The notes under the pieces were generated by a model, which saw only the letters and a list, made by a program, of their open reading frames with translations, had not been told where the DNA came from and searched no databases. A program made the translations under genes and the position numbers. Of a DNA stretch of 64,000 nucleotides, positions 1-64,000 are shown one piece after another. Every line of letters starts with the position of its first letter. Position 1 is the stretch's first letter. Source of the stretch: Sphingobium scionense (GTDB lineage Bacteria; Pseudomonadota; Alphaproteobacteria; Sphingomonadales; Sphingomonadaceae); contig NZ_JACIEU010000007.1 in NCBI RefSeq assembly GCF_014197035.1, forward strand, positions 1-64,000. Direction: 5' to 3'.

Positions 1-808
1 ATGATACGCAGCGCCAAGCACTGATCGATGTCGTCGAGAGCGGCCCGATCCCGGCAATCCACGGAGTGGTGCGTTGGAGGCTGATTGATCTGGCCCAGTG
101 GCTCCATGACGAGTTTGCCGTCTCGCTCGACGAGACCACCATCAGCCGCGAGTTGAAGAAGCTGGGTTACGTCAAACTCACGGCGCGGCCTCGCCACCAT
201 GCCCAGAACGAACATGCTATGGAGGCCTTCAAAAAAGGGGCTTCGCTGCCGAGCTGGCAAAGGTCAAAGCCATCCTCCCGAAGGGAACGCCCATAGAGGT
301 ATGGTTCCAGGACGAGGCGCGTGTCGGCCAGAAGAACACAATCACACGGCGCTGGGCCAGACGCGGAACGCGGCCATCGGCACCGAAAGATCAGCGAACG
401 AAATCAGCCTATATCTTTGGTGCGATCTGCCCGGAACTGGGCAAGGGCGCCGGGCTCATCCTGCCCTTTTGCAATACCGATACCATGTCACTGCATCTGG
501 CCGAAATATCCCTTGCCGTCGCGCCGGGTGCTCACGCGGTTGTGCTGATGGACCAAGCTGGTTGGCACATGACCGGCAAGCTCGATGTCCCCCACAACAT
601 CAGCATCGTCGCGCTCCCGGCCAAATGCCCCGAACTAAACCCGGTCGAGAACATCTGGCAGTTCATGCGCGACAACTGGCTCTCCAATCGCGTCTTCACA
701 TCCTACGAAAACATTGTCGACCTCTGCTGTGAAGCTTGGAACAAGCTCGTCGACCAGCCTTGGCGCATCATGACCATCGGGCGCCGCAAATGGGCGCGTG
801 GGTCATGA
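1..808 (+). CDS. IS630-family transposase, 5' partial, two frames joined by a -1 shift
   Basis: This is a DDE-type transposase that cuts and joins IS ends. The N-terminal helix-turn-helix part (SLDETTISRELKKLGYVK) is read in frame 3 up to about 236. The catalytic part is read in frame 2 from about 236 to the TGA at 806-808. All three acidic motifs are present in frame 2: FQDEARVG, LMDQAGWH and PELNPVENIW. The change of frame is -1 and falls exactly on an A6G4 run (231-240), a classic slippery sequence. The two halves may therefore be joined by programmed frameshifting rather than broken by mutation. Both halves otherwise look intact, so the copy may be active; the missing left end prevents a firm statement. 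Confidence 0.85.
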
Positions 809-827
809 TCAATGCAGGTTGGTATTA
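1..827 (+). mobile_element. IS630-family insertion sequence, right part (left end outside window)
   Basis: The transposase reading frame is open from the first bases of the window, so the element starts further left. The right boundary is placed at the TA around 826-827, because IS630 elements insert at TA and the bases just after the transposase stop (GCAGGTTGGTATTA, ending at 827) look like a terminal inverted repeat. The matching left repeat is not visible, so this edge is an inference. Sequence beyond it belongs to a different, dispersed repeat. Confidence 0.75.
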
Positions 828-877
828 GCCGCGCGCGGCGGACGCGTCATGGGTGCGGCGTGGGGGCAAAAGGCCCT

Positions 878-904
878 GAAACCCCGTTTACACTGTGAAC
901 TTCG
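878..904. repeat. 27-bp dispersed repeat, copy 1
   Basis: These 27 bases occur again, exactly and in inverted orientation, at 24984-25010. The core is an imperfect 15-bp palindrome, GTTTACA-C-TGTGAAC (886-900). Weaker similarity continues for roughly 15-20 bases towards the IS. No gene covers either copy. I do not know its function; it may be a degraded dispersed element or a protein-binding site. Confidence 0.7.
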
Positions 905-1018
905 TAGGAGATTTGGGCTGTCGCGTCACAGCGACGCGCTATGCCGGGCCGATCGATAGCGCGCGACGGCGGGCTCGGAATCGGCAAGTTGCCGGGCAAA
1001 AATGCGCCTCAGTTCATG

Positions 1019-1041
1019 AAAAAGGGGGCCGTGGCCCCCTT
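1019..1041 (-). terminator. Rho-independent terminator of the peptidase/transporter operon
   Basis: On the minus strand a GGGGGC-CACG-GCCCCC hairpin is followed by five T. It begins about eight bases past the stop codon of the last amidohydrolase gene, where the operon should end. Confidence 0.8.
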
Positions 1042-1048
1042 CCCCATC

Positions 1049-2362
1049 CTACCATTCATAGGCCTTGGGCAGGCTGCCCTCGACCGGGGTGGCGTAGCGG
1101 TCGCGCAGCTTGGTCTGGCGATTGTCGATCGGCTGCTGGATGCCGTCGATCCACACCGCGACCGGCGCCGATTCCATTTCCAGCGGATCGCCGTCCCAGA
1201 TCACCACGTCGCCCGCCTTGCCGGCTTTCAGCGAGCCGATCCGGTCGCCCAGGCCCATCGCCTCGGCCGGGGCGGAGGTGATGCTGCGCAGCGCCTGGCC
1301 CCAGCTGAGGCCGGTGGCGCCCGGCACCTTGTTGAGGGCGACCATATTGCCCGCCTGCTGGGTGGCGAGGCGCAGTTGCAGCGCTTCGTCCCGGTCCATC
1401 AGGCCCATGGCGACGGGCACGCCGGCCTTCACCATGCGGCCCACGTTGCTTTGGGTCGCGGCCAGCTTCTCGAAGCTGGAGGGCAGGTCGTCGAGCCCGC
1501 CGGCGATCACCGGCACCTTGGCAGCGGCGATCTGGCTCGCCACCATCCAGCCCTCGGTCGCGCCGGCGAGGATCAGCTTCAGCGCCGGGAAGTCCTGCCT
1601 GAGCGCCAGCACGCCGAGAATGTCGCGCGCGCTTTCGACATGGATCATCAGCGGCATGGCGCCGGTGACGACCGGGACCAGCGCCTCGGCATCGACGCGG
1701 TTGAGCAACGCGTCCTTCGACCGGCCATCATAGCTGGCCGGGGCCTTGGCATAATCCTGCGCCTCGCGCAGCATCATCTTAAAGGTCAGATAGGCGGCCG
1801 GACGGCTGCCGCCGGCATCCTCCGCGCCCTCTTCGCCCATCTCGACATATTGGAAGGCGCGCGCCTTCGTGATCGGGTCCATGTCGGCACCCAGATCGAC
1901 CACCGCGCCCTGCCCGGCGAAGATGCCGTTGCCGGTCGCGGGCACGACCACCGCGCGAGTCACGCCGGCGGTGCGGCTGATCGCGATCGGATTGGCCAGC
2001 GGGTTGATCGCCGGCGCAACGTCGATCGCGGCCGAGAAGGGCGTGCGGGCGTTGATGTCGTTGGTTTCCTTGACACCGGGCACTTCGGCAAGGCCCACGC
2101 GCGAGAAGCCCGAGACGATGCCGGGCGTCACCCATTTGCCGCTGGCGTCGATGGTCTTGGCGCCGGCCGGCACGGCGACGCCGGTCCCGGCGGCCACCAC
2201 CTTGCCGGCGGAAATGACCACGGTGCCATTCTGGATCGGTTCCGACCCGTCACCGATCGCCAAAGTGGCGCCGGTGATGGCGATGGTCTGGGCCATGGCC
2301 ATGGGCGAGGCGGCAACGGCGAGCAGCGCGGCGGCGGCGCGGATTGCGGTCTTCATCGTCAT
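1049..2362 (-). CDS. Exported amidohydrolase-family protein with lost metal ligands
   Basis: The 437-residue protein has a signal peptide (about 1-24, ending AMA-Q) and the composite beta-sandwich/TIM-barrel layout of amidohydrolases, with a typical C-terminal end (GDVVIWDGDPLE). The first metal-binding motif is missing. After VTPG (78-81), where the family and the neighbouring paralogue have HSH, this protein has F86-S87-R88. The paralogue's second histidine cluster (AFHHAVEA) is also not conserved here (LAGATEGW). One histidine (IHVESA) remains. It is the last gene of a three-gene operon, with a 4-base overlap (2359-2362) with the intact paralogue. It may be a non-catalytic partner subunit or use a different chemistry; that is inference. 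The family call is secure, the function is not. Confidence 0.85.
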   Translation of the reverse strand: MTMKTAIRAAAALLAVAASPMAMAQTIAITGATLAIGDGSEPIQNGTVVISAGKVVAAGTGVAVPAGAKTIDASGKWVTPGIVSGFSRVGLAEVPGVKETNDINARTPFSAAIDVAPAINPLANPIAISRTAGVTRAVVVPATGNGIFAGQGAVVDLGADMDPITKARAFQYVEMGEEGAEDAGGSRPAAYLTFKMMLREAQDYAKAPASYDGRSKDALLNRVDAEALVPVVTGAMPLMIHVESARDILGVLALRQDFPALKLILAGATEGWMVASQIAAAKVPVIAGGLDDLPSSFEKLAATQSNVGRMVKAGVPVAMGLMDRDEALQLRLATQQAGNMVALNKVPGATGLSWGQALRSITSAPAEAMGLGDRIGSLKAGKAGDVVIWDGDPLEMESAPVAVWIDGIQQPIDNRQTKLRDRYATPVEGSLPKAYEW

Positions 2363-3762
2363 TTCACGTCTCCCGCGCCGATCTGGCCGAGTTCGAAATC
2401 GGTTACCGGGCGCCGCTTGGGATCATTGGCGTCATAGAGCAAGGCGCCGTCGACCCAGACCTTTTCCGGCCGGGTATAGGTGCTGAAGGGATTGCCGTTC
2501 CACAGCACGACGTCGGCCATCTTGCCGACCTTCAGGCTGCCGGTCTGATCGGCGATGCCCATCGCCTTGGCCGGATTGATGGCGAGCCAGGTCCAGGCGA
2601 TCTCGTCAGGGATGTTGATGCCCATGCGACGGCCCGCGCCCAATGCCTTGGCCGCTTCCTGGTTCAGGCGCTGAATGCCATTCTCGTCATCGGAATGGAC
2701 GATGGCGCAGGCGCCGGCCTGGTGGACGAGCGGGACATTTTCCTTGATCCCGTCATAGGCTTCCATCTTGAAGCCATACCAGTCGCCCCACATGGCGGCG
2801 CAGATACCGTTTTCGCGCAGCAGGTCGGCGATCTTGTAGGCCTCGACGGCGTGGTGGAAGGCGGTGACCTTGTAGCCGAACTCCTTCGACATATCGATCA
2901 CATTGGCCATCTCGTCGGCGCGGTAGCAATGGTTCTGGACCAGGATCTTGCCCTCCAGCGCGTCGGCCAGCGTCTCCATGCCAAGGTCACGGGTCTGGTC
3001 CTTCCCGGCGGCGCGCTTTTTCTGATATTCGCGCGCCTTGATCCAGGTCTGGCGATCGACCGCCATATTGCCCATGCGGGTGCTGGGCTCGCGCCCCTTG
3101 GCGCCATAGACGCGCTTGGGATTTTCGCCGCAGGCCATCTTCAGGCCATAGGGCGCGCCGGGGAACTTCATGCCCTGCATGGTGCGCGCCTGAACATTCT
3201 TCAGGATCACGCTGCGGCCGCCGAACAGATTGCCGGAACCGGGCAGAACCTGAAGCGTGGTGACGCCGCCATTGGCGAGCGCACGGCCAAAGCCGGGATC
3301 CTGCGGCCAGACCGAATGTTCGGCCCAGACATGGGGCGTGACCGGCGAGGTCATTTCATTGCCGTCCGAATGCGCCTCCACCGATGGGGAGGGATAGACG
3401 CCCAGATGGCTGTGAATGTCGATGACGCCGGGCGTCACATATTTGCCGGTGCCGTCGAACACCGCGATGTCCGCCGGGATCGGCGTGTCGGGACCGCCGA
3501 TCGATGTGATCTTGCCGCCCGACAGGAAGACGACGCCCTTGTCGATCCGCCCGCCCTCGCCATCGAAGATGGTCACGTTGCGGATCACCGTGGCGACGCC
3601 CGGATAGGGCTTGTAGGTGGAGGGATAGGGATTGTCCGGCTCGGCCGAACTGCCCTGGGCCGCCGGTGCGGGCTGATCCTTTTCCTTCCTGGCGACCGCC
3701 GGCGCGGTCATGCCGGTCGCGACCAGCGCCAGCCCCAGCAGCAGCTTGCTGCGTGCGTTCAT
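2359..3762 (-). CDS. Exported metal-dependent amidohydrolase (dipeptidase/imidazolonepropionase-like)
   Basis: This 467-residue exported hydrolase has an N-terminal signal (about 1-25, ending AVA). The first metal motif is intact (DIHSH, H117 and H119). Further likely ligands are in NHCYRADE, TAFHHAVEAYK and the late IVHSDDENG aspartate. The C-terminal KVGKMADVVLWNGNPF is typical of imidazolonepropionase-like and dipeptide-cleaving amidohydrolases. It overlaps the transporter gene upstream by 4 bases (3759-3762) and the degenerate paralogue downstream by 4 bases, so translation is probably coupled. With a peptide transporter in the same operon, cleavage of small peptides in the periplasm is the simplest reading, but the substrate is not shown by the sequence. 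Confidence 0.9.
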   Translation of the reverse strand: MNARSKLLLGLALVATGMTAPAVARKEKDQPAPAAQGSSAEPDNPYPSTYKPYPGVATVIRNVTIFDGEGGRIDKGVVFLSGGKITSIGGPDTPIPADIAVFDGTGKYVTPGVIDIHSHLGVYPSPSVEAHSDGNEMTSPVTPHVWAEHSVWPQDPGFGRALANGGVTTLQVLPGSGNLFGGRSVILKNVQARTMQGMKFPGAPYGLKMACGENPKRVYGAKGREPSTRMGNMAVDRQTWIKAREYQKKRAAGKDQTRDLGMETLADALEGKILVQNHCYRADEMANVIDMSKEFGYKVTAFHHAVEAYKIADLLRENGICAAMWGDWYGFKMEAYDGIKENVPLVHQAGACAIVHSDDENGIQRLNQEAAKALGAGRRMGINIPDEIAWTWLAINPAKAMGIADQTGSLKVGKMADVVLWNGNPFSTYTRPEKVWVDGALLYDANDPKRRPVTDFELGQIGAGDVK

Positions 3763-5288
3763 GCCTGTTTCCCCTTTTCAGCGGCAATGAGATCGAGATG
3801 CATCATGCGTTTCACATAGGGCGAGACCAGCAGCACCAGGCCGCCGACCACCACGGAAAACCAGCCGATGCGGCTGTAGACGTCCAGCACCTGGGTCACG
3901 TCGCCCGCCCCGCCGCTGCCGGTGGCGCGCGCGATCAGGCCGGCGATGAAATTGCCCGCCGCCATCGCCAGGAACCAGGTGCCCATCACCAGCCCGACCA
4001 TGTTCGACACCGACAGGCGCGTCATCGCCGACAGCCCGACCGGCGAGAAGCAGAGTTCCGCCATGGTGTGGAGCAGATAGATGAGGAAGACGAAGATCAC
4101 CGGCGTCAGCGACTGGCCGGCCATCGCCGCACCCGCGACCAGCACCAGGAAGCCGGCGCCGCACAGGATGAGGCCGATGCCGAACTTGGCGGGCGAGGAT
4201 GGTTCCAGCCGGCGCTTGTCGAGGAAGGTCCACAGCACCGCGAACAGCGGCGCGAACAGGATGATGTAGATGGAATTGACCGACTGGAACAGCGAGGCCG
4301 GCACATCCCAGCCGAGGATGACGCGATCGACATTGCGGTCGGTGAAGATGTTGAGCGACGAACCGGTCTGTTCGAACAGACCCCAGAAGAGCGGATTGAG
4401 CGCGATCAGGAAGAGCGCGGCGAACATCCGGTCGCGCTCCACCTTCGTCAGCACCGTCACCGTTCGCCACAATATATAGGCCACGGTCAGAGCCGAGAAG
4501 ATCAGCAGCGTATAGCCCAGCAGTTCGGCATAGCGGATCACCATCCAGATCGCCGCCACGCCCAGCGCAGCGCCGGCATAGATGGTCCATTCCTGCGAGA
4601 TCGCGCCGATCGCCGGCGCGCGCAGCCTTTGCGGCGCAGGCGGCTCGCCCTTGCCCAGCAGCCAGGGCCGCAGCCAGACGAACATGGCGAGGCCGAGCAA
4701 CATGCCGACGCCGGCGGCGCCGAAGCCCCAGCTCCAGCCCCACAGCTCGCCCAGCAGGCCGCAGACGATCGGGCCGCTGGCGCCGCCCAGGTTGATGCCC
4801 ATGTAGAAGATGGAGAAGGCCGGGTCGCGGCGATGATCGTCACGGGCATAAAGTTCGCCCACCAGCACCGAGATATTGGCCTTCAGGAAGCCGGTGCCGA
4901 CGATGATGCTGGCCAGCGCCAGATAGAAGCCGTTGAGATAGAAGGGATCCTGCCCCCCCGGCCCTTCGGTGATGGCGATCAGGAAATGGCCGATGGCGAT
5001 GAATACACCGCCCACCAGCACCGCCTTGCGCGGGCCAAGGAACCGGTCGGCCAGATAGCCGCCTATGACCGGGGTGATATAGACCAGCGAGGTATAGGCG
5101 CCGTAGAGGAGATAGGCCTTGTCCTCGCCGAACAGGAAATGTTTGGTGAGGTAGAAAATCAGGATGGCACGCATGCCATAATAGGAAAAACGTTCCCACA
5201 TTTCCGCGAAGAACAACAGGAACAGGCCGCGCGGATGGCCGAGCCAGGTCTTGCCTGCCTCCGCCGGTACGGTGATTGCGGTCGCCAT
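3759..5288 (-). CDS. POT-family proton-coupled peptide transporter
   Basis: This 509-residue inner-membrane protein belongs to the proton-dependent oligopeptide transporters (PTR/POT, MFS superfamily). The ExxERFxYY signature is complete at residues 29-37 (EMWERFSYY), where it is needed for proton coupling. Many hydrophobic segments follow, consistent with the usual 12-14 helices. A late FSPVGLSAMTRLS region resembles the conserved C-terminal POT motif. It is the first gene of the operon with the two amidohydrolases and probably imports di- or tripeptides that they act on or produce. Confidence 0.92.
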   Translation of the reverse strand: MATAITVPAEAGKTWLGHPRGLFLLFFAEMWERFSYYGMRAILIFYLTKHFLFGEDKAYLLYGAYTSLVYITPVIGGYLADRFLGPRKAVLVGGVFIAIGHFLIAITEGPGGQDPFYLNGFYLALASIIVGTGFLKANISVLVGELYARDDHRRDPAFSIFYMGINLGGASGPIVCGLLGELWGWSWGFGAAGVGMLLGLAMFVWLRPWLLGKGEPPAPQRLRAPAIGAISQEWTIYAGAALGVAAIWMVIRYAELLGYTLLIFSALTVAYILWRTVTVLTKVERDRMFAALFLIALNPLFWGLFEQTGSSLNIFTDRNVDRVILGWDVPASLFQSVNSIYIILFAPLFAVLWTFLDKRRLEPSSPAKFGIGLILCGAGFLVLVAGAAMAGQSLTPVIFVFLIYLLHTMAELCFSPVGLSAMTRLSVSNMVGLVMGTWFLAMAAGNFIAGLIARATGSGGAGDVTQVLDVYSRIGWFSVVVGGLVLLVSPYVKRMMHLDLIAAEKGKQA

Positions 5289-5465
5289 CGGACCCCCTTG
5301 AAATTGTCTTTTTGTGCCGGCCGGCGAAACGCGGCGGCGTTATGGCCCGGACCCTAGAGGGGAAAGGTGGGCAGAGTCAAAGCGGGGTTGGGGGCGGGGC
5401 TGAAGCGATAGGAAGTGTGCCCTTGGCCCTTGCGTCCGGCGGCAAAGCGTCCCATTTGGCAACCG

Positions 5466-6044
5466 ATGTTCAACGACCTGTCCAGCCCCCTCGCCCTGCT
5501 GCAGACCCGCCGTTCCGGCAAGCCGCGCGACCTGATCGCGCCCGGCCCGGACGATGCGCAGCTGCGCCAGATCCTCGAAGTCGCGCTGCGCACGCCCGAT
5601 CATGGCAAGCTGGCGCCCTGGCGCTTCGTGATCGTGCCGCAGGACAAGCGTGCGGCACTGGCCCAAGTGCTGGAGGCCGCCTATCGCGCCGAGAAGCCCG
5701 AGGCCGGGCGGCTGGAGATCGAGGCGATGCACCAGTTCGCGCATCAGGCACCGACATTGGTGGTGGCGCTGTCCAAGCCGGTCGCGGGCAGCAAGATCCC
5801 GGTCTGGGAGCAGGAATTGTCGGCGGGTGCGGCGATCATGAACCTGCTGCACGCTACCCATGCGCTCGGCTTTGCCGGCGGCTGGCTCACAGGCTGGCCG
5901 AGTTTCAATGACGATGTGCGCGACGCCTTTGGCGGCGCGCACGAGCGTCTGGCCGGATTCGTCTTCATCGGCACCCCCTCTCGTGACCTGGAGGAGCGCC
6001 CCCGGCCAGATTATAACGATATCGTATCGACCTGGGACAGATAA
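5466..6044 (+). CDS. Nitroreductase family protein (YdjA-like)
   Basis: This 192-residue FMN-dependent oxidoreductase shows the family's N-terminal LLQTRRSGKP, the RTPDHGKLAPWRF segment typical of the short YdjA-type nitroreductases, and a late GWLTGWPS region. The ATG at 5466 is chosen because similarity starts at MFNDLSSPLALL; an upstream in-frame ATG (5415) adds residues with no family character. It is followed 73 bases later by a GntR-type regulator in the same direction. The natural substrate cannot be told from the sequence. Confidence 0.88.
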   Translation: MFNDLSSPLALLQTRRSGKPRDLIAPGPDDAQLRQILEVALRTPDHGKLAPWRFVIVPQDKRAALAQVLEAAYRAEKPEAGRLEIEAMHQFAHQAPTLVVALSKPVAGSKIPVWEQELSAGAAIMNLLHATHALGFAGGWLTGWPSFNDDVRDAFGGAHERLAGFVFIGTPSRDLEERPRPDYNDIVSTWDR

Positions 6045-6117
6045 TTGCCGAAAATATGGGCTTTCACGTAACGCGGTCCATTGACCTGCACGGCTGTATT
6101 ATGGCACTGATGCACTT

Positions 6118-6462
6118 ATGAGCGACGAATCCAAACCCGTCTACCTCCGCCTTCGCGAGATCATTGCCGCCTCCATCCTGGATGGGGAGTATCGCGATGG
6201 CGACCTCCTCCCCTCGGTCCGCGCCTTTGCGGCGCAACAGGGGGCCAATCCGCTGACCGTGGCGAAGGCCTATCAGAGCTTTCAGGATGACGGCCTGGTC
6301 ATCGTGAAGCGCGGCGTGGGCATGTTCGTCGCCGATGGTGCGACCCGCAAGCTGCGCGAGGCGGAACGCAGCCGCTTCCTGGAAAGCGTATGGCCGCCGG
6401 TCGCGGCGCAGATAAGGCGGCTGGGCATCCGGCTCGACGAACTGGACAGCCAGAAGGTTTGA
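6118..6462 (+). CDS. Short GntR-family transcriptional regulator (YtrA-like)
   Basis: The 114-residue protein is a winged-helix GntR DNA-binding domain (about 8-75: PVYLRLREIIAASILDG, LLPSVRAFAAQQGANPLTV, KRGVGMFV) followed by only about 40 residues, too few for a ligand domain. This matches the YtrA subgroup, which often controls transport or membrane genes next to it. No ABC transporter is adjacent here, so its target is unknown. A strong terminator follows directly. Confidence 0.88.
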   Translation: MSDESKPVYLRLREIIAASILDGEYRDGDLLPSVRAFAAQQGANPLTVAKAYQSFQDDGLVIVKRGVGMFVADGATRKLREAERSRFLESVWPPVAAQIRRLGIRLDELDSQKV

Positions 6463-6468
6463 ACAAGG

Positions 6469-6493
6469 GCGCCCCCAGGGGCGCTTTTTTTTT
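6469..6493 (+). terminator. Rho-independent terminator after the GntR gene
   Basis: GCGCCC-CCAG-GGGCGC hairpin (6469-6484) followed by nine T. It overlaps the last codons of the convergent TPR gene by two bases. Confidence 0.9.
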
Positions 6494-8507
6494 ACAATGA
6501 AGCGAGCGCCTTCACCGCTAACTGGCGATCGGGGAAATTGGCGGCGGCCGCGCGCGACAGCGCGCGCTTCGCCTCTGCCTTGCGCCCGGCAGCGGCATAG
6601 GCCTGTCCCAGATGGAGCTGGAAGGGCGGGTTTTGCGGCGCGAGCGCGACCGCCTTTTCCAGCAGGTCGATCGCCGCCGGCCCCTGCGCATCAGTGCGCA
6701 GCAGCACCAGGCCATAGATATCGGCGGTCACTGGGTTGGCCGGCATCAGGCGATAGGCCTGGGCGGCATAGAGGCGCGCCTTGCCGGGCGATCCCGTTTC
6801 CAGGCTTGCGCGGGCCAGATCGGCCATCAGCAGCGCATCATGGCCGCCCGTCTGCGCCTGCACCGCCTGCAACAGGCGCAGCGCACCGCGCCAGTCATGC
6901 GCCTGCATCGCTGCCCCGGCGGCCAGCCGCTGCATCTCCACATCCATCGGATTCTGCGCCAGGAACAGGCGGATGAGTTGCAGCGCGCGGGCGGGATCGC
7001 CCACTGCGCTCCAGGCTGCGACCAGCCGCAGCGCGGCATTGCGATCAAACCGGATATTCGCCGCCGCCTCGAAACTGCGGGCGGCATCGGCGGGGCGGCC
7101 GGTGGCGACCAGCGCATCGCCCAGCACGACATGGGCGCCCGGCGCGCCGGGATTGGCCCGCGCCAGCAGCGCCGCGCGGTCGACCGCCTCGCCCGTGCGC
7201 CCCTGCATCAGGAGGGTCCGGATGTAGGGGATATTGTCGGCTGCGGTGGCGACATCGGCCGGCGGCGTCATGACAGCGTTCGTGCCACCCAGAAGGTCAG
7301 ACGAGGGACGCACCGGCCAGGAGGCGCGGGCCAGAAGCGCATCGGCCTGTGCGCGATCGCCCAGCTGCTCCTGCGCGCGGGCGGCCAGCGTCAGCACATA
7401 GGGGTCGGCATCATGGCGATCGACAAGGGGCGCGAGCGTCGCCGCCGCGCCGGCATAGTCGCCGGTCAGATAGGATGCGCGGGCCAGCAGCGTGCGCGCG
7501 ACGCGATTGTCGGGCTGCATCGCCACCAGCGGTCCGAGCGCATCGGCGGCCAGCACCGCATTGCCATCCGACAGATGCAACACGCCGCGCAGCAACAGGG
7601 TCGCCGGTTCACCGTCCAGCCGGCCATCGGTGCGGGCCAGCAGGGTGCGGGCGAGATCGGTGCGTCCGGCGCGAGCGGCGATCACGGCCTGAAGGAACCA
7701 GGCGCGCGGATTGCCGGGATCGAGCGCCAGGATGCGCCGGCTGACGCTGAGCGCGCGGCTCGCCCGGCCGGCATCGGCCAGCGTCGCGGCATATTCGGTT
7801 AGCGGGGCAAGCGCATTGGGATGATCGTCGAGCGCCCGTTCGAACCAGGGCAGCGCCGCCACCAGCCCATATTGATCGCGGATCAACATGCCGCGCAGGG
7901 TCAGCGCATCGGGATCACCCGGTGCCAGCGCCAATGCCTTGTCGGCCGCCGCAATCGCCCCGGCCTGGTCGCCCAGCATCAGGCGGAACCGGCCGAGATC
8001 GATCCAGGTCCGGGCCGCACGCGGGGCGAGATGCAGCGCATCGTCAAAGGCGCGCTGGGCAGCGTCATTGTCGCCCTTGGCCTGCCAGGCGCGGGCCGCG
8101 ACACGGGCAGCCTCGGCCGACGTGCCTTCGCCCGCCTGCACCGCGCGCAGGGCGCCATCGGCGTCGCCCTGCAACAGCAACGCCTGCGCCAGCAGCCCAT
8201 TTATGTCCGCGACGCTGGCGCCCAGCTTGCGCGCGCGCAGCAGGTCGGCCTGCGCGCCGGCGCCATCGCCCAGTTGCACCAGCGCGCGGGCATGCCCCAG
8301 CCGCGCCGGCAGCGACGCCGGATTGCCACGAATGGCGTTCATCAACTCGATCCGGGCGGTGCGCGCGTCGCCGGCGTCCAGCGCGGCCAGTCCGCGCGTC
8401 AGCGCCGCGCTCCCGTCCGCCTCATGCACGCGCCACTGCCACAGGCCGGCTAGCGCCAGCAGCAACAGAGCGAGGCCCGCGAGCAGGATCAGGCGTGACC
8501 GCCGCAT
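6492..8507 (-). CDS. Membrane-anchored tetratricopeptide-repeat protein of the XrtA/PEP-CTERM cassette
   Basis: The 671-residue protein has one N-terminal transmembrane segment (about 6-24) and then tandem TPR units through almost its whole length (for example ALTRGLAALDAGDARTA, the AIAAADKALALAPGDPDAL region and the final LHLGQAYAAAGRKAEAKR). It starts three bases after the prsR stop codon, so it is the last gene of that operon. Exosortase loci often carry a TPR protein called PrsT. This one sits in the right place but has a transmembrane anchor rather than a lipobox, so I leave the symbol out. A scaffold role in exopolysaccharide assembly or protein sorting is inferred from context only. 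Confidence 0.85.
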   Translation of the reverse strand: MRRSRLILLAGLALLLLALAGLWQWRVHEADGSAALTRGLAALDAGDARTARIELMNAIRGNPASLPARLGHARALVQLGDGAGAQADLLRARKLGASVADINGLLAQALLLQGDADGALRAVQAGEGTSAEAARVAARAWQAKGDNDAAQRAFDDALHLAPRAARTWIDLGRFRLMLGDQAGAIAAADKALALAPGDPDALTLRGMLIRDQYGLVAALPWFERALDDHPNALAPLTEYAATLADAGRASRALSVSRRILALDPGNPRAWFLQAVIAARAGRTDLARTLLARTDGRLDGEPATLLLRGVLHLSDGNAVLAADALGPLVAMQPDNRVARTLLARASYLTGDYAGAAATLAPLVDRHDADPYVLTLAARAQEQLGDRAQADALLARASWPVRPSSDLLGGTNAVMTPPADVATAADNIPYIRTLLMQGRTGEAVDRAALLARANPGAPGAHVVLGDALVATGRPADAARSFEAAANIRFDRNAALRLVAAWSAVGDPARALQLIRLFLAQNPMDVEMQRLAAGAAMQAHDWRGALRLLQAVQAQTGGHDALLMADLARASLETGSPGKARLYAAQAYRLMPANPVTADIYGLVLLRTDAQGPAAIDLLEKAVALAPQNPPFQLHLGQAYAAAGRKAEAKRALSRAAAANFPDRQLAVKALASL

Positions 8508-8510
8508 CGA

Positions 8511-9875
8511 TCAGCCCTGCATCTTATATTGTTTGAGCAGGTCGTAGAGGGTCGGCCGGCTGATCCCCAATATCTTGGCGGCGCTGGAAATATTGCCGTC
8601 GGTGCGGGCGATTGCCCGACGAATGGCACGGCGATCGGCCATTTCGCGCGCGGCCTTGAGATTGACGACCTCGCTGCCCTCCGCCCGGTCGCCGTCCAGA
8701 TCGAGATCGGCCGCCGTCACATGCTTGCCATCGGCCATGATGACCGCGCGCTTCACGCGATTTTCCAGTTCGCGGACATTACCCGGCCAGCCCCAGGCGT
8801 CGAGTGCGGCGAGCGCATCGGGCGCGAAACCCTTGACCTGCGGGTTCATGTCCTGCGCGAAGCGGGTCAGGAAATGGCGCGCGAGCAGCGCCGGATCGCC
8901 CGGCCGGTCGCGCAGCGCGGGGATGCGGATGACGATCTCGGCAAGGCGATAATAGAGATCCTCGCGGAAGCTGGCGGCGGCGATCATCGCGTCGAGATCC
9001 TGATGGGTGGCGCAGACGATGCGCGTGTCGACCGCGATCGGCTGGCGCCCGCCGATCCGCTCGATCACCCTTTCCTGCAGGAAGCGCAGCAGCTTCACCT
9101 GCAGGGGCAAGGGAATGTCGCCAACCTCATCGAGGAACAGGGTGCCGCCCTGCGCCTGCTCGATCTTGCCGGGCGTGGTCTTGACCGCGCCGGTAAAGGC
9201 GCCCTTTTCATGACCGAACAATTCTGATTCCAGCAGGGTTTCGGGGATGGCGGCGCAGTTGATCGCAACAAAGGCACCGCCGCGACGCGGGCTGGCATCA
9301 TGCAGCCCCTGTGCCAGCAATTCCTTGCCGGTGCCGCTGGCGCCCAGCAGCATGACCGAGACGTCAGCACTGGCGACCCGCTCGATCGTGCGGGCGACAC
9401 GCATCATCTCCGGCGCACCGGTGATCATCCGGCCGAGCACCCTGCCCCCCTCCGACGCGGCTTCGGCGAGGCGGACATTTTCCTGTTCCAGCGCGTGGAC
9501 ATGGAAGGCACGGCGAACGATCAGGCCCAGTTCGTCGATGTCGACCGGCTTCTGGTAGAAATCATAGGCGCCGCCGGAAATGGCATTGAGTGCGCTTTCC
9601 CGCGCGCCATGGCCCGACGCCACGATCACCTTGGTATCGGGCTTGATGCGCAATATTTCCGCCAGCGTGGCAAAGCCCTCGCTGGTGCCGTCCGGGTCCG
9701 GCGGCAGGCCCAGGTCGAGCGTCACCACATCGGGCGCCTCCATCCGCAGCATCTCGATCGCTTCGAGCCGGTCGCCGGCGATGAAGAGCTGATAATCCTC
9801 ATAGGCCCAGCGCAACTGCCGCTGGAGGCCCGGATCATCCTCGACGATCAGCAATTTGGGGCGGGTGTCGCTCAT
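8511..9875 (-). CDS. prsR: XrtA/PEP-CTERM response regulator PrsR (sigma-54 activator)
   Basis: The 454-residue protein has three parts. There is a receiver domain (about 5-125, likely phosphoacceptor D54 in LDLGLP), a sigma-54-interacting AAA+ domain (Walker A GASGTGKE, GAFTGA loop, Walker B TLFLDEVGD) and a C-terminal Fis-type helix-turn-helix (SSAAKILGISRPTLYDLLKQY). The order and the adjacent PrsK kinase match the PEP-CTERM-associated regulator of exosortase loci, which drives RpoN-dependent transcription of polysaccharide and PEP-CTERM genes. Its ATG overlaps the prsK stop by one base (TGATG), implying coupled translation. The exosortase itself is not in this window. Confidence 0.93.
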   Translation of the reverse strand: MSDTRPKLLIVEDDPGLQRQLRWAYEDYQLFIAGDRLEAIEMLRMEAPDVVTLDLGLPPDPDGTSEGFATLAEILRIKPDTKVIVASGHGARESALNAISGGAYDFYQKPVDIDELGLIVRRAFHVHALEQENVRLAEAASEGGRVLGRMITGAPEMMRVARTIERVASADVSVMLLGASGTGKELLAQGLHDASPRRGGAFVAINCAAIPETLLESELFGHEKGAFTGAVKTTPGKIEQAQGGTLFLDEVGDIPLPLQVKLLRFLQERVIERIGGRQPIAVDTRIVCATHQDLDAMIAAASFREDLYYRLAEIVIRIPALRDRPGDPALLARHFLTRFAQDMNPQVKGFAPDALAALDAWGWPGNVRELENRVKRAVIMADGKHVTAADLDLDGDRAEGSEVVNLKAAREMADRRAIRRAIARTDGNISSAAKILGISRPTLYDLLKQYKMQG

Positions 9876-11956
9876 CAGGCGGCCTTTCCTTGAACATCAT
9901 CGCGCGCCGGCGCGGGCGCCAGCGGCAGGCGCAGGGTGAAACGGCTCCCCACGCCGGGTTTGCTTTCCACGTCGATCCGCCCGCCCATCGCTTCGGCCAG
10001 GCTGCGCGCCTCGAAGGCGCCTAGGCCAAAGCCGCCAGCCTTGCTGGACGAAAAGGGCTTGAACAGATCGCGGCGAATATATTCGGCGGTCATGCCGCAG
10101 CCCTGATCGACCACGGCCAGCGTCGCCTGCCCGTGCGCGCTGCCAAGATGCAGTTCGACCGGGCAATCGGCATCGCTGGCGTCGATCGCATTTTGCAGCA
10201 GATGGACCAATATCTGCTCGACCCGCGCGGGATCGGCGAGCGCCATCGGCATGTCGCCGCTGACCGTGATGGTCCGCTGGCGGGCGCGGCCGCGCACGAC
10301 CTGATCGACCAGCGGTCCCAGCGCCACCGGGCGCGGCTCTTCCGGCCGGCCCTTGTTATGCTGCGACAGGCGGGCGAGCATGTCGTTCATCTTGCCCACC
10401 GACTCCTTGAGCGTCAGCAGCATGTCAGCGCGGAAATCGGGATTGTCGGCGTGCCGCTCCGCATTGCGCGAGAGCAGGGACAATTGGCTGACCAGATTCT
10501 TGATGTCATGCGCAATGAAGGCGAAGCGGCGGTTGAACTCGTCGAAGCGCTGGGCATCGTCGAGCGCCTGCTGTCCCTGTGCCTCGCTGATATGGGTCGC
10601 CGCCTGACGCCCGGCGGCGCGCAGCATGTCGAAATCCTCCCAGTCGAGGCGACGGTCGATCGGCGGCGGCGCCAGCAGGATCGCGCCGATCAGCCGGCCA
10701 TAATGGAGCAGCGGGACCAGCGCCCAGACATGGGCGTCTTCGATCAGCCAGCCGGGAAGGTCGAAGGTCACGTCCCCATCACGGATGCGGCCGACATCGA
10801 CGATCCAGCCGCTCTTTTCCCAGCTTGCCAACTGGTCGAGCGGCAGGGACAGGCCGGCAATCGGTTCCTGCGGCCAGTTCCATTGCGCCTCGAACGCCAG
10901 CCGACCATCATCGGTGCGCAACAGCAGCAAGGCGGCGGGGGAATCGGTGATATCGGCGACCGCCTTGGCCACCCGCTCGCCCAGCGGCGGGGCATTTTCG
11001 CCCGGTCGGCCGATGGTTTCGCCAAAGCGCATCCATTCGGTGCGATAGTCGTAGCGATGCTGGAAGAAATGCTTGGCGACCTGCACCTTCCACAGCGCGC
11101 GCATCTGTGGCGAGGGCAGAAGAACGAGCGCGGTGACCGCGACGAAGAAGACCGCGCCGATCTCCACCACCCGCGCATAGGGGCCGGCGATCATCTCGAT
11201 CAGCACCGCGGCGGCGGTCAGCACCACGACATAGAGGCCGACCGCGACCAGCGAGAGCGACTGGAAAGCGATGGTCCGCGACAATTGCAGCCGCCCGGCC
11301 ATTTCCTTGCGCATGCCGATGGCGATGACCGGGGCGAGCAGCGCCATCAGCGGACCACGCAGCGCATAAAGTTCGTTGACCCGGTCCATCGCGAAATAGC
11401 CGATGACATAGAGGTTGAGGTCATAGGTCCACATCGCCGCCAGCGCGCCGAGCAGCAGCGACACCCGGCCGCGATCGCGCGAGGGCCAGGCGGTGTAGAG
11501 ATGATGGACCAGCAGCAGGCAGCCGATCGCCGTCATCATCCGCAGCACCAGCGACACCGCGACCAGCATCTGGTGCAGGTCGCTGCGCACCGGCAATTGC
11601 CGCCAGGCGAGGTCGGTCGAGGTTTGCAGGAAGATGAGACCCGAGACCGCAAGATAGACGAGGCCGATCGCGACCAGCGACCCACCGCGCGAAGCAGGGC
11701 CGCGCCGCAGCATGACGAACAGCAGCATCAGCCACGCCGCGTTGCGGACGCTCTCGCCGATGCCGGACAGGGGCTTGTCCACGCCGCCGAACGAGACATA
11801 GAGCGCCCAGCAGGAGGTCAGCAGCAGTGCGCTGGCCAGCATGCGTGGTTCGGCCGCATCGTCGCGGCGCCGCAGGATGAAGATGCCGAGCGCGGCGAAC
11901 AGGACCGCGGCCAGCGCATGGCCCCAGTCGCCGATGAATTGGAGCAGCGCGCTCAT
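9875..11956 (-). CDS. prsK: XrtA/PEP-CTERM sensor histidine kinase PrsK
   Basis: This 693-residue inner-membrane kinase has several N-terminal transmembrane segments (to about residue 290), a GAF-like region (about 320-460), a histidine box with an AHDIKN motif, and an ATPase domain with DQGCGM and GFGLGAFEAR boxes. This architecture and its place directly before prsR identify it as PrsK, which is thought to phosphorylate PrsR. It begins 10 bases after the glycosyltransferase gene, so all four genes read as one operon. The signal it senses is unknown. Confidence 0.93.
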   Translation of the reverse strand: MSALLQFIGDWGHALAAVLFAALGIFILRRRDDAAEPRMLASALLLTSCWALYVSFGGVDKPLSGIGESVRNAAWLMLLFVMLRRGPASRGGSLVAIGLVYLAVSGLIFLQTSTDLAWRQLPVRSDLHQMLVAVSLVLRMMTAIGCLLLVHHLYTAWPSRDRGRVSLLLGALAAMWTYDLNLYVIGYFAMDRVNELYALRGPLMALLAPVIAIGMRKEMAGRLQLSRTIAFQSLSLVAVGLYVVVLTAAAVLIEMIAGPYARVVEIGAVFFVAVTALVLLPSPQMRALWKVQVAKHFFQHRYDYRTEWMRFGETIGRPGENAPPLGERVAKAVADITDSPAALLLLRTDDGRLAFEAQWNWPQEPIAGLSLPLDQLASWEKSGWIVDVGRIRDGDVTFDLPGWLIEDAHVWALVPLLHYGRLIGAILLAPPPIDRRLDWEDFDMLRAAGRQAATHISEAQGQQALDDAQRFDEFNRRFAFIAHDIKNLVSQLSLLSRNAERHADNPDFRADMLLTLKESVGKMNDMLARLSQHNKGRPEEPRPVALGPLVDQVVRGRARQRTITVSGDMPMALADPARVEQILVHLLQNAIDASDADCPVELHLGSAHGQATLAVVDQGCGMTAEYIRRDLFKPFSSSKAGGFGLGAFEARSLAEAMGGRIDVESKPGVGSRFTLRLPLAPAPARDDVQGKAA

Positions 11957-11966
11957 CGCCGGCCGC

Positions 11967-13355
11967 TCAGCGCGCGCCGTCGGGCCATAGGATTACCCGC
12001 ACCGTCTGGATCAGGATCAGCAAGTCCAGAAAGGGCGTGTAATTCTTGGCATAATAGAGATCATATTCGAGCTTGTGGCGGGCGTCCTCGATCGACGCGC
12101 CATAGGGATAGTTGATCTGCGCCCAGCCGGTGATGCCCGGCTTTACCATGTGCCGTTCGGCATAATAACGCAGTTGCTGCTCCAGATCCTCGACGAACTG
12201 GCGTCGTTCGGGGCGCGGGCCGACAAAGCTCATCTCGCCCTTGAGCACGGTCCAGCTCTGCGGCAGTTCGTCGATCCTCAGCTTGCGCAGCCAATAGCCC
12301 AGCCGCGTGATGCGCGGATCATCCTTCTCCGCCCAGACCGCCTGGCCCTTGACCTCTGCATCCTGGCGCATGGTGCGCAGCTTCACGATCCAGAATTCCT
12401 GGCCGAACAGGCCGACGCGCTGTTGCCGGTAGAAAGCCGGGCCACGGCTGTCGAGCTTCACCAGCAGGGCGGCGAGCAGGATGATCGGGCCGGTCAGCGC
12501 CAGCAGGATAGAACTGGCGATCATGTCGAAGATGCGCTTGGCGATGCTGGACAAGCGGCGACCGGCGGAAAAACCATCGGAAAAGATCAGCCAGCTGGGA
12601 TTGACGCTGTCGAGATCGACGCGCCCGGTCTCCCGCTCCAGAAAGGTCGAGAGATCGTTGACATGGACGCCGGTGGTCTTGATCCGCAGCAGGTCCGACA
12701 TCGGGATGGCGTTGCGCCGCTCCTCCAGCGCCAGCACGACTTCGCTGGCGTTCAAACGCACGACATAGTCGGACATATTGTAGATGGCGCTGCGGTTGAT
12801 CGCCTCCTCCACCACCTGGTCGCCATCATTCATGGCGATATAGCCGACCACCAGGAACCCGGCGCCGCGCTTCTGTTCCAGATCGCGGATACGGTTGGCC
12901 CGCCGACCCGCGCCCAGCACGACAAGACGGCGCTTGAACGCCTCACCGCCTAGCAGCGATCCCAGCAGCATCCGCGCCAGCAGCAGCAGCGCCATCGCCA
13001 GCCCCATCGCGTAGAGCGAGTTGGAGCGCCACAAGGTGATGCCGGGCAGCAGGAAATACATGACCGAGAGGAAGATGACGCCAAGCGAGATGGCGACGAG
13101 CAGGCGGGCGAACGCAAAGCGGATCGATTGCAGCGCTTCCGGGCTGTAGACGCCGACCGCGATCATGCCGGTCTGGATGGCGAAGGCGAAACTCAGCAAC
13201 GGGCCGATGCGGGTCGCGATCGGTTCGATATCCATCCCGATCTGATGCGCGCGCAGAATCCAGCCCGCTTCCGCCGCGCCGATCAGCAGCAGGAAATCGA
13301 GCAGGCCGAGCAGCAGCACGGCATGGGGGACATAATGTTTGAACAGCCTGATCAT
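11967..13355 (-). CDS. XrtA/PEP-CTERM sugar transferase (polyprenyl-phosphate glycosyl-1-phosphate transferase)
   Basis: The 462-residue enzyme loads the first sugar phosphate onto undecaprenyl phosphate to start exopolysaccharide synthesis. It has a membrane N-terminal half (hydrophobic segments about 10-125), a central nucleotide-fold region (VVLGAGRRANRIRDLE) and a C-terminal bacterial sugar transferase domain with KRIFDMIASS, FYRQQRVGLFGQ, LRIDELPQ, MSFVGPRPER and the KPGITGWAQINYPYG signature. These features fit the exosortase-linked subfamily (TIGR03013-type). It is the first gene of the operon leading into prsK and prsR. Confidence 0.93.
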   Translation of the reverse strand: MIRLFKHYVPHAVLLLGLLDFLLLIGAAEAGWILRAHQIGMDIEPIATRIGPLLSFAFAIQTGMIAVGVYSPEALQSIRFAFARLLVAISLGVIFLSVMYFLLPGITLWRSNSLYAMGLAMALLLLARMLLGSLLGGEAFKRRLVVLGAGRRANRIRDLEQKRGAGFLVVGYIAMNDGDQVVEEAINRSAIYNMSDYVVRLNASEVVLALEERRNAIPMSDLLRIKTTGVHVNDLSTFLERETGRVDLDSVNPSWLIFSDGFSAGRRLSSIAKRIFDMIASSILLALTGPIILLAALLVKLDSRGPAFYRQQRVGLFGQEFWIVKLRTMRQDAEVKGQAVWAEKDDPRITRLGYWLRKLRIDELPQSWTVLKGEMSFVGPRPERRQFVEDLEQQLRYYAERHMVKPGITGWAQINYPYGASIEDARHKLEYDLYYAKNYTPFLDLLILIQTVRVILWPDGAR

Positions 13356-13423
13356 CGTATCGCGCTTCTTCCCGCAGCACAGCCCCTCCGCTCAGGAAGG
13401 GCCGCCAACTGGAGTCGGCACAG

Positions 13424-13443
13424 CCTTACAACACGCTGTAAGG
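13424..13443. promoter_or_regulatory. Inverted repeat upstream of the XrtA operon
   Basis: A perfect CCTTACA-N6-TGTAAGG repeat lies 69 bases before the sugar-transferase start. There is no T tract, so an operator is more likely than a terminator. The rest of 13356-13561 holds no gene I can support. A second shorter repeat, CAGGG-N6-CCCTG, is at 13452-13467. Confidence 0.4.
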
Positions 13444-13561
13444 AAATCCGACAGGGATCAGACCCTGCCTGAAAATGGCAAAGAAAATCTGAAGATGGCG
13501 AAGGTCAGTGTAAATGAGAGCGACACTGGGCAGCACTAAAGGCGCCAGATCGTGGCGATGC

Positions 13562-13819
13562 TCAATTGTTGTTGCGCAACTTGTCAGCCGCATCGCGCGC
13601 GGCTTCGCCGACGATCCGGGCGCCATTGTCGACCGAGTCCGCTGCCTGGGTAATGGCATCGGCGCGCCGGTCCTGACGACTTTCATTGGTAAGGTAGAAG
13701 AAACCGATAGCCAGGATCAGGGCCAGCGCGACCAGCGCGAAGACAATACCGCCGCTGCCCTGCGGCCGATCACCGCGCCGAGCCGTCCGATCCTGTCGAT
13801 GTTGCGGGTCGTTGCCCAT
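13562..13819 (-). CDS. Small single-pass membrane protein, probably EcfG-controlled
   Basis: The 85-residue protein has a basic N-terminal stretch, one transmembrane helix (GIVFALVALALILAIGFFYL) and a hydrophilic C-terminal tail (DSVDNGARIVGEAARDAADKLR) that looks amphipathic. The ATG at 13819 is chosen over the in-frame ATG at 13837, because the Shine-Dalgarno-like GGAAGG lies inside the longer version, nine bases before the second ATG. An EcfG-like promoter (13846-13871) precedes it. It lies directly downstream of ecfG in the same direction. I do not recognise the family; a stress-related membrane role is inferred from position. Confidence 0.75.
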   Translation of the reverse strand: MGNDPQHRQDRTARRGDRPQGSGGIVFALVALALILAIGFFYLTNESRQDRRADAITQAADSVDNGARIVGEAARDAADKLRNNN

Positions 13820-13845
13820 GGCCTGCGTCCTTCCCATGCCATTTC

Positions 13846-13871
13846 AACCGACAGGCCGGGCGGATCGTTCC
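13846..13871 (-). promoter_or_regulatory. EcfG-like promoter before the small membrane protein
   Basis: On the minus strand GGAAC is followed after 17 bases by GGTT, one mismatch from the alphaproteobacterial EcfG consensus GGAAC-N16/17-CGTT. It sits about 27 bases before the start codon at 13819, a normal distance for a promoter. Confidence 0.55.
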
Positions 13872-13900
13872 ATATCCGGTCTGCGGCATAGCATGCCGCC

Positions 13901-14647
13901 TCAATAGTCGGCGGCTTTGCCCGCGATATCATCATCGCCGTCATCGTCGGCGCCATGGTCGACCAGGTTATCCGAGATGCGACCGCGGCTCAGGCGATCG
14001 ACATCGTCCATGATCTCGTCAAGCACGGCCGTATCGGTCGTTGCCTGCGTCCGGCGTGACGGGAGCGAACCATCTTCGAGAATCTGTTCCAGTGCAGATC
14101 GACCACGCGCAACGCGGCTCTTGATCGTTCCAACCGCGACGCCGCAAATCTCCGCCGCTTCCTCATAGGCAAAGCCGCCCGCGCCAACGAGGATCAATGC
14201 CTCGCGCTGGGGCTGGGGCAATTGCAGCAGGGCACGCTGCATGTCGGAGAGTTCGACATGCTTGTCCTGCCCCGCCGGCGCCGCGAGCAGTCGATCAGCG
14301 GTCAGATCGTCCCAGTCGCCACGGAAGCGCGAGCGACGCATCTGCGAAAGATAATGGTTGCGCAGGATGATGAAGGTCCAGGCGCGCATGTTGGTGCCGG
14401 CCTGGAAACGGGCACGGGCGGCCCACGCCTTCAGCAGCGTTTCCTGCACGAGATCATCGGCGGTATCGCGGTTACCCGACAGGGATCGTCCGAAGGCGCG
14501 CAGATGAGGAATGACAGCAGCCAGTTCACGCTTGAACTCGCTGTCCGACAATGCCTCGCGCGGCGCCTGATTCAGCCCTTCATCCACGGCAGCAACCCCC
14601 GTCTCGACTGTCGCCCTCGCGGCATGAACCGAAGTCGTCAAAGCCAT
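13901..14647 (-). CDS. ecfG: General stress response sigma factor EcfG
   Basis: This 248-residue ECF sigma factor has region 2 (LRAFGRSLSGNRDTADDLVQ, then FQAGTNMRAWTFIILRNHYL) and region 4 (LPQPQREALILVGAGGFAYEE, VAVGTIKSRVARGR) with the spacing of the EcfG group, plus an unusually long acidic C-terminal tail of about 60 residues (DNLVDHGADDDGDDDIAGK). NepR normally sequesters EcfG until phosphorylated PhyR releases it. phyR, nepR and a PhyP-like gene lie within 3.3 kb, which makes the assignment firm. It probably shares the perfect EcfG promoter at 14889-14913 with the small ORF in front of it, giving positive feedback. A second, weak site (GGAAT-N17-CGAT) lies just upstream of its start. 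Confidence 0.93.
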   Translation of the reverse strand: MALTTSVHAARATVETGVAAVDEGLNQAPREALSDSEFKRELAAVIPHLRAFGRSLSGNRDTADDLVQETLLKAWAARARFQAGTNMRAWTFIILRNHYLSQMRRSRFRGDWDDLTADRLLAAPAGQDKHVELSDMQRALLQLPQPQREALILVGAGGFAYEEAAEICGVAVGTIKSRVARGRSALEQILEDGSLPSRRTQATTDTAVLDEIMDDVDRLSRGRISDNLVDHGADDDGDDDIAGKAADY

Positions 14648-14728
14648 ATATGCATCCGCACCCTAGATCGATTACCGCCAAAGGCCAATTCCTGAGATAC
14701 CCCTAGAAATGCCCATTTTTCTACTGTC

Positions 14729-14860
14729 TCACCGCCAGATTACGAGCAGCATCGCAATCACCGCCAGCGCGAGCGAGATGCCCAGCACATAACGGACGAC
14801 GTGCGGCGTCGTGCCACTCCGCGCATCCTGCGTTGAAATATGCTGTTCCTCGTCGGCCAT
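14729..14860 (-). CDS. 43-residue single-pass membrane protein between phyR and ecfG
   Basis: The reading frame runs from ATG at 14860 to TGA at 14729. It encodes a hydrophilic N-terminal half (MADEEQHISTQDARSGTTPH) and a C-terminal transmembrane helix (residues about 22-41, VRYVLGISLALAVIAMLLVI). A strong ribosome binding site (GGAGAGG) lies six bases before the ATG. A perfect EcfG promoter (14889-14913) precedes it by about 30 bases, and ecfG follows 81 bases later in the same direction. It is too short for default gene calling. I do not recognise a family. The layout suggests a stress-induced small membrane protein, possibly a modulator of the locus; that role is inference. Confidence 0.75.
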   Translation of the reverse strand: MADEEQHISTQDARSGTTPHVVRYVLGISLALAVIAMLLVIWR

Positions 14861-14888
14861 TGGCCCTCTCCGATCGTTACGCATATTC

Positions 14889-14913
14889 AACGCGCCATGT
14901 CGGGGAGGGTTCC
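14889..14913 (-). promoter_or_regulatory. Perfect EcfG-type promoter
   Basis: On the minus strand GGAAC (14913-14909) and CGTT (14892-14889) are separated by exactly 16 bases, the published alphaproteobacterial EcfG consensus. Transcription would start around 14882, just before the 43-residue ORF, and continue into ecfG. Confidence 0.85.
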
Positions 14914-14953
14914 GCCGACCGTCACAAAGGATCAGCCGGCGGGAAGGCGAGGG

Positions 14954-15748
14954 TCAGGCCGGGGCGGTCGCCTCGTCAAAGAAAAGGGCCTGCGAAATCG
15001 CGGCCTTGACGGTCGAACGCTGGAACGGCTTGGTAATGAGGAAGGTCGGCTCGGGCCGTTCGCCGGTCAGCAGCCGCTCGGGGAAGGCGGTGATGAAGAT
15101 CACCGGCACCGAAAATTCGGCCAGGATGTCCTTCACCGCGTCGATGCCGCTTGAATCGTCGGCCAGCTGGATGTCGGCCAGCACCAGGCCGGGACGTTCC
15201 GCCAGCGCCTCGCGCACCGCATCCTCACGGGTGACGGCAATGGCCGTGACATCATGGCCAAGGTCGCGCACGATCGTCTCGATATCCATCGCGATGATCG
15301 GCTCATCCTCGATGATCAGCACCTTGGCGCGGGTCTGCGCCTCGATTTCCGCCAGCGCTTCCTCGACCAGCGCTTCGACATCCGCCGCGTCGAGGCCGAT
15401 CAGATAGCCGGCATCTTCAGACGTGAAGCCTTCGAGCGCGGTCAGCAGCAGCGCCTGGCGCGGCAACGGGGTCAGGCGCGCAAGGCGGGCATGGGCGATC
15501 GCCTCCTGCCCGAGCGAGCCCGAAAAACCGGGTTCGTCGTCGAGGTGAGAGGACGACCAGATCGCATGAAAGGTCTTGTAGAGGCCGAGGCGCGGATCGA
15601 CACCGCTGGGGAATTCCTCCGGCGCGGCGACGATCGCTTCCAGCGTGGCGCGCACATAGGCATCGCCATGGGTCTGGCTGCCGGTCAGCGCGCGCGCATA
15701 ACGCCGCAAGAAAGGAAGATGGGGGTGCAGTTGCTGTCCAAGCGACAT
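14954..15748 (-). CDS. phyR: General stress response anti-anti-sigma regulator PhyR
   Basis: This 264-residue protein joins an N-terminal sigma-factor-like domain (about 5-135, ending DAADVEALVEEALAEI) to a C-terminal receiver domain (about 141-258; IIEDEP, phosphoacceptor D192 in VLADIQLADD, K240 in FLITKPF). Phosphorylated PhyR binds NepR through the sigma mimic and frees EcfG. The start at 15748 is chosen because similarity begins at MSLGQQLHPHL and GGGAGAAG lies upstream. A longer frame to 15919 adds a stretch without family character. It is divergent from nepR. No consensus EcfG site for phyR itself was found. Confidence 0.95.
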   Translation of the reverse strand: MSLGQQLHPHLPFLRRYARALTGSQTHGDAYVRATLEAIVAAPEEFPSGVDPRLGLYKTFHAIWSSSHLDDEPGFSGSLGQEAIAHARLARLTPLPRQALLLTALEGFTSEDAGYLIGLDAADVEALVEEALAEIEAQTRAKVLIIEDEPIIAMDIETIVRDLGHDVTAIAVTREDAVREALAERPGLVLADIQLADDSSGIDAVKDILAEFSVPVIFITAFPERLLTGERPEPTFLITKPFQRSTVKAAISQALFFDEATAPA

Positions 15749-15890
15749 CGGTAAGTCTTCTCCCTGCCCTGTCGGGCCTGTTGTCCAAAACATCGGCTCT
15801 GCTGGAGGATGGGATGACGATGCCGCGCTGGCAAGCCCCCTCTCCCCCCGCCGCCGAATGACCGACGGTGCAAAAAATGCTTCGAATGCC

Positions 15891-15915
15891 GGAACCATCA
15901 ACACCAAGATTTGTT
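15891..15915 (+). promoter_or_regulatory. EcfG-like promoter for nepR
   Basis: GGAAC (15891-15895) and TGTT (15912-15915) are 16 bases apart, one mismatch from the EcfG consensus. The leader to nepR would be about 160 bases, which is long, so this is a candidate only. Nothing else is seen in the 333-base phyR-nepR gap. Confidence 0.5.
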
Positions 15916-16081
15916 TCACTCTCGTCCGGTTTTTTCGACGGTAACAGCTTTTTGGTGAAATTTGCCCAGCTTGGTGAATTGACGCCGCTTTGCGTTGCGG
16001 CGAAATAGCGGATGAGCTGGCGTCACGGATTTAGCTTCAGAGGGGCTGATTTTGGTTTCTTCAACAACGGAACGGGACAGG

Positions 16082-16276
16082 ATGGGAGGGGACATTGACG
16101 TCGGCACGACCATCCACGACCGCGATATGAAGACTGCGCCCACAGCGCGCAAGCGCGGCACCCCTGCAAAGAAGGACGAAGCACAGGTTTCCCAGGTGCT
16201 CAAGTCCGTCTACCAGCGCACGGTCGACGAAGATATTCCCGCAGAAATGCTGGACCTGCTCAGCAAACTGGACTGA
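16082..16276 (+). CDS. nepR: Anti-sigma factor NepR
   Basis: The 64-residue protein carries the NepR core at its C-terminal end (VSQVLKSVYQRTVDEDIPAE followed by MLDLLSKLD), which forms the two helices that clamp EcfG or, on stress, PhyR. The N-terminal part is low-complexity and basic, as usual. The ATG at 16082 with GGGACAGG just before it is preferred; a TTG start at 16052 is possible. It is divergent from phyR and followed 26 bases later by the PhyP-like kinase gene. Confidence 0.93.
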   Translation: MGGDIDVGTTIHDRDMKTAPTARKRGTPAKKDEAQVSQVLKSVYQRTVDEDIPAEMLDLLSKLD

Positions 16277-16302
16277 TCATCGCTGGTCAGGGTGGCGCCG
16301 TT

Positions 16303-17889
16303 ATGCCACCCCCACAAGGACGCTCCAGATCCCCCATGACCATGTTCGGCGTCTATCTCCGGTCCACCGGCGTCAAGATGTTCCTCATCCTGACGCTTGC
16401 GCTGCTGCCGCTGGGGCTGATCGCGCTCGTGGCTTCGCTGCAGGCGATTCGCACTGCCGACCTTGAGAAGGAAGCATTGCTGCGCGTCGCGGTCACGCAG
16501 AGCGCGCGCAAGCTGACCGCCGACCTCAATGCCGACCGCACCGCGCTGGGCCTGACCGTCAATGCGCTGGCCGACGGGAAGGCGGACGGCGAAATCTGCA
16601 ATCGGTTGTCCTTCTTCCTCACCGCGCAGGACCGGGACGGCATTCGTTTCTATATCTACGACCGGTCCGGCAAGAAACTGTGCGGATCGGCTACGCCGGA
16701 ACCGGTCGGCATCCCGGCTGCGCGCCGCTTTGTCGGTCCGCGCGTCGAACTGCTGCCATCGGGCGATTTCCTGCTGTCGCGCACCCATAGCAGGGACAAT
16801 CGCGTCGCGGCGCTCGCTTATTATGCGCGCCCGCATCTCGAAAGCGTTGCCGACCCGGCGACCGCGCTGCAGAATCGTCAACTCAGCCTGCGCCAGGGCG
16901 AGCGGCAGATGATCGTCAGCCGGCCCGGCAGCCGGATCGATGGCGATAGCAGCAGCCTGTCCGCCCGGCTCGACCCGCCCGACATCTTGCTGACCATGAC
17001 GGTGCGCGAGCCGCCGGCGACGATCGCGCGGCTGCTGTCACTGTTCCTGCCGCTGGTGATGTGGTTTGCCGCCGCCGCGATCGGCTGGTTCGTGGTCAAC
17101 CGGCTGCTGATCCGCCCGCTGGTGCTGCTGCGGCGCCAGGTGGCCGCCTATCAGCCGGGCGAGGTGCTGGAACCGCTGCGGCGCATCCGCACGCCCGCGC
17201 ACGAGATCAGCGACCTGGGCGAGACCTTCCGCGAGATCAGCGAGGATGTCGCCACCCATGAGGCGGAAATGGCCGCCGCGCTCGACACCCAGCGCAAGCT
17301 GACCCGCGAGGTCCATCATCGGGTCAAGAACAACCTGCAGATCATCGCCAGCCTGATCAGCCTGCATGCCCGGTCGGCGCATGAGCCCGAAGCGGTATCA
17401 GCCTATGGATCGATCCAGCGGCGGGTCGATGCCCTGTCGGTGGTGCATCGCAACCATTTCGCCGAACTGGAGGATAATCGCGGCGTCGGTGTACGCCCGC
17501 TGATCAGTGAATTGTCCGCCAGTCTGCGCGGCACCGCGCCGCATGAAGCGCGTCGCTTCGGCATTCAGATCGACAGCGACGACGACCTGCATATCAGCCA
17601 GGACGTCGCCGTCCCGGTCGCCTTCCTGGTGACCGAACTGGTCGAACTGGCGATGCTGTCCGATCCGCGCGCGACGATGCGGATTTCGGTACATCTGGAG
17701 ACTGAGCGGGAGGACCGCGCCCTTTTGCAGATGACCTCCCCCGCATTGCGCGCAGGACCGGCGATGACGGTGCTGCTGGCGGAACGCTATGGCCGGGTGC
17801 TGACCGGCCTGTCGCGCCAGTTGCGATCGCCACTGGACCATGATGCCGAAGCAGGCCGCTACGGCATCGCGATCAGCGTCATTCCCTAA
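16303..17889 (+). CDS. phyP: PhyP-like HisKA_2 histidine kinase with degenerate ATPase domain
   Basis: This 528-residue inner-membrane protein has a transmembrane segment at about 26-45, a periplasmic sensor region, a second segment at about 245-267, a HAMP-like stretch and a HisKA_2 domain with the box EVHHRVKNNLQ (likely H339). The ATP-binding domain is eroded. Where related kinases have ELVTNA it reads ELVELA, losing the N-box asparagine, and no DxGxG motif follows. In Sphingomonas the gene beside nepR/phyR is phyP, reported as a negative regulator (phosphatase) of PhyR; a kinase-dead phosphatase fits this sequence. The start is uncertain: ATGs at 16336 and 16342 are alternatives. Confidence 0.8.
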   Translation: MPPPQGRSRSPMTMFGVYLRSTGVKMFLILTLALLPLGLIALVASLQAIRTADLEKEALLRVAVTQSARKLTADLNADRTALGLTVNALADGKADGEICNRLSFFLTAQDRDGIRFYIYDRSGKKLCGSATPEPVGIPAARRFVGPRVELLPSGDFLLSRTHSRDNRVAALAYYARPHLESVADPATALQNRQLSLRQGERQMIVSRPGSRIDGDSSSLSARLDPPDILLTMTVREPPATIARLLSLFLPLVMWFAAAAIGWFVVNRLLIRPLVLLRRQVAAYQPGEVLEPLRRIRTPAHEISDLGETFREISEDVATHEAEMAAALDTQRKLTREVHHRVKNNLQIIASLISLHARSAHEPEAVSAYGSIQRRVDALSVVHRNHFAELEDNRGVGVRPLISELSASLRGTAPHEARRFGIQIDSDDDLHISQDVAVPVAFLVTELVELAMLSDPRATMRISVHLETEREDRALLQMTSPALRAGPAMTVLLAERYGRVLTGLSRQLRSPLDHDAEAGRYGIAISVIP

Positions 17890-17895
17890 AAGGCG

Positions 17896-19035
<1,140 letters not shown>

Positions 19036-19084
19036 CTAGGAGCGAACGCGCGCGCGCACAAGGGGAGCGCGGCCCGAAGCCCGG

Positions 19085-19267
19085 TCAGCCGGCCCGACGG
19101 ACGCCGTCGAACAGGGTCATCGCGTCGATGTCGAAGCCCGCGACCCGGCGATAGCGGCCGATGAAGCGCAGGCAATCGGTGGACAGGCGCAAGGTCCAGG
19201 GCTGGCCCTGCGCATCCTGTAGCGTGAGTGTCACATTCTTGCGAGCCGGAAGGCGGTGCATGTCCAT
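19085..19267 (-). CDS. Conserved-looking 60-residue protein of unknown function
   Basis: The small soluble protein (TLTLQDAQGQPWTLRLSTDC, then RFIGRYRRVAGFDIDAMTL) has no signal or membrane segment. It starts just after a CtrA-like half-site and ends 58 bases before tgt, with which it could be cotranscribed. I do not recognise a family. The codon use matches its neighbours, which supports it as a real gene. Confidence 0.6.
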   Translation of the reverse strand: MDMHRLPARKNVTLTLQDAQGQPWTLRLSTDCLRFIGRYRRVAGFDIDAMTLFDGVRRAG

Positions 19268-19286
19268 GGCACCGCTCTAATTAACA

Positions 19287-19420
19287 ATGGTTAACAAAGG
19301 GCTGAGCAGACAGAGTGAAAAGGGTCATCGAAATTTTCTGTTGCGATATCGCAACAACACTCGCCATTTCGGTGTTTTTAGCGCGCCTTCTGCGCAACAG
19401 TTTCGGATAAAAATGGTTAA
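19287..19420. promoter_or_regulatory. Two CtrA-like half-sites in the rpfF-like promoter region
   Basis: ATGGTTAA occurs at 19287-19294 and 19413-19420, each giving the CtrA half-site TTAACCAT on the minus strand. The first is paired as TTAA-N6-TTAA, one base short of the full TTAA-N7-TTAA consensus. They lie in the divergent region between the 60-residue gene and the DSF-synthase-like gene. Confidence 0.35.
19340..19355. promoter_or_regulatory. Perfect 16-bp palindrome upstream of the rpfF-like gene
   Basis: GTTGCGATATCGCAAC is fully symmetric and lies 147 bases before the rpfF-like start and 73 bases before the divergent small gene. It has the form of a dimeric regulator's operator. The regulator is unknown. 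Confidence 0.45.
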
Positions 19421-19501
19421 TGATCTGTCAACTATTTGTCCCGCACTGCATCATGCGCCCGACCGTCGAAGGTTCAGATTCAATAAAAAAATGGGGCGCA
19501 T

Positions 19502-20437
19502 ATGATTGATTCAGGACGCTTTAGTGCAGCTGACGACCGCGCGACCGAAGTGGAAGCCGCGTTCGGGATCGAGACCTTTAATGAGGATGCCGTAACGTCT
19601 GGCACCTCCCCTTCCAAACTGTTCGACCTGGGCCAGATCGACGTGCAGTGGGAGGCCGAATCCGAAATCCTGTGGGCCTTCATGACGCCTGCCAACCGCC
19701 CCAATTTCAGCATGACCATGTTGCGCGACGTGCGTTATTGGTATGCGGAAACCAAGCGGCTGTTCGACGCCGGCCAGTTGCCCGTCAAATATATGGTGGC
19801 CGGCTCCCGCTTCCCCGGCGTGTTCAATCTGGGCGGCGACCTGGAACTGTTCGCCGGCTGCATCGAGCGTGGCGACCTGCCTGGCCTGGTTCAATATGGC
19901 CATGCCTGCATCGATGTCGTGCATCGCACCTGGCGCAATGGCGACATGCCGGTGGTGTCGATCGCGCTGGCACAGGGCGATGCGCTGGGCGGCGGGTTCG
20001 AGGCCTTGCTCTGTTTCGACGTGGTGATCGCCGAACGCAGCGCCCGCTTCGGCCTGCCCGAAATGCTGTTCGGCCTGTTCCCCGGCATGGGCGCCTATTC
20101 GATCCTGTCGCGCAAGCTGGGCCGGCTGGCGGCCGAGCGCATGATCCTGTCGGGCAAGGTCTTCACCGCGGAAGAGATGTTCGACATGGGCATCGTCCAT
20201 ACGCTGGTCGAGGATGGCGAGGGCGAAGCGGCGGTGCGCGATTTCGTCGCCCGCAATCGCCCGCACCATGCCGGCCATGTCGGCGTCTATGAGGCCGGGC
20301 GCCGGGTCGATCCGCTGCATCATGACGAACTGAAGGATATTGTCGAGAATTGGGCCGCTTCGGCGCTCAAGACCGACCTAAAGGATATCCGCATGATGCG
20401 CCGGCTGGCGTCGGCCCAGACGCGCCTCACCAAATAG
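19502..20437 (+). CDS. rpfF: RpfF-like DSF synthase (crotonase superfamily)
   Basis: The 311-residue protein belongs to the crotonase fold and matches RpfF rather than ordinary enoyl-CoA hydratases. Features include FNLGGDLELF, QGDALGGGFEALLC and GLPEMLFGLFPGMGAYS. The two catalytic glutamates of RpfF are present as E167 and E187, with the same 20-residue spacing. RpfF makes diffusible signal factor fatty acids (cis-2-unsaturated) by dehydration and thioester cleavage of acyl-ACP. About 30 extra N-terminal residues account for the length over the usual 290 or so. It is tail to tail with a GGDEF-EAL protein three bases away, which recalls DSF/cyclic-di-GMP circuits. TGGGG precedes the ATG. Confidence 0.8.
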   Translation: MIDSGRFSAADDRATEVEAAFGIETFNEDAVTSGTSPSKLFDLGQIDVQWEAESEILWAFMTPANRPNFSMTMLRDVRYWYAETKRLFDAGQLPVKYMVAGSRFPGVFNLGGDLELFAGCIERGDLPGLVQYGHACIDVVHRTWRNGDMPVVSIALAQGDALGGGFEALLCFDVVIAERSARFGLPEMLFGLFPGMGAYSILSRKLGRLAAERMILSGKVFTAEEMFDMGIVHTLVEDGEGEAAVRDFVARNRPHHAGHVGVYEAGRRVDPLHHDELKDIVENWAASALKTDLKDIRMMRRLASAQTRLTK

Positions 20438-20440
20438 GGG

Positions 20441-22432
20441 TCAGGCCAGGCGGCGCTGGCGGATCAGCGCCGCCATGTCATGAACGTCGGCGCTGTTGCG
20501 CTTCAGCAGGGCCAGCAATTCGCCGATCGGGACCGGCCGGCTGAGAACGAAGCCCTGGACGTTGGTGAAACCGGTTTCGCGGGCATAGCGCAACTGCTCC
20601 TCGGTCTCGATCCCCTCGGCCACCGTCTCCACCTCCAGTGCGCGGGCCAGATAGGCGACGGACTGGGCGATGGCACGGTCCCGGGGATTTTCGCCGACGC
20701 CGCGCATGAAACTCTGATCGACCTTGATCGTGTCGAACTCATGGGTGCGCAAAGCCCCCAGCGAGGAATAGCCGGTGCCGAAATCGTCGAGCGCCAGGCG
20801 CAGGCCGATGCGGCGCAATTCGCTGAGGATCAGGTGGGTGCGACGGTCATCCTCCAGGAAGATGGATTCGGTGACTTCCAGTTCCAGCCGGCGGGCCTTG
20901 AGGCCCGACTGGAGCAGCGCGGAGATGACCGCGCGCGGCAGGCCGTCGGTCTTGATGAGCGCCGGCGAGATATTGACCGCGACCCGGATATCCTCGTCCC
21001 AGCCCATCGCGTCCCGGCACGCCTGGACCAATGCCCAGTTGGTCATCGGCTCGATCAGGGCCGAGCTTTCGGCGATCGGGATGAATTCGGCGGGGGAAAT
21101 CCAGCCCAGTTCCGGATGCTGCCAGCGCATCAGCGCCTCGCAGATGGTGATCCGGCCGGTCTCGGTATCGAATATCGGCTGATAATGAAGCTGCAACTCG
21201 CCATTGGCGAGTGCGCTGCGCAGTCCGGTCTCCAGCTCATAGGTGCGGTTCTGCCGCTCCTTCATGCTCCAGTCGAACTGGGCATGGCGGTTCCGCCCGG
21301 CATGCTTGGCCTTGTAGAGCGCGAGATCGGCATGCTGGAGCAGTTCATCGCCATCGCCGCCATCGTCGGGCGCGACGGCAATGCCCATCGAGGCCGAGAT
21401 GGTCAGGTGATGGCCGCCGACCTCGAAATCGCCGGCCAGAATGCGGGTGATGTCGGCCGCAATCACTTCGGCCTGGATGCGGCTGATACCCGGACAGATC
21501 AGGACGAATTCGTCGCCGCCGAAGCGTGCGACATGGCCGCGCCGGTCGAGCGCACGGGTCAGCCGCTCGGCTACCTGGCACAGGAGCTGGTCGCCGACGA
21601 TATGGCCCAGCGTGTCGTTGATTTCCTTGAACCGGTCGAGGTCCATCCACAGGACTGCGGTCTGATCCGCATCGGAAATGCGATTGTCGAACAGGTCGCG
21701 CAGCCGCATCTGCATCGCCATGCGGTTTTCCACGCCGGTCAGACTGTCATAGCGGGCAAGCCGCTCGAACTTGATCGCGAGGTTGCTCTTCTCCTGCTTG
21801 CCCTGCAACGCCTCGAGCACGATGCGGTGGGTGGTCTTTGTGATTTCCGCCATGGCGAAGATCATCAGGAAGCAGAGGATGCCAAGGACGACATAGCCGG
21901 CGCCGCCCGCGATCAGCAGGCCGATCGAGGTCGGCAGCATGGTGAAGCAGGTCTGGCCGACGGCGACATGGACCCGGCCGGCATTGCGCCCGGAAATGCC
22001 GCCCGCATAGGAGGCCACCATGCCGACGGCCAGCACATGCAGGGTCGCATCCTGGCTGATCGTCAAGGTCGCGAGCGATTGAAGGCCCAGCAGCGCGGCA
22101 TAGATCCAGGCACCCATTTCATAGGCGATTCCCCAGATCGGACGCGCCGGCCCATCCTGATGCGCCAGCGCGCGCTGGAAATAGACGGCCGAAATGGAGC
22201 GACTGATTCCCACGATAAGGACCAGCGCGGCGATGATGTGCATGGTCAGGACATGGGCCTGCCAGGCGATCACAAGACTGAGAGAACCACCTGAAATTGC
22301 GCCGGAAAGTAGCGAAGCCGGGGAGGCATAGAGCGCCTTTACAAGGCTGTCCTGCACCTCAGCATTCTGCTGGGTACGGGGCGCAAAGCGCGCGCGCAGG
22401 ACTGCGCACAAATGGCGGACGAGGCGTGACAC
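20441..22432 (-). CDS. Membrane-bound GGDEF-EAL cyclic-di-GMP enzyme
   Basis: This 663-residue protein has about six N-terminal hydrophobic helices (about 40-205), a GGDEF domain with an intact RFGGDEF active site and no RxxD inhibitory site at the usual place, and a C-terminal EAL domain with EALMRW, the DDFGTGYSSL loop and IKVDQSF. Both domains look capable of catalysis, so it could make or degrade cyclic di-GMP. No PAS domain or periplasmic sensor is obvious. The start is a GTG with no clear ribosome site and may lie elsewhere. It is convergent with the RpfF-like gene. Confidence 0.92.
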   Translation of the reverse strand: MSRLVRHLCAVLRARFAPRTQQNAEVQDSLVKALYASPASLLSGAISGGSLSLVIAWQAHVLTMHIIAALVLIVGISRSISAVYFQRALAHQDGPARPIWGIAYEMGAWIYAALLGLQSLATLTISQDATLHVLAVGMVASYAGGISGRNAGRVHVAVGQTCFTMLPTSIGLLIAGGAGYVVLGILCFLMIFAMAEITKTTHRIVLEALQGKQEKSNLAIKFERLARYDSLTGVENRMAMQMRLRDLFDNRISDADQTAVLWMDLDRFKEINDTLGHIVGDQLLCQVAERLTRALDRRGHVARFGGDEFVLICPGISRIQAEVIAADITRILAGDFEVGGHHLTISASMGIAVAPDDGGDGDELLQHADLALYKAKHAGRNRHAQFDWSMKERQNRTYELETGLRSALANGELQLHYQPIFDTETGRITICEALMRWQHPELGWISPAEFIPIAESSALIEPMTNWALVQACRDAMGWDEDIRVAVNISPALIKTDGLPRAVISALLQSGLKARRLELEVTESIFLEDDRRTHLILSELRRIGLRLALDDFGTGYSSLGALRTHEFDTIKVDQSFMRGVGENPRDRAIAQSVAYLARALEVETVAEGIETEEQLRYARETGFTNVQGFVLSRPVPIGELLALLKRNSADVHDMAALIRQRRLA

Positions 22433-22598
22433 GTGCCAGCATAGTGGCGGGTCAGCCTTGAGATTTGGTAAATCCCATGCCCACCAAAGCAGATCAATCC
22501 CGTTCCCCGATGTGCAGCACCGCGCCCCGCCCCCTCGGCAAAGGCCCGATCATATCGGGCTGGAAACGCACTGTAGGACAGCATGATCGGCGGGCACG

Positions 22599-22628
22599 AA
22601 AAAGGCCGGTGGATCGCTCCACCGGCCT
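22599..22628 (-). terminator. Rho-independent terminator of groES-groEL
   Basis: On the minus strand GGCCGGTGG-N6-CCACCGGCC, extended by an A-T pair, is followed by a T run. It lies 26 bases after the groEL stop. Confidence 0.9.
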
Positions 22629-22653
22629 CTTCATTCCGATATGGAAGGCTGGA

Positions 22654-24303
<1,650 letters not shown>

Positions 24304-24347
24304 TTACCTTCTTGATAGGAGAATGGGGAAACGGAAAAGCGCGAGAC

Positions 24348-24635
24348 TTAGGCGACGACGCCCAGGATATCGCTTTCCTTCATGATCAGCAGGTCTTCAC
24401 CGTCGACCTTGACTTCGGTGCCCGACCACTTGCCGAACAGCACGCGATCGCCGGCCTTCACGTCCAGCGGGGTCACCTTGCCATCTTCGGCCTTGGTGCC
24501 GGTGCCGACGGAGACGATTTCGCCTTCCTGCGGCTTTTCCTTGGCGGTGTCGGGGATGATGATGCCACCGGCCGTCTTCGCTTCCGCTTCAATGCGGCGA
24601 ACGAGAACGCGGTCATGCAACGGACGGAATGCCAT
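24348..24635 (-). CDS. groS: Co-chaperonin GroES
   Basis: The 95-residue lid of the GroEL cage shows [11 protein letters not shown], the mobile-loop region [16 protein letters not shown] and the C-terminal [12 protein letters not shown]. It is the first gene of the groESL operon, with CIRCE 113 bases upstream of its start. Confidence 0.98.
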
Positions 24636-24747
24636 GATGATTGCCTTTCCCTTTGTGCTGGGATGGGTCCGGCGCGGCCCGCAAGAGGAATGCCCCCGTG
24701 CGATATTGTGCCCCGCCTTGTCCTTCTCCCGATGAACTCTCTCATTG

Positions 24748-24774
24748 TTAGCACTCGCGGATGGAGAGTGCTAG
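24748..24774. promoter_or_regulatory. CIRCE operator (HrcA binding site) of groESL
   Basis: TTAGCACTC-N9-GAGTGCTAG differs from the CIRCE consensus only in the last base. It lies upstream of groES, where the HrcA repressor would hold the operon off until heat shock. hrcA itself is not in the window. Confidence 0.95.
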
Positions 24775-24983
24775 CGGCATGCATATGGAAAAGTCGTTTC
24801 GCCGGTCAAGGGTGGGACAGGATAAAAATTTTCGCCGTCCCGATGGATCGGGGAGCGATCGGACCGGCGCGCAGGCCATAGCGCACTCGCCCCGCCCCGT
24901 CATGCCGGGCGCGACGGACCGCACGACGATTGCGACGCGACAGGCGGCCGGACGGGTGACAGCACAGGGCCACGCGCCTGTCG

Positions 24984-25010
24984 AAGTTCACAGTGTAAAC
25001 GGGGTTTCCG
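24984..25010. repeat. 27-bp dispersed repeat, copy 2 (inverted)
   Basis: Exact reverse complement of 878-904, including the imperfect palindrome core GTTCACA-G-TGTAAAC. Similarity beyond the 27 bases is weaker. Confidence 0.7.
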
Positions 25011-25267
25011 GGGTCTTTGCACCGCCAACGCGCCGGGAACGCGTCGCCTACGCGCCTGTCGCGCGTCGGGGGTGTGGGGGCGTGGGTCCATGGCGCGCGC
25101 CCGTCATGCGCCGGCGAGGCGACCGCGACGCGACACATATGCCCCTGCCGCGCGTCAATCGGGCGACGGGCGGGGCAAAGACGGCGATGCGGAAAAAGGC
25201 GCTGATCCATCCGCAGGGTAGATCAGAAATCGGGCATGTAGGACAGTATCGGTGAAGCGAGCATCTC

Positions 25268-25336
25268 CGTCATTGCGAGCGGAGCGAAGCAATCCATCTC
25301 GCGCCAGTGGATTGCTTCGCTCCGCTCGCAATGACG
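25268..25336. repeat. Perfect 29-bp inverted repeat (dispersed palindromic element)
   Basis: Two 29-base arms (25268-25296 and 25308-25336) are exact reverse complements around an 11-base loop. The arm contains GCGAGCGGAGCGAAGCAATC, a sequence type common between sphingomonad genes. RNA from either strand would form a very stable hairpin. Confidence 0.85.
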
Positions 25337-25374
25337 ATATCCGGCTTTGACAGCTAACGACCAGATGCGGCCAT

Positions 25375-25457
25375 CGTCACCCCGGACTTGAGCCGGGGTC
25401 CCGCTTCTTTATCTGTTGCATAGAAAAGCGGGATGCCGGGTCAAGCCCGGCATGACG
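25375..25457. repeat. Imperfect palindromic element, second family
   Basis: Arms of about 32 bases (from CGTCACCCCGG, and back to CCCGGCATGACG) pair with a few mismatches around a short AT-rich centre. The ends share the TCAT/ATGA signature of the elements at 26916 and 27030. Confidence 0.75.
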
Positions 25458-25553
25458 GATGTGGGTGGGCGGCTTGCGACCAGAAATAGCCATAAATCGG
25501 ACAGCGGCCTCTCTCCGATAGCCGACATAGTGGGACTGGAGTAAGCTGGCATC

Positions 25554-25871
25554 ATGGATGCCCCCACCGATTCCGAACGTGAAGAACTTGAACTCATGGT
25601 AAGTGATGTTCTCTACGAAGTCGCTGATTTCGCTTGGGTTGATTTAGCGGATCGCATTCCGGTTGGAAGGATCGACGTCAGGCCGGAAGCCGAAGGCCGT
25701 TATATGGCCGTCACATGGGAAGCCGATTGGAAACGGCAGCGAGGTGGCCCGATCTTTATTAAGGTCCAAGGTTTCCTCGATCGGGATCATAAAACTCCTA
25801 TCTGGTGGTCTGGCGAAACCATCCGCAAGCGCAGCCTGCTTGATCGGTTGCTAAATCGGAACAGCCGCTGA
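25554..25871 (+). CDS. Hypothetical protein, orphan cluster gene 1
   Basis: The 105-residue acidic protein has no signal or membrane segment (DVLYEVADFAWVDLADRIPV, YMAVTWEADWKRQRGGPIFI, TPIWWSGETIRKRSLLDRLL). Its base composition is visibly lower in GC than the surrounding core genes. It is the first of three small same-strand genes bounded by palindromic repeats. I do not recognise the family. The size, acidity and isolated position resemble immunity proteins of toxin systems, but no toxin is adjacent, so this is only a possibility. Confidence 0.6.
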   Translation: MDAPTDSEREELELMVSDVLYEVADFAWVDLADRIPVGRIDVRPEAEGRYMAVTWEADWKRQRGGPIFIKVQGFLDRDHKTPIWWSGETIRKRSLLDRLLNRNSR

Positions 25872-25941
25872 CGACCATTTATTGCCATTACGGCAAGGGC
25901 TGCGAATTCCTCAAAGCTGTCATTGATCGAGATGGAAGATC

Positions 25942-26265
25942 GTGGGACATGACGCGATGAGCGAAAGAGCCACGATCATTGCAGATAGTGTCATCTATTA
26001 TCACGAGAATGACGAAGCGACCTTCTTCGGGTGGCTTGATCGGATGGAGGTCGTATCTGATTACGAGGGCCGAGGCACCGCTCTTCTCATCCGGCTTGCC
26101 CGCACTCCAACCGATGATGACCTCTGGGAACTACTCGCATTGCATCAGCGATATGGGATCGACATGCGGCAGCTGGCGTCCTTCCAAACCGCCGCAAACG
26201 CTGAATGGTTTTGCGCACCGGACACATATTGGCATCAAGCTGTATTTAGCCCAGCCGTGCCGTGA
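25942..26265 (+). CDS. Hypothetical protein, orphan cluster gene 2
   Basis: The 107-residue acidic protein (SVIYYHENDEATFFGWLDRM, LARTPTDDDLWELLALHQRY) has no signal or membrane segment and low GC for this genome. The longest form starts with GTG at 25942, preceded by GGAAG; the ATG at 25957 gives 102 residues and is an alternative. It lies 70 bases after cluster gene 1. I do not recognise the family. Confidence 0.55.
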   Translation: MGHDAMSERATIIADSVIYYHENDEATFFGWLDRMEVVSDYEGRGTALLIRLARTPTDDDLWELLALHQRYGIDMRQLASFQTAANAEWFCAPDTYWHQAVFSPAVP

Positions 26266-26343
26266 TCGACCATTTTTTGCCAATGAAAAGCTGCGGCCGG
26301 TTTCCTAATTGCGGACGATCTGGTCGATGGGCAGAATGCCAGC

Positions 26344-26826
26344 ATGAATAATGAAATCTGCCGATATCGAATTGTGAGCGAGCCGCGTCGCCAATCACTT
26401 GACGCGCTTTTAGCCTTCTGCGCAGCGCATGAAGCTTATGGAACGCTGGTGGACCTATTCCCCAGTAGCGCGAAGGGCATATCGGCTAGGACGGATTTTC
26501 TTGCGACTGCGGAACCGTCCTTAGAGTTTGGGTCGGTCGATCGATGGCCATTGGGAGAGCCGGAGAACGGCAGGATTGGCCATTCGGTCCCGTTGTGGAA
26601 GTTTCCGCTTACTCCTTCTTTCATCGACATCCTGGCCGCGAAAGCCCGCAGCCTGTATGATTGGAAATCGCCGAAATTGCCAGAAGACCTCGCGATCTAC
26701 CGCGATAATGGGACAGTGCTGCTAGGCACTGTGTCACATGAGTGTATTGGTTGGTTAAACCTCTCATCGCAGGAAGCATCCTCCCCGCAGCTTGGCCTAG
26801 TGGAGATTATTGAAGCGCGACGGTGA
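26344..26826 (+). CDS. Hypothetical protein, orphan cluster gene 3
   Basis: The 160-residue soluble protein (SLDALLAFCAAHEAYGTLVD, SVPLWKFPLTPSFIDILAAK, LAIYRDNGTVLLGTVSHECI) has lower GC than its core neighbours. It follows cluster gene 2 by 78 bases on the same strand. Palindromic repeats begin 90 bases after its stop. Family unknown; probably horizontally acquired with the two genes before it. Confidence 0.6.
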   Translation: MNNEICRYRIVSEPRRQSLDALLAFCAAHEAYGTLVDLFPSSAKGISARTDFLATAEPSLEFGSVDRWPLGEPENGRIGHSVPLWKFPLTPSFIDILAAKARSLYDWKSPKLPEDLAIYRDNGTVLLGTVSHECIGWLNLSSQEASSPQLGLVEIIEARR

Positions 26827-26915
26827 CCGCCGCTCTCAGCTGCCGCTGTTTCCATCAACGTCCGCTTACCATGTTGAACGATCTGAAAGCCGCCCTTCCG
26901 CTAACCACCCCACTT

Positions 26916-26998
26916 CGTCATCCCAGCGAAGGCTGGGATCTCACTTCCTTTTGGGTTCTGAGAAGAACAGAGAGATGCCAGCCTTCGCTGGCATGACG
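26916..26998. repeat. Imperfect palindromic element
   Basis: The outer arms pair CGTCATCCCAGCGAAGGCTG with its near complement, which ends GCATGACG at 26998. The spacer is about 35 bases. Same style as the elements at 25375 and 27030. Apart from this and the next element, 26827-27317 holds nothing I can support. Confidence 0.75.
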
Positions 26999-27029
26999 GG
27001 ATAAGGACCTGTCCGCTCCCCACCCTTTT

Positions 27030-27119
27030 CGTCATCCCCGCGCAGGCGGGAATCCATCTCCTGACCTCGCATCTGGTCCGAAGCTGGTGAGATGGATCCC
27101 CGCCTGCGCGGGGATGACG
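27030..27119. repeat. Imperfect palindromic element
   Basis: The arms begin CGTCATCCCCGCGCAGGCGG and end with the complement GGGGATGACG at 27119. It lies 31 bases from the previous element, so two related hairpins stand in tandem between orphan gene 3 and the usp gene. Confidence 0.75.
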
Positions 27120-27317
27120 CTGTGAAACAGGTAGCCATCTTCCCACCCCACTCCATCATCCAACGGCGGGTGGGAATGGCCGCGCCTGCCCCCTCCCCCA
27201 TTGCCCGGCGATTGCGGCATGTCCTTATTCATGTCGCGTCGGGAATCTTTGATGGCTGGGGCATCCCGCGCGCGCGTCGGTGGTTGGACGGCGCATAAGC
27301 GATAAGAGGAGAGCGCC

Positions 27318-27755
27318 ATGTCCTATGCCACGATCGTCGCCGCCGTCGATGTCAATGCCCCCGACCTGGCCCGTGCCGCCATTGCCGGCGCGGCCGATGT
27401 GGCCGGGAGCCAGGGCGTCGTCCATCTGCTGTATGTCCGCTATTATCTGCCGACCCGCTATTCCGAGTTGCTGGATGGCAGTTTCGACGAGAATGAGGAG
27501 CGCGATGCGCTGGCGGCGATGAAGACCTGGGCGAGCGAGGCCGGGCTGGCGCCTGATCGCACCCATTTCCTGACCCGGCGCGGGCGGGTGCGGGACGAGG
27601 TATTGACCGAGGCGGCGCGGCTGAAGGCCAATCTGGTGGTGATCGGATCGCATCAGCCCTCGCTCACGTCCAGGCTGCTGGGGTCCAATGCGTCGGCGAT
27701 TATCCACCAGTCGCCGGTCAGCGTGCTAGTGGTGCGGACGCACGCACCGGAATAG
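27318..27755 (+). CDS. Universal stress protein (UspA family)
   Basis: The 145-residue single Usp domain starts with YATIVAAVDVN and ends with the nucleotide-binding motif of ATP-type Usps (VVIGSHQPSLTSRLLGSNAS, then SPVSVLVVR). A good ribosome site, AGAGGAGA, precedes the ATG. The family supports survival under stress. No EcfG consensus was found in front of it. Confidence 0.92.
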   Translation: MSYATIVAAVDVNAPDLARAAIAGAADVAGSQGVVHLLYVRYYLPTRYSELLDGSFDENEERDALAAMKTWASEAGLAPDRTHFLTRRGRVRDEVLTEAARLKANLVVIGSHQPSLTSRLLGSNASAIIHQSPVSVLVVRTHAPE

Positions 27756-27870
27756 CAGAAATAATCAACAGGGGTTGAGCGGCGCTCGGTTGCAGCGCGC
27801 GGGCGCCGTTCCTACCTGCCGGGCATCCCAGGCCTTTATTGGAACAGGCCCTTATCGGAGCGATGCCCGC

Positions 27871-28740
27871 ATGACCGACAGCTATACCCCGCCCGCCGTC
27901 TGGATTTGGGACAAGGATAAGGGCGGCGCCTTTGCCAATATCAACCGGCCGATCGCCGGCGCCACCCATGACAAGCCATTGCCGGTCGGCCCGCATCCGC
28001 TCCAGCTCTATTCGCTGGGCACGCCCAATGGGCAGAAGGTGACGATCCTGCTGGAGGAATTGCTGGAGGCGGGCGTCACGCAGGCCGAATATGATGCCTG
28101 GCTGATCCGCATCGGCGATGGCGACCAGTTCGGCAGCGGCTTTGTCGGCGTCAATCCCAACAGCAAGATCCCCGCGCTGATGGACCATAGCGTGTCGCCG
28201 CCGCAGCGCGTGTTCGAATCCGGCGCGATCCTGCTCTATCTGGCCGAGAAGTTCGGCAAGTTCCTGCCGACCGATCCGGCCAAGCGCACCGCGACCTTGA
28301 GCTGGCTGTTCTGGCAGATGGGCAGCGCGCCGATCCTGGGCGGCGGCTTTGGCCATTTCTTCGCCTATGCGCCGGAGAAATACGAATATCCGATCAACCG
28401 CTACACGATGGAAGTGAAGCGGCAGCTGGACGTGCTGGACCGGCATCTGGCGGACAACGAATATCTGGCGGGCGACGAATATTCGATCGCCGATATCGCG
28501 ATATGGCCCTGGTATGCGGGCGTGCTGCTGAACCGGGTCTATGGCGCGGCGGAGTTTCTGGACGCGAGCAGCTACACCCATGTGCTGCGCTGGGCGAAGC
28601 AGATCGATGCGCGCCCGGCGGTGAAGCGCGGGCGGATCGTCAACAAGACCAACGGGCCGCTGGAGGATCAGCTGCACGAGCGGCATGACGCGAGCGACTT
28701 CGCCACCAAGACGCAGGACAGACTGGAGGGGGTGGCCTGA
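27871..28740 (+). CDS. yghU: YghU-type glutathione S-transferase (disulfide-bond oxidoreductase)
   Basis: The 289-residue protein has a long N-terminal extension (VWIWDKDKGGAFANINRPIA), a thioredoxin-fold GST domain (LYSLGTPNGQKVTILLEELL, FVGVNPNSKIPALMDH, RVFESGAILLYLAEKFG) and a helical C-terminal domain (YLAGDEYSIADIAIWPWYAG). This is the YghU/YfcG group, which reduces disulfides and peroxides using glutathione. The ATG at 27871 with CGGAG upstream is chosen; an earlier in-frame start adds unrelated sequence. Confidence 0.93.
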   Translation: MTDSYTPPAVWIWDKDKGGAFANINRPIAGATHDKPLPVGPHPLQLYSLGTPNGQKVTILLEELLEAGVTQAEYDAWLIRIGDGDQFGSGFVGVNPNSKIPALMDHSVSPPQRVFESGAILLYLAEKFGKFLPTDPAKRTATLSWLFWQMGSAPILGGGFGHFFAYAPEKYEYPINRYTMEVKRQLDVLDRHLADNEYLAGDEYSIADIAIWPWYAGVLLNRVYGAAEFLDASSYTHVLRWAKQIDARPAVKRGRIVNKTNGPLEDQLHERHDASDFATKTQDRLEGVA

Positions 28741-28757
28741 CACCCATTCCATACCTT

Positions 28758-28786
28758 CCGTTCGTTTCGAGCCTGTCGAGAAACGG
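28758..28786. repeat. Half copy of the palindromic element found inside truB
   Basis: The first 25 bases match the left arm of the truB insertion (42198-42222) with one mismatch. The trailing AAACGG can pair with the start CCGTT.T, giving a small hairpin. Confidence 0.8.
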
Positions 28787-28853
28787 GAAGCACGGGCGGA
28801 GGGACATGATGCGAGGTCACGCACTGGCCCCTCCACCGCCTGCGGCGGTCCCC

Positions 28854-28876
28854 CTCCCCAAGCCAAGCTTGGGGAG
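28854..28876. repeat. Perfect 10-bp inverted repeat after yghU
   Basis: CTCCCCAAGC-CAA-GCTTGGGGAG, followed by AATTT. It may act as a weak terminator for yghU or be another dispersed element. Confidence 0.55.
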
Positions 28877-28883
28877 GAATTTG

Positions 28884-28986
28884 CTTAGAGCGCGCTGCGT
28901 TATACCCGACGCAAATCGCGCGCTCTAAGTTTTTGTTGCCGCATCGTTTTAAGCGCAAAACCGGTTCCCACTTTTGCGCACGATGC
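28884..28986. repeat. Compound palindromic repeat at the 3' end of the oxidoreductase gene
   Basis: Two nested structures are present. The first is an 11-bp inverted repeat (CTTAGAGCGCG at 28884-28894 with CGCGCTCTAAG at 28919-28929). The second is a bipartite one, GCATCGT and GCGCAAAA (28941-28960) pairing with TTTTGCGC and ACGATGC (28972-28986). The second motif is a familiar dispersed alphaproteobacterial intergenic repeat. It ends two bases before the stop of the minus-strand gene and could shield or terminate its transcript. Confidence 0.7.
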
Positions 28987-28987
28987 T

Positions 28988-29599
28988 CTAATAGCCCACG
29001 GTGAAGCGCTGGCGGATGTGCTTGGGCGTCTCGATCTCGTCGGCGAGCGCGATGGCATAGTCGGCATAGGAGATGCTGCTATTGCCCTCGCCATCGACCA
29101 GCAACTGGTCGGTGCCGAGGCGGAATGTCCCCTTGCGATCGCCGACGAAGAACAGGGCGGAGGGCGAGAGGAAGGTCCAGTCGAGATCCTTAACGCCGCG
29201 CAAATAGGTGAGGAAATCGCCGCCCCGGCCGGCTTCCGCCTTATAGGCTTCGGGAAATTCCGGCGTGTCGATCAGCTTCACGCCCGGTGCGACCTCCAGG
29301 CTGCCGGCGCCGCCGACCACCAGATAGCGGGCCACGCCCGACGCGCGGACAGCGCCGACCAGCGATGCCGGGTCGGTGTCGGCGAACATGACGGCGCTCA
29401 CCACCGCATCATGGCCGGCAAGCAGCGCACTGAGCGCAGCCGCATCCTTGACGTCGCCGGCGATGGCGGTGACGCCGGCGTCCTGCACCGCATTTTCGGG
29501 ATGGCGCGAGATCGCCGTCACCTGATGCCCGCGGCGGGCCAGTTCCGCGCTGATTTCCCGCCCGGCACGGCCGCTGCCGCCGATGATCGCGATCTTCAT
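28988..29599 (-). CDS. NAD(P)-binding oxidoreductase (NmrA/SDR-like, YwnB type)
   Basis: The 203-residue Rossmann-fold protein has the nucleotide loop IIGGSGRAGREI at residues 4-15 and GHQVTAISRHPE, with a late DWTFLSPSALF segment typical of atypical short-chain dehydrogenases of the NAD(P)H-binding group. It is divergent from an HxlR regulator 108 bases away, a common pairing in which the regulator controls the reductase. The substrate is unknown. Confidence 0.88.
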   Translation of the reverse strand: MKIAIIGGSGRAGREISAELARRGHQVTAISRHPENAVQDAGVTAIAGDVKDAAALSALLAGHDAVVSAVMFADTDPASLVGAVRASGVARYLVVGGAGSLEVAPGVKLIDTPEFPEAYKAEAGRGGDFLTYLRGVKDLDWTFLSPSALFFVGDRKGTFRLGTDQLLVDGEGNSSISYADYAIALADEIETPKHIRQRFTVGY

Positions 29600-29707
29600 G
29601 TTTCATTCTCCATGGGTAGTTACCAATGGAAACCAGATAGCGATTGGGATATCATGGTCGCAAGAAGGCACTTTGCCATCACCTGGTTACGCCGAGGATA
29701 CTGCCCC

Positions 29708-30100
29708 ATGACTGCGCCCACGCCCCTGTCCCGCACTGGCGACGCCTATGATCCCGATTGCCCGACCCGCCATGTGCTGGACCGGATCGGCGACAAATGG
29801 GCGGTGCTGGTGATGCTGACGTTGAAGGACGGACCGGTGCGGTTCAACGATCTGCGCCGGCGGATCGGCGCGATTTCGCAGAAGATGCTGTCGCAGACAT
29901 TGAAAAGCCTGGAGCGGGACGGGCTGGTGAGCCGCGCGGCCTATGCCACGGTGCCGGTGACGGTGGAATATCGGCTGACGGACATGGCGCAGGGGCTGAT
30001 CGGCATATTGGACCAGATCACCCGCTGGGCCGAGGGCCATGTCGGCGCGATCATGGACGCGCGCCGGGCGCATGATGCGCGGGAGGCCGAGGCCGCCTAG
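29708..30100 (+). CDS. HxlR-family transcriptional regulator
   Basis: This 130-residue winged-helix regulator has the HxlR core CPTRHVLDRIGDKWAVLVML, FNDLRRRIGAISQKMLSQTL and VEYRLTDMAQGL. The N-terminal cysteine near residue 16 is where redox- or aldehyde-sensing members react. The ATG at 29708 is chosen with GAGGA upstream. It is divergent from the oxidoreductase and probably controls it; its stop overlaps the convergent acyltransferase stop by four bases. Confidence 0.92.
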   Translation: MTAPTPLSRTGDAYDPDCPTRHVLDRIGDKWAVLVMLTLKDGPVRFNDLRRRIGAISQKMLSQTLKSLERDGLVSRAAYATVPVTVEYRLTDMAQGLIGILDQITRWAEGHVGAIMDARRAHDAREAEAA

Positions 30101-31122
30101 CCGGTCTGGGTCGCGCGCTCGCCCTGTGGCACGGTCCGATCGCGCCACCAGCGGTTGATCCGGCGGGCGGCGGGACGCTCGACGCCATAGGTCAGCGCGC
30201 TTGCCAGCAGCAGCGAGGCGGCGGTCGCCAGCAGGAAACCGATCCAGGTGGACAGGCCGGCGCGGTCGACCAGGTGCATGATCGCCAGCCCGGCATTATG
30301 GTGGATGAGGTAGAGGGCATAGCTGATCGCGCCCAGCCAGAGCAACAGGGGCGCGCGCAGGAAGGGCAGCCAGCCGCGCAGCATCGCAGCGAAGATCGCC
30401 ATCACCAGCAGCGCGGCGACCAGATATTCACGCGGATCGGCCCAGGCGATCGTCGCCAGCGCTGCCACGAAGAAGGGCGCCTGCTGGCCCCAGCGGCGAT
30501 GGCCCGACCAGATGCGGTAGAAGAGCATGCCGATGATGAAGAAGGGGATATAGTCGAGCACCAGCAGCATGACGAGGCGGCTGGGCATCGCATGCCATCC
30601 GGCGATCGCGGCCTTGATCGCCAGCCAGCCGAGCAGCAGCCATTCCAGCCGGGCAAAGCCGCGCCCCATCCAGATCGCCAGCATGCAGCAATAGAAGGCG
30701 AGTTCGACGCCCAGCGTCCAGTAGACGCCGTCGACCGCGGGCAGGTAGAAATAGCCCTGCAGCATCGTCATGTTGACCGGGATCACCCAGGCGGGCGGCA
30801 GCAACTGGCCGGCGCCGAGCAGCAGGACGATGCCGATCGAGAGCGCCATCGCCGCCCAATAGACCGGGTAGAGCCGGGCGAAGCGCTTGACCGCGAAATC
30901 GGCGGCGCTGCGCGTTCCTTCCAGCGAGAAGGCGATGACGAAGCCGGAAATGGCGAAGAAGAGCAGCACGCCATAGCCGCCATGCTCGAACAAAGGCGGC
31001 AGGCGATGCCCATCGGGGAAGAGTTTCGGATAGATGTTGAAATAATGGAAGAGCAGCACGGAAAAGGCCGCGATGCCGCGCAACGCGTCCAGTTCCTGCA
31101 ATCGCGTCTTGCCCTGCCCCAT
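30097..31122 (-). CDS. Membrane acyltransferase, acyltransferase-3 family
   Basis: The 341-residue integral membrane protein with about ten hydrophobic helices begins with the family signature RLQELDALRGIAAFSVLLFH and has GVLLFFAISGFVIAFSL. Such enzymes O-acylate sugars, glycans or lipids at the membrane. The start at 31122 is favoured because AGGGAAGG lies at a good distance; ATG at 31125 is equally in frame. The acceptor cannot be told; exopolysaccharide modification is one option. Confidence 0.88.
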   Translation of the reverse strand: MGQGKTRLQELDALRGIAAFSVLLFHYFNIYPKLFPDGHRLPPLFEHGGYGVLLFFAISGFVIAFSLEGTRSAADFAVKRFARLYPVYWAAMALSIGIVLLLGAGQLLPPAWVIPVNMTMLQGYFYLPAVDGVYWTLGVELAFYCCMLAIWMGRGFARLEWLLLGWLAIKAAIAGWHAMPSRLVMLLVLDYIPFFIIGMLFYRIWSGHRRWGQQAPFFVAALATIAWADPREYLVAALLVMAIFAAMLRGWLPFLRAPLLLWLGAISYALYLIHHNAGLAIMHLVDRAGLSTWIGFLLATAASLLLASALTYGVERPAARRINRWWRDRTVPQGERATQTG

Positions 31123-31277
31123 CATGCCTTCCCTATAGGCGCTACGCGATAAAAATGGGTAAATTCTCACCCCGTCTTCCTGCCCCATCGCCCCTTGGCA
31201 ATAGCCGCTCTTTACCGCATCTTCAGGAAGGATTGGCAAGAGGTTGCGCGCCATCTTCCTTCATGGGGGTAAGAAGA

Positions 31278-32123
31278 ATGGATGTCCTGCCATCGCCGTC
31301 GAAGCAATTGTTCCAGAATATCTATCCGGAAACTGCCGGCCATCTTCTGCATCAGCTTGGCGATCACCCGCTGCTGACGCTCGATGCCATGGTTTCACTC
31401 GCCAGCCGGATGAAGGCGCACACGCTGGAGCATAATGGCGCGGTCGATGTTCCTCTGGGCACGCCGACGACGAAGCTGCCGCATAATGGACTGACCACGG
31501 TGCAGACGATCGAGCAGATCGAGACCGCGCGGTCCTGGGTGCTGCTGCGCGAAATCGAGCAGGACCCGGCCTATGCCGCGCTGATGCGCGACGTGCTGGG
31601 CGAGATCGAGCCGCTGATCGCGGCGGTGACCGGCCCGATGCACAAGCTGCGCGCCTATATCTTCATCTCCAGCCCGCAGGCGGTCACGCAACTCCATTTC
31701 GACCCGGAATATAATATCCTGTTCCAGGCGCACGGCACCAAGACGATGACGCTGTTCCCGCCGGCCGACCCGGAGATCATCGGCCAGCACTTCTTCGAGC
31801 GCTATTATAGCGGCGGGCAGCGCTATCTGCCCTGGCAGGATGCATGGGCCGCGCGGGGCAACCCGATCCGGATCGCGCCGGGCGAGGCCATCTATGTGCC
31901 GCTGTTCGCGCCGCACTGGGTGAAGGTGCATGACGCGGTGTCCATCTCGCTGTCGCTCACCTGGTGCAGCGAATATAGCATCGAGACCGCCGACGCGCAC
32001 AAGTTCAACCACAAGCTGCGCGGTCTGGGCTTGAAACCCGGCGCGCCGGCCCCCTTCCCCGGCCGCAACCGGATGAAGTCGCTGGGGCACCGCGCGCTGG
32101 AAAAGGTGCCGTTCCTGCGCTGA
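31278..32123 (+). CDS. Cupin-like (JmjC-type) iron/2-oxoglutarate oxygenase-like protein
   Basis: The 281-residue protein has the iron-binding HxD in QLHFDPEYNILFQAHGTKTM and a later histidine in YVPLFAPHWVKVHDAVSI. This is the two-histidine-one-carboxylate layout of JmjC/cupin_8 hydroxylases. Bacterial members of this group hydroxylate proteins, small molecules or peptides; the target here is unknown. The ATG at 31278 is preferred because GGGGG lies about nine bases upstream; ATG at 31263 is possible. It is convergent with the next small gene. Confidence 0.82.
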   Translation: MDVLPSPSKQLFQNIYPETAGHLLHQLGDHPLLTLDAMVSLASRMKAHTLEHNGAVDVPLGTPTTKLPHNGLTTVQTIEQIETARSWVLLREIEQDPAYAALMRDVLGEIEPLIAAVTGPMHKLRAYIFISSPQAVTQLHFDPEYNILFQAHGTKTMTLFPPADPEIIGQHFFERYYSGGQRYLPWQDAWAARGNPIRIAPGEAIYVPLFAPHWVKVHDAVSISLSLTWCSEYSIETADAHKFNHKLRGLGLKPGAPAPFPGRNRMKSLGHRALEKVPFLR

Positions 32124-32134
32124 GCCCCGTGCCG

Positions 32135-32452
32135 TCAATTGCCGTCGGCGTCGACCACGAACTGCATCGGCTTGCCACGCGATTCCGGTTCCCAGCCGGC
32201 CGCCAGCGCCGCGCGCACGCCGCGCGCGACGATGGCGTCGTTGATCTGGAGCCGGCCGCGTGCCAGTCCTTTCAGCAGGCGCTTGGGCGGCGGAAATTCG
32301 AGCACGGCGCCGCGCTGCGTCCCCTGTTGCAGCAGGGCGACGGTCATGCCGCGCCAGCCATCGGCATCACTCCATTGCGGTTCGCGCCGGAGTTCCCATT
32401 CATAATAGGCGCCGTCGACCAGGACGGTGCCGCTGTTGTTGCTGTTTGACAT
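32135..32452 (-). CDS. Hypothetical protein upstream of a JmjC-like gene
   Basis: The 105-residue soluble protein (GTVLVDGAYYEWELRREPQW, GMTVALLQQGTQRGAVLEFP, INDAIVARGVRAALAAGWEP) has no signal or membrane segment. It lies 12 bases after the ligA stop in the same direction, so it may be the last gene of the bamD-recN-ligA group. It looks like a conserved small alphaproteobacterial protein, but I cannot name a function. Confidence 0.7.
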   Translation of the reverse strand: MSNSNNSGTVLVDGAYYEWELRREPQWSDADGWRGMTVALLQQGTQRGAVLEFPPPKRLLKGLARGRLQINDAIVARGVRAALAAGWEPESRGKPMQFVVDADGN

Positions 32453-32464
32453 GATGATCGCCCC

Positions 32465-34585
<2,121 letters not shown>

Positions 34586-34616
34586 TTAGCGAACCACTTG
34601 CCGGCCAGAAAGGCCG

Positions 34617-34811
34617 CTATCGCTCGCTCGTTTGAGGAAGGTCGATTTTTACGGCGTGACTTTGGATCGGCGCGCATAAAATGGCCAGGGCTCCGGCAAG
34701 GCAGATCCCGGCCCAGAGATATTCCTTCCTTCGGAAATCGACATAGGACCGGGCCAGCAAGACCAACGCAGCGAACAAGAGCGCCACCACGGACAACCAC
34801 ATCATTTCCAT
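34617..34811 (-). CDS. Small two-helix membrane protein upstream of ligA
   Basis: The 64-residue protein has two hydrophobic helices (WLSVVALLFAALVLLARSYV and YLWAGICLAGALAILC) with a short charged loop between. GGGGG lies six bases upstream of the ATG. It sits between the monooxygenase and ligA genes on the same strand. An alternative overlapping frame ending at 34573 lacks such character. Unknown function. Confidence 0.55.
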   Translation of the reverse strand: MEMMWLSVVALLFAALVLLARSYVDFRRKEYLWAGICLAGALAILCAPIQSHAVKIDLPQTSER

Positions 34812-34812
34812 C

Positions 34813-35187
34813 TTATACCCCCGCTACCGGCACGGTTTCGAAATGCTGGGGGAAGCCGGCGATGATCGGGCGGGCCTTGGCGATGGCGGCGCGGACGGCA
34901 GGGAGTTTGAGCGAAGCGGCGTGGCTTTCGCGGCTGTCCCACACTTCGGTGATCCAGAGCGCGTCGGGATTGGCGGTGTCGAGCGCGACCACATAGGAAA
35001 GACAGCCGGGCATCGCGCCGATCGCCTCCTTGAGATAGCCGACCAGTTCATCGCGCTTGCCGGGGGTGCTGAGCATCTGGCCGATCAGGCCGTAGCGCGG
35101 CTTTGCCTCCTGCGCGGCGGCGGGAATGGCAGTTGCGGCCAGGGTCGCGGCGGTGAGGCCGAGCATGTCTCTGCGATTATGGGTCAT
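34813..35187 (-). CDS. Exported antibiotic-biosynthesis-monooxygenase-fold protein
   Basis: The 124-residue protein starts with a twin-arginine-like signal (NRRDMLGLTAATLAATAIPA, cleavage about residue 25). An ABM ferredoxin-like domain follows (YGLIGQMLSTPGKRDELVGY, WITEVWDSRESHAASLK). Family members are small cofactor-free monooxygenases such as quinol monooxygenase, though many have no known activity. It lies between recN and ligA on the same strand. Its signal implies a periplasmic location. Confidence 0.85.
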   Translation of the reverse strand: MTHNRRDMLGLTAATLAATAIPAAAQEAKPRYGLIGQMLSTPGKRDELVGYLKEAIGAMPGCLSYVVALDTANPDALWITEVWDSRESHAASLKLPAVRAAIAKARPIIAGFPQHFETVPVAGV

Positions 35188-35220
35188 GCGGCTATCCTAT
35201 CCTCGCAATGACGAAATGTC

Positions 35221-36885
35221 TTACGCCCGTTCCAGCAGCCGTTCCGCCTGTGCCCGCGCTTCGGCGGTAATTTCCGCGCCGGAGAGCATGCGGGCGATTT
35301 CCTCGCGGCGTTCGCCATCGCTGAGCGCGTGGACGCCGGTGCGCGTCACCGTGCCGTCGCTCGACTTGGCGATCAGCATATGGCCGGCACCGCGCGCCGC
35401 GACCTGGGGGCTGTGGGTGACGACGAGGATCTGGTTGCTCTGCGCCAGGCGCGACAAGCGCTCACCGATCGCATCGGCCACCGCCCCGCCGACGCCCCGG
35501 TCGATCTCGTCGAAGATCAAGGTGTCGGCCCCGCCCTGCTCCGCCAGCGCGACCTTGAGCGCGAGGATGAAACGGGAGAGTTCGCCGCCCGAGGCGATCT
35601 TGGCGAGCGGCGCGAAGGGCGCGCCGGGATTGGTCGAAATCTCGAACTCGACCCGGTCCATGCCGGCGCCGCTCCATTGCGCCTCGTCCTGCCGCGCGAC
35701 GACGGTACGGAAGCGGGCGGCGTCCAGCTTCAACGGCGCCAGTTCGCCCGCGACCGCGGCGTCGAGCCGGCCGGCGGCAAGCTGGCGCTCGGCCGACAGC
35801 GCCTGGGCGGCGGCGCGATAGGCGTCGGCCTTTTTCGCGACATCGGCTTCCAACGCGGCGATATGCTCCTCGCCCCCCTCGATCGCGGCGAGGCGCGCGG
35901 CCATCTCGTCGCGCAGCGCGGCGAGATCGTCGGGCGCGACCTGATGCTTGCGGGCCAGGCCGCGCAGGTCGAACAGCCGGGTCTCGATCGCATCCAGCCG
36001 GGCGGGGTCGAAGCTCAGCGCCTCGGCCGCCTCGGCGAGCTTGTCCTCCGCCTCGCCCGCTTCGATCACGGCGCGGTCCAGTGCCTCCAGCACGGCGGAG
36101 AGCGGTTCATATTCGCCCGCGATCCGGTCGAGCCGACGGGCCGCCTGGCGCAACTGGGCCAGGCCGCCGTCGGAGCCGGTCAGGCAATCGGTGACGGCGG
36201 ACAGGTCATCGGACAGGCGCGCGCCCTTCTGCATGGTCGCGCGTTCCTCCGCCAAAGTCGCTTCCTCGCCGGCTTCGGGCGCGAATTTCGACAGTTCGGC
36301 GACGGCATGGTCGAGATAGTCGCGATCGCGTGCGGCATTGGCGACGGTCTCGCGCGCCTGCGCCAGATCGGCAGCGGCGGCGCGCCAGGCGGTGTAAGCG
36401 GTTGCGACAGCCTCCGCCTCGCAGCGGCCATAGGTGTCGAGCAAGGCGCGGTGGCCACGGGCGTTGAGCAGGCCGCGATCATCATGCTGGCCGTGGATCT
36501 CGACCAGCGCGCCGCCCAGGTCGCGCAGCAGCGCCGCGGAACAAGCCTGGTCGTTGATGAAGGCGCGGCTGCCGCCGTCCGCCTTGACCGTGCGGCGGAT
36601 CAGCAGCGGTTCACCCGGATCGATCTCGATGCCATTGTCGGCCAGCAGCTGCGCGGCGCGATGGCCGGCGGGCGGCGGATCGAAGCTGGCGGTGACGCTG
36701 GCCTGCGCCTCCCCTGCCCGGACAAGGCCGCTATCGGCGCGGGCGCCGAGCGCCAGCCCAAGCGAATCGAGCAGGATCGACTTGCCCGCGCCGGTTTCAC
36801 CGGTGAGGACGGACAGGCCGGCGCCGAACTCCAGGTCCAGCGCCTCGATCAGCACGACATTGCGGATGGCAAGCGAGGTCAGCAT
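35221..36885 (-). CDS. recN: DNA repair protein RecN
   Basis: This 554-residue SMC-like ATPase acts in double-strand-break repair. It has Walker A GETGAGKSILLDSLG near residue 30, long coiled coils in the middle, the ABC signature region ASGGELSRFILALK and Walker B TLIFDEIDRGVGG, plus a late VVTHSPQVAARG. It follows bamD by 53 bases; the bamD-recN-ligA order is usual in sphingomonads. Confidence 0.97.
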   Translation of the reverse strand: MLTSLAIRNVVLIEALDLEFGAGLSVLTGETGAGKSILLDSLGLALGARADSGLVRAGEAQASVTASFDPPPAGHRAAQLLADNGIEIDPGEPLLIRRTVKADGGSRAFINDQACSAALLRDLGGALVEIHGQHDDRGLLNARGHRALLDTYGRCEAEAVATAYTAWRAAAADLAQARETVANAARDRDYLDHAVAELSKFAPEAGEEATLAEERATMQKGARLSDDLSAVTDCLTGSDGGLAQLRQAARRLDRIAGEYEPLSAVLEALDRAVIEAGEAEDKLAEAAEALSFDPARLDAIETRLFDLRGLARKHQVAPDDLAALRDEMAARLAAIEGGEEHIAALEADVAKKADAYRAAAQALSAERQLAAGRLDAAVAGELAPLKLDAARFRTVVARQDEAQWSGAGMDRVEFEISTNPGAPFAPLAKIASGGELSRFILALKVALAEQGGADTLIFDEIDRGVGGAVADAIGERLSRLAQSNQILVVTHSPQVAARGAGHMLIAKSSDGTVTRTGVHALSDGERREEIARMLSGAEITAEARAQAERLLERA

Positions 36886-36938
36886 GGCGCCTGTCTACCT
36901 GCCATCGCACAAAAGGGGAACAAATAAAGCGCGGGCCT

Positions 36939-37739
36939 TCAGCTCTTGACCGGATGCTGCTGCATCAGCTTGTAGCTGCGCTCATACCATTTGGTGCCGG
37001 GATAGTTGCGGCCCAGCACGGCGGCGGCCTTCTGCGCTTCGACCGGAATGCCGAGCGAGAGATAGGATTCGACCAGACGCTCCAGCGCTTCGGGCGTGTG
37101 GGTGGTGGTCTGATATTTGTCGACCACGGTACGGAAACGCAGCGTGGCGGCCAGCCACTGGCCCCGGCGCTGGTAGAAGCGGCCCAGCTCCATTTCCTTG
37201 CCGGCGAGGTGATCATTCACCAGGTCGACCTTCAGGCGGGCGTCGGCGGCATAGCGGGTGTCAGGATAGCGGCGGATCAGTTCGCCCAGCGAATCCATTG
37301 CCTGCTGCGTGATCTTCTGGTCGCGGGTGACGTCGGCAATCTGCTCATAATAGCAGAGCGCGATCAGATAATAAGCGTAGGGCGCGTCCTTGTTGCCGGT
37401 GTGGATCGACAGAAAGCGCTGCGAGGCCGCGATCGATTCCGGATAATCGCGGTTCATATAATAGCTGAACGCCGACATGAGCTGCGCACGGCGCGCCCAG
37501 GGCGAATAGGGATGCTGGCGCTCGACCTCATCGAACAACGCGGCAGCGAGCTTGTACTGGCCGCGATCAAGGCGCGCCTTGCCGCTGTTGTAGAGGGTCG
37601 ACACGTCGCGGGCGACATAGAGGGTGTCGGCCTTGTTCTTCGATGTGGAGCAGCCGGTCAGCACAGGCGAGGCGATCAGGACCAGAGTGGTGGCCGCGCC
37701 GATGCGCGTCAGGGTTTTCGTCAGCATGCGCCGGGTCAT
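36939..37739 (-). CDS. bamD: Outer membrane assembly lipoprotein BamD
   Basis: This 266-residue lipoprotein of the BAM complex inserts outer-membrane proteins. The N-terminal signal ends in the lipobox LTGC, followed by TPR-like repeats (AALFDEVERQHPYSPWARRA, YYEQIADVTRDQKITQQAMD, LIRRYPDTRYAADARLK). The ATG at 37739 is chosen; ATG at 37727 would also keep the signal. Neither has a strong ribosome site. Confidence 0.95.
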   Translation of the reverse strand: MTRRMLTKTLTRIGAATTLVLIASPVLTGCSTSKNKADTLYVARDVSTLYNSGKARLDRGQYKLAAALFDEVERQHPYSPWARRAQLMSAFSYYMNRDYPESIAASQRFLSIHTGNKDAPYAYYLIALCYYEQIADVTRDQKITQQAMDSLGELIRRYPDTRYAADARLKVDLVNDHLAGKEMELGRFYQRRGQWLAATLRFRTVVDKYQTTTHTPEALERLVESYLSLGIPVEAQKAAAVLGRNYPGTKWYERSYKLMQQHPVKS

Positions 37740-37794
37740 AGCCGAGCGGATCGCCGTCGCCAAGCGCCAGAATGTTGCAGAACGTCGAGCCGTG

Positions 37795-38820
37795 TCAGCG
37801 CGTGTGTTGCGGCAGGTCGAGACAGGCCATCGCGCCGCCATCCGGCGCGGGTTCCAGCCGGAAACTGCCGCCCAGTTGCTGCGCCAGCGCGACGGCGATG
37901 CGCAGGCCGATGCTGGTGGGTCCATCAGGCATGGTCCCGTCCGGAAGTCCGCGCCCGTCGTCGACGATGCGCAGGTGGAGCGCGCCATCCCCCTGCTGTT
38001 CCAGCGTCACCGCCACCCGCCCCGCGCGATCGGGCAGGCCATGTTCGATCGCGTTGCTGACCGATTCCGCCACGATCAGCGCCAGCGGCACGATGACATC
38101 GGGCTCCAGCGACAGGCCATCGGGCGCACAAATGGTGCAGTCGATGTCGGTGCGGCCGAACGCATCGACGATATCGGCGCAGAGCATGACCATGAAGGTG
38201 CGCAGATCCTGCCCCTGCCCCGACGGATCATAAAGGGCACGGCTGATCTTGCCGATCAGCGACAGGCGCGCGGCGGCATCGTCCAGCGCACGGCGGGCGA
38301 CGTCATTGTCGACCTGGCGCCGTTGCAGCGACAACATCGCGGCCACCACCTGCAGATTGTTCGACACACGATGCTGGAGTTCGTTGAACAATAATTCCCG
38401 ATTCTCGGCCAGGGCACGGCTGCGCTCCCGCTCGATCGCCAGGTTGAAATTGGCGCGCTGCATGAAGTGGATCAGCAATATATCGACGGCCACGACCATG
38501 GCGTAGAAGATCAGCGCCATGGCGACGCCGGGGTTGAAAACCAGCGTGTAGACCGGCGGGATGAAGCAATACCAGGACAGCAGGCCACCAACGATGGCGG
38601 CGAAGATGCCCGGCCGCACCCCGAACAGGAAGGAGGAGAGGATCACCGCCGGGAAGAAGGTGACGAAAGGATAGCCGACCGGCAGCAGCGTTTCGGCAGC
38701 GATGCGCGCGAGCCAGGCGAGCAGGCAGAGCAGCAGGCTCAGGCCATAGCCATAGGCCGGCCTTGGAAGCACGAGCGGCAGGCGCTCGACAAACCGCTCA
38801 TTCCTCCGTTGCATGGACAT
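37795..38820 (-). CDS. HisKA_2-type sensor histidine kinase with DUF4118 membrane domain
   Basis: The 341-residue protein has a KdpD-like DUF4118 membrane domain (hydrophobic segments about 25-118; YPFVTFFPAVILSSFLFGVR), then a HisKA_2 box FNELQHRVSNNLQ (likely H150) and an ATPase domain with intact N-box (ESVSNAIEHG) and DDGRGLP. It is a plausible active kinase. HisKA_2 kinases often feed PhyR in Alphaproteobacteria, so it could be a general stress input, but no adjacent response regulator shows this. Confidence 0.9.
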   Translation of the reverse strand: MSMQRRNERFVERLPLVLPRPAYGYGLSLLLCLLAWLARIAAETLLPVGYPFVTFFPAVILSSFLFGVRPGIFAAIVGGLLSWYCFIPPVYTLVFNPGVAMALIFYAMVVAVDILLIHFMQRANFNLAIERERSRALAENRELLFNELQHRVSNNLQVVAAMLSLQRRQVDNDVARRALDDAAARLSLIGKISRALYDPSGQGQDLRTFMVMLCADIVDAFGRTDIDCTICAPDGLSLEPDVIVPLALIVAESVSNAIEHGLPDRAGRVAVTLEQQGDGALHLRIVDDGRGLPDGTMPDGPTSIGLRIAVALAQQLGGSFRLEPAPDGGAMACLDLPQHTR

Positions 38821-38901
38821 TCCCCCGGAACCGTGACGCGACCGTATCAGATGCCAACAGCCATGCCTTGATCGAAATCAGCCCTGACGGGATTTGGCAC
38901 G

Positions 38902-38931
38902 AAAAAGGGCGCCCGGTCGAACCGGACGCCC
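38902..38931 (-). terminator. Rho-independent terminator after pnp
   Basis: On the minus strand GGGCGTCCGG-loop-CCGGGCGCCC, with one mismatch, is followed by five T. It lies 30 bases past the pnp stop. Confidence 0.85.
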
Positions 38932-38960
38932 CATTTTCTAGTCAGCGATGATGCTGCCGA

Positions 38961-41288
38961 TCAGTCCTGGGTCAGGAAGTCGGGCAGACCGGCGTTGGAG
39001 CCGTCATCATCACCCTTGCCTTCGCTGCGCGGGCCACGGTCTCGGCGCGGGCCACGGTCGCCGCCGCGATCGCCACCGCGACCACCACGATCGCCGCCGT
39101 CACGACGCGGGCCACGGCCACGGTCGCCACGGTCGCCGCGATCACCACGGGGTTCGCGCGGTTCGCGAGCCGGACGGGTGTCTTCCAGTTCTTCGCCGGT
39201 TTCCTGGTCGACGACGCGCATCGACAGGCGAACCTTGCCGCGCGGGTCGATCTCGAGAACCTTGACCTTCACTTCCTGGCCTTCCGACACGACGTCGGTC
39301 GGCTTCTCGACGCGCTCATTCTTCATTTCGGAGACGTGAACGAGACCGTCCTTGCCACCCATGAAGTTCACGAACGCACCGAAGTCGACGATGTTGACGA
39401 CCTTGCCGGTGTAGACCTTGCCGACTTCGGCTTCCTCGACGATGCCGAGAATCCACTTCTTGGCGGCCTCGATCTGGTCGATGTCGGACGAGCTGATCTT
39501 GATGATGCCTTCGTCGTCGATGTCGACCTTGGCGCCGGTTTCCGCGACGATCTCGCGAATGACCTTGCCGCCGGTGCCGATGACGTCACGGATCTTCGAC
39601 TTGTCGATCTGGATCGTCTCGATGCGCGGGGCATGGGCCGACAGCTCGGTGCGGGTCGAGGACAGGGCCTTGTTCATCTCACCCAGGATGTGGGCGCGAC
39701 CTTCCTTGGCCTGACGCAGGGCGGTCTCGAAGATTTCCTGCGTGATGCCGGCAACCTTGATGTCCATCTGCATGGTGGTGATGCCGTTTTCCGTACCGGC
39801 CACCTTGAAGTCCATGTCGCCGAGATGATCTTCGTCACCCAGGATGTCCGAGATGACGGCGAAATCGCTGCCTTCCAGGATCAGGCCCATGGCGATGCCC
39901 GACACCGGACGCTTCAACGGAACGCCCGCATCCATCATCGAGAGCGAACCGCCGCAGACGGTGGCCATCGACGAGGAACCGTTCGACTCGGTGATGTCCG
40001 AGAGAACGCGGATGGTGTAGGGGAATTCGTCCTTGGTCGGCAGCACCGGGTGCAGCGCGCGCCAGGCGAGCTTGCCATGGCCGACTTCACGACGACCCGG
40101 CGCACCGAAGCGACCCACTTCACCGACCGAATAGGGCGGGAAGTTGTAGTGCAGCATGAAGTTTTCATAGTGCAGGCCGGTCAGGCCGTCGATCATCTGC
40201 TCGGCGTCCTTGGTGCCCAGCGTGGTGGTGCAGATCGCCTGCGTCTCGCCACGGGTGAACAGGGCCGAACCATGGGTGCGCGGCAGGAAGCCGACCATCG
40301 CCTCGATCGGACGGATCTGGGTGGTGGTGCGACCGTCGATGCGCGCGCCGTCCTTCAGGATGGCGGTGCGGACGATTTCGGCTTCCAGCTTCTTGGTCAG
40401 CTTGATGCCGGCCATCACCGTCTGGGCGTCGAGGCCGTCGGCCGCGAAGCTGGCCTTCGCCTTGGCGCGGGCTTCGTTCAGGGCGTTCGAGCGGGCCGAC
40501 TTGTCGGTCAGCTTGTAGGCAGCGGCGATGTCGCCACCGATCAGATCCTTGAGCTTGGTCTTGAGCGCGCCCAGATCGTCGCCCTTGGCGATTTCCCACG
40601 GATCCTTGGCGGCCTTCTCGGCCAGCTGGATGATCGCGTCGGCAACCTTCTTGCTCGCTTCATGGGCGAACAGGACGGCGCCCAGCATGACGTCTTCCGA
40701 CAGTTCCTTGGCTTCGGATTCGACCATCATCACGGCGTTGCCGGTGGCGGCGACGACCAGGTCGAGTTCGCCGGTCTTCACTTCGTCAAGGCTCGGGTTC
40801 AGCTGATATTCGCCATCCTTGTAACCGACGCGGGCCGCGCCGATCGGGCCCATGAAGGGCACGCCCGACAGGGTCAGGGCAGCCGAGGCGGCGATCATCG
40901 CGACGATGTCGGGCTCGCTCTCGCCATCGAACGACAGCACCTGGGCGATGACGTTGATTTCGTTGTAGAAGCCTTCGGGGAAGAGCGGACGGATCGGACG
41001 GTCGATCAGGCGCGAAACCAGGGTTTCCTTCTCGGTGGCGCCACGCTCACGCTTGAAGAAACCACCCGGAATGCGGCCGGCGGCCGAATATTTTTCCTGA
41101 TAGTGGACGGTCAGCGGGAAGAAGTCCTGGCCTTCCTTCACCGACTTGGCGGCGGTCACGGCGCACAGCACCACGGTTTCGCCATGGGTTGCCAGCACGG
41201 CGGCGTCGGCCTGACGCGCGATCCGGCCGGTTTCGAGGGTCAGCGTCTTGCCGGCCAGCTCGATCGAAACTTTCTTTACATCGAACAT
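38961..41288 (-). CDS. pnp: Polynucleotide phosphorylase with RG-rich tail
   Basis: The 775-residue 3'-5' exoribonuclease has two RNase PH domains (to about 550; [40 protein letters not shown]), a KH domain ([20 protein letters not shown]) and an S1 domain ([20 protein letters not shown]). The last 71 residues (about 705-775) are a disordered tail of RGD/RGG repeats ending in [11 protein letters not shown], longer than in E. coli. The ATG at 41288 with AAGGA upstream is preferred over 41306. It follows rpsO by 205 bases. Confidence 0.97.
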
Positions 41289-41458
41289 ATATGTTCCTTT
41301 GCCCACCTGGCCCTATTGCCGGGCGGGGCCTCATATGCGGACAAAGCCGGTCCGCGGCGGTTGTGGGGCATCGTGTGGCCCCTTGGACGAAACGGGTCGC
41401 CGGATTGCGCCCGTCCCGGATGACATCCTGAAAAAAGGAATGTCCGTTAGAATCGGAA

Positions 41459-41478
41459 ACGGCCCCGAATGGGGCCGT
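41459..41478 (-). terminator. Hairpin between rpsO and pnp
   Basis: ACGGCCCC-N4-GGGGCCGT, followed on the minus strand by TTTCC. The T tract is short, so it may be a partial terminator or an RNA-processing hairpin of the rpsO-pnp transcript. Confidence 0.6.
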
Positions 41479-41493
41479 CCCTTTGTAGCAGGC

Positions 41494-41763
41494 TTACTTG
41501 CGCAGGCCCAGCTTGGCGATGAGGTCGCCGTAGCGTGCCGCATCCTTCTTCTTCAGATAGTCCAGCAGCGAACGGCGCTTGTTGACCAGCATCAGCAGGC
41601 CGCGACGGCTGTGGTTATCCTTGTGATGACCCTTGAAATGCTCGGTCAGGTTCGTGATGCGCTCGGTCAGGATCGCGACCTGAACTTCCGGCGAACCGGT
41701 ATCACCCTCAACGCGGGCATGTTCCTTGATAAGCGCTTCCTTGCGCTCGGCAGTGATCGTCAT
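41494..41763 (-). CDS. rpsO: 30S ribosomal protein S15
   Basis: The 89-residue protein shows the S15 signatures [36 protein letters not shown] and [12 protein letters not shown]. The start codon directly abuts the truB stop (one base apart), giving the conserved truB-rpsO-pnp order. Confidence 0.98.
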
Positions 41764-42738
41764 CTAGTCTTCTTCCTTCGACATCAGGTTAAATCCGCGC
41801 ACCACCCGGACATTTCCGTCCTCTATTTCAACCAACGCCACGGGCATGAACCCGTCGGTCGCCAGATGAAGGCCGGTGGCAGCATCACGTCCCGAAAGCA
41901 TCTTCCCCTGTCGGAGTGCCAATGCTTCGTCGGGAGAGACTGCAAGAGCCGGGATATCGTCCAGCCCTGCCGTCAACGGGAGCATAAGCTCGCCGATGTC
42001 GCCGCCCCTAGCAGCTTCGTCCAGTTTGTCCAGCGAAATCGCGGTTTCCAGGGTGAACGGCCCGGCCTTGATCCGCCGCAACATGGTGACATGGCCGACC
42101 GTGCCGAGCGCCAGCGCGATGTCGCGGGCGAGGGAGCGGATATAGGTGCCCTTGGAGACATGGGCGGTGAGTGTGACGGAGGCAAGCGCCCCCTCATCCG
42201 TTCGGTTCGAGCCTGTCGAGAACCCTTGCGCATCGTTCTCGACAAGCTCGAACCGAACGGGGGTCAGCGCATGGATCGTCACCGATCGCGTCTTCATCTC
42301 CACCTCCTCCCCCTTGCGGGCGAGGTCATAGGCGCGCTGGCCGTCGATCAGGATCGCGCTATAGGCCGGCGGCGCCTGTTCGATTCCGCCAGTGAAGCGC
42401 GGCAGCACCGCCTCCAGTTGCGCCAGCGTCGGGCGCACATCGCTTTGCGCGATGACCTTGCCCTCCAGGTCGAGCGTGTCGGTCTGTGCGCCAAAGGCGA
42501 TGGTGAAGTCGTAGATCTTGTCGCTGTCGAGCATTCGGCCGGCAAGCTTGGTCGCCTCGCCGATCGCGATCGGCAGCACCCCGGTCGCCAGCGGATCGAG
42601 CGTGCCGCCATGGCCGACCTTCGACTTCTCCGTGCCGCCCAGCACCTCGCGCTGGGTCCGCAGCGCGCGCTTGACCGCGCTGACCGCCTGGGTCGAACCA
42701 AGGCCATGGGGTTTGTCGAGGATGATCCAGCCGTGCAT
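41764..42738 (-). CDS. truB: tRNA pseudouridine-55 synthase TruB with in-frame palindromic insertion
   Basis: The 324-residue enzyme makes pseudouridine 55 in the T loop of tRNAs. The catalytic motif GGTLDPLATG (D48) and the AYSAILIDGQRAYDLAR and SKGTYIRSLARDIA segments are intact. Residues about 160-181 (PVRFELVENDAQGFSTGSNR and two more) are encoded by a palindromic repeat at 42198-42260 inserted without breaking the frame, between IHAL and the strand that leads to SKGTYIR. The enzyme is essential-like for tRNA maturation, so the insertion is probably tolerated as a surface loop. Confidence 0.95.
   Translation of the reverse strand: MHGWIILDKPHGLGSTQAVSAVKRALRTQREVLGGTEKSKVGHGGTLDPLATGVLPIAIGEATKLAGRMLDSDKIYDFTIAFGAQTDTLDLEGKVIAQSDVRPTLAQLEAVLPRFTGGIEQAPPAYSAILIDGQRAYDLARKGEEVEMKTRSVTIHALTPVRFELVENDAQGFSTGSNRTDEGALASVTLTAHVSKGTYIRSLARDIALALGTVGHVTMLRRIKAGPFTLETAISLDKLDEAARGGDIGELMLPLTAGLDDIPALAVSPDEALALRQGKMLSGRDAATGLHLATDGFMPVALVEIEDGNVRVVRGFNLMSKEED
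42198..42260. repeat. Palindromic repeat inside truB
   Basis: Two 25-base arms (42198-42222 and 42236-42260) are reverse complements with one mismatch, around a 13-base loop. The arm contains TTCGAGCCTGTCGAGAA, and a one-mismatch copy stands between genes at 28758. The element is a dispersed repeat that has entered the coding sequence in frame. Confidence 0.9.
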
Positions 42739-42849
42739 GGCGGCGGCCCTTACCCCCCCTGCCCGGACATGTCACCTTCCATCGTCCTTTCCGAACATCC
42801 ATCCAATAAGGGCATTTCGCTGCCCATCACGCTCCGCTATTCCAGCGCC

Positions 42850-43545
42850 ATGACGATCAAGCTCATCTGCCTCGATGCCGACGACACGCTGTGGCACAAT
42901 ATGCGCCATTTCAACGCGACCCAGGACGCGCTGACCGACATGTTGCAGCCTTTTGCCGATGTCGATGTCACGCGCGAGCGGCTGATCGCCTGCGAAATCC
43001 GCAACCTGCCGCTCTATGGCTATGGCGCCAAGGGCTTCACCCTGTCGATGATCGAGGCGGCGGTGGAACTGGCCGGCGACCAGCTGTCGACCGCGATGAT
43101 CCAGGAGATATTGGCCGCGGGCCGCGCCCTGCTGGCCCATCCGGTCGAGCTGTTCGACGGGGTGGCCGACACGCTGGAGCGACTGGCGGATATCGGCCCG
43201 CTGGTGCTGGTGACCAAAGGCGACCTGCTGCATCAGGAAAGCAAGCTGGCGGCATCGGGCCTGGGCGACCTGTTTTCCGGGATCGAGATCGTCAGCGACA
43301 AGAAGGTCGATACCTTCCGCACCCTGTTCGCCCGCCATGGCATCGAACCCGAACAGGCGGTGATGGCCGGCGATTCGATGCGGTCGGACATATTGCCGGC
43401 GCTGGAGGCCGGGGCCTGGGCCGCGTTCATCCCGCAGGAGGGCGCCTGGTCGCATGAACGGGCGCAGCCGCCGACCGCCGCGGCGCGCTACACCCAGCTG
43501 GAGCGGCTGGGCGAATTGCCCGACTGGATTGGCTCGCTGGACTGA
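42850..43545 (+). CDS. HAD-family hydrolase
   Basis: The 231-residue phosphatase-like protein has motif I as LICLDADDTLWHN (nucleophile D in DADDT), motif II LVLVTKGD, the conserved lysine region SDKKVDTF and motif IV VMAGDSMRSDILPALEAGAW. The unusual first motif DADDT resembles the nucleotidase or phosphoglycolate phosphatase-like group. It is the only forward gene in a long minus-strand block, divergent from truB by 111 bases. Confidence 0.88.
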   Translation: MTIKLICLDADDTLWHNMRHFNATQDALTDMLQPFADVDVTRERLIACEIRNLPLYGYGAKGFTLSMIEAAVELAGDQLSTAMIQEILAAGRALLAHPVELFDGVADTLERLADIGPLVLVTKGDLLHQESKLAASGLGDLFSGIEIVSDKKVDTFRTLFARHGIEPEQAVMAGDSMRSDILPALEAGAWAAFIPQEGAWSHERAQPPTAAARYTQLERLGELPDWIGSLD

Positions 43546-43548
43546 AGC

Positions 43549-44100
43549 TCAGGCGGCGCGCACAGCCCATTCGTCGGCGAGGATCGAATAGATCACCGTG
43601 TCGCGGACATGGCCGGTCCAGGTGACGCGCTGCTTGCGCAGCACGCCCTCGCGCACGGCGCCCAGCTTCTCCACCGCCTTTTGCGAGCGGATGTTGCGCG
43701 CATCGACCCGAAATTCGATGCGATGGAAGCCACAGGCCAGCGCCCGCCCGATCAGCAACGGCTTGATCCGGCCGTTAAGACCGGTGCCGCGTGCGGCCGG
43801 CACCATATAGGTGAGGCCGATTTCCAGAGCATTGTCGGCCGGATGAATATTGAGATAGCCCGACATGCCGATGGGCTGGTCCTCCGCCAGGATCAGGAAG
43901 GCATTGCGGTCCCCGCTCGCCAACGTCGCGTCGAAGGCGGTGTCGAAATCCGGCCCGGCGAAGCGCACGGGATAAATTTCCCACACCGGGTCGTCGACCG
44001 GGCAGATCGCACGCAGCATTTCGCGATGATGGGGCGCCAGTTGCTCCAGATGGAGGCCGGGCGCTTCGATCGGCGCCAGCAGATCGTCCATCCGGCTCAT
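43549..44100 (-). CDS. GNAT acetyltransferase (RimJ/RimL-like)
   Basis: The 183-residue protein shows [20 protein letters not shown] (acetyl-CoA loop), [20 protein letters not shown] and [20 protein letters not shown], as in the RimJ/RimL group that acetylates protein N termini or small amines. The start at 44100 gives an ATGA overlap with the tdk stop, a strong sign of cotranscription. The substrate is unknown. Confidence 0.9.
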
Positions 44101-44675
44101 CCGCGCATCTGCTCGACAAAATGGCGACGGCATAGCGCCACATAACGGTCATTGCCGCCAATCTCGGTCTGCGCGCCCTGACGGATCGCCCGGCCCGACG
44201 CATCGACGCGCAGGTTCATCGTCGCCTTGCGGCCGCAGTCGCACACCGTCTTGATCTCGGTCAGCGCGTCGGCAAGGCCGAGCAGATGGGCGCTGCCCTC
44301 GAACAATTCCCCCTGAAAATCGGTGCGCAGGCCGTAGCAGAGGACGGGAATGCCGAGGCTGTCGCTGACCGCGGCGAGTTGCCAGACCTGATCGCGGGTC
44401 AGGAACTGTGCCTCGTCCACCAGCACGCAGGAGAGCGGCGTCGCCTCATGCTGGGCGGCGATAGCGGCAAGCATGTCGACACCCGGCTCGAACAGATGCG
44501 CCTGCGCCTCCAGCCCGATGCGCGAGGCGATCCGGCCATGGCCGAAGCGGTCGTCGACCGCCGCCGTCCACAGCATCGTCGCCATGCCGCGCTCCTGATA
44601 GTTGAAGCTCGATTGCAGCAGGGTCGTCGATTTGCCCGCATTCATCGAGCTATAATAGAAATAGAGCTTGGCCAT
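44097..44675 (-). CDS. tdk: Thymidine kinase
   Basis: The 192-residue type II thymidine kinase salvages thymidine to dTMP. It has the P loop [16 protein letters not shown], the [14 protein letters not shown] motif, a zinc-site cysteine pair CDCG and a late CRRHF, and the lasso region. The gene precedes the GNAT gene with a 4-base overlap. Confidence 0.96.
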
Positions 44676-44684
44676 GGCCGCGCT

Positions 44685-45581
44685 TTAGCGCAGCGTGGGC
44701 GCAACGCCAGCCAGGAAACGCACCAGCGCATCGGCGAGCGCGATCCGCTTGTCGGAAAAGCTGTGATCGGTCGGCCAGACCATCAGGCGGGTGTTGGGAT
44801 TGGCCGACTGGGCGTCCGCCCCGACCTTGCGCGCCATCGCGCCGATGCCGCGTTCGGCGCCGATGATGGTCAGCGGCCGACGGCCATAGCCGACCAGCTT
44901 GCGGCCGAGGTCGAACTTCTGCGCATCGCCCCTGATCTCGGCGGTCAGGCTTTCATAGCTGGCGCCCGACAGCGGCGGCAGGTCGCCCGCCACCTCGGCC
45001 TTCCATCCTGCCTCGCCCTGCGGCGTGGCGAGCGAGGCCACGGTCTGAGCGGGATCCCAGGGATCGATCAGGAACAGGCCGGCGACGCGCGGTTCGGCGG
45101 CCGCCGCCTCGGCCGCCATGAAGCCGCCCATGCTGTGGCCGGCGACCACGATCGCGCTGGTGTCGATACGATATTTGGCGACGGTCGATGCCTCCTCCAG
45201 GAAGAGCAAAGCGTTGAACGCATCCTCCGCCGCGTTGGTGAAGGAAAAGATGCCGGGGCTGCCCCACGACCCACGATAATGGAGGGTCAGGACATTCCAG
45301 CCCGCGCGGCGCGCCGCCTGGGCCAGATCCAGATTCTGCTCATTGCCCGGAAAGCCGTGGAGCAGCAGCAGGGTCGGATGCACCCCGCTGCCGGCCGCGA
45401 CATACATGACCGCATTCATCGCCCCTTCGCCCGAGGGAATGACGAACGCGTCCATCCGCGCGGGGTTGGCGGCGTCGGGCGCCGGATCGGTGGTGACGGC
45501 AGGATGGGTGGCGGGTTCACGGGCGATGGCGGGGGCAATCACGGCACTGGCGAGCATCAGGACGGACAGGAAGCGCTTCAT
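44685..45581 (-). CDS. Exported alpha/beta hydrolase
   Basis: The 298-residue protein has an N-terminal signal (about 1-20, VIAPAIA). The fold motifs are LLLHGFPGNEQNLDLAQAAR (oxyanion region), the nucleophile elbow GHSMGG, and a late aspartate and histidine (VWPTDHSFSD). It resembles serine hydrolases of the dienelactone hydrolase or dipeptidyl-peptidase-like type. Its start overlaps the end of the PIN-domain gene by four bases (45578-45581), so it is translated from the toxin-antitoxin transcript. Confidence 0.88.
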   Translation of the reverse strand: MKRFLSVLMLASAVIAPAIAREPATHPAVTTDPAPDAANPARMDAFVIPSGEGAMNAVMYVAAGSGVHPTLLLLHGFPGNEQNLDLAQAARRAGWNVLTLHYRGSWGSPGIFSFTNAAEDAFNALLFLEEASTVAKYRIDTSAIVVAGHSMGGFMAAEAAAAEPRVAGLFLIDPWDPAQTVASLATPQGEAGWKAEVAGDLPPLSGASYESLTAEIRGDAQKFDLGRKLVGYGRRPLTIIGAERGIGAMARKVGADAQSANPNTRLMVWPTDHSFSDKRIALADALVRFLAGVAPTLR

Positions 45582-45964
45582 TCGGGAACCTCGATGGCTA
45601 CGGGCGGATCGACCAGCTTGCGGAAAACCTCTCCGTCAAACGTCACGAAAGCATCGGCACCGTTGGCACCGAGAACATGAATGGCATCGGCAATGTCGGC
45701 GCCGCCGCGAAACTGCATGATCGCCCAGCCGAGCCCATCGCCCTGCTCAACGGTCACTCCCGGCAAATCCATGATTTCGGACAGAATATCGGCTAAGGCA
45801 AGGCGCCCGACCTTATAGCGGCTGCCAAGAAGCCAGGCCGTTTCCAGCATGACGGTGAGCGGAATGAAGACGCCATCGGCGATCAGCGCGTCGGCGATCT
45901 CGGCCTGCCGCAGATCATCCCGGACCAGCGCCCGAGCGAGGATATTGGTATCGATCGCCTTCAA
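45578..45964 (-). CDS. PIN-domain toxin, VapC family
   Basis: The 128-residue PIN ribonuclease has the acidic active-site residues in AIDTNILARAL (D5), VMLETAWLLG (E near 41), DIADAIH and AFVTFDGEVF. VapC toxins cut tRNA or rRNA and are held by a VapB partner. The start overlaps the antitoxin stop by four bases (45961-45964). It lies between core genes (rbfA upstream, tdk downstream), which suggests a later arrival. Confidence 0.9.
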   Translation of the reverse strand: MKAIDTNILARALVRDDLRQAEIADALIADGVFIPLTVMLETAWLLGSRYKVGRLALADILSEIMDLPGVTVEQGDGLGWAIMQFRGGADIADAIHVLGANGADAFVTFDGEVFRKLVDPPVAIEVPE

Positions 45965-46242
45965 CGATCGCTGTCCTCGGCCGCCTTGCGCCAGCCCTCC
46001 GCAATCGTCTCGTTCATTTCCTCGATCGTCACGGGCCGACCATCATAGGCGATCCGCGCCCGAATGCCGGCCACAATCTCGTCAAAGCTGCGACCCGACT
46101 TCTGTTGCTGCGGCTTCAACAATATACCACCGCCCATCGGCACGACATCGAGCACCTGGCCTGGCGCGAGTCCGAGTTGATCGCGGACATCCTTGGGGAT
46201 GACAACCTGGCCCTTGGCCGACAGGGTGGTCTTGGCGTTCAT
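45961..46242 (-). CDS. AbrB/MazE-type antitoxin of the VapC pair
   Basis: The 93-residue protein has an N-terminal swapped-hairpin AbrB DNA-binding domain (TTLSAKGQVVIPKDVRDQLG, LAPGQVLDVVPMGGGILLKP) and a C-terminal helical toxin-binding part. A 9-bp palindrome lies immediately upstream of its start, suited to autoregulation. It is the first gene of the pair. Confidence 0.92.
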   Translation of the reverse strand: MNAKTTLSAKGQVVIPKDVRDQLGLAPGQVLDVVPMGGGILLKPQQQKSGRSFDEIVAGIRARIAYDGRPVTIEEMNETIAEGWRKAAEDSDR

Positions 46243-46243
46243 A

Positions 46244-46265
46244 GCGGTAAGATGCGTCTTACCGC
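46244..46265. promoter_or_regulatory. Likely operator of the VapBC-type pair
   Basis: GCGGTAAGA-N4-TCTTACCGC is a perfect palindrome one base upstream of the antitoxin start. There is no T tract on either side, so a self-repression operator fits better than a terminator for rbfA, whose stop is eight bases further. Confidence 0.65.
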
Positions 46266-46273
46266 GTCATGAG

Positions 46274-46672
46274 TCAATCTTCGCCTTCATCCTGTTCCAG
46301 ATCGCGGGCGACCTTGGGGTCGCGGAGCAGCTTGTCGATATGGCTACCCTCGTCGAAGCTTTCGTCCGACAGGAATTTGAGCTTCGCCGCATATTTGAGC
46401 GCCATGCGATGGGCGACTTCGCGCTGGAGATAGGCGGTGTTGGTACGCAGCGCCTTGAGCACCGCTTCCTCGTCCCTGCCCAGCAGCGCCTTGATGAAGA
46501 TGGTCGCGTGACGCAGGTCGGGCGACATGCGCACTTCGGTGACGCTGACGACATGCTTGGCCAGCACATCATCATGCACGTCACCGCGCGTCAGGATTTC
46601 GGACAGGATATGACGCACCTGTTCGCCCACGCGGAGCAGGCGGACGGAAGGGCCTTCGGACTGGTTGGACAT
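46274..46672 (-). CDS. rbfA: Ribosome-binding factor A
   Basis: The 132-residue 30S maturation factor has the KH-like fold ([56 protein letters not shown]). It follows infB by 148 bases in the rimP-nusA-infB-rbfA group. In many relatives truB comes next; here a toxin-antitoxin and hydrolase block intervenes. Confidence 0.95.
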
Positions 46673-46820
46673 AAATCAAAACTCCCCTGCCCTGGCTGGG
46701 CGGGTGCGGGTTGCATGGTGAGCGTAGCGGGCGCGGCCGAATAGCGAAAGGGTGGAAGCGATTGCTCACGCAATCGCACCCACCCCCAATCTTCCCCGAA
46801 AGGAAGATGCTTCGCCGTGA
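46673..46820. other. infB-rbfA spacer with two hairpins
   Basis: GCGATTG-N6-CAATCGC (46758-46777) and ATCTTCC-N6-GGAAGAT (46789-46808) can both form in the transcript. Neither has a T tract. They may slow or process the mRNA between infB and rbfA. No gene is seen. Confidence 0.5.
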
Positions 46821-49448
46821 TTACAGCGTGCGTGCGCGCTCTTCGACTTCGAACAGTTCGAGCGTATCGCCCGGCTTGATGTCGTTGGTGTCCTGCAGGA
46901 CCGCACCGCATTCCATGCCGGCGCGCACTTCGGACACATCGTCCTTGAAGCGACGCAGCGACGCGATATGGGTGCGCGACACGATGACATCGTCGCGGGT
47001 GAGGCGCGCGTTGAGCCCCTTGCGGATGATGCCGTCGAGGACGAGCAGACCAGCCGCCTTGTCCTTCTTGCCGGCCGGGAAGACCTGCAGCACCTCGGCG
47101 CGGCCGACGATCGTCTCGATCCGTTCGGGGGCGAGCTGGCCAGCCATTTCGCCACGAACTTCCTCAAGCAGGTCGTAGATCACGTCATAATAGCGCAGGC
47201 TGATCTTCTCGCGCTCGGCGAGCTGACGGGCCTTGGCATTGGGACGCACGTTGAAGCCGATCAGCGGCGCGCGGCTGGCAGCAGCCAGGGTAACGTCGCT
47301 CTCGGTGATCGCACCGACGCCCGAATGCAGGATGCGGACCTTGATCTCGTCGGTCGAGATCTTGTTGAGTGACGACACGATCGCTTCGACCGAACCCTGC
47401 ACGTCGCCCTTCACCACCACCGGATATTCGATGACCTTGGTGTTCAGCGCCGAGAACATATGCTCGAAGCTGGTGGGGGCAGCCGTGGTGCGCTTCTTGG
47501 TCGCCTGTTCCTGGCGATAGGCAGCGACTTCGCGGGCGCGGGCTTCATTCTCGACGACGGTGAGCTGGTCACCGGCCATCGGCACGCCCGAAAGACCCAG
47601 GATCTCGACCGGGGTCGAGGGACCGGCGACCTTAACCTGCTGGCCCTTGTCGTTGATCATCGCGCGAACCTTGCCGCTTTCCGAACCGATGACGAAGGTG
47701 TCGCCGATCTTCAGCGTGCCCTTGCGGACGAGGACGGTCGCGACGGCGCCGCGGCCCTTGTCGAGCTGTGCCTCGATCACATTGCCTTCGGCATCGCGAT
47801 CGGGGTTGGCGGTCAGCTCCATGACTTCTGCCTGGAGCAGGATCTTCTCGATCAGTTCGTCAAGGCCGGTCTTCTTGAGCGCCGAAACCTCGACGTCCTG
47901 GACGTCGCCGCCCATGTCCTCGACCACGATTTCCTCGCTCAGCAGGCGCTCGCGCACCTTCTGCGGATTGGCTTCGGGCTTGTCGCACTTGTTGATCGCA
48001 ACGATCATCGGCACGCCGGCGGCCTTGGTGTGGTTGATGGCTTCGATCGTCTGCGGCATCAGGCCGTCATCGGCCGCCACCACCAGGATGACGATGTCGG
48101 TGACATTGGCGCCACGGGCACGCATTTCCGAGAAGGCCTCATGGCCCGGCGTGTCGAGGAAGGTGATGACGTCACCCTTCTTCGTCGTCACCTGATAGGC
48201 GCCGATATGCTGGGTGATGCCGCCGCTTTCGCCCGCGACCACATCGGTCCCGCGCAGCGCGTCGAGCAGCGAGGTCTTGCCATGGTCGACATGGCCCATG
48301 ATCGTCACGACCGGGGCACGCGGCTTCAGCGCTTCAGGCGCGTCGACCTCACCTTCCATGCCGATTTCGACGTCGGCATCCGACACGCGCTGGATGCGGT
48401 GGCCGAATTCCTCGACCAGCAGCTCCGCCGTATCCTGATCGATCGGCTGGTTGAGCGTGACGGCCGTGCCCATCTTGAACAGCGCCTTGACCAGGTCCGC
48501 GCCCTTTTCGGCCATACGGTTGGCCAGTTCCTGCACGGTGATGCTTTCGGGCACCACGACGTCGCGGCTCTGCTTTTCGCGCGGCTGGCTGCCGCCCGAA
48601 TAATGGGCACGGCGTTCCTTTTCACGGGCACGCTTCAGCGCGGCGAGGCTGCGCGCACGCGCGCTGTCGTCATCGGCCAGCGCCTTGGTGACGGTGAGCT
48701 TGCCCGACTGGCGACGATTGTCGTCGTTGCGCTTGGTGCGATCCGGCTTGGCCGGTTCGGGACGCTTGACCGGGGCCACGGGCGTAAAGCGACGCGGCGG
48801 CGGCATGGTCGAACTGGTCGTGGCCGGTGCGGCGGGCGCAGCCGGGGCCGCAGCAGCGACGGGTTCGGCAGCAGCAGGAGCCGCCGCCGCTTCGACCGGC
48901 GCAGCCGGCTTGGCGGCTTCCGCGGTCTTGGCCTGCTCGGCCGCTTCCACGGCCTTGGCCGCTTCGACTTCGGCATTTTCGGCCGCCTGACGATTTTCCT
49001 CGGCGCGGCGCTTTTCTTCCTCGCTGGCGGCAAGGCGCGCAGCATCCTCACGACGGCGCGCATCTTCCAGCGCGGTCATGCGGGCTTCCTCGGCCTCGCG
49101 CAGCAGCTTGGCCTGCAGTTCCTGACGCGACATCAGGCTCTGCGGCGGTGTCTGGCGCACCGGAGCAGGCTGCGGCGCGCGCTGCTGCGGCGCAGGCGCG
49201 GCGGGACGGGGTGCGGCCGGCGCTGCGGGCGCGGCCGGCGTCGGGTCGGCCTGAGGCGCAGCAGCGGGCGCAGCGCCGGTGCTTTCGCCCGGCTTGCCCA
49301 TGGGGACGCGGCGCCGCTTCACCTCAACCACGACCGTGTTCTTGCGGCCATGGCTGAACTGCTGCTGCACCTGACCGGACTCGACCGTGCGCTTGATCCC
49401 CAGCGGCTTGCGGCCCAGAACCGGCTTGTCTTCGTTGCTGTCACTCAT
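46821..49448 (-). CDS. infB: Translation initiation factor IF-2
   Basis: The 875-residue GTPase places initiator tRNA on the ribosome. There is a short N-terminal motif ([20 protein letters not shown]), a long Ala/Pro/Glu-rich disordered and coiled region (about 60-230), the IF2_N domain ([20 protein letters not shown]), the G domain ([34 protein letters not shown]) and the C-terminal domains. The length is typical for Alphaproteobacteria. Confidence 0.98.
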
Positions 49449-49457
49449 CGACTATGT

Positions 49458-50171
49458 TTAACCCTTCACATCATCTTCAGCCGGCGCAGCCGCCGACGCA
49501 TCATTCCATGCAGCCTCATGCGCCTGCGCATCGGCGGAGTCCTGCTCCCCATGCACCGGCGCCCCGGTAGCGCATCCCAGATAGCTTTCCAAGCGGCCCA
49601 AAGCCGCACGCAGGCGCACTGTCGCCCGCGAGTCGGTCACCGCGATATGGACGACATTGTCGCGCCCCATTGCCATAGATAGGGCGTGCCGGTCCACAGG
49701 CAAGACGATGCCCGCAAGATCCGTGCCTTCCGCTTCCTGTCCCACGCGCAAGGCCTGGTCCAGTTTTCGATTGCCGTCCGTACCCGCATCGGCGGCATGG
49801 AGCAGCATTTTCACCATGCCCTTGCGGCATGCGACGTCGATCTTTTCCGATCCGGTCAGCAGCATGGAGGCGCGTGCCTCCAGCCCCAGGCGGCTGAGCA
49901 GATCCTGCCGCAGCCCTGCCTCCACAAGATCGGGAAGATCGACGGGAATTTCAAGAGCGCCTTCCTTGAAGGCGCGGGCGAGTGCGCCCTTTAGCTTGCC
50001 CTTGACCAGCGCCGTTTCCAGCTCGGCCCGCGACACGCCGATCCAGGCGCCCCGACCCGGCGCCTTGGCACGGATGTCGGGAAGCACCTGCCCTTCAGGC
50101 CCGATGGCCAGGCGGATCAGCGTTTCGGGATCGGCACGGTCGCCGCTCAATATGCATTTGCGTTCGGTCAT
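49458..50171 (-). CDS. YlxR-domain RNA-binding protein fused to an L7Ae-like domain
   Basis: The 237-residue protein begins with the DUF448/YlxR domain (KCILSGDRADPETLIRLAIG, KAPGRGAWIGVSRAELETAL) and continues with an L7Ae/L30e-like region (LEARASMLLTGSEKIDVACR, followed by the MVKMLLHAADAGTD segment). This two-domain form, encoded between nusA and infB, is standard in Alphaproteobacteria. A role as a nucleoid or RNA-binding modulator is suggested by family reports. Confidence 0.92.
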   Translation of the reverse strand: MTERKCILSGDRADPETLIRLAIGPEGQVLPDIRAKAPGRGAWIGVSRAELETALVKGKLKGALARAFKEGALEIPVDLPDLVEAGLRQDLLSRLGLEARASMLLTGSEKIDVACRKGMVKMLLHAADAGTDGNRKLDQALRVGQEAEGTDLAGIVLPVDRHALSMAMGRDNVVHIAVTDSRATVRLRAALGRLESYLGCATGAPVHGEQDSADAQAHEAAWNDASAAAPAEDDVKG

Positions 50172-50234
50172 GCGCGCCCCTCCGCCAAAACGGACAAAAG
50201 GGCAAGACCAACGCTGTCGAGTAGGCTTATTCTC

Positions 50235-50468
50235 TCATTGGGGAGTGTCCGCAGCATTGGCGTCCTCCCTGTTTGGAGAAAGGGCGCGGTCGGCGATCAA
50301 CTGACCGCCGGCCGCATAATTTTCGGTCGAGACTTCCGAGATCACGATCTGGACGGCAGCCGCCGGCTTCCCCAGCCGCTCCACGAGCGACTGGGTGACG
50401 TCAGCAACGATCGCGGCTTTCTGCTCGCGAGTCGCGCTACCGGCCAGGCGGATGTCGACGAAAGGCAT
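50235..50468 (-). CDS. 4-oxalocrotonate tautomerase-family protein inside the nusA operon
   Basis: The 77-residue protein begins MPFVDIRLAG. Removal of Met exposes the catalytic N-terminal proline of the tautomerase superfamily, and the fold continues with KAAIVADVTQSLVERLGKPA and VQIVISEVSTENYAAGG. It lies five bases after the nusA stop and before the ylxR gene. A small metabolic enzyme there is unusual. The substrate is unknown. Confidence 0.85.
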   Translation of the reverse strand: MPFVDIRLAGSATREQKAAIVADVTQSLVERLGKPAAAVQIVISEVSTENYAAGGQLIADRALSPNREDANAADTPQ

Positions 50469-50473
50469 GGGGC

Positions 50474-52048
50474 TTACGCTTCCTCGCCTTCGAACCAGTG
50501 CGCGCGGGCGGCCATGATGATCTCATTGCCCTGCTCGTCGCTCAGGCCATAGGCGGCCAGAATGCCGCCCTTGTCCTCATTGCCGCTGTCCGACTTGCGA
50601 CGACGCTGGTCGACGCGCTTCTTCTGCACCAGTTCGTCGGTGGCGAGATCGGCGAGGTCGTCGAGCGTCTTGACGCCGGCCTTGCCGAGCGTGACGAGCA
50701 TCGCTTCGGTGAGATGCGGCATGTCGGCCAGCGCGTCATCGACGCCCAACGCCTGACGCTCTTCGCGGGCAGCCTGCTCGCGGCGGTCGAGCGCTTCCTG
50801 CGCACGGCTCTGCAACTCGGCAGCCAGATCCTCGTCGAACCCTTCGATCCCGGCCAGTTCCTCGACGCTGACATAGGCGACTTCTTCCAGCTCGCCAAAG
50901 CCTTCGGCGACCAGCAGCTGCGACAGCGTCTCGTCCACGTCCAGTTCGTTCTGGAACAGTTCCGAACGGGAAACGAATTCCTTCTGACGCTTCTCGCTGG
51001 CGTCGGCTTCGGTCATGATGTCGATCGCCTTGCCGGTCAGCTGGCTGGCGAGGCGGACATTCTGGCCGCGGCGGCCGATGGCGAGCGAGAGCTGATCGTC
51101 GGGCACAACGACTTCGATGCGCTCTTCTTCCTCGTCGATGACGACGCGGGCGACCTGGGCGGGCTGCAGCGCGTTGACGACGAAGGTGGCGGTATCTTCC
51201 GACCAGGGGATGATGTCGATCTTTTCGCCCTGCATTTCCTGCACGACGGCCTGGACGCGGCTACCCATCATGCCGACGCAGGCGCCGACAGGATCGATGC
51301 TGCTGTCGCGGCTGATGACGCCGATCTTGGCGCGCGAACCCGGATCGCGGGCGGCGGCCATGATGGTGATGACGCCGTCGTAGATTTCGGGCACTTCCTG
51401 CGCGAACAGCTTCTTCATGAATTCGGGGTGCGCGCGGCTGAGGAAGATCTGCGGACCACGGTTTTCGCGACGCACGTTCAGCACGACCGAACGGATGCGA
51501 TCGCCGACGCGAACGACTTCGCGCGGGATCTGCTGGTCGCGGCGGATCACGCCTTCGGCGCGGCCCAGATTGACGACGACATGGCCGAACTCGACCGACT
51601 TGACGACGCCGGTGATGATTTCACCCACGCGGTCCTTGAACTCGTCGAACTGACGCTCGCGCTCGGCGTCGCGAACCTTCTGGAAGATCACCTGCTTGGC
51701 CGACTGGGCATCAATGCGACCCAGGTCGATCGCGGGCAGCGGATCGACGATGAAGTCGCCGACCACAGCGTCCTTCTTCAGCTTGCCGGCCTGCTTGAGG
51801 TCGACCTGCTTGAAATAATCCTCAACCACCTCGACGACTTCGACGACGCGCCACAGGCGCAGGTCGCCGCTGTCCGGGTCCAGCTTGGCACGGATGTCGT
51901 TCTCGGCACCATAACGGGCACGGGCGGCGCGCTGGATCGCATCTTCCATCGCCTCGATGACGATCGCCTTGTCGATCATCTTCTCGCTGGCGACGCTGTT
52001 GGCGATCGCGATCAGCTCGGCCTTATTGGCGGAAATGGCGTTGGCCAT
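50474..52048 (-). CDS. nusA: Transcription termination/antitermination factor NusA
   Basis: The 524-residue protein has an N-terminal RNA-polymerase-binding domain (IANSVASEKMIDKAIVIEAM), an S1 domain (VGEIITGVVKSVEFGHVVVN), two KH domains (GSRVQAVVQEMQGEKIDIIP, LAIGRRGQNVRLASQLTG) and C-terminal helix-hairpin-helix repeats. The ATG at 52048 is chosen, because residues from the earlier in-frame start lack family character. It follows rimP by 13 bases. Confidence 0.97.
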   Translation of the reverse strand: MANAISANKAELIAIANSVASEKMIDKAIVIEAMEDAIQRAARARYGAENDIRAKLDPDSGDLRLWRVVEVVEVVEDYFKQVDLKQAGKLKKDAVVGDFIVDPLPAIDLGRIDAQSAKQVIFQKVRDAERERQFDEFKDRVGEIITGVVKSVEFGHVVVNLGRAEGVIRRDQQIPREVVRVGDRIRSVVLNVRRENRGPQIFLSRAHPEFMKKLFAQEVPEIYDGVITIMAAARDPGSRAKIGVISRDSSIDPVGACVGMMGSRVQAVVQEMQGEKIDIIPWSEDTATFVVNALQPAQVARVVIDEEEERIEVVVPDDQLSLAIGRRGQNVRLASQLTGKAIDIMTEADASEKRQKEFVSRSELFQNELDVDETLSQLLVAEGFGELEEVAYVSVEELAGIEGFDEDLAAELQSRAQEALDRREQAAREERQALGVDDALADMPHLTEAMLVTLGKAGVKTLDDLADLATDELVQKKRVDQRRRKSDSGNEDKGGILAAYGLSDEQGNEIIMAARAHWFEGEEA

Positions 52049-52061
52049 GACGATAAAACCC

Positions 52062-52586
52062 TTATTCCTCGGTTTCGAACTCGTCCGCCCCATCGGAGGA
52101 GAGCGGCATGGTAGCAGAAATCAGTGCATCGGTCAGCACCAGCTTGGCATCACTGACCAGCGCGAACGGGATGGCGACATCGCCGACCTTGGCATCCGTG
52201 AACAGGATATCCTCGCCCTCGACGCCCTTGAGCATGCCACGGAAGCTCTTGCGCCCCTCAACCACTTCGGTCGCGGAAATCTTGGCCTCATGGCCCGCCC
52301 ATTCGAGAAAATCGCGCAGGCGGGTCAGCGGCCGGTCGATGCCGGGCGAGCTGACTTCCAGGCGATAGGCTTCCTCGATCGGATCGACTTCATCCATCAC
52401 GTCGGACAGGCGGCGCGAGATGGCGGCACAATCCTCGATGACCAACTGCTTGGTCTTCGGGTCTTCGGCCATGATCTGCAGCGTATATTCGTCGCCCGAC
52501 CCGAACAGCTTGATACGCACGAGGTCGAACCCCAGGGCCTTTACCTCGGGCTCGATCAATGCGGTCAGTACGGCGATGTCCGCCAT
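52062..52586 (-). CDS. rimP: Ribosome maturation factor RimP
   Basis: The 174-residue 30S assembly factor shows LIEPEVKALGFDLVRIKLFG, the CAAISRRLSDVMDEVDPIEE region and YRLEVSSPGIDRPLTRLRDF, with an acidic tail. It is the first gene of the rimP-nusA-ylxR-infB-rbfA operon. The ATG at 52586 with CTGGAG upstream is chosen over 52652. Confidence 0.95.
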   Translation of the reverse strand: MADIAVLTALIEPEVKALGFDLVRIKLFGSGDEYTLQIMAEDPKTKQLVIEDCAAISRRLSDVMDEVDPIEEAYRLEVSSPGIDRPLTRLRDFLEWAGHEAKISATEVVEGRKSFRGMLKGVEGEDILFTDAKVGDVAIPFALVSDAKLVLTDALISATMPLSSDGADEFETEE

Positions 52587-52686
52587 GGATACTCCAGAAA
52601 ATAATATAGGTGCTTGTCGCCGCCGCAGACATTCCGTCTGCGACCCTGACATGTGTAACGATGTAAGGAAGCGAGTTCCATATAGG

Positions 52687-52711
52687 CATGTTGCAAATGG
52701 GCTGCAACATG
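52687..52711. promoter_or_regulatory. Inverted repeat upstream of the rimP-nusA operon
   Basis: CATGTTGCA-N7-TGCAACATG is perfect, 101 bases before rimP. No T tract follows on either strand, so it is more likely an operator or leader hairpin than a terminator. Confidence 0.5.
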
Positions 52712-52730
52712 TTTCGTAAAACGCGTGTTT

Positions 52731-53576
52731 TCAGGGATCGGCGCGGCCGGTCCAGTCGCGCCACAGCCAGGCCAGCAGATAGGGCCGCGCCAGCGCCCGG
52801 TCCAGCGCATAGGGGATCCAGCCCGGACCAAAGGGCACGTAAAGGCGCACCGGCACCCCCTGCCCCCGTGCCACCTTACGGCAGCGGCGGCCCGGCAGCC
52901 CCCGCAACTGTACCAGACTGCACGGCGTGCCGGCTTCACGCAGCAGGGTGAGCGCCCGGTCGGCCAGCGCCGGGCGATGGGTGGCGATCGCAACCGGTGC
53001 CGCGCGACCGGCCAGCGCCGTCACCAGCGCCAGATAGGCGGCATCGGGATCAACGGTATCGCCCGCCGGATCGGGCCATTCACCGCGCACGACACGGACG
53101 GGCGCGCTACTGTCGTGCAGCCGGGCGGCGTCGGCCAGGCTGCGTTGCCAGCGGGCCGGCAGCACCATGCCGGTATCGGGAAAGTCGGGCAGCAGTCGCT
53201 CGACCGCCGCCAGCGTATCGTCCGCATCCTGCGGGCCATGGGCATCGAACATCAGCGACAGGCCGGACTGGCGCGCGATCTGCGCCAGTTCGCGCAGGCT
53301 GACCGGATCGAAGCGCAGCGGCGGGGCCTTCACCGACAGGCTGAGGTCCAGGCCGCGCGCGCGCTGCGCCACCCGCGCATAGGCGGCCATGATCGACGAG
53401 GGATCGCCCCCCGCCCCTTCGAAATAGCCGATCGTGGTCGCGCTTCCGGCGCGGGCCTGTTGCCGCGCGATCGCCACAGCCTGGGGGGCATCGGGCGCCG
53501 GGATGACCCGCCCCAGCGCAGCCGGAAGGGCATAGCGCGTGTCCCGCAACAAGCGCCAGGCCGCCCCGCCCCTCAC
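52731..53576 (-). CDS. Proline-dehydrogenase-like TIM-barrel protein
   Basis: The protein of about 281 residues resembles the ProDH/PutA barrel, most clearly at the C-terminal GVPVRLYVPFGPGWIPYALD and in LSLSVKAPPLRFDP and LMFDAHGPQDADDTL. The paired arginines and the E-N of the ProDH substrate motif are not seen (RALARP where RRLxEN is expected), so it may not oxidise proline. The GTG at 53576 overlaps the stop of the gene before it (GTGA), a strong sign of coupling. Longer starts would overlap that gene by over 100 bases. Confidence 0.7.
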   Translation of the reverse strand: MRGGAAWRLLRDTRYALPAALGRVIPAPDAPQAVAIARQQARAGSATTIGYFEGAGGDPSSIMAAYARVAQRARGLDLSLSVKAPPLRFDPVSLRELAQIARQSGLSLMFDAHGPQDADDTLAAVERLLPDFPDTGMVLPARWQRSLADAARLHDSSAPVRVVRGEWPDPAGDTVDPDAAYLALVTALAGRAAPVAIATHRPALADRALTLLREAGTPCSLVQLRGLPGRRCRKVARGQGVPVRLYVPFGPGWIPYALDRALARPYLLAWLWRDWTGRADP

Positions 53577-54700
53577 CGCCGCCACAATCGTTGCCGCAGC
53601 CGTTGACGCGACCAGGCTGCGCCGTCCGCCGCAAACGCCACCGCGCCACGCAGAGTGTAGGGATAGGTGCGCAACTGGACGCAATCATGCTGCGCCTGGG
53701 TCCAGAGCTTGCATATCCAGGGTTCGGCGACGCCGAGAAATTCGAAACTGTGCAGCCGCGCCTGCGCCGCCCAGCCGATGGCATGAAGCATCAGCAGCCC
53801 ACCGGGCGAGCAGGCATTGAAGGCCGCGTCATGACCGATCTTGAACAGCCAGTAGCGGCCGTTCCACAGCACCGCCATCTGCATCGCGATGGCGCGGCCA
53901 TCGATCCGTAGGAAGGAGATGCGCAGGTCGCCGCGCTGCGCGACCGCGCGGAAGAAGGCACGGAAAATCGCCGCCTGGCGCGGGTCGGTGGCGATGGCGG
54001 TGCCCGCCTCGCTTTTCCAGCCCAGTGCCTCGACCGCCACCGCCTCGTCGAACAGCGCATCGAAATTGCCCGCGTCCGGCGCCAGCGTCTCGCACTGAAG
54101 GTGGCCGCAGCCTTCGGCCTTGCGCCGGGCGCGCCGGAAATCGGAACGGCGGCCGGCGTTGAAGCAGCTTTCCGGGTCGCGCCAGCCCTCATCGAGCGCG
54201 ATATGGGGACAGGCCATGGCCGGCCGCACGACCAGCCGGCCACGCCGCCGCACCGCGCGGACCAATGCGGGGATCAGCGGCGACCCGGCCGAGATGCGGT
54301 CAAGCAGCAGCGGATGGGGCAGGCGCGCGATCGCCTTGGCCAGCGCATCGGCCGCCGCCGTCCCATTGCACAGCATGTCGCCCGGCTCATAGGTCTCGCG
54401 CGCGCCGATCATCCGCCAGCGGGCCAGATAACCTTTATAGCGGCACAGCGGCAGCAAAGCGACCAGATCGCCGCCCGCCCAGACCGTCATGATGCGGCTT
54501 GCCCCGGCGGCGATCAGATCGTTCAGCGTAGCGGCGAACAGGCGGGTCTGGGTCGGCCAGTCGGCGCGTGCCTCCAGCCTGTCCCAGGCGCGGGCGAGCG
54601 CGGTCGAACCTAGGGCATCGGCAAGGCACAGCGGCTCGACGCGCAAGGCGCCCGCCTGCGCGCACGCGGCATCGAAATCCGATACGCCGTGCAGCACCAT
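53573..54700 (-). CDS. FemAB/BioF2-like (CelD-type) acyltransferase
   Basis: The 375-residue protein has the GNAT-like fold of the BioF2/CelD acetyltransferase group (LPLCRYKGYLARWRMIGARE, CFNAGRRSDFRRARRKAEGC, GRAIAMQMAVLWNGRYWLFK, IGHDAAFNACSPGGLLMLHA). Members are linked to polysaccharide or cell-envelope modification. It is cotranscribed with the ProDH-like gene. The acceptor is unknown. Confidence 0.82.
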   Translation of the reverse strand: MVLHGVSDFDAACAQAGALRVEPLCLADALGSTALARAWDRLEARADWPTQTRLFAATLNDLIAAGASRIMTVWAGGDLVALLPLCRYKGYLARWRMIGARETYEPGDMLCNGTAAADALAKAIARLPHPLLLDRISAGSPLIPALVRAVRRRGRLVVRPAMACPHIALDEGWRDPESCFNAGRRSDFRRARRKAEGCGHLQCETLAPDAGNFDALFDEAVAVEALGWKSEAGTAIATDPRQAAIFRAFFRAVAQRGDLRISFLRIDGRAIAMQMAVLWNGRYWLFKIGHDAAFNACSPGGLLMLHAIGWAAQARLHSFEFLGVAEPWICKLWTQAQHDCVQLRTYPYTLRGAVAFAADGAAWSRQRLRQRLWRR

Positions 54701-54775
54701 AGTCCCCCTCTTGCCGCCCTGTCCTCTAGCGGCAGAAGCTTAAGAAATCGGCCTGTCGCCGATGAGGCTTGCATC

Positions 54776-54807
54776 CATGCCCGCATCCGGTGGAGGATGC
54801 GGGCATG
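54776..54807. promoter_or_regulatory. Perfect 13-bp inverted repeat between divergent genes
   Basis: CATGCCCGCATCC-N6-GGATGCGGGCATG lies 56 bases before the sugar dehydrogenase start and 76 bases from the divergent acyltransferase start. It could be a shared operator or a leader hairpin. Confidence 0.5.
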
Positions 54808-54862
54808 GAACCCCCGCCGAAAAATCGGCTTTCCCCTGCGAACATTATAACAGGAGTTTCCC

Positions 54863-56011
54863 ATGCTGCGCGTGATGGCCGTCACTCTCCCCCTCGCCCT
54901 GCTCGCCTGTTCGGCTGACAATGCGACCGGCCAGAATGCCGGCGCGACCGCCGGGGAAAAACCGTTCAAGACATCCGTGATCGCGGACTTCACATCCCCC
55001 TGGGCGATGACCTTCCTGCCCGACGGGCGGATGCTGATCACCGAAAAGGCCGGCGAGATGATCCTGTTCGATCCGAAGAACGGCACCAAGATTCCGGTCG
55101 CCGGCATCCCGAAGGTCGACAGCGCGGGCCAGGGCGCGCTGATGGACATCGTCCCCTCCCCGACATTCGCGCAGGACAAGAAAGTCTATTTCAGCTTCTC
55201 CGAAGCCGGTCAGGGCGATCGTGCCGGTGGCAAGGGCGTGGCGCTGGCCACCGGCATCTTCGACCAGGCCAGCGACGGCACCACCAGACTGGCGGACGTG
55301 AAGGTCATTTTCCGCGCCAGTGATTATGTCGAGGGCAATGGCCATTATTCGGGCCGCATCGCCTTCTCGCCGGACGGCAAATATCTCTTCTTCACCAATG
55401 GCGAGCGGCAGAAGCTCGATCCGGCACAGGATCCCAAGTCGACGCTGGGCAAGGTGCTGCGCCTCAATCTCGACGGCACGCCGGCGGCGGGCAATCCGCT
55501 CAGCGCCAAGGGCTTCAATCCGGCAGTCTGGTCCTATGGCCATCGCAACCTGCTGGGCATCGCCTTCGACAAGGATGGACGCCTGTGGGAACAGGAAATG
55601 GGGCCGCAGGGCGGCGACGAGGTCAACCTGATCAAGCCCGGCCTCAATTATGGCTGGCCCAAGGCGTCGAACGGCAGCCATTATGACGGCCGCGACATTC
55701 CCGACCACAAGCCCGGCGACGGCTATGAGGCACCGAAGCTCTGGTGGAATCCGGTGATCTCGCCGGGCGGCCTGATCTATTATTCGGGCGACCTGTTCCC
55801 GCAGTGGAAGGGATCGCTGTTCATCGGCGGCCTGTCGAGCCAGTCGCTGGTGCGGGTGAAGCTGGACGGCGACACTGCGTCCAAGGCCGACCAGTGGGAT
55901 ATGGGCGCGCGCATCCGCGAGGTCGAACAGGGGCCGGACGGCGCGCTGTGGCTGCTGGAGGATGGCGGCAAGTCTCAGGGCCGCTTGCTCAAGCTGACGC
56001 CCAAGGCATAG
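54863..56011 (+). CDS. PQQ-dependent sugar dehydrogenase-like lipoprotein
   Basis: The 382-residue six-bladed beta-propeller of the glucose/sorbosone dehydrogenase family has a lipobox (LALLACS, Cys 16) and the motifs SPWAMTFLPDGRMLITEKAG, GHYSGRIAFSPDGKYLFFTN, YGHRNLLGIAFDKDGRLWEQ and EMGPQGGDEVNLIKPGLNYG. This matches the aldose sugar dehydrogenases (YliI type) that use PQQ in the periplasm. CAGGAG precedes the ATG. A pentapeptide protein follows nine bases later. Confidence 0.93.
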   Translation: MLRVMAVTLPLALLACSADNATGQNAGATAGEKPFKTSVIADFTSPWAMTFLPDGRMLITEKAGEMILFDPKNGTKIPVAGIPKVDSAGQGALMDIVPSPTFAQDKKVYFSFSEAGQGDRAGGKGVALATGIFDQASDGTTRLADVKVIFRASDYVEGNGHYSGRIAFSPDGKYLFFTNGERQKLDPAQDPKSTLGKVLRLNLDGTPAAGNPLSAKGFNPAVWSYGHRNLLGIAFDKDGRLWEQEMGPQGGDEVNLIKPGLNYGWPKASNGSHYDGRDIPDHKPGDGYEAPKLWWNPVISPGGLIYYSGDLFPQWKGSLFIGGLSSQSLVRVKLDGDTASKADQWDMGARIREVEQGPDGALWLLEDGGKSQGRLLKLTPKA

Positions 56012-56019
56012 ACGGCGAC

Positions 56020-56706
56020 ATGACCGACATATCCGCCCTGCCCGCACTCAACGGGCAGCAACTGGCGCGCGCCGACATCATTGCGCTGGCGGGCACGCCC
56101 CATGCCCTGATCGACTGCGACCTGGAGGAAGCAGCGCTGGCGCAACTCGACCTCACCGGCTGGCAGTTCGAACGCTGCAACCTGCGCAACGCGGATCTGG
56201 CCGGTGCCATGCTGGAACGCACGCGCTGGCAGGGCTGTCGGGGTGGCGGCGCGAATTTCACCGGCTGCGACCTCAGTGACGCGGTGCTGACCGGATGCGA
56301 CTTCAACAATGTGGTGCTGCGGCGGGCGCGGCTGGAGGGCGCTCGACTGGCCCAGTGCAAGCTGACCGGCGCCGACCTGTCGGACCTGCGCGCGCTGGAG
56401 ATCGACATGACGGAATGCCTGCTGATCGACGCACGCCTGCCCGGCCTGTCCTTCCGCAAGCAGCGGCTGAGCCGCATCGATTTTTCGCAGGCGGACCTGC
56501 GCAAATGCGATTTCCGCATGGCCAGTTTCGAGGGCTGCAGCCTGCGCGAGGCGATGCTGGACGGCGCCCGGTTCGAGGGTGCCGACCTGCGCGGCGCGGA
56601 TATAGGCGGCGTGCATCTGGGCGATGCCAGCCGCTTTCGCGGCGCCACCATCTCGCGCGACCAGGCCGGCGAACTGCTCGCCGAACTGGGGCTGAAGGTC
56701 CGCTGA
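56020..56706 (+). CDS. Pentapeptide-repeat protein
   Basis: The 228-residue protein is made almost entirely of A(D/N)LxX-type repeats (LRNADLAGAMLERTRW, GANFTGCDLSDAVLTGCDF, GARFEGADLRGADIGGVHLG), forming a right-handed quadrilateral beta helix. The size and two-block layout recall Qnr/McbG-type gyrase protectors, but many such proteins have no known role, so no resistance function is claimed. It lies directly after the sugar dehydrogenase gene on the same strand. Confidence 0.88.
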   Translation: MTDISALPALNGQQLARADIIALAGTPHALIDCDLEEAALAQLDLTGWQFERCNLRNADLAGAMLERTRWQGCRGGGANFTGCDLSDAVLTGCDFNNVVLRRARLEGARLAQCKLTGADLSDLRALEIDMTECLLIDARLPGLSFRKQRLSRIDFSQADLRKCDFRMASFEGCSLREAMLDGARFEGADLRGADIGGVHLGDASRFRGATISRDQAGELLAELGLKVR

Positions 56707-56712
56707 GGCCGC

Positions 56713-57534
56713 CTATCGGACCGGCGGCATCTCGCTCGCCACCATCTCGCCGGCGCCACGACCGATCGACCAGAGGCGGCGCAGCGCGCGGGGATCCCAG
56801 TCGATCGCCTGGCCCGGCGTGGCGATGCCGAGCGTGCCGACATGCTCCAGCACCGATCCCGCCTCGGGCAGTGTCAGCGCATAGACTTCGGGCCGGTCAT
56901 GGCCCGTGGCATAGATCAGGCCGTCCGTCCCCCAGCTAAGGCCCGAGCAGCTTTTCGGCGCAAAGCGGGCGAGCACGTCCGCCGGGAAGGCCCAGCTCGC
57001 CTCCGCCCGGAAAGCGTCGTCCATCCGCACCAGCGCGGTATAGCGATAGTCACGCCCCGGTTCCCCGCCCTTGCCCTCATAATTGGCGAACACCGCCCAC
57101 CATTTGCCGTCATGCCGATCCATGACGGTCAGCGATCCGGGGCCAAAGCCCAGGCTGACGCTGCGGACATGTTTCAGCGTCTTCGTGTCGAAAATCTCGA
57201 CCGCGCTGGTCTGCGGCACGGCGGGATAGTTGGACGCGGCACAGACCAGTTCGGCGCCGACCACGGTGCAGCTGTTCATGTGCGGATAGAGGCGGCGCTC
57301 CCCCTGCCACTGCGCGACGCGCTGGCCGTCGGCGATGCGATATTTGCCGATCCGGTCATTGTCGATCGCATAGACATAAGTGCCGTCCGACGCCGCGCCC
57401 TGATGCGCCTCCTGCGCCTTGATCCGCAGGCTGACCGCCGAAGCGGGCGGCGACGGGGCATCCGCCGGCGCCTGGGCGATCGCCCCGCCCGCCAGCGCCA
57501 GCAGCCCAGTTCCGACAAGCAGCGCCCTTACCAT
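56713..57534 (-). CDS. Exported beta-propeller-like protein paired with a TonB receptor
   Basis: The 273-residue protein has a signal peptide (about 1-20, GGAIA) and blade-like repeats (DGTYVYAIDNDRIGKYRIAD, AVEIFDTKTLKHVRSVSLGF, GLSWGTDGLIYATGHDRPEV). Two cysteines could form a disulfide. The start lies inside the receptor gene's end (7-base overlap), so the two are translated together. It probably works in the periplasm or outside with the receptor; the ligand is unknown. Confidence 0.8.
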   Translation of the reverse strand: MVRALLVGTGLLALAGGAIAQAPADAPSPPASAVSLRIKAQEAHQGAASDGTYVYAIDNDRIGKYRIADGQRVAQWQGERRLYPHMNSCTVVGAELVCAASNYPAVPQTSAVEIFDTKTLKHVRSVSLGFGPGSLTVMDRHDGKWWAVFANYEGKGGEPGRDYRYTALVRMDDAFRAEASWAFPADVLARFAPKSCSGLSWGTDGLIYATGHDRPEVYALTLPEAGSVLEHVGTLGIATPGQAIDWDPRALRRLWSIGRGAGEMVASEMPPVR

Positions 57535-60068
57535 TTGATCGACGCTCCGACATAGAAGGTGCGGCCATAGCGTTCATTCTGGATCACCCAGTCGCGCACG
57601 CCGCCCTGATATTGGCGGGTCGGCTCGTCGGTCAGATTCTGCCCTTCGGCAAAGAGGCGCACATTCTTCGTCACATCCACCCCGATCTTCGCGTCCAGGC
57701 GACGCAGATCGTCATTATACTGGTCATTGAGGCGGATATCACCCGCCGACAGCAGGGCGCGGCCGGTATGATGATAGGCGACCGACGCCTCGACGATACC
57801 CTTCTGGTAGAAGAGCTGCGCGCCCCAGAGCAGCTTGGACTGTTCGGGGAAGGCTACGGTGCCGCGGTCTGGCATGCGCAGGCTGGAATCGATCAGCGTC
57901 AGGTTGAGGTTCATGCCAAGGCCCGAGAGCAGGCCCGGCAGGAAGGTGAACTGTTGCTGCCAGGCAGCTTCCAGGCCGATGATGTCGCCCTTGTCCGCGT
58001 TGAGCGTCTGGTTGAAATTGATCCGGTCATAGGCGACCCCGCCGAAGCTGCCGTCATTGATGGTATAGCTTTGCGTGAAGATCGGGTTGCGGATGAACTT
58101 GGCGAAGGCGCCGACGCTGATAAGGCCGCCGGGCGCGAAATACCATTCGGCCGACATGTCGAGATTGTCCGCGACATAGGGCTTGAGCGCCGGATTGCCG
58201 CTCGACACGCTGATCTCCTCCGCGCCCTCCACCGTGACGGTGCCGCCCGGCGACAGGTCGGCATAGCTGGGTCGGCCGATGCTGCGCGAATAGGCCAGGC
58301 GGAACATAGTGTCGTGCGAGGGGGTGACGCGTACCACCAGGCTGGGCAGCCAGTTGGTATAGCGGGTGCGGCCCGATGTCGGGCTGACGACGTCGCCCTC
58401 CAGCAGATATCCGTCAATATCCAGTTCGGTCCGCTCGACCCGCAGGCCGCCCGTGACCGACAGCGCGCCAAAGTCGAGGTTCGCCATGGCATAGCCGGCA
58501 TAGACATTCTCGCTGAGGTCGAAATCGCTCAGCGTTTCATTGGCCAGGCTGGTCGCTTCGTTGAGCACGAACTGCGCGCCGCCCAGCTTGCCCTGGGTAT
58601 AGGCATTGATGAGGTCGGCATCGATCACCGGGCCGAGGAAATAGTTGCGGCCATTGCCCAGCTTCACGATGACAGTGTCGCCCGACAGGCCATCCAGGGT
58701 GAAGCGGTTGGCGCTGCTTCCGCGCCCATAGACCGCGTTGGAGGAATCGAAGCGCTTGTCGGTCCAGCGGCCATTGGCGCCGAACTTGACGAAGCTGTTC
58801 TGGCCGATCGTCGGCAGCTTGCCGGTCAGGTCGAGCCGGCCCTGCCAGGTCTTTTCCAGGCCATATTCATCCTGCGCCGAATATTGGCGGAAGCCCAGGT
58901 CCGACGGATCGAGATAGCCGTCGACCGGCACGGCGCTGAACAGCTTGTCCGAAAAATCGACCGCGACCGCGCCGGGATTGCCGCGGAACTGCCAGAGGGT
59001 ATTGGGTTCGATCACTTCGTTTCGCGTCCGCGCGGCGCCAAAGTCGAGCGACCAGTTGTCGGCCAGTTCCGCCGTGCCCCCGGCCATGAAGGACAGGACC
59101 GACTTTTCCTTATATTCCAGGCGCAGATCGGAACGCTGTTCGCTGGTGGACGCGATGCCGGTCAGGCCGTTGGCGTCCCAGTCGATATCGGAAAAATCGA
59201 GCCGGAAGCGCTGGCGATATTCATCCTCGGAGAATTTGGAATAAATGCCGCGGACATAGAGCTGGACGCTCTCGCCGCGCCAGTCGAACGACCCGGCCGC
59301 GCCGATCCGCTCGCGCTTGAGACGATAGTCATTATATTTGATGTTGACCGGCACGGCACCGCGCGCGGCATCTGCGTCGGGCGTCCAGTCATCGGGATAG
59401 ATGCCATAGCTGGTATAGGTGCGGTCGGAATAGCTGGCGCCCAGCAGGATGCCGAACTGTTCGTCCGCGCCGAAGCGGGTGCCGATGGTGACATCGCCCT
59501 TGATCGGCTGGTCGCCCTTGCGCAGTTCCTGATAGCCGATCTGCCCGTTTGCCTGGAAGATGAAGCGATCGTCGAAATCGAAGGCGGTCTGGGTGACGAG
59601 GTTGATGGTGGCGCCGATGCCCTGACCGGTCAGATCGGCGGTCTTCACCTTGGCGACCTCCACCTGCTTGAGGAGCTGGCCCGACAGGATGTCGAGCGGC
59701 AGGCGCCGGTCGAGCCCGTCGGGATTGCCGATCTCGAAGCCGTTGATGGTATAGCCGTTGAGGCTGGAGGGCACGCCGCGCACCGCGACATAGCGACCCT
59801 CGCCCTGGTCATATTGCACGCCGACGCCCGGCAGCCGTTCGACCGCCTCGGCCACATTCTTGTCGGGCAACTGGCCCATATCGTCGGACGCCGTCACATC
59901 GACGATGCCCAGCGCTGCGCGCTTCTGGTCGATCGATCGTTGCAACTGCGCGCGCTGGCCGGTGACCACAATGCCGCCTTCCTCCTCGGGCAGCGGCTGC
60001 TGCGCATGGGCGGTGCCCGCGATCGCCAGCGCGAACAGGCTGATGGATGTCGAGAAAATCCTGGTCAT
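57528..60068 (-). CDS. TonB-dependent outer-membrane receptor
   Basis: The 846-residue protein has a signal peptide (GTAHA), a plug domain (IVVTGQRAQLQRSIDQKRAA, MGQLPDKNVAEAVERLPGVG, YVAVRGVPSSLNGYTINGFE) and a 22-strand barrel ending in an aromatic strand (RTFYVGASIKW). The plug sequence is of the Caulobacter/Xanthomonas/sphingomonad class often used for carbohydrates and other large substrates. The ATG at 60068 is chosen. No TonB box is obvious to me. The substrate is unknown; the paired exported protein is the only clue. Confidence 0.94.
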   Translation of the reverse strand: MTRIFSTSISLFALAIAGTAHAQQPLPEEEGGIVVTGQRAQLQRSIDQKRAALGIVDVTASDDMGQLPDKNVAEAVERLPGVGVQYDQGEGRYVAVRGVPSSLNGYTINGFEIGNPDGLDRRLPLDILSGQLLKQVEVAKVKTADLTGQGIGATINLVTQTAFDFDDRFIFQANGQIGYQELRKGDQPIKGDVTIGTRFGADEQFGILLGASYSDRTYTSYGIYPDDWTPDADAARGAVPVNIKYNDYRLKRERIGAAGSFDWRGESVQLYVRGIYSKFSEDEYRQRFRLDFSDIDWDANGLTGIASTSEQRSDLRLEYKEKSVLSFMAGGTAELADNWSLDFGAARTRNEVIEPNTLWQFRGNPGAVAVDFSDKLFSAVPVDGYLDPSDLGFRQYSAQDEYGLEKTWQGRLDLTGKLPTIGQNSFVKFGANGRWTDKRFDSSNAVYGRGSSANRFTLDGLSGDTVIVKLGNGRNYFLGPVIDADLINAYTQGKLGGAQFVLNEATSLANETLSDFDLSENVYAGYAMANLDFGALSVTGGLRVERTELDIDGYLLEGDVVSPTSGRTRYTNWLPSLVVRVTPSHDTMFRLAYSRSIGRPSYADLSPGGTVTVEGAEEISVSSGNPALKPYVADNLDMSAEWYFAPGGLISVGAFAKFIRNPIFTQSYTINDGSFGGVAYDRINFNQTLNADKGDIIGLEAAWQQQFTFLPGLLSGLGMNLNLTLIDSSLRMPDRGTVAFPEQSKLLWGAQLFYQKGIVEASVAYHHTGRALLSAGDIRLNDQYNDDLRRLDAKIGVDVTKNVRLFAEGQNLTDEPTRQYQGGVRDWVIQNERYGRTFYVGASIKW

Positions 60069-60270
60069 GATCGAGTCCCCTTTGGTCGGGGCTGCGATTA
60101 GGAAAACTGCGCGACAGCGGCATTTCCAATTCGCTGCATTACCGTGACCGATTGATGACGATTTGATGGCCTCGCCATTTTGCGCCTGCGAGGGCCAGCC
60201 TCTTTCGGCCGCCTGCCCCACTTCCTATCTTGCGGGCCTTCTCCCCCCTCTCCCTTTTCTGGAGACCCGC

Positions 60271-61383
60271 ATGAGCGCTCCCAAGCTGTTCCAGCCTTTC
60301 GATGTCGGCGACCTTGCCCTCGACAACCGCATCGTGATCGCACCGATGTGCCAATATTCCGCCGTCGATGGGCAGATGAACGACTGGCACCTCATTCATC
60401 TGGGCCAGCTTGCCCTGTCCGGCGCAGCGCTGCTGACGATCGAGGCGACCGCCGTGCTGCCAGAGGGGCGGATCAGCCATGCCGATGTCGGCCTGTGGGA
60501 CGACGCGACGCAGGCGGCGATGCAGCGGGTGCTGGACGGCGTGCGCCGCCATAGCGACATGCCCATCGCGATCCAGCTCGGCCATGCCGGGCGCAAGGCT
60601 TCGACGCAGGTGCCATGGCAGGGCGGCGCGCAGATCGCGCCCGATGCGGCGAATGGCTGGCAGACGGTCGCCCCCTCCGCCCTGCCCTTCACACCGGGCA
60701 CCAACGCGCCGATGGAGCTGGACCAGGCCGGAATCGACCGGCTGCGCGACGCCTTCGTCGCGGCGGCGAAGCGGGCCGATGCGATCGGCATCGACGCGGT
60801 CCAGTTGCACGGCGCCCATGGCTATCTGCTGCACCAGTTCCTCTCGCCGCTCTCCAACCAGCGCGACGATGATTATGGCGGCAGCCTGGAGAACCGGATG
60901 CGCCTGCCGCTGGAGATTTTCGATGCGGTGCGCGCGGCCCTGCCCGCACACAAGCCGGTGACGATGCGCGTGTCCGGCACCGACTGGGTCGAGGGTGGCT
61001 GGGACATCGAACAGACGATCGCATTTGCCACGGCACTGGAAGCGCGCGGTTGCAGCGCGATCCATGTGTCGAGCGGCGGCCTCGACCCGCGCCAGGATAT
61101 TCCGGTCGGGCCAAGCTATCAGGTGCCGCTGGCCCGCGCGGTCAAGCAGGCGGTCGACATGCCGGTGATCGCCGTCGGCCTCATCACCGATTTCGAGCAG
61201 GCGGAGGCGATCATCGGCACCGGCGACGCCGACCTGATCGCGATCGCCCGCACCATCCTCTACGATCCGCGCTGGCCCTGGCATGCCGCCGCCCATCTGG
61301 GCGCATCGGTGAAGGCGGCGCCGCAATATCTGCGCTGCCAGCCGCGCCAGTATCGAAACCTGTTCGACGCGCCGAAGGGCTGA
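60271..61383 (+). CDS. Old yellow enzyme family NADPH:flavin oxidoreductase (YqjM-like)
   Basis: The 370-residue FMN enzyme of the OYE family reduces activated alkenes. It has KLFQPFDVGDLALDNRIVIA, PMCQYSAVDGQMNDWHLIHL (the Cys near 26 marks the YqjM class), QLGHAGRKAST, the HGAHGYLLHQFLSPLSNQR motif and LIAIARTILYDPRWPW. The ATG at 60271 with CTGGAG upstream is chosen. It ends at a bidirectional terminator facing pyrG. Confidence 0.94.
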   Translation: MSAPKLFQPFDVGDLALDNRIVIAPMCQYSAVDGQMNDWHLIHLGQLALSGAALLTIEATAVLPEGRISHADVGLWDDATQAAMQRVLDGVRRHSDMPIAIQLGHAGRKASTQVPWQGGAQIAPDAANGWQTVAPSALPFTPGTNAPMELDQAGIDRLRDAFVAAAKRADAIGIDAVQLHGAHGYLLHQFLSPLSNQRDDDYGGSLENRMRLPLEIFDAVRAALPAHKPVTMRVSGTDWVEGGWDIEQTIAFATALEARGCSAIHVSSGGLDPRQDIPVGPSYQVPLARAVKQAVDMPVIAVGLITDFEQAEAIIGTGDADLIAIARTILYDPRWPWHAAAHLGASVKAAPQYLRCQPRQYRNLFDAPKG

Positions 61384-61387
61384 AACG

Positions 61388-61417
61388 AAAAACGGGGCCT
61401 TTAGGCCCCGTTCTTTT
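61388..61417. terminator. Bidirectional terminator between OYE and pyrG
   Basis: AACGGGGCC-TTTA-GGCCCCGTT with an A run before and CTTTT after, so it can stop transcription from both convergent genes. Confidence 0.88.
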
Positions 61418-63047
61418 ATACCAACCGGCTCTGCTTGACCGCCGCTTCGATGAAGCTGGCGAAGAGCGGATGCGGATCGAACGGCTTGGACTTGAGTTCC
61501 GGATGGAACTGCACGCCCACGAACCAGGGATGGTCGGGTCGCTCGACGATTTCGGGCAGCGTGCCGTCCGGCGACATGCCCGAGAAGATCAGGCCGCCCT
61601 TTTCCAGCGGTTCGCGATAGCCGGCATTGACCTCATAGCGGTGGCGGTGCCGTTCGCTGATCTCGGTCGCGCCGTAGACGCCGGCGACGACGCTGTTGCC
61701 CGCGAGCTTCGCCGGATAGGCGCCCAGGCGCATGGTGCCGCCCAGATCGGTTTCGGCGGTGCGCTTCTGCAGGCCTTCCGCGCTCATCCACTCGGTGATG
61801 AGGCCGACGACCGGCTCGCTGGTTTCGCCAAATTCGGTGGTCGAGGCATTCTCGATGCCCGCCGTGTTCCGCGCGCCTTCGATGCAGGCCATCTGCATGC
61901 CAAGACAGATACCAAAGAAGGGTACGTCGCGTTCGCGCGCGAACTTGACCGATGCGATCTTGCCTTCCGACCCGCGCACGCCGAAGCCGCCGGGGACGAG
62001 GATGCCGTGCATCGGTTCGAGGCTGGCGGCCAGGTCGTCGCCCTTCTCGAACAGTTCGGCGTCGATCCACTTGATGTTGACCTTCACCCGGTTGGCAAGG
62101 CCGCCATGGTGCAGCGCCTCGTGCAGCGACTTGTAGGCGTCGAGCAGGCCGACATATTTGCCGACCACGCCGATCGTCACTTCGCCCTCGGGGTTGAGCT
62201 GGCGATCCATGATGTCGGTCCAGCGGTCCATCGACGGCGCGGGCGCATCGGTGATGCCGAAGGCGCGCAGCACTTCATTGTCGAGACCCTCGGCATGATA
62301 TTGCTCGGGCACGGCATAGATGCTCTTGGCGTCGAGCGCCGGAATGACCGCTTCGGGACGGACATTGCAGAAGAGGGCGATCTTCCTGCGCTCGCTCTCG
62401 GGCAGCGGATGCTCGGCGCGGCACAGCAGGATGTCGGGCTGGATGCCGAGCGATGTCAGCTCGCGCACGCTGTGCTGGGTCGGCTTGGTCTTCAGTTCGC
62501 CCGCCGCCGCAAGATAGGGCACCAGCGTCACATGGACGAAGATCGACTGGCCGCGATCCAGATCATTATGGAGCTGGCGAATCGCTTCCATGAAGGGCAG
62601 CGATTCGATGTCGCCGACGGTGCCGCCGATTTCGCACAGCACGAAGTCGAGATCGTCCGTCTCCGCCGTGGCGAACGCCTTGATCTCGTCGGTGACGTGC
62701 GGGATGACCTGGACGGTCGCGCCCAGATAGTCGCCGCGCCGTTCGCGCTGGATGATGGTCTGATAGACCCGGCCCTGGGTGACATTGTCCGACTGGCGCG
62801 CCGACACGCCGGTGAAACGTTCATAATGGCCGAGGTCCAGGTCGGTTTCCGCCCCGTCGTCGGTCACATAGACTTCGCCATGCTGATAGGGCGACATCGT
62901 GCCGGGATCGACGTTGAGATAGGGGTCGAATTTCCGGATTCGCACGCGATAGCCCCGCGCCTGCAACAGCGCTGCCAAGGATGCGGCCATGAGGCCCTTA
63001 CCAAGCGAGGAGACCACGCCGCCGGTGATGAAAATATACCGCGTCAT
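61416..63047 (-). CDS. pyrG: CTP synthase
   Basis: The 543-residue enzyme makes CTP from UTP using glutamine nitrogen. There is an N-terminal synthetase domain ([52 protein letters not shown]) and a C-terminal class I amidotransferase domain ([12 protein letters not shown], nucleophile Cys in [13 protein letters not shown], late HPEL). The length is normal. secG lies 90 bases upstream on the same strand. Confidence 0.98.
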
Positions 63048-63137
63048 GGGAGAAGAGGCTTAGCCTTATACAAACGAGTTGAGCAAGCGCGCGAATCCGC
63101 ACGCTCGCAAAAAATATGGCGATGAACGACGAAAAGG

Positions 63138-63515
63138 TCAGTTAGCGAGCGGAACTGCGCCGTTCGCTGCCGAACCATTGCCGGCCGTGGCGGCTGCGCC
63201 GGCCAGCGGATCGGCATTACCGGTCGTGGGTGCCGGCGCCTGCGTGGCGGGGGCCGACTTGACCAGCGAGGTATCGATGTCGCCGCCCGCATGACGGACC
63301 GAGGCGATGACCGCCAGGGTGATCGACAGCAGGACGAACAGGGTCGCCAGCACGGTGGTCGCACGCGTCAGGAAATCCGCCGCACCGCGCGCCGACATCA
63401 GCCCGGCCGGGCTGCCACCGACACCCAGGCCGCCACCTTCCGACTTCTGCATCAGAATCACGGTGACCAGCAGGGCGGCGATGATCGCCTGCACGACGAG
63501 AAGGAAGGTGAACAT
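63138..63515 (-). CDS. secG: Preprotein translocase subunit SecG
   Basis: The 125-residue membrane protein has two helices (FTFLLVVQAIIAALLVTVIL and TVLATLFVLLSITLAVIASV) with the conserved loop LMQKSEGGGLGVGG between, and a C-terminal Ala/Pro-rich tail. SecG assists SecYE in protein export. The ATG at 63515 is chosen; the longer in-frame extension is not SecG-like. The tpiA-secG-pyrG order is common in Alphaproteobacteria. Confidence 0.96.
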   Translation of the reverse strand: MFTFLLVVQAIIAALLVTVILMQKSEGGGLGVGGSPAGLMSARGAADFLTRATTVLATLFVLLSITLAVIASVRHAGGDIDTSLVKSAPATQAPAPTTGNADPLAGAAATAGNGSAANGAVPLAN

Positions 63516-63804
63516 GCGGGTTCTTTTCTGTCCAATGAAGGAATGCGTTGGCGCGCACATAGCGACGATGGGCCGCCGGGGCAACCGGCGAGCCGGTCGA
63601 TATGAACGAAGGCGCGGATGAGGGCGCGTGCAGGGGCGGTTGCGACTGACCTTCCATGGTCGATTGCGACCAGAAGCGCATCTTACCCGGCACGGGGAGG
63701 AATGATTGGTTTCGCTCAACCATTGCACCGCCAGAAGGAGCTTGCCCCCGACTCGCATCAAGCCGGCACGCCCCCTCTTCCGCACGAAGAGAGGGCGCCC
63801 CGCC
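63516..63804. other. tpiA-secG spacer
   Basis: These 289 bases hold no gene, tRNA or clear terminator that I can support. The secG promoter must lie here unless the genes are cotranscribed. Confidence 0.5.
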
Positions 63805-64000
63805 TCAGTCCGCGGCGGCGATCACCGGTTCGAACTTGGCGGCCGACAGGCTGGCGCCGCCGACCAGGCCACCGTCGACGTCCGGCAGCGCGATGATCTC
63901 GGCCGCATTGTCGCCGTTCATCGATCCGCCATAGAGGATGCGCATGGCCCCCGCCTGCGCCTCGCCGATCCGGCTGGCGAGCGCTGCCCGCAGGGTGGCG
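63805..64000 (-). CDS. tpiA: Triosephosphate isomerase, 3' end
   Basis: The last 64 codons are in the window; the rest lies beyond its right edge. The glycolytic signature is clear: [16 protein letters not shown] (phosphate-binding loop) and [20 protein letters not shown], then the stop at 63805-63807. It converts dihydroxyacetone phosphate and glyceraldehyde-3-phosphate into each other. Confidence 0.95.

Follow-up and report, generated by a model that had tools for sequence, protein, structure and literature searches.

A conserved gene between phyR and ecfG encodes a small predicted membrane protein tied to the alphaproteobacterial general stress response

Does the interval between phyR and ecfG in Sphingobium scionense encode a further protein, and if so, what might this protein contribute to the general stress response? 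In the 64,000-nucleotide stretch of DNA analyzed (the window), the minus strand carries, one after the other, phyR (15748-14954), a small gene of 43 codons, here named SM (14860-14729), and ecfG (14647-13901). The product of phyR, which lies upstream of SM, is the anti-anti-sigma response regulator (NF006623, 376.6 bits; cut-off 240); that of ecfG, downstream of SM, is an ECF sigma factor with Pfam matches to Sigma70 r2 and r4, and its name was assigned via the gene order common to the locus of Sphingomonas melonis Fr1. On the opposite strand, divergent from phyR, nepR (16052-16276) codes for the anti-sigma factor (PF18557, 30.1 bits; cut-off 25.7) and is followed by a gene (16303-17889) for a PhyT/PhyP-like HWE/HisKA_2 histidine kinase (PF07568 and PF07536), which is placed like phyT (#1443) in Fr1. 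SM and ecfG are separated by 81 bp (14648-14728), as an earlier reading of the locus, made from the sequence only, had stated. Directly 3′ of ecfG, a frame of 91 codons (13562-13837, minus strand) contains one hydrophobic segment and belongs to no Pfam family; among the 130 loci compared, it has matches at two others (L033 and L034), both of the same genus. In Fr1, nepR2 adjoins ecfG (PMC6599016); the 91-residue frame was rejected as NepR2 because it has no NepR match in Pfam and recurs at just those two loci.

SM opens with an ATG at 14860 and closes with a stop codon ending at 14729; its product is MADEEQHISTQDARSGTTPHVVRYVLGISLALAVIAMLLVIWR. Just before the ATG lies a ribosome-binding site, GGAGAGGG (14864-14871, minus strand), so that the short frame with a strong ribosome site noted earlier is indeed present. 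Since a second in-frame ATG, at 14884, precedes the predicted start of the transcript, and since SM orthologues from the slot between phyR and ecfG are 42-51 residues long, 14860 is the likely start. The frame had also been described as unlisted, which did not hold: Sphingobium records contain relatives under the name “hypothetical protein”, and in Fr1 the orthologue figures among the listed transcripts. The C-terminal transmembrane helix proposed for the protein is predicted for residues 24-42 (14735-14791, minus strand), where the hydrophobic stretch YVLGISLALAVIAMLLVIW reaches a best 19-residue Kyte-Doolittle mean of 2.58; AlphaFold2 places a helix at residues 18-42 when given the single sequence and at 18-41 (numbering without Met) when given an alignment of 56 rows. 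At the N-terminal side of the helix start, a motif, ARSGTTPHVVRYVL (residues 13-26; 14783-14824, minus strand), is conserved in three alignments, with the A, R and G of ARxG and the later R and L invariant or nearly so; near and distant members share the form ARxGxT...RxVLxIS, and many of the distant ones stop shortly past the helix. Given the position of two near-invariant arginines at its N-terminal side, the helix is predicted to have its N-terminus facing inward, and the conserved segment is therefore predicted at the cytoplasmic face of the membrane.

To what extent the gene is a constant part of this locus was judged from 130 sphingomonad phyR loci, comprising those with at least 65% PhyR identity, some with lower identity, and three named records found by means of a promoter motif (L138-L140, all with SM). 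In 104 of them phyR is immediately followed by ecfG in the same orientation; SM lies between the two in 87 of these 104. The other 26 loci, in which phyR has no ecfG behind it, all lack SM at phyR as well (two of them, L177 and L179, are cut off no more than about 220 bp from phyR). In genome G186, where phyR is not followed by ecfG, SM precedes an ecfG about 24 kb from phyR (L087), and among the 17 phyR-ecfG loci without SM there are nine genomes with an SM match elsewhere (G003, G031, G077, G114, G174, G181, G220, G257 and G289). The starts of SM in the 87 loci were assigned by script (72 ATG, 8 GTG, 1 TTG, 6 unresolved), and a GGAG, AGGA, GAGG or AAGG 4-mer precedes the start in 55 of the 87. 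In the phyR-ecfG gap of one locus (L112), the EcfG motif is present and an ATG is preceded by a strong ribosome site; the frame opened by this ATG is unlike SM, possibly through decay or replacement. Record L140 (QDFQ01000002.1), titled Arthrobacter sp. TPD3018, contains a sphingomonad-type phyR-SM-ecfG locus and is probably a mislabelled genome.

Presence of SM also follows that of phyR across the 298 genomes sampled from the sphingomonad family, which as kin are not independent: it was found in 240 of 266 genomes with phyR compared with 8 of 32 without, none of the latter containing a PhyR above the family cut-off. The underlying tallies (235 with and 31 without SM where phyR is present; 8 and 24 where it is not) were read by hand from the search listings, and a later search added five phyR genomes to the first count. 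Three SM hits at E values of 0.0015-0.009, all in genomes without phyR (G173, G118 and G267), were left out, which is stricter than the limit of 0.01 used in the first family search; if counted, they raise the second fraction to 11 of 32.

A search of 5.8 billion database proteins returned 55 matches of 42-73 residues, the identical entry of the protein itself included; the best match other than itself had an E value of 3.5e-17, and those relatives that are named are mostly “hypothetical protein” of Sphingobium. Pairwise dN/dS against the window was noisy (values from 0.48 up to 1.1 in the five pairs listed), and a tree-wide estimate was therefore used. The codon model over the 87 slot orthologues gave an omega of 0.114, that is, purifying selection, and mean differences at codon positions 1, 2 and 3 were 0.464, 0.312 and 0.615. 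The SM frame thus codes for a selected protein. Conservation and Ka/Ks in sphingomonad phyR-ecfG regions were among the checks proposed in the sequence-only reading, and both turned out in favor of the gene. That SM is a chance open frame, for which its shortness and the lack of a Pfam or NCBIfam match would speak, deserves next to no credence: conservation refutes it, with relatives from E = 3.5e-17 onward, thousands of profile matches and selection against amino acid change. Hardly more credible is a cis-acting leader frame, whose translation would control ecfG while the peptide itself is irrelevant. Although the position before ecfG would suit such a leader, its low omega and the pattern of codon-position differences, the variable distance between SM and ecfG, the absence of any Rfam match in 14500-15000, and copies outside the slot that retain the protein and often an EcfG motif all argue against it. 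Both explanations were rejected on the codon evidence and on the copies distant from ecfG.

Known families offered no identity for the product. Nothing credible was found in Pfam for the protein itself or for sets of 56 close, 38 mixed and 34 distant relatives, nor in NCBIfam for the protein and the 38 mixed relatives. It was rejected as a NepR anti-sigma factor (no match to PF18557 or NF051865 at E values up to 1) and as a transmembrane anti-sigma factor (neither Pfam nor NCBIfam gave a match, and the hydrophobic stretch is preceded by about 23 residues). The label of one relative (P0111), aa3 cytochrome c oxidase subunit IV, found no corresponding Pfam match among the 56, 38 and 34 relatives; 12 of the 56 matched Sec61-beta, with a best E value of 0.04 and none above the Pfam cut-off; and the database name “Regulator” carried by some relatives had no Pfam support. 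In the PDB, a sequence search gave only weak similarity, to chains that are unrelated or designed (best E value 0.016).

If SM is made as part of the general stress response, an EcfG-dependent promoter should precede it. The sequence upstream contains a predicted −35 element, GGAAC (14913-14909, minus strand), a spacer of 16 bases and a predicted −10 element, CGTT (14892-14889), with 28 bases from the motif to the ATG of SM and a transcript start predicted near 14882. This is the only exact match with a spacing of 16 in the window, and GGAAC-N17-CGTT has no exact match anywhere in it. Finding at least one GGAAC-N16-CGTT in a window of this kind is not rare by chance (mean of 0.34 per shuffle; 29 of 100 shuffles), and the evidence for a promoter therefore lies in its place and its conservation. 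A perfect GGAAC-N16/17-CGTT occurs between the end of phyR and SM in 55 of the 87 slot loci, compared with 0.1 in dinucleotide shuffles, and in 54 of these 55 it ends 21-42 bases before the SM start (75 bases in the remaining one). Thus, the mark of EcfG regulon members, this motif close upstream, is found at SM, and the full EcfG consensus previously placed about 30 bases before the frame was confirmed. Between SM and ecfG, no perfect motif was present in any of the 87 loci, a pattern that fits a putative unit starting with SM and including ecfG. The perfect motif is absent in 32 of the 87, among them the three Fr1-type records L138-L140. Eight of the 17 phyR-ecfG loci without SM retain an EcfG motif, which may there serve ecfG alone.

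Published expression data from Fr1, a plant commensal used as a laboratory strain, bear on this point. The Fr1 locus is numbered phyT #1443, nepR #1444, phyR #1445, ecfG #1447 and nepR2 #1448, and #1446, a “hypothetical protein”, appears in the RNA-seq results (Table 1) with a log2 change of −6.2 in the ecfG mutant under low stress, among the largest in the table rows shown (PMC6599016). The motif upstream of #1446 ends 2 bases before the predicted start and scores 9.76, below the authors' cut-off of 10; in the main text, the gene occurs once, as this table row, in which no function is given (PMC6599016). This motif was found as an exact 25-mer in three genome records, L138-L140, Fr1 itself not being among them, and in each it lies between phyR and ecfG. 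In L139 and L140 it is followed by an in-frame ATG after 2 bases, as in Fr1, and, after 8 bases, by the conserved ATG, which is the only one of the two in L138. Because the 25-mer lies just before the SM start and the gene order is shared, #1446 is identified as the SM orthologue. For the proposed expression under EcfG, this Table 1 value of the Fr1 orthologue is the published evidence (PMC6599016). As the mutant lacks the gene adjoining #1446, this value may formally also reflect a local effect of the deletion. With just 8 bases between the end of the EcfG-like motif and the conserved ATG in L138-L140, the transcript may start at this ATG or close to it, possibly giving a leaderless mRNA. Among the titles and opening lines of abstracts that a search of open-licence literature listed, none is concerned with SM. 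By position, promoter and the published expression of one orthologue, the SM family is tied to the alphaproteobacterial general stress response.

Is it the position before ecfG, or control by EcfG, that has been kept? Among 28 SM copies outside the slot, a perfect EcfG motif lies within 160 bp upstream in 13 (0.13 expected), and a motif with at most one mismatch in 24 (1.3 expected). These 28 include L087, which precedes an ecfG, L016, which is the same gene as L092 and lies about 1.6 kb from a phyR, and a second copy in the source genome (L137). Because copies outside the slot often have their own motif, control of the protein by EcfG, rather than its place before ecfG, seems to be what is conserved, and this speaks against a role confined to the vicinity of ecfG. 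The second family member in the source genome (75 residues; G000 C16:27625-27846, L137:1474-1698) has no EcfG-like motif within 160 bp. Four unlinked sphingomonad copies (L207, L208, L213 and L228) adjoin a dapD-like gene, recognized by eye, and next to those in L208 and L213 there is also a Hva1_TUDOR-like gene (assigned to PF11160 from the L208 protein); this is possibly a second stress cluster.

Such copies are what would be expected if SM were an effector of the general stress response, that is, if the EcfG-made protein changed the inner membrane itself (its stability, its curvature, or the activity of transporters or respiratory complexes) and lay near phyR and ecfG through clustering of the regulon. 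EcfG motifs on copies outside the slot, genomes with two copies, and copies beside the dapD-like and Hva1_TUDOR genes all speak for it. We consider an envelope effector nearly as likely as the reading that we favor, a feedback partner at the membrane, and place it close behind because of the copies away from the locus and the two copies in some genomes. Against it, the conserved segment is short and predicted to be cytoplasmic, and SM lies within 10 kb of phyR in ten non-sphingomonad family labels (four of them by weak matches only), which is more than expected of scattered regulon genes.

This linkage came from a profile of 38 rows, which detected an SM relative in 55 of 387 sampled genomes of the class, PhyR being present in 74. 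Both occurred together in 45 genomes, SM alone in 10, PhyR alone in 29, and neither in 303 (Fisher p of 2e-29, uncorrected for kinship and, like all Fisher and binomial values here, a guide only). Thus, phyR was present in 45 of 55 carriers of SM versus 29 of 332 non-carriers, and SM in 45 of 74 genomes with phyR versus 10 of 313 without. Outside the sphingomonad family, 39 genomes contain both; 20 of them have the pair within 10 kb, and these 20 span the family labels f5, f35, f37, f51, f66, f93, f107, f114, f135 and f146. In six of the 20 (G478, G701, G470, G662, G574 and G689) the SM match is weak (E values of 4.8e-6 to 2.4e-5), and the linkage in f35, f51, f107 and f146 comes solely from such matches; the match in G703 holds three stops. 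These seven were judged by coordinates, and without them 13 linked genomes with six labels are left. In G362, G643 and G534, phyR lay beyond the stretch fetched.

The neighborhoods of 40 non-family SM loci (mostly the stronger rows of the profile search plus G367; flanks of about 6 kb unless the contig ended sooner) contained phyR or ecfG in 12 cases and neither in 28; for three of them (L262-L264) no start codon was found. As controls, the 44 non-overlapping window frames with 150 or more residues were searched against the same 40 loci at an E value of 1e-20: ecfG matched 11 and phyR 10, and the other 42 frames matched none. A perfect EcfG motif lies within 200 bp of 4 of the 40 copies (0.05 expected), and one with at most one mismatch in 14 (1.8 expected). 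Comparison of the profiles of the distant and the close SM sets gave a probability of 98.9%, and the distant profile has 3163 matches among database proteins at E values up to 0.001. Taken from sequence comparison, these results support SM as a lasting genomic associate of the general stress response locus. The interpretation offered in the sequence-only reading is thus supported in part: conservation of a membrane-type small protein, its EcfG motif, the EcfG dependence of #1446 and the genomic association all agree with it, and modulation of the response and co-transcription with ecfG stay putative.

What, then, might SM do? Our leading reading, held tentatively and at somewhat less than even chances, is that SM is a conserved, predicted single-pass protein of the inner membrane, encoded first in a likely EcfG-driven unit with ecfG, and that, from its place in the membrane, it probably exerts feedback on the general stress response. 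Stress would lead EcfG to make SM, whose ARxGxT...RYVL segment would dock on a membrane-bound protein of the stress response, prime candidates being PhyT or another HWE/HisKA2 kinase, and docking would alter the phosphorylation level of PhyR or its hold at the membrane. Feedback is favored because NepR, NepR2 and PhyT, regulators of the same locus controlled by EcfG in Fr1, act in this way (PMC6599016). A point of control at the membrane exists, as PhyT holds PhyR there in unstressed Fr1 cells and passes phosphate to it, until stress causes its release (PMC5898713). Apparently made under EcfG and with its conserved segment at the predicted cytoplasmic face, SM would be in a good position to modulate PhyT or another of the HWE kinases.

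PhyR at the membrane of unstressed Fr1 cells, together with the presence of phyR, nepR and ecfG in the same locus, would also accommodate a role of SM in tethering or docking PhyR, NepR or EcfG, rather than a kinase, at the membrane. We regard this as improbable, since the membrane localization of PhyR in Fr1 depends on PhyT (PMC5898713) and the cytoplasmic part of SM, about 23 residues, has no NepR or anti-sigma match. In favor of the feedback reading, we counted the conservation of the slot, the motifs in and out of it, #1446 of Fr1, the co-occurrence with phyR, and the linkage in the class. Counted against it were the 32 of 87 loci without a perfect motif, the 17 of 104 without SM, the second copy without a motif, the carriers lacking phyR (8 in the family, 10 in the class), the 28 of 40 non-family loci with neither phyR nor ecfG, and the few motifs at non-family copies (of 40 copies, 4 with a perfect motif and 14 with no more than one mismatch). 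Genomes with two copies fit an effector as well as a regulator and were therefore also counted against it. The further-reaching form of the feedback reading, in which an EcfG-made family of 40-100-residue single-pass proteins is an overlooked membrane part of the core system that binds PhyT or HWE kinases via ARxGxT...RYVL and closes a feedback loop, appears somewhat less likely.

The described parts of this stress response are PhyR, NepR, EcfG and the HWE kinases. A family that recurs near phyR or ecfG in several bacterial families, and elsewhere often has its own EcfG promoter, would be a further part, through which the shut-off of the response and the adjustment of its membrane kinases become testable. 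Closest to SM is #1446 of Fr1, which occupies the same slot between phyR and ecfG, has the 25-mer before its start, and is strongly EcfG-dependent (PMC6599016, Table 1). NepR and NepR2 resemble it in being small, encoded at the same locus and, in Fr1, controlled by EcfG. NepR acts as an anti-sigma factor and NepR2 is a PhyR-binding protein (PMC6599016), whereas SM has no NepR match and has a predicted membrane helix. PhyT (formerly PhyP), described as a membrane-bound phosphotransferase of Fr1 (PMC5898713), is like SM a membrane component of the locus. PhyT is a large kinase-like protein, however, whereas for SM no domain apart from a single helix is predicted. In enterobacteria, SafA, MgrB and AcrZ are one-helix membrane regulators of sensor kinases or transporters, each of which binds a larger membrane protein. 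They have the single helix in common with SM, belong to a different class and regulon, and are likened to it by description only.
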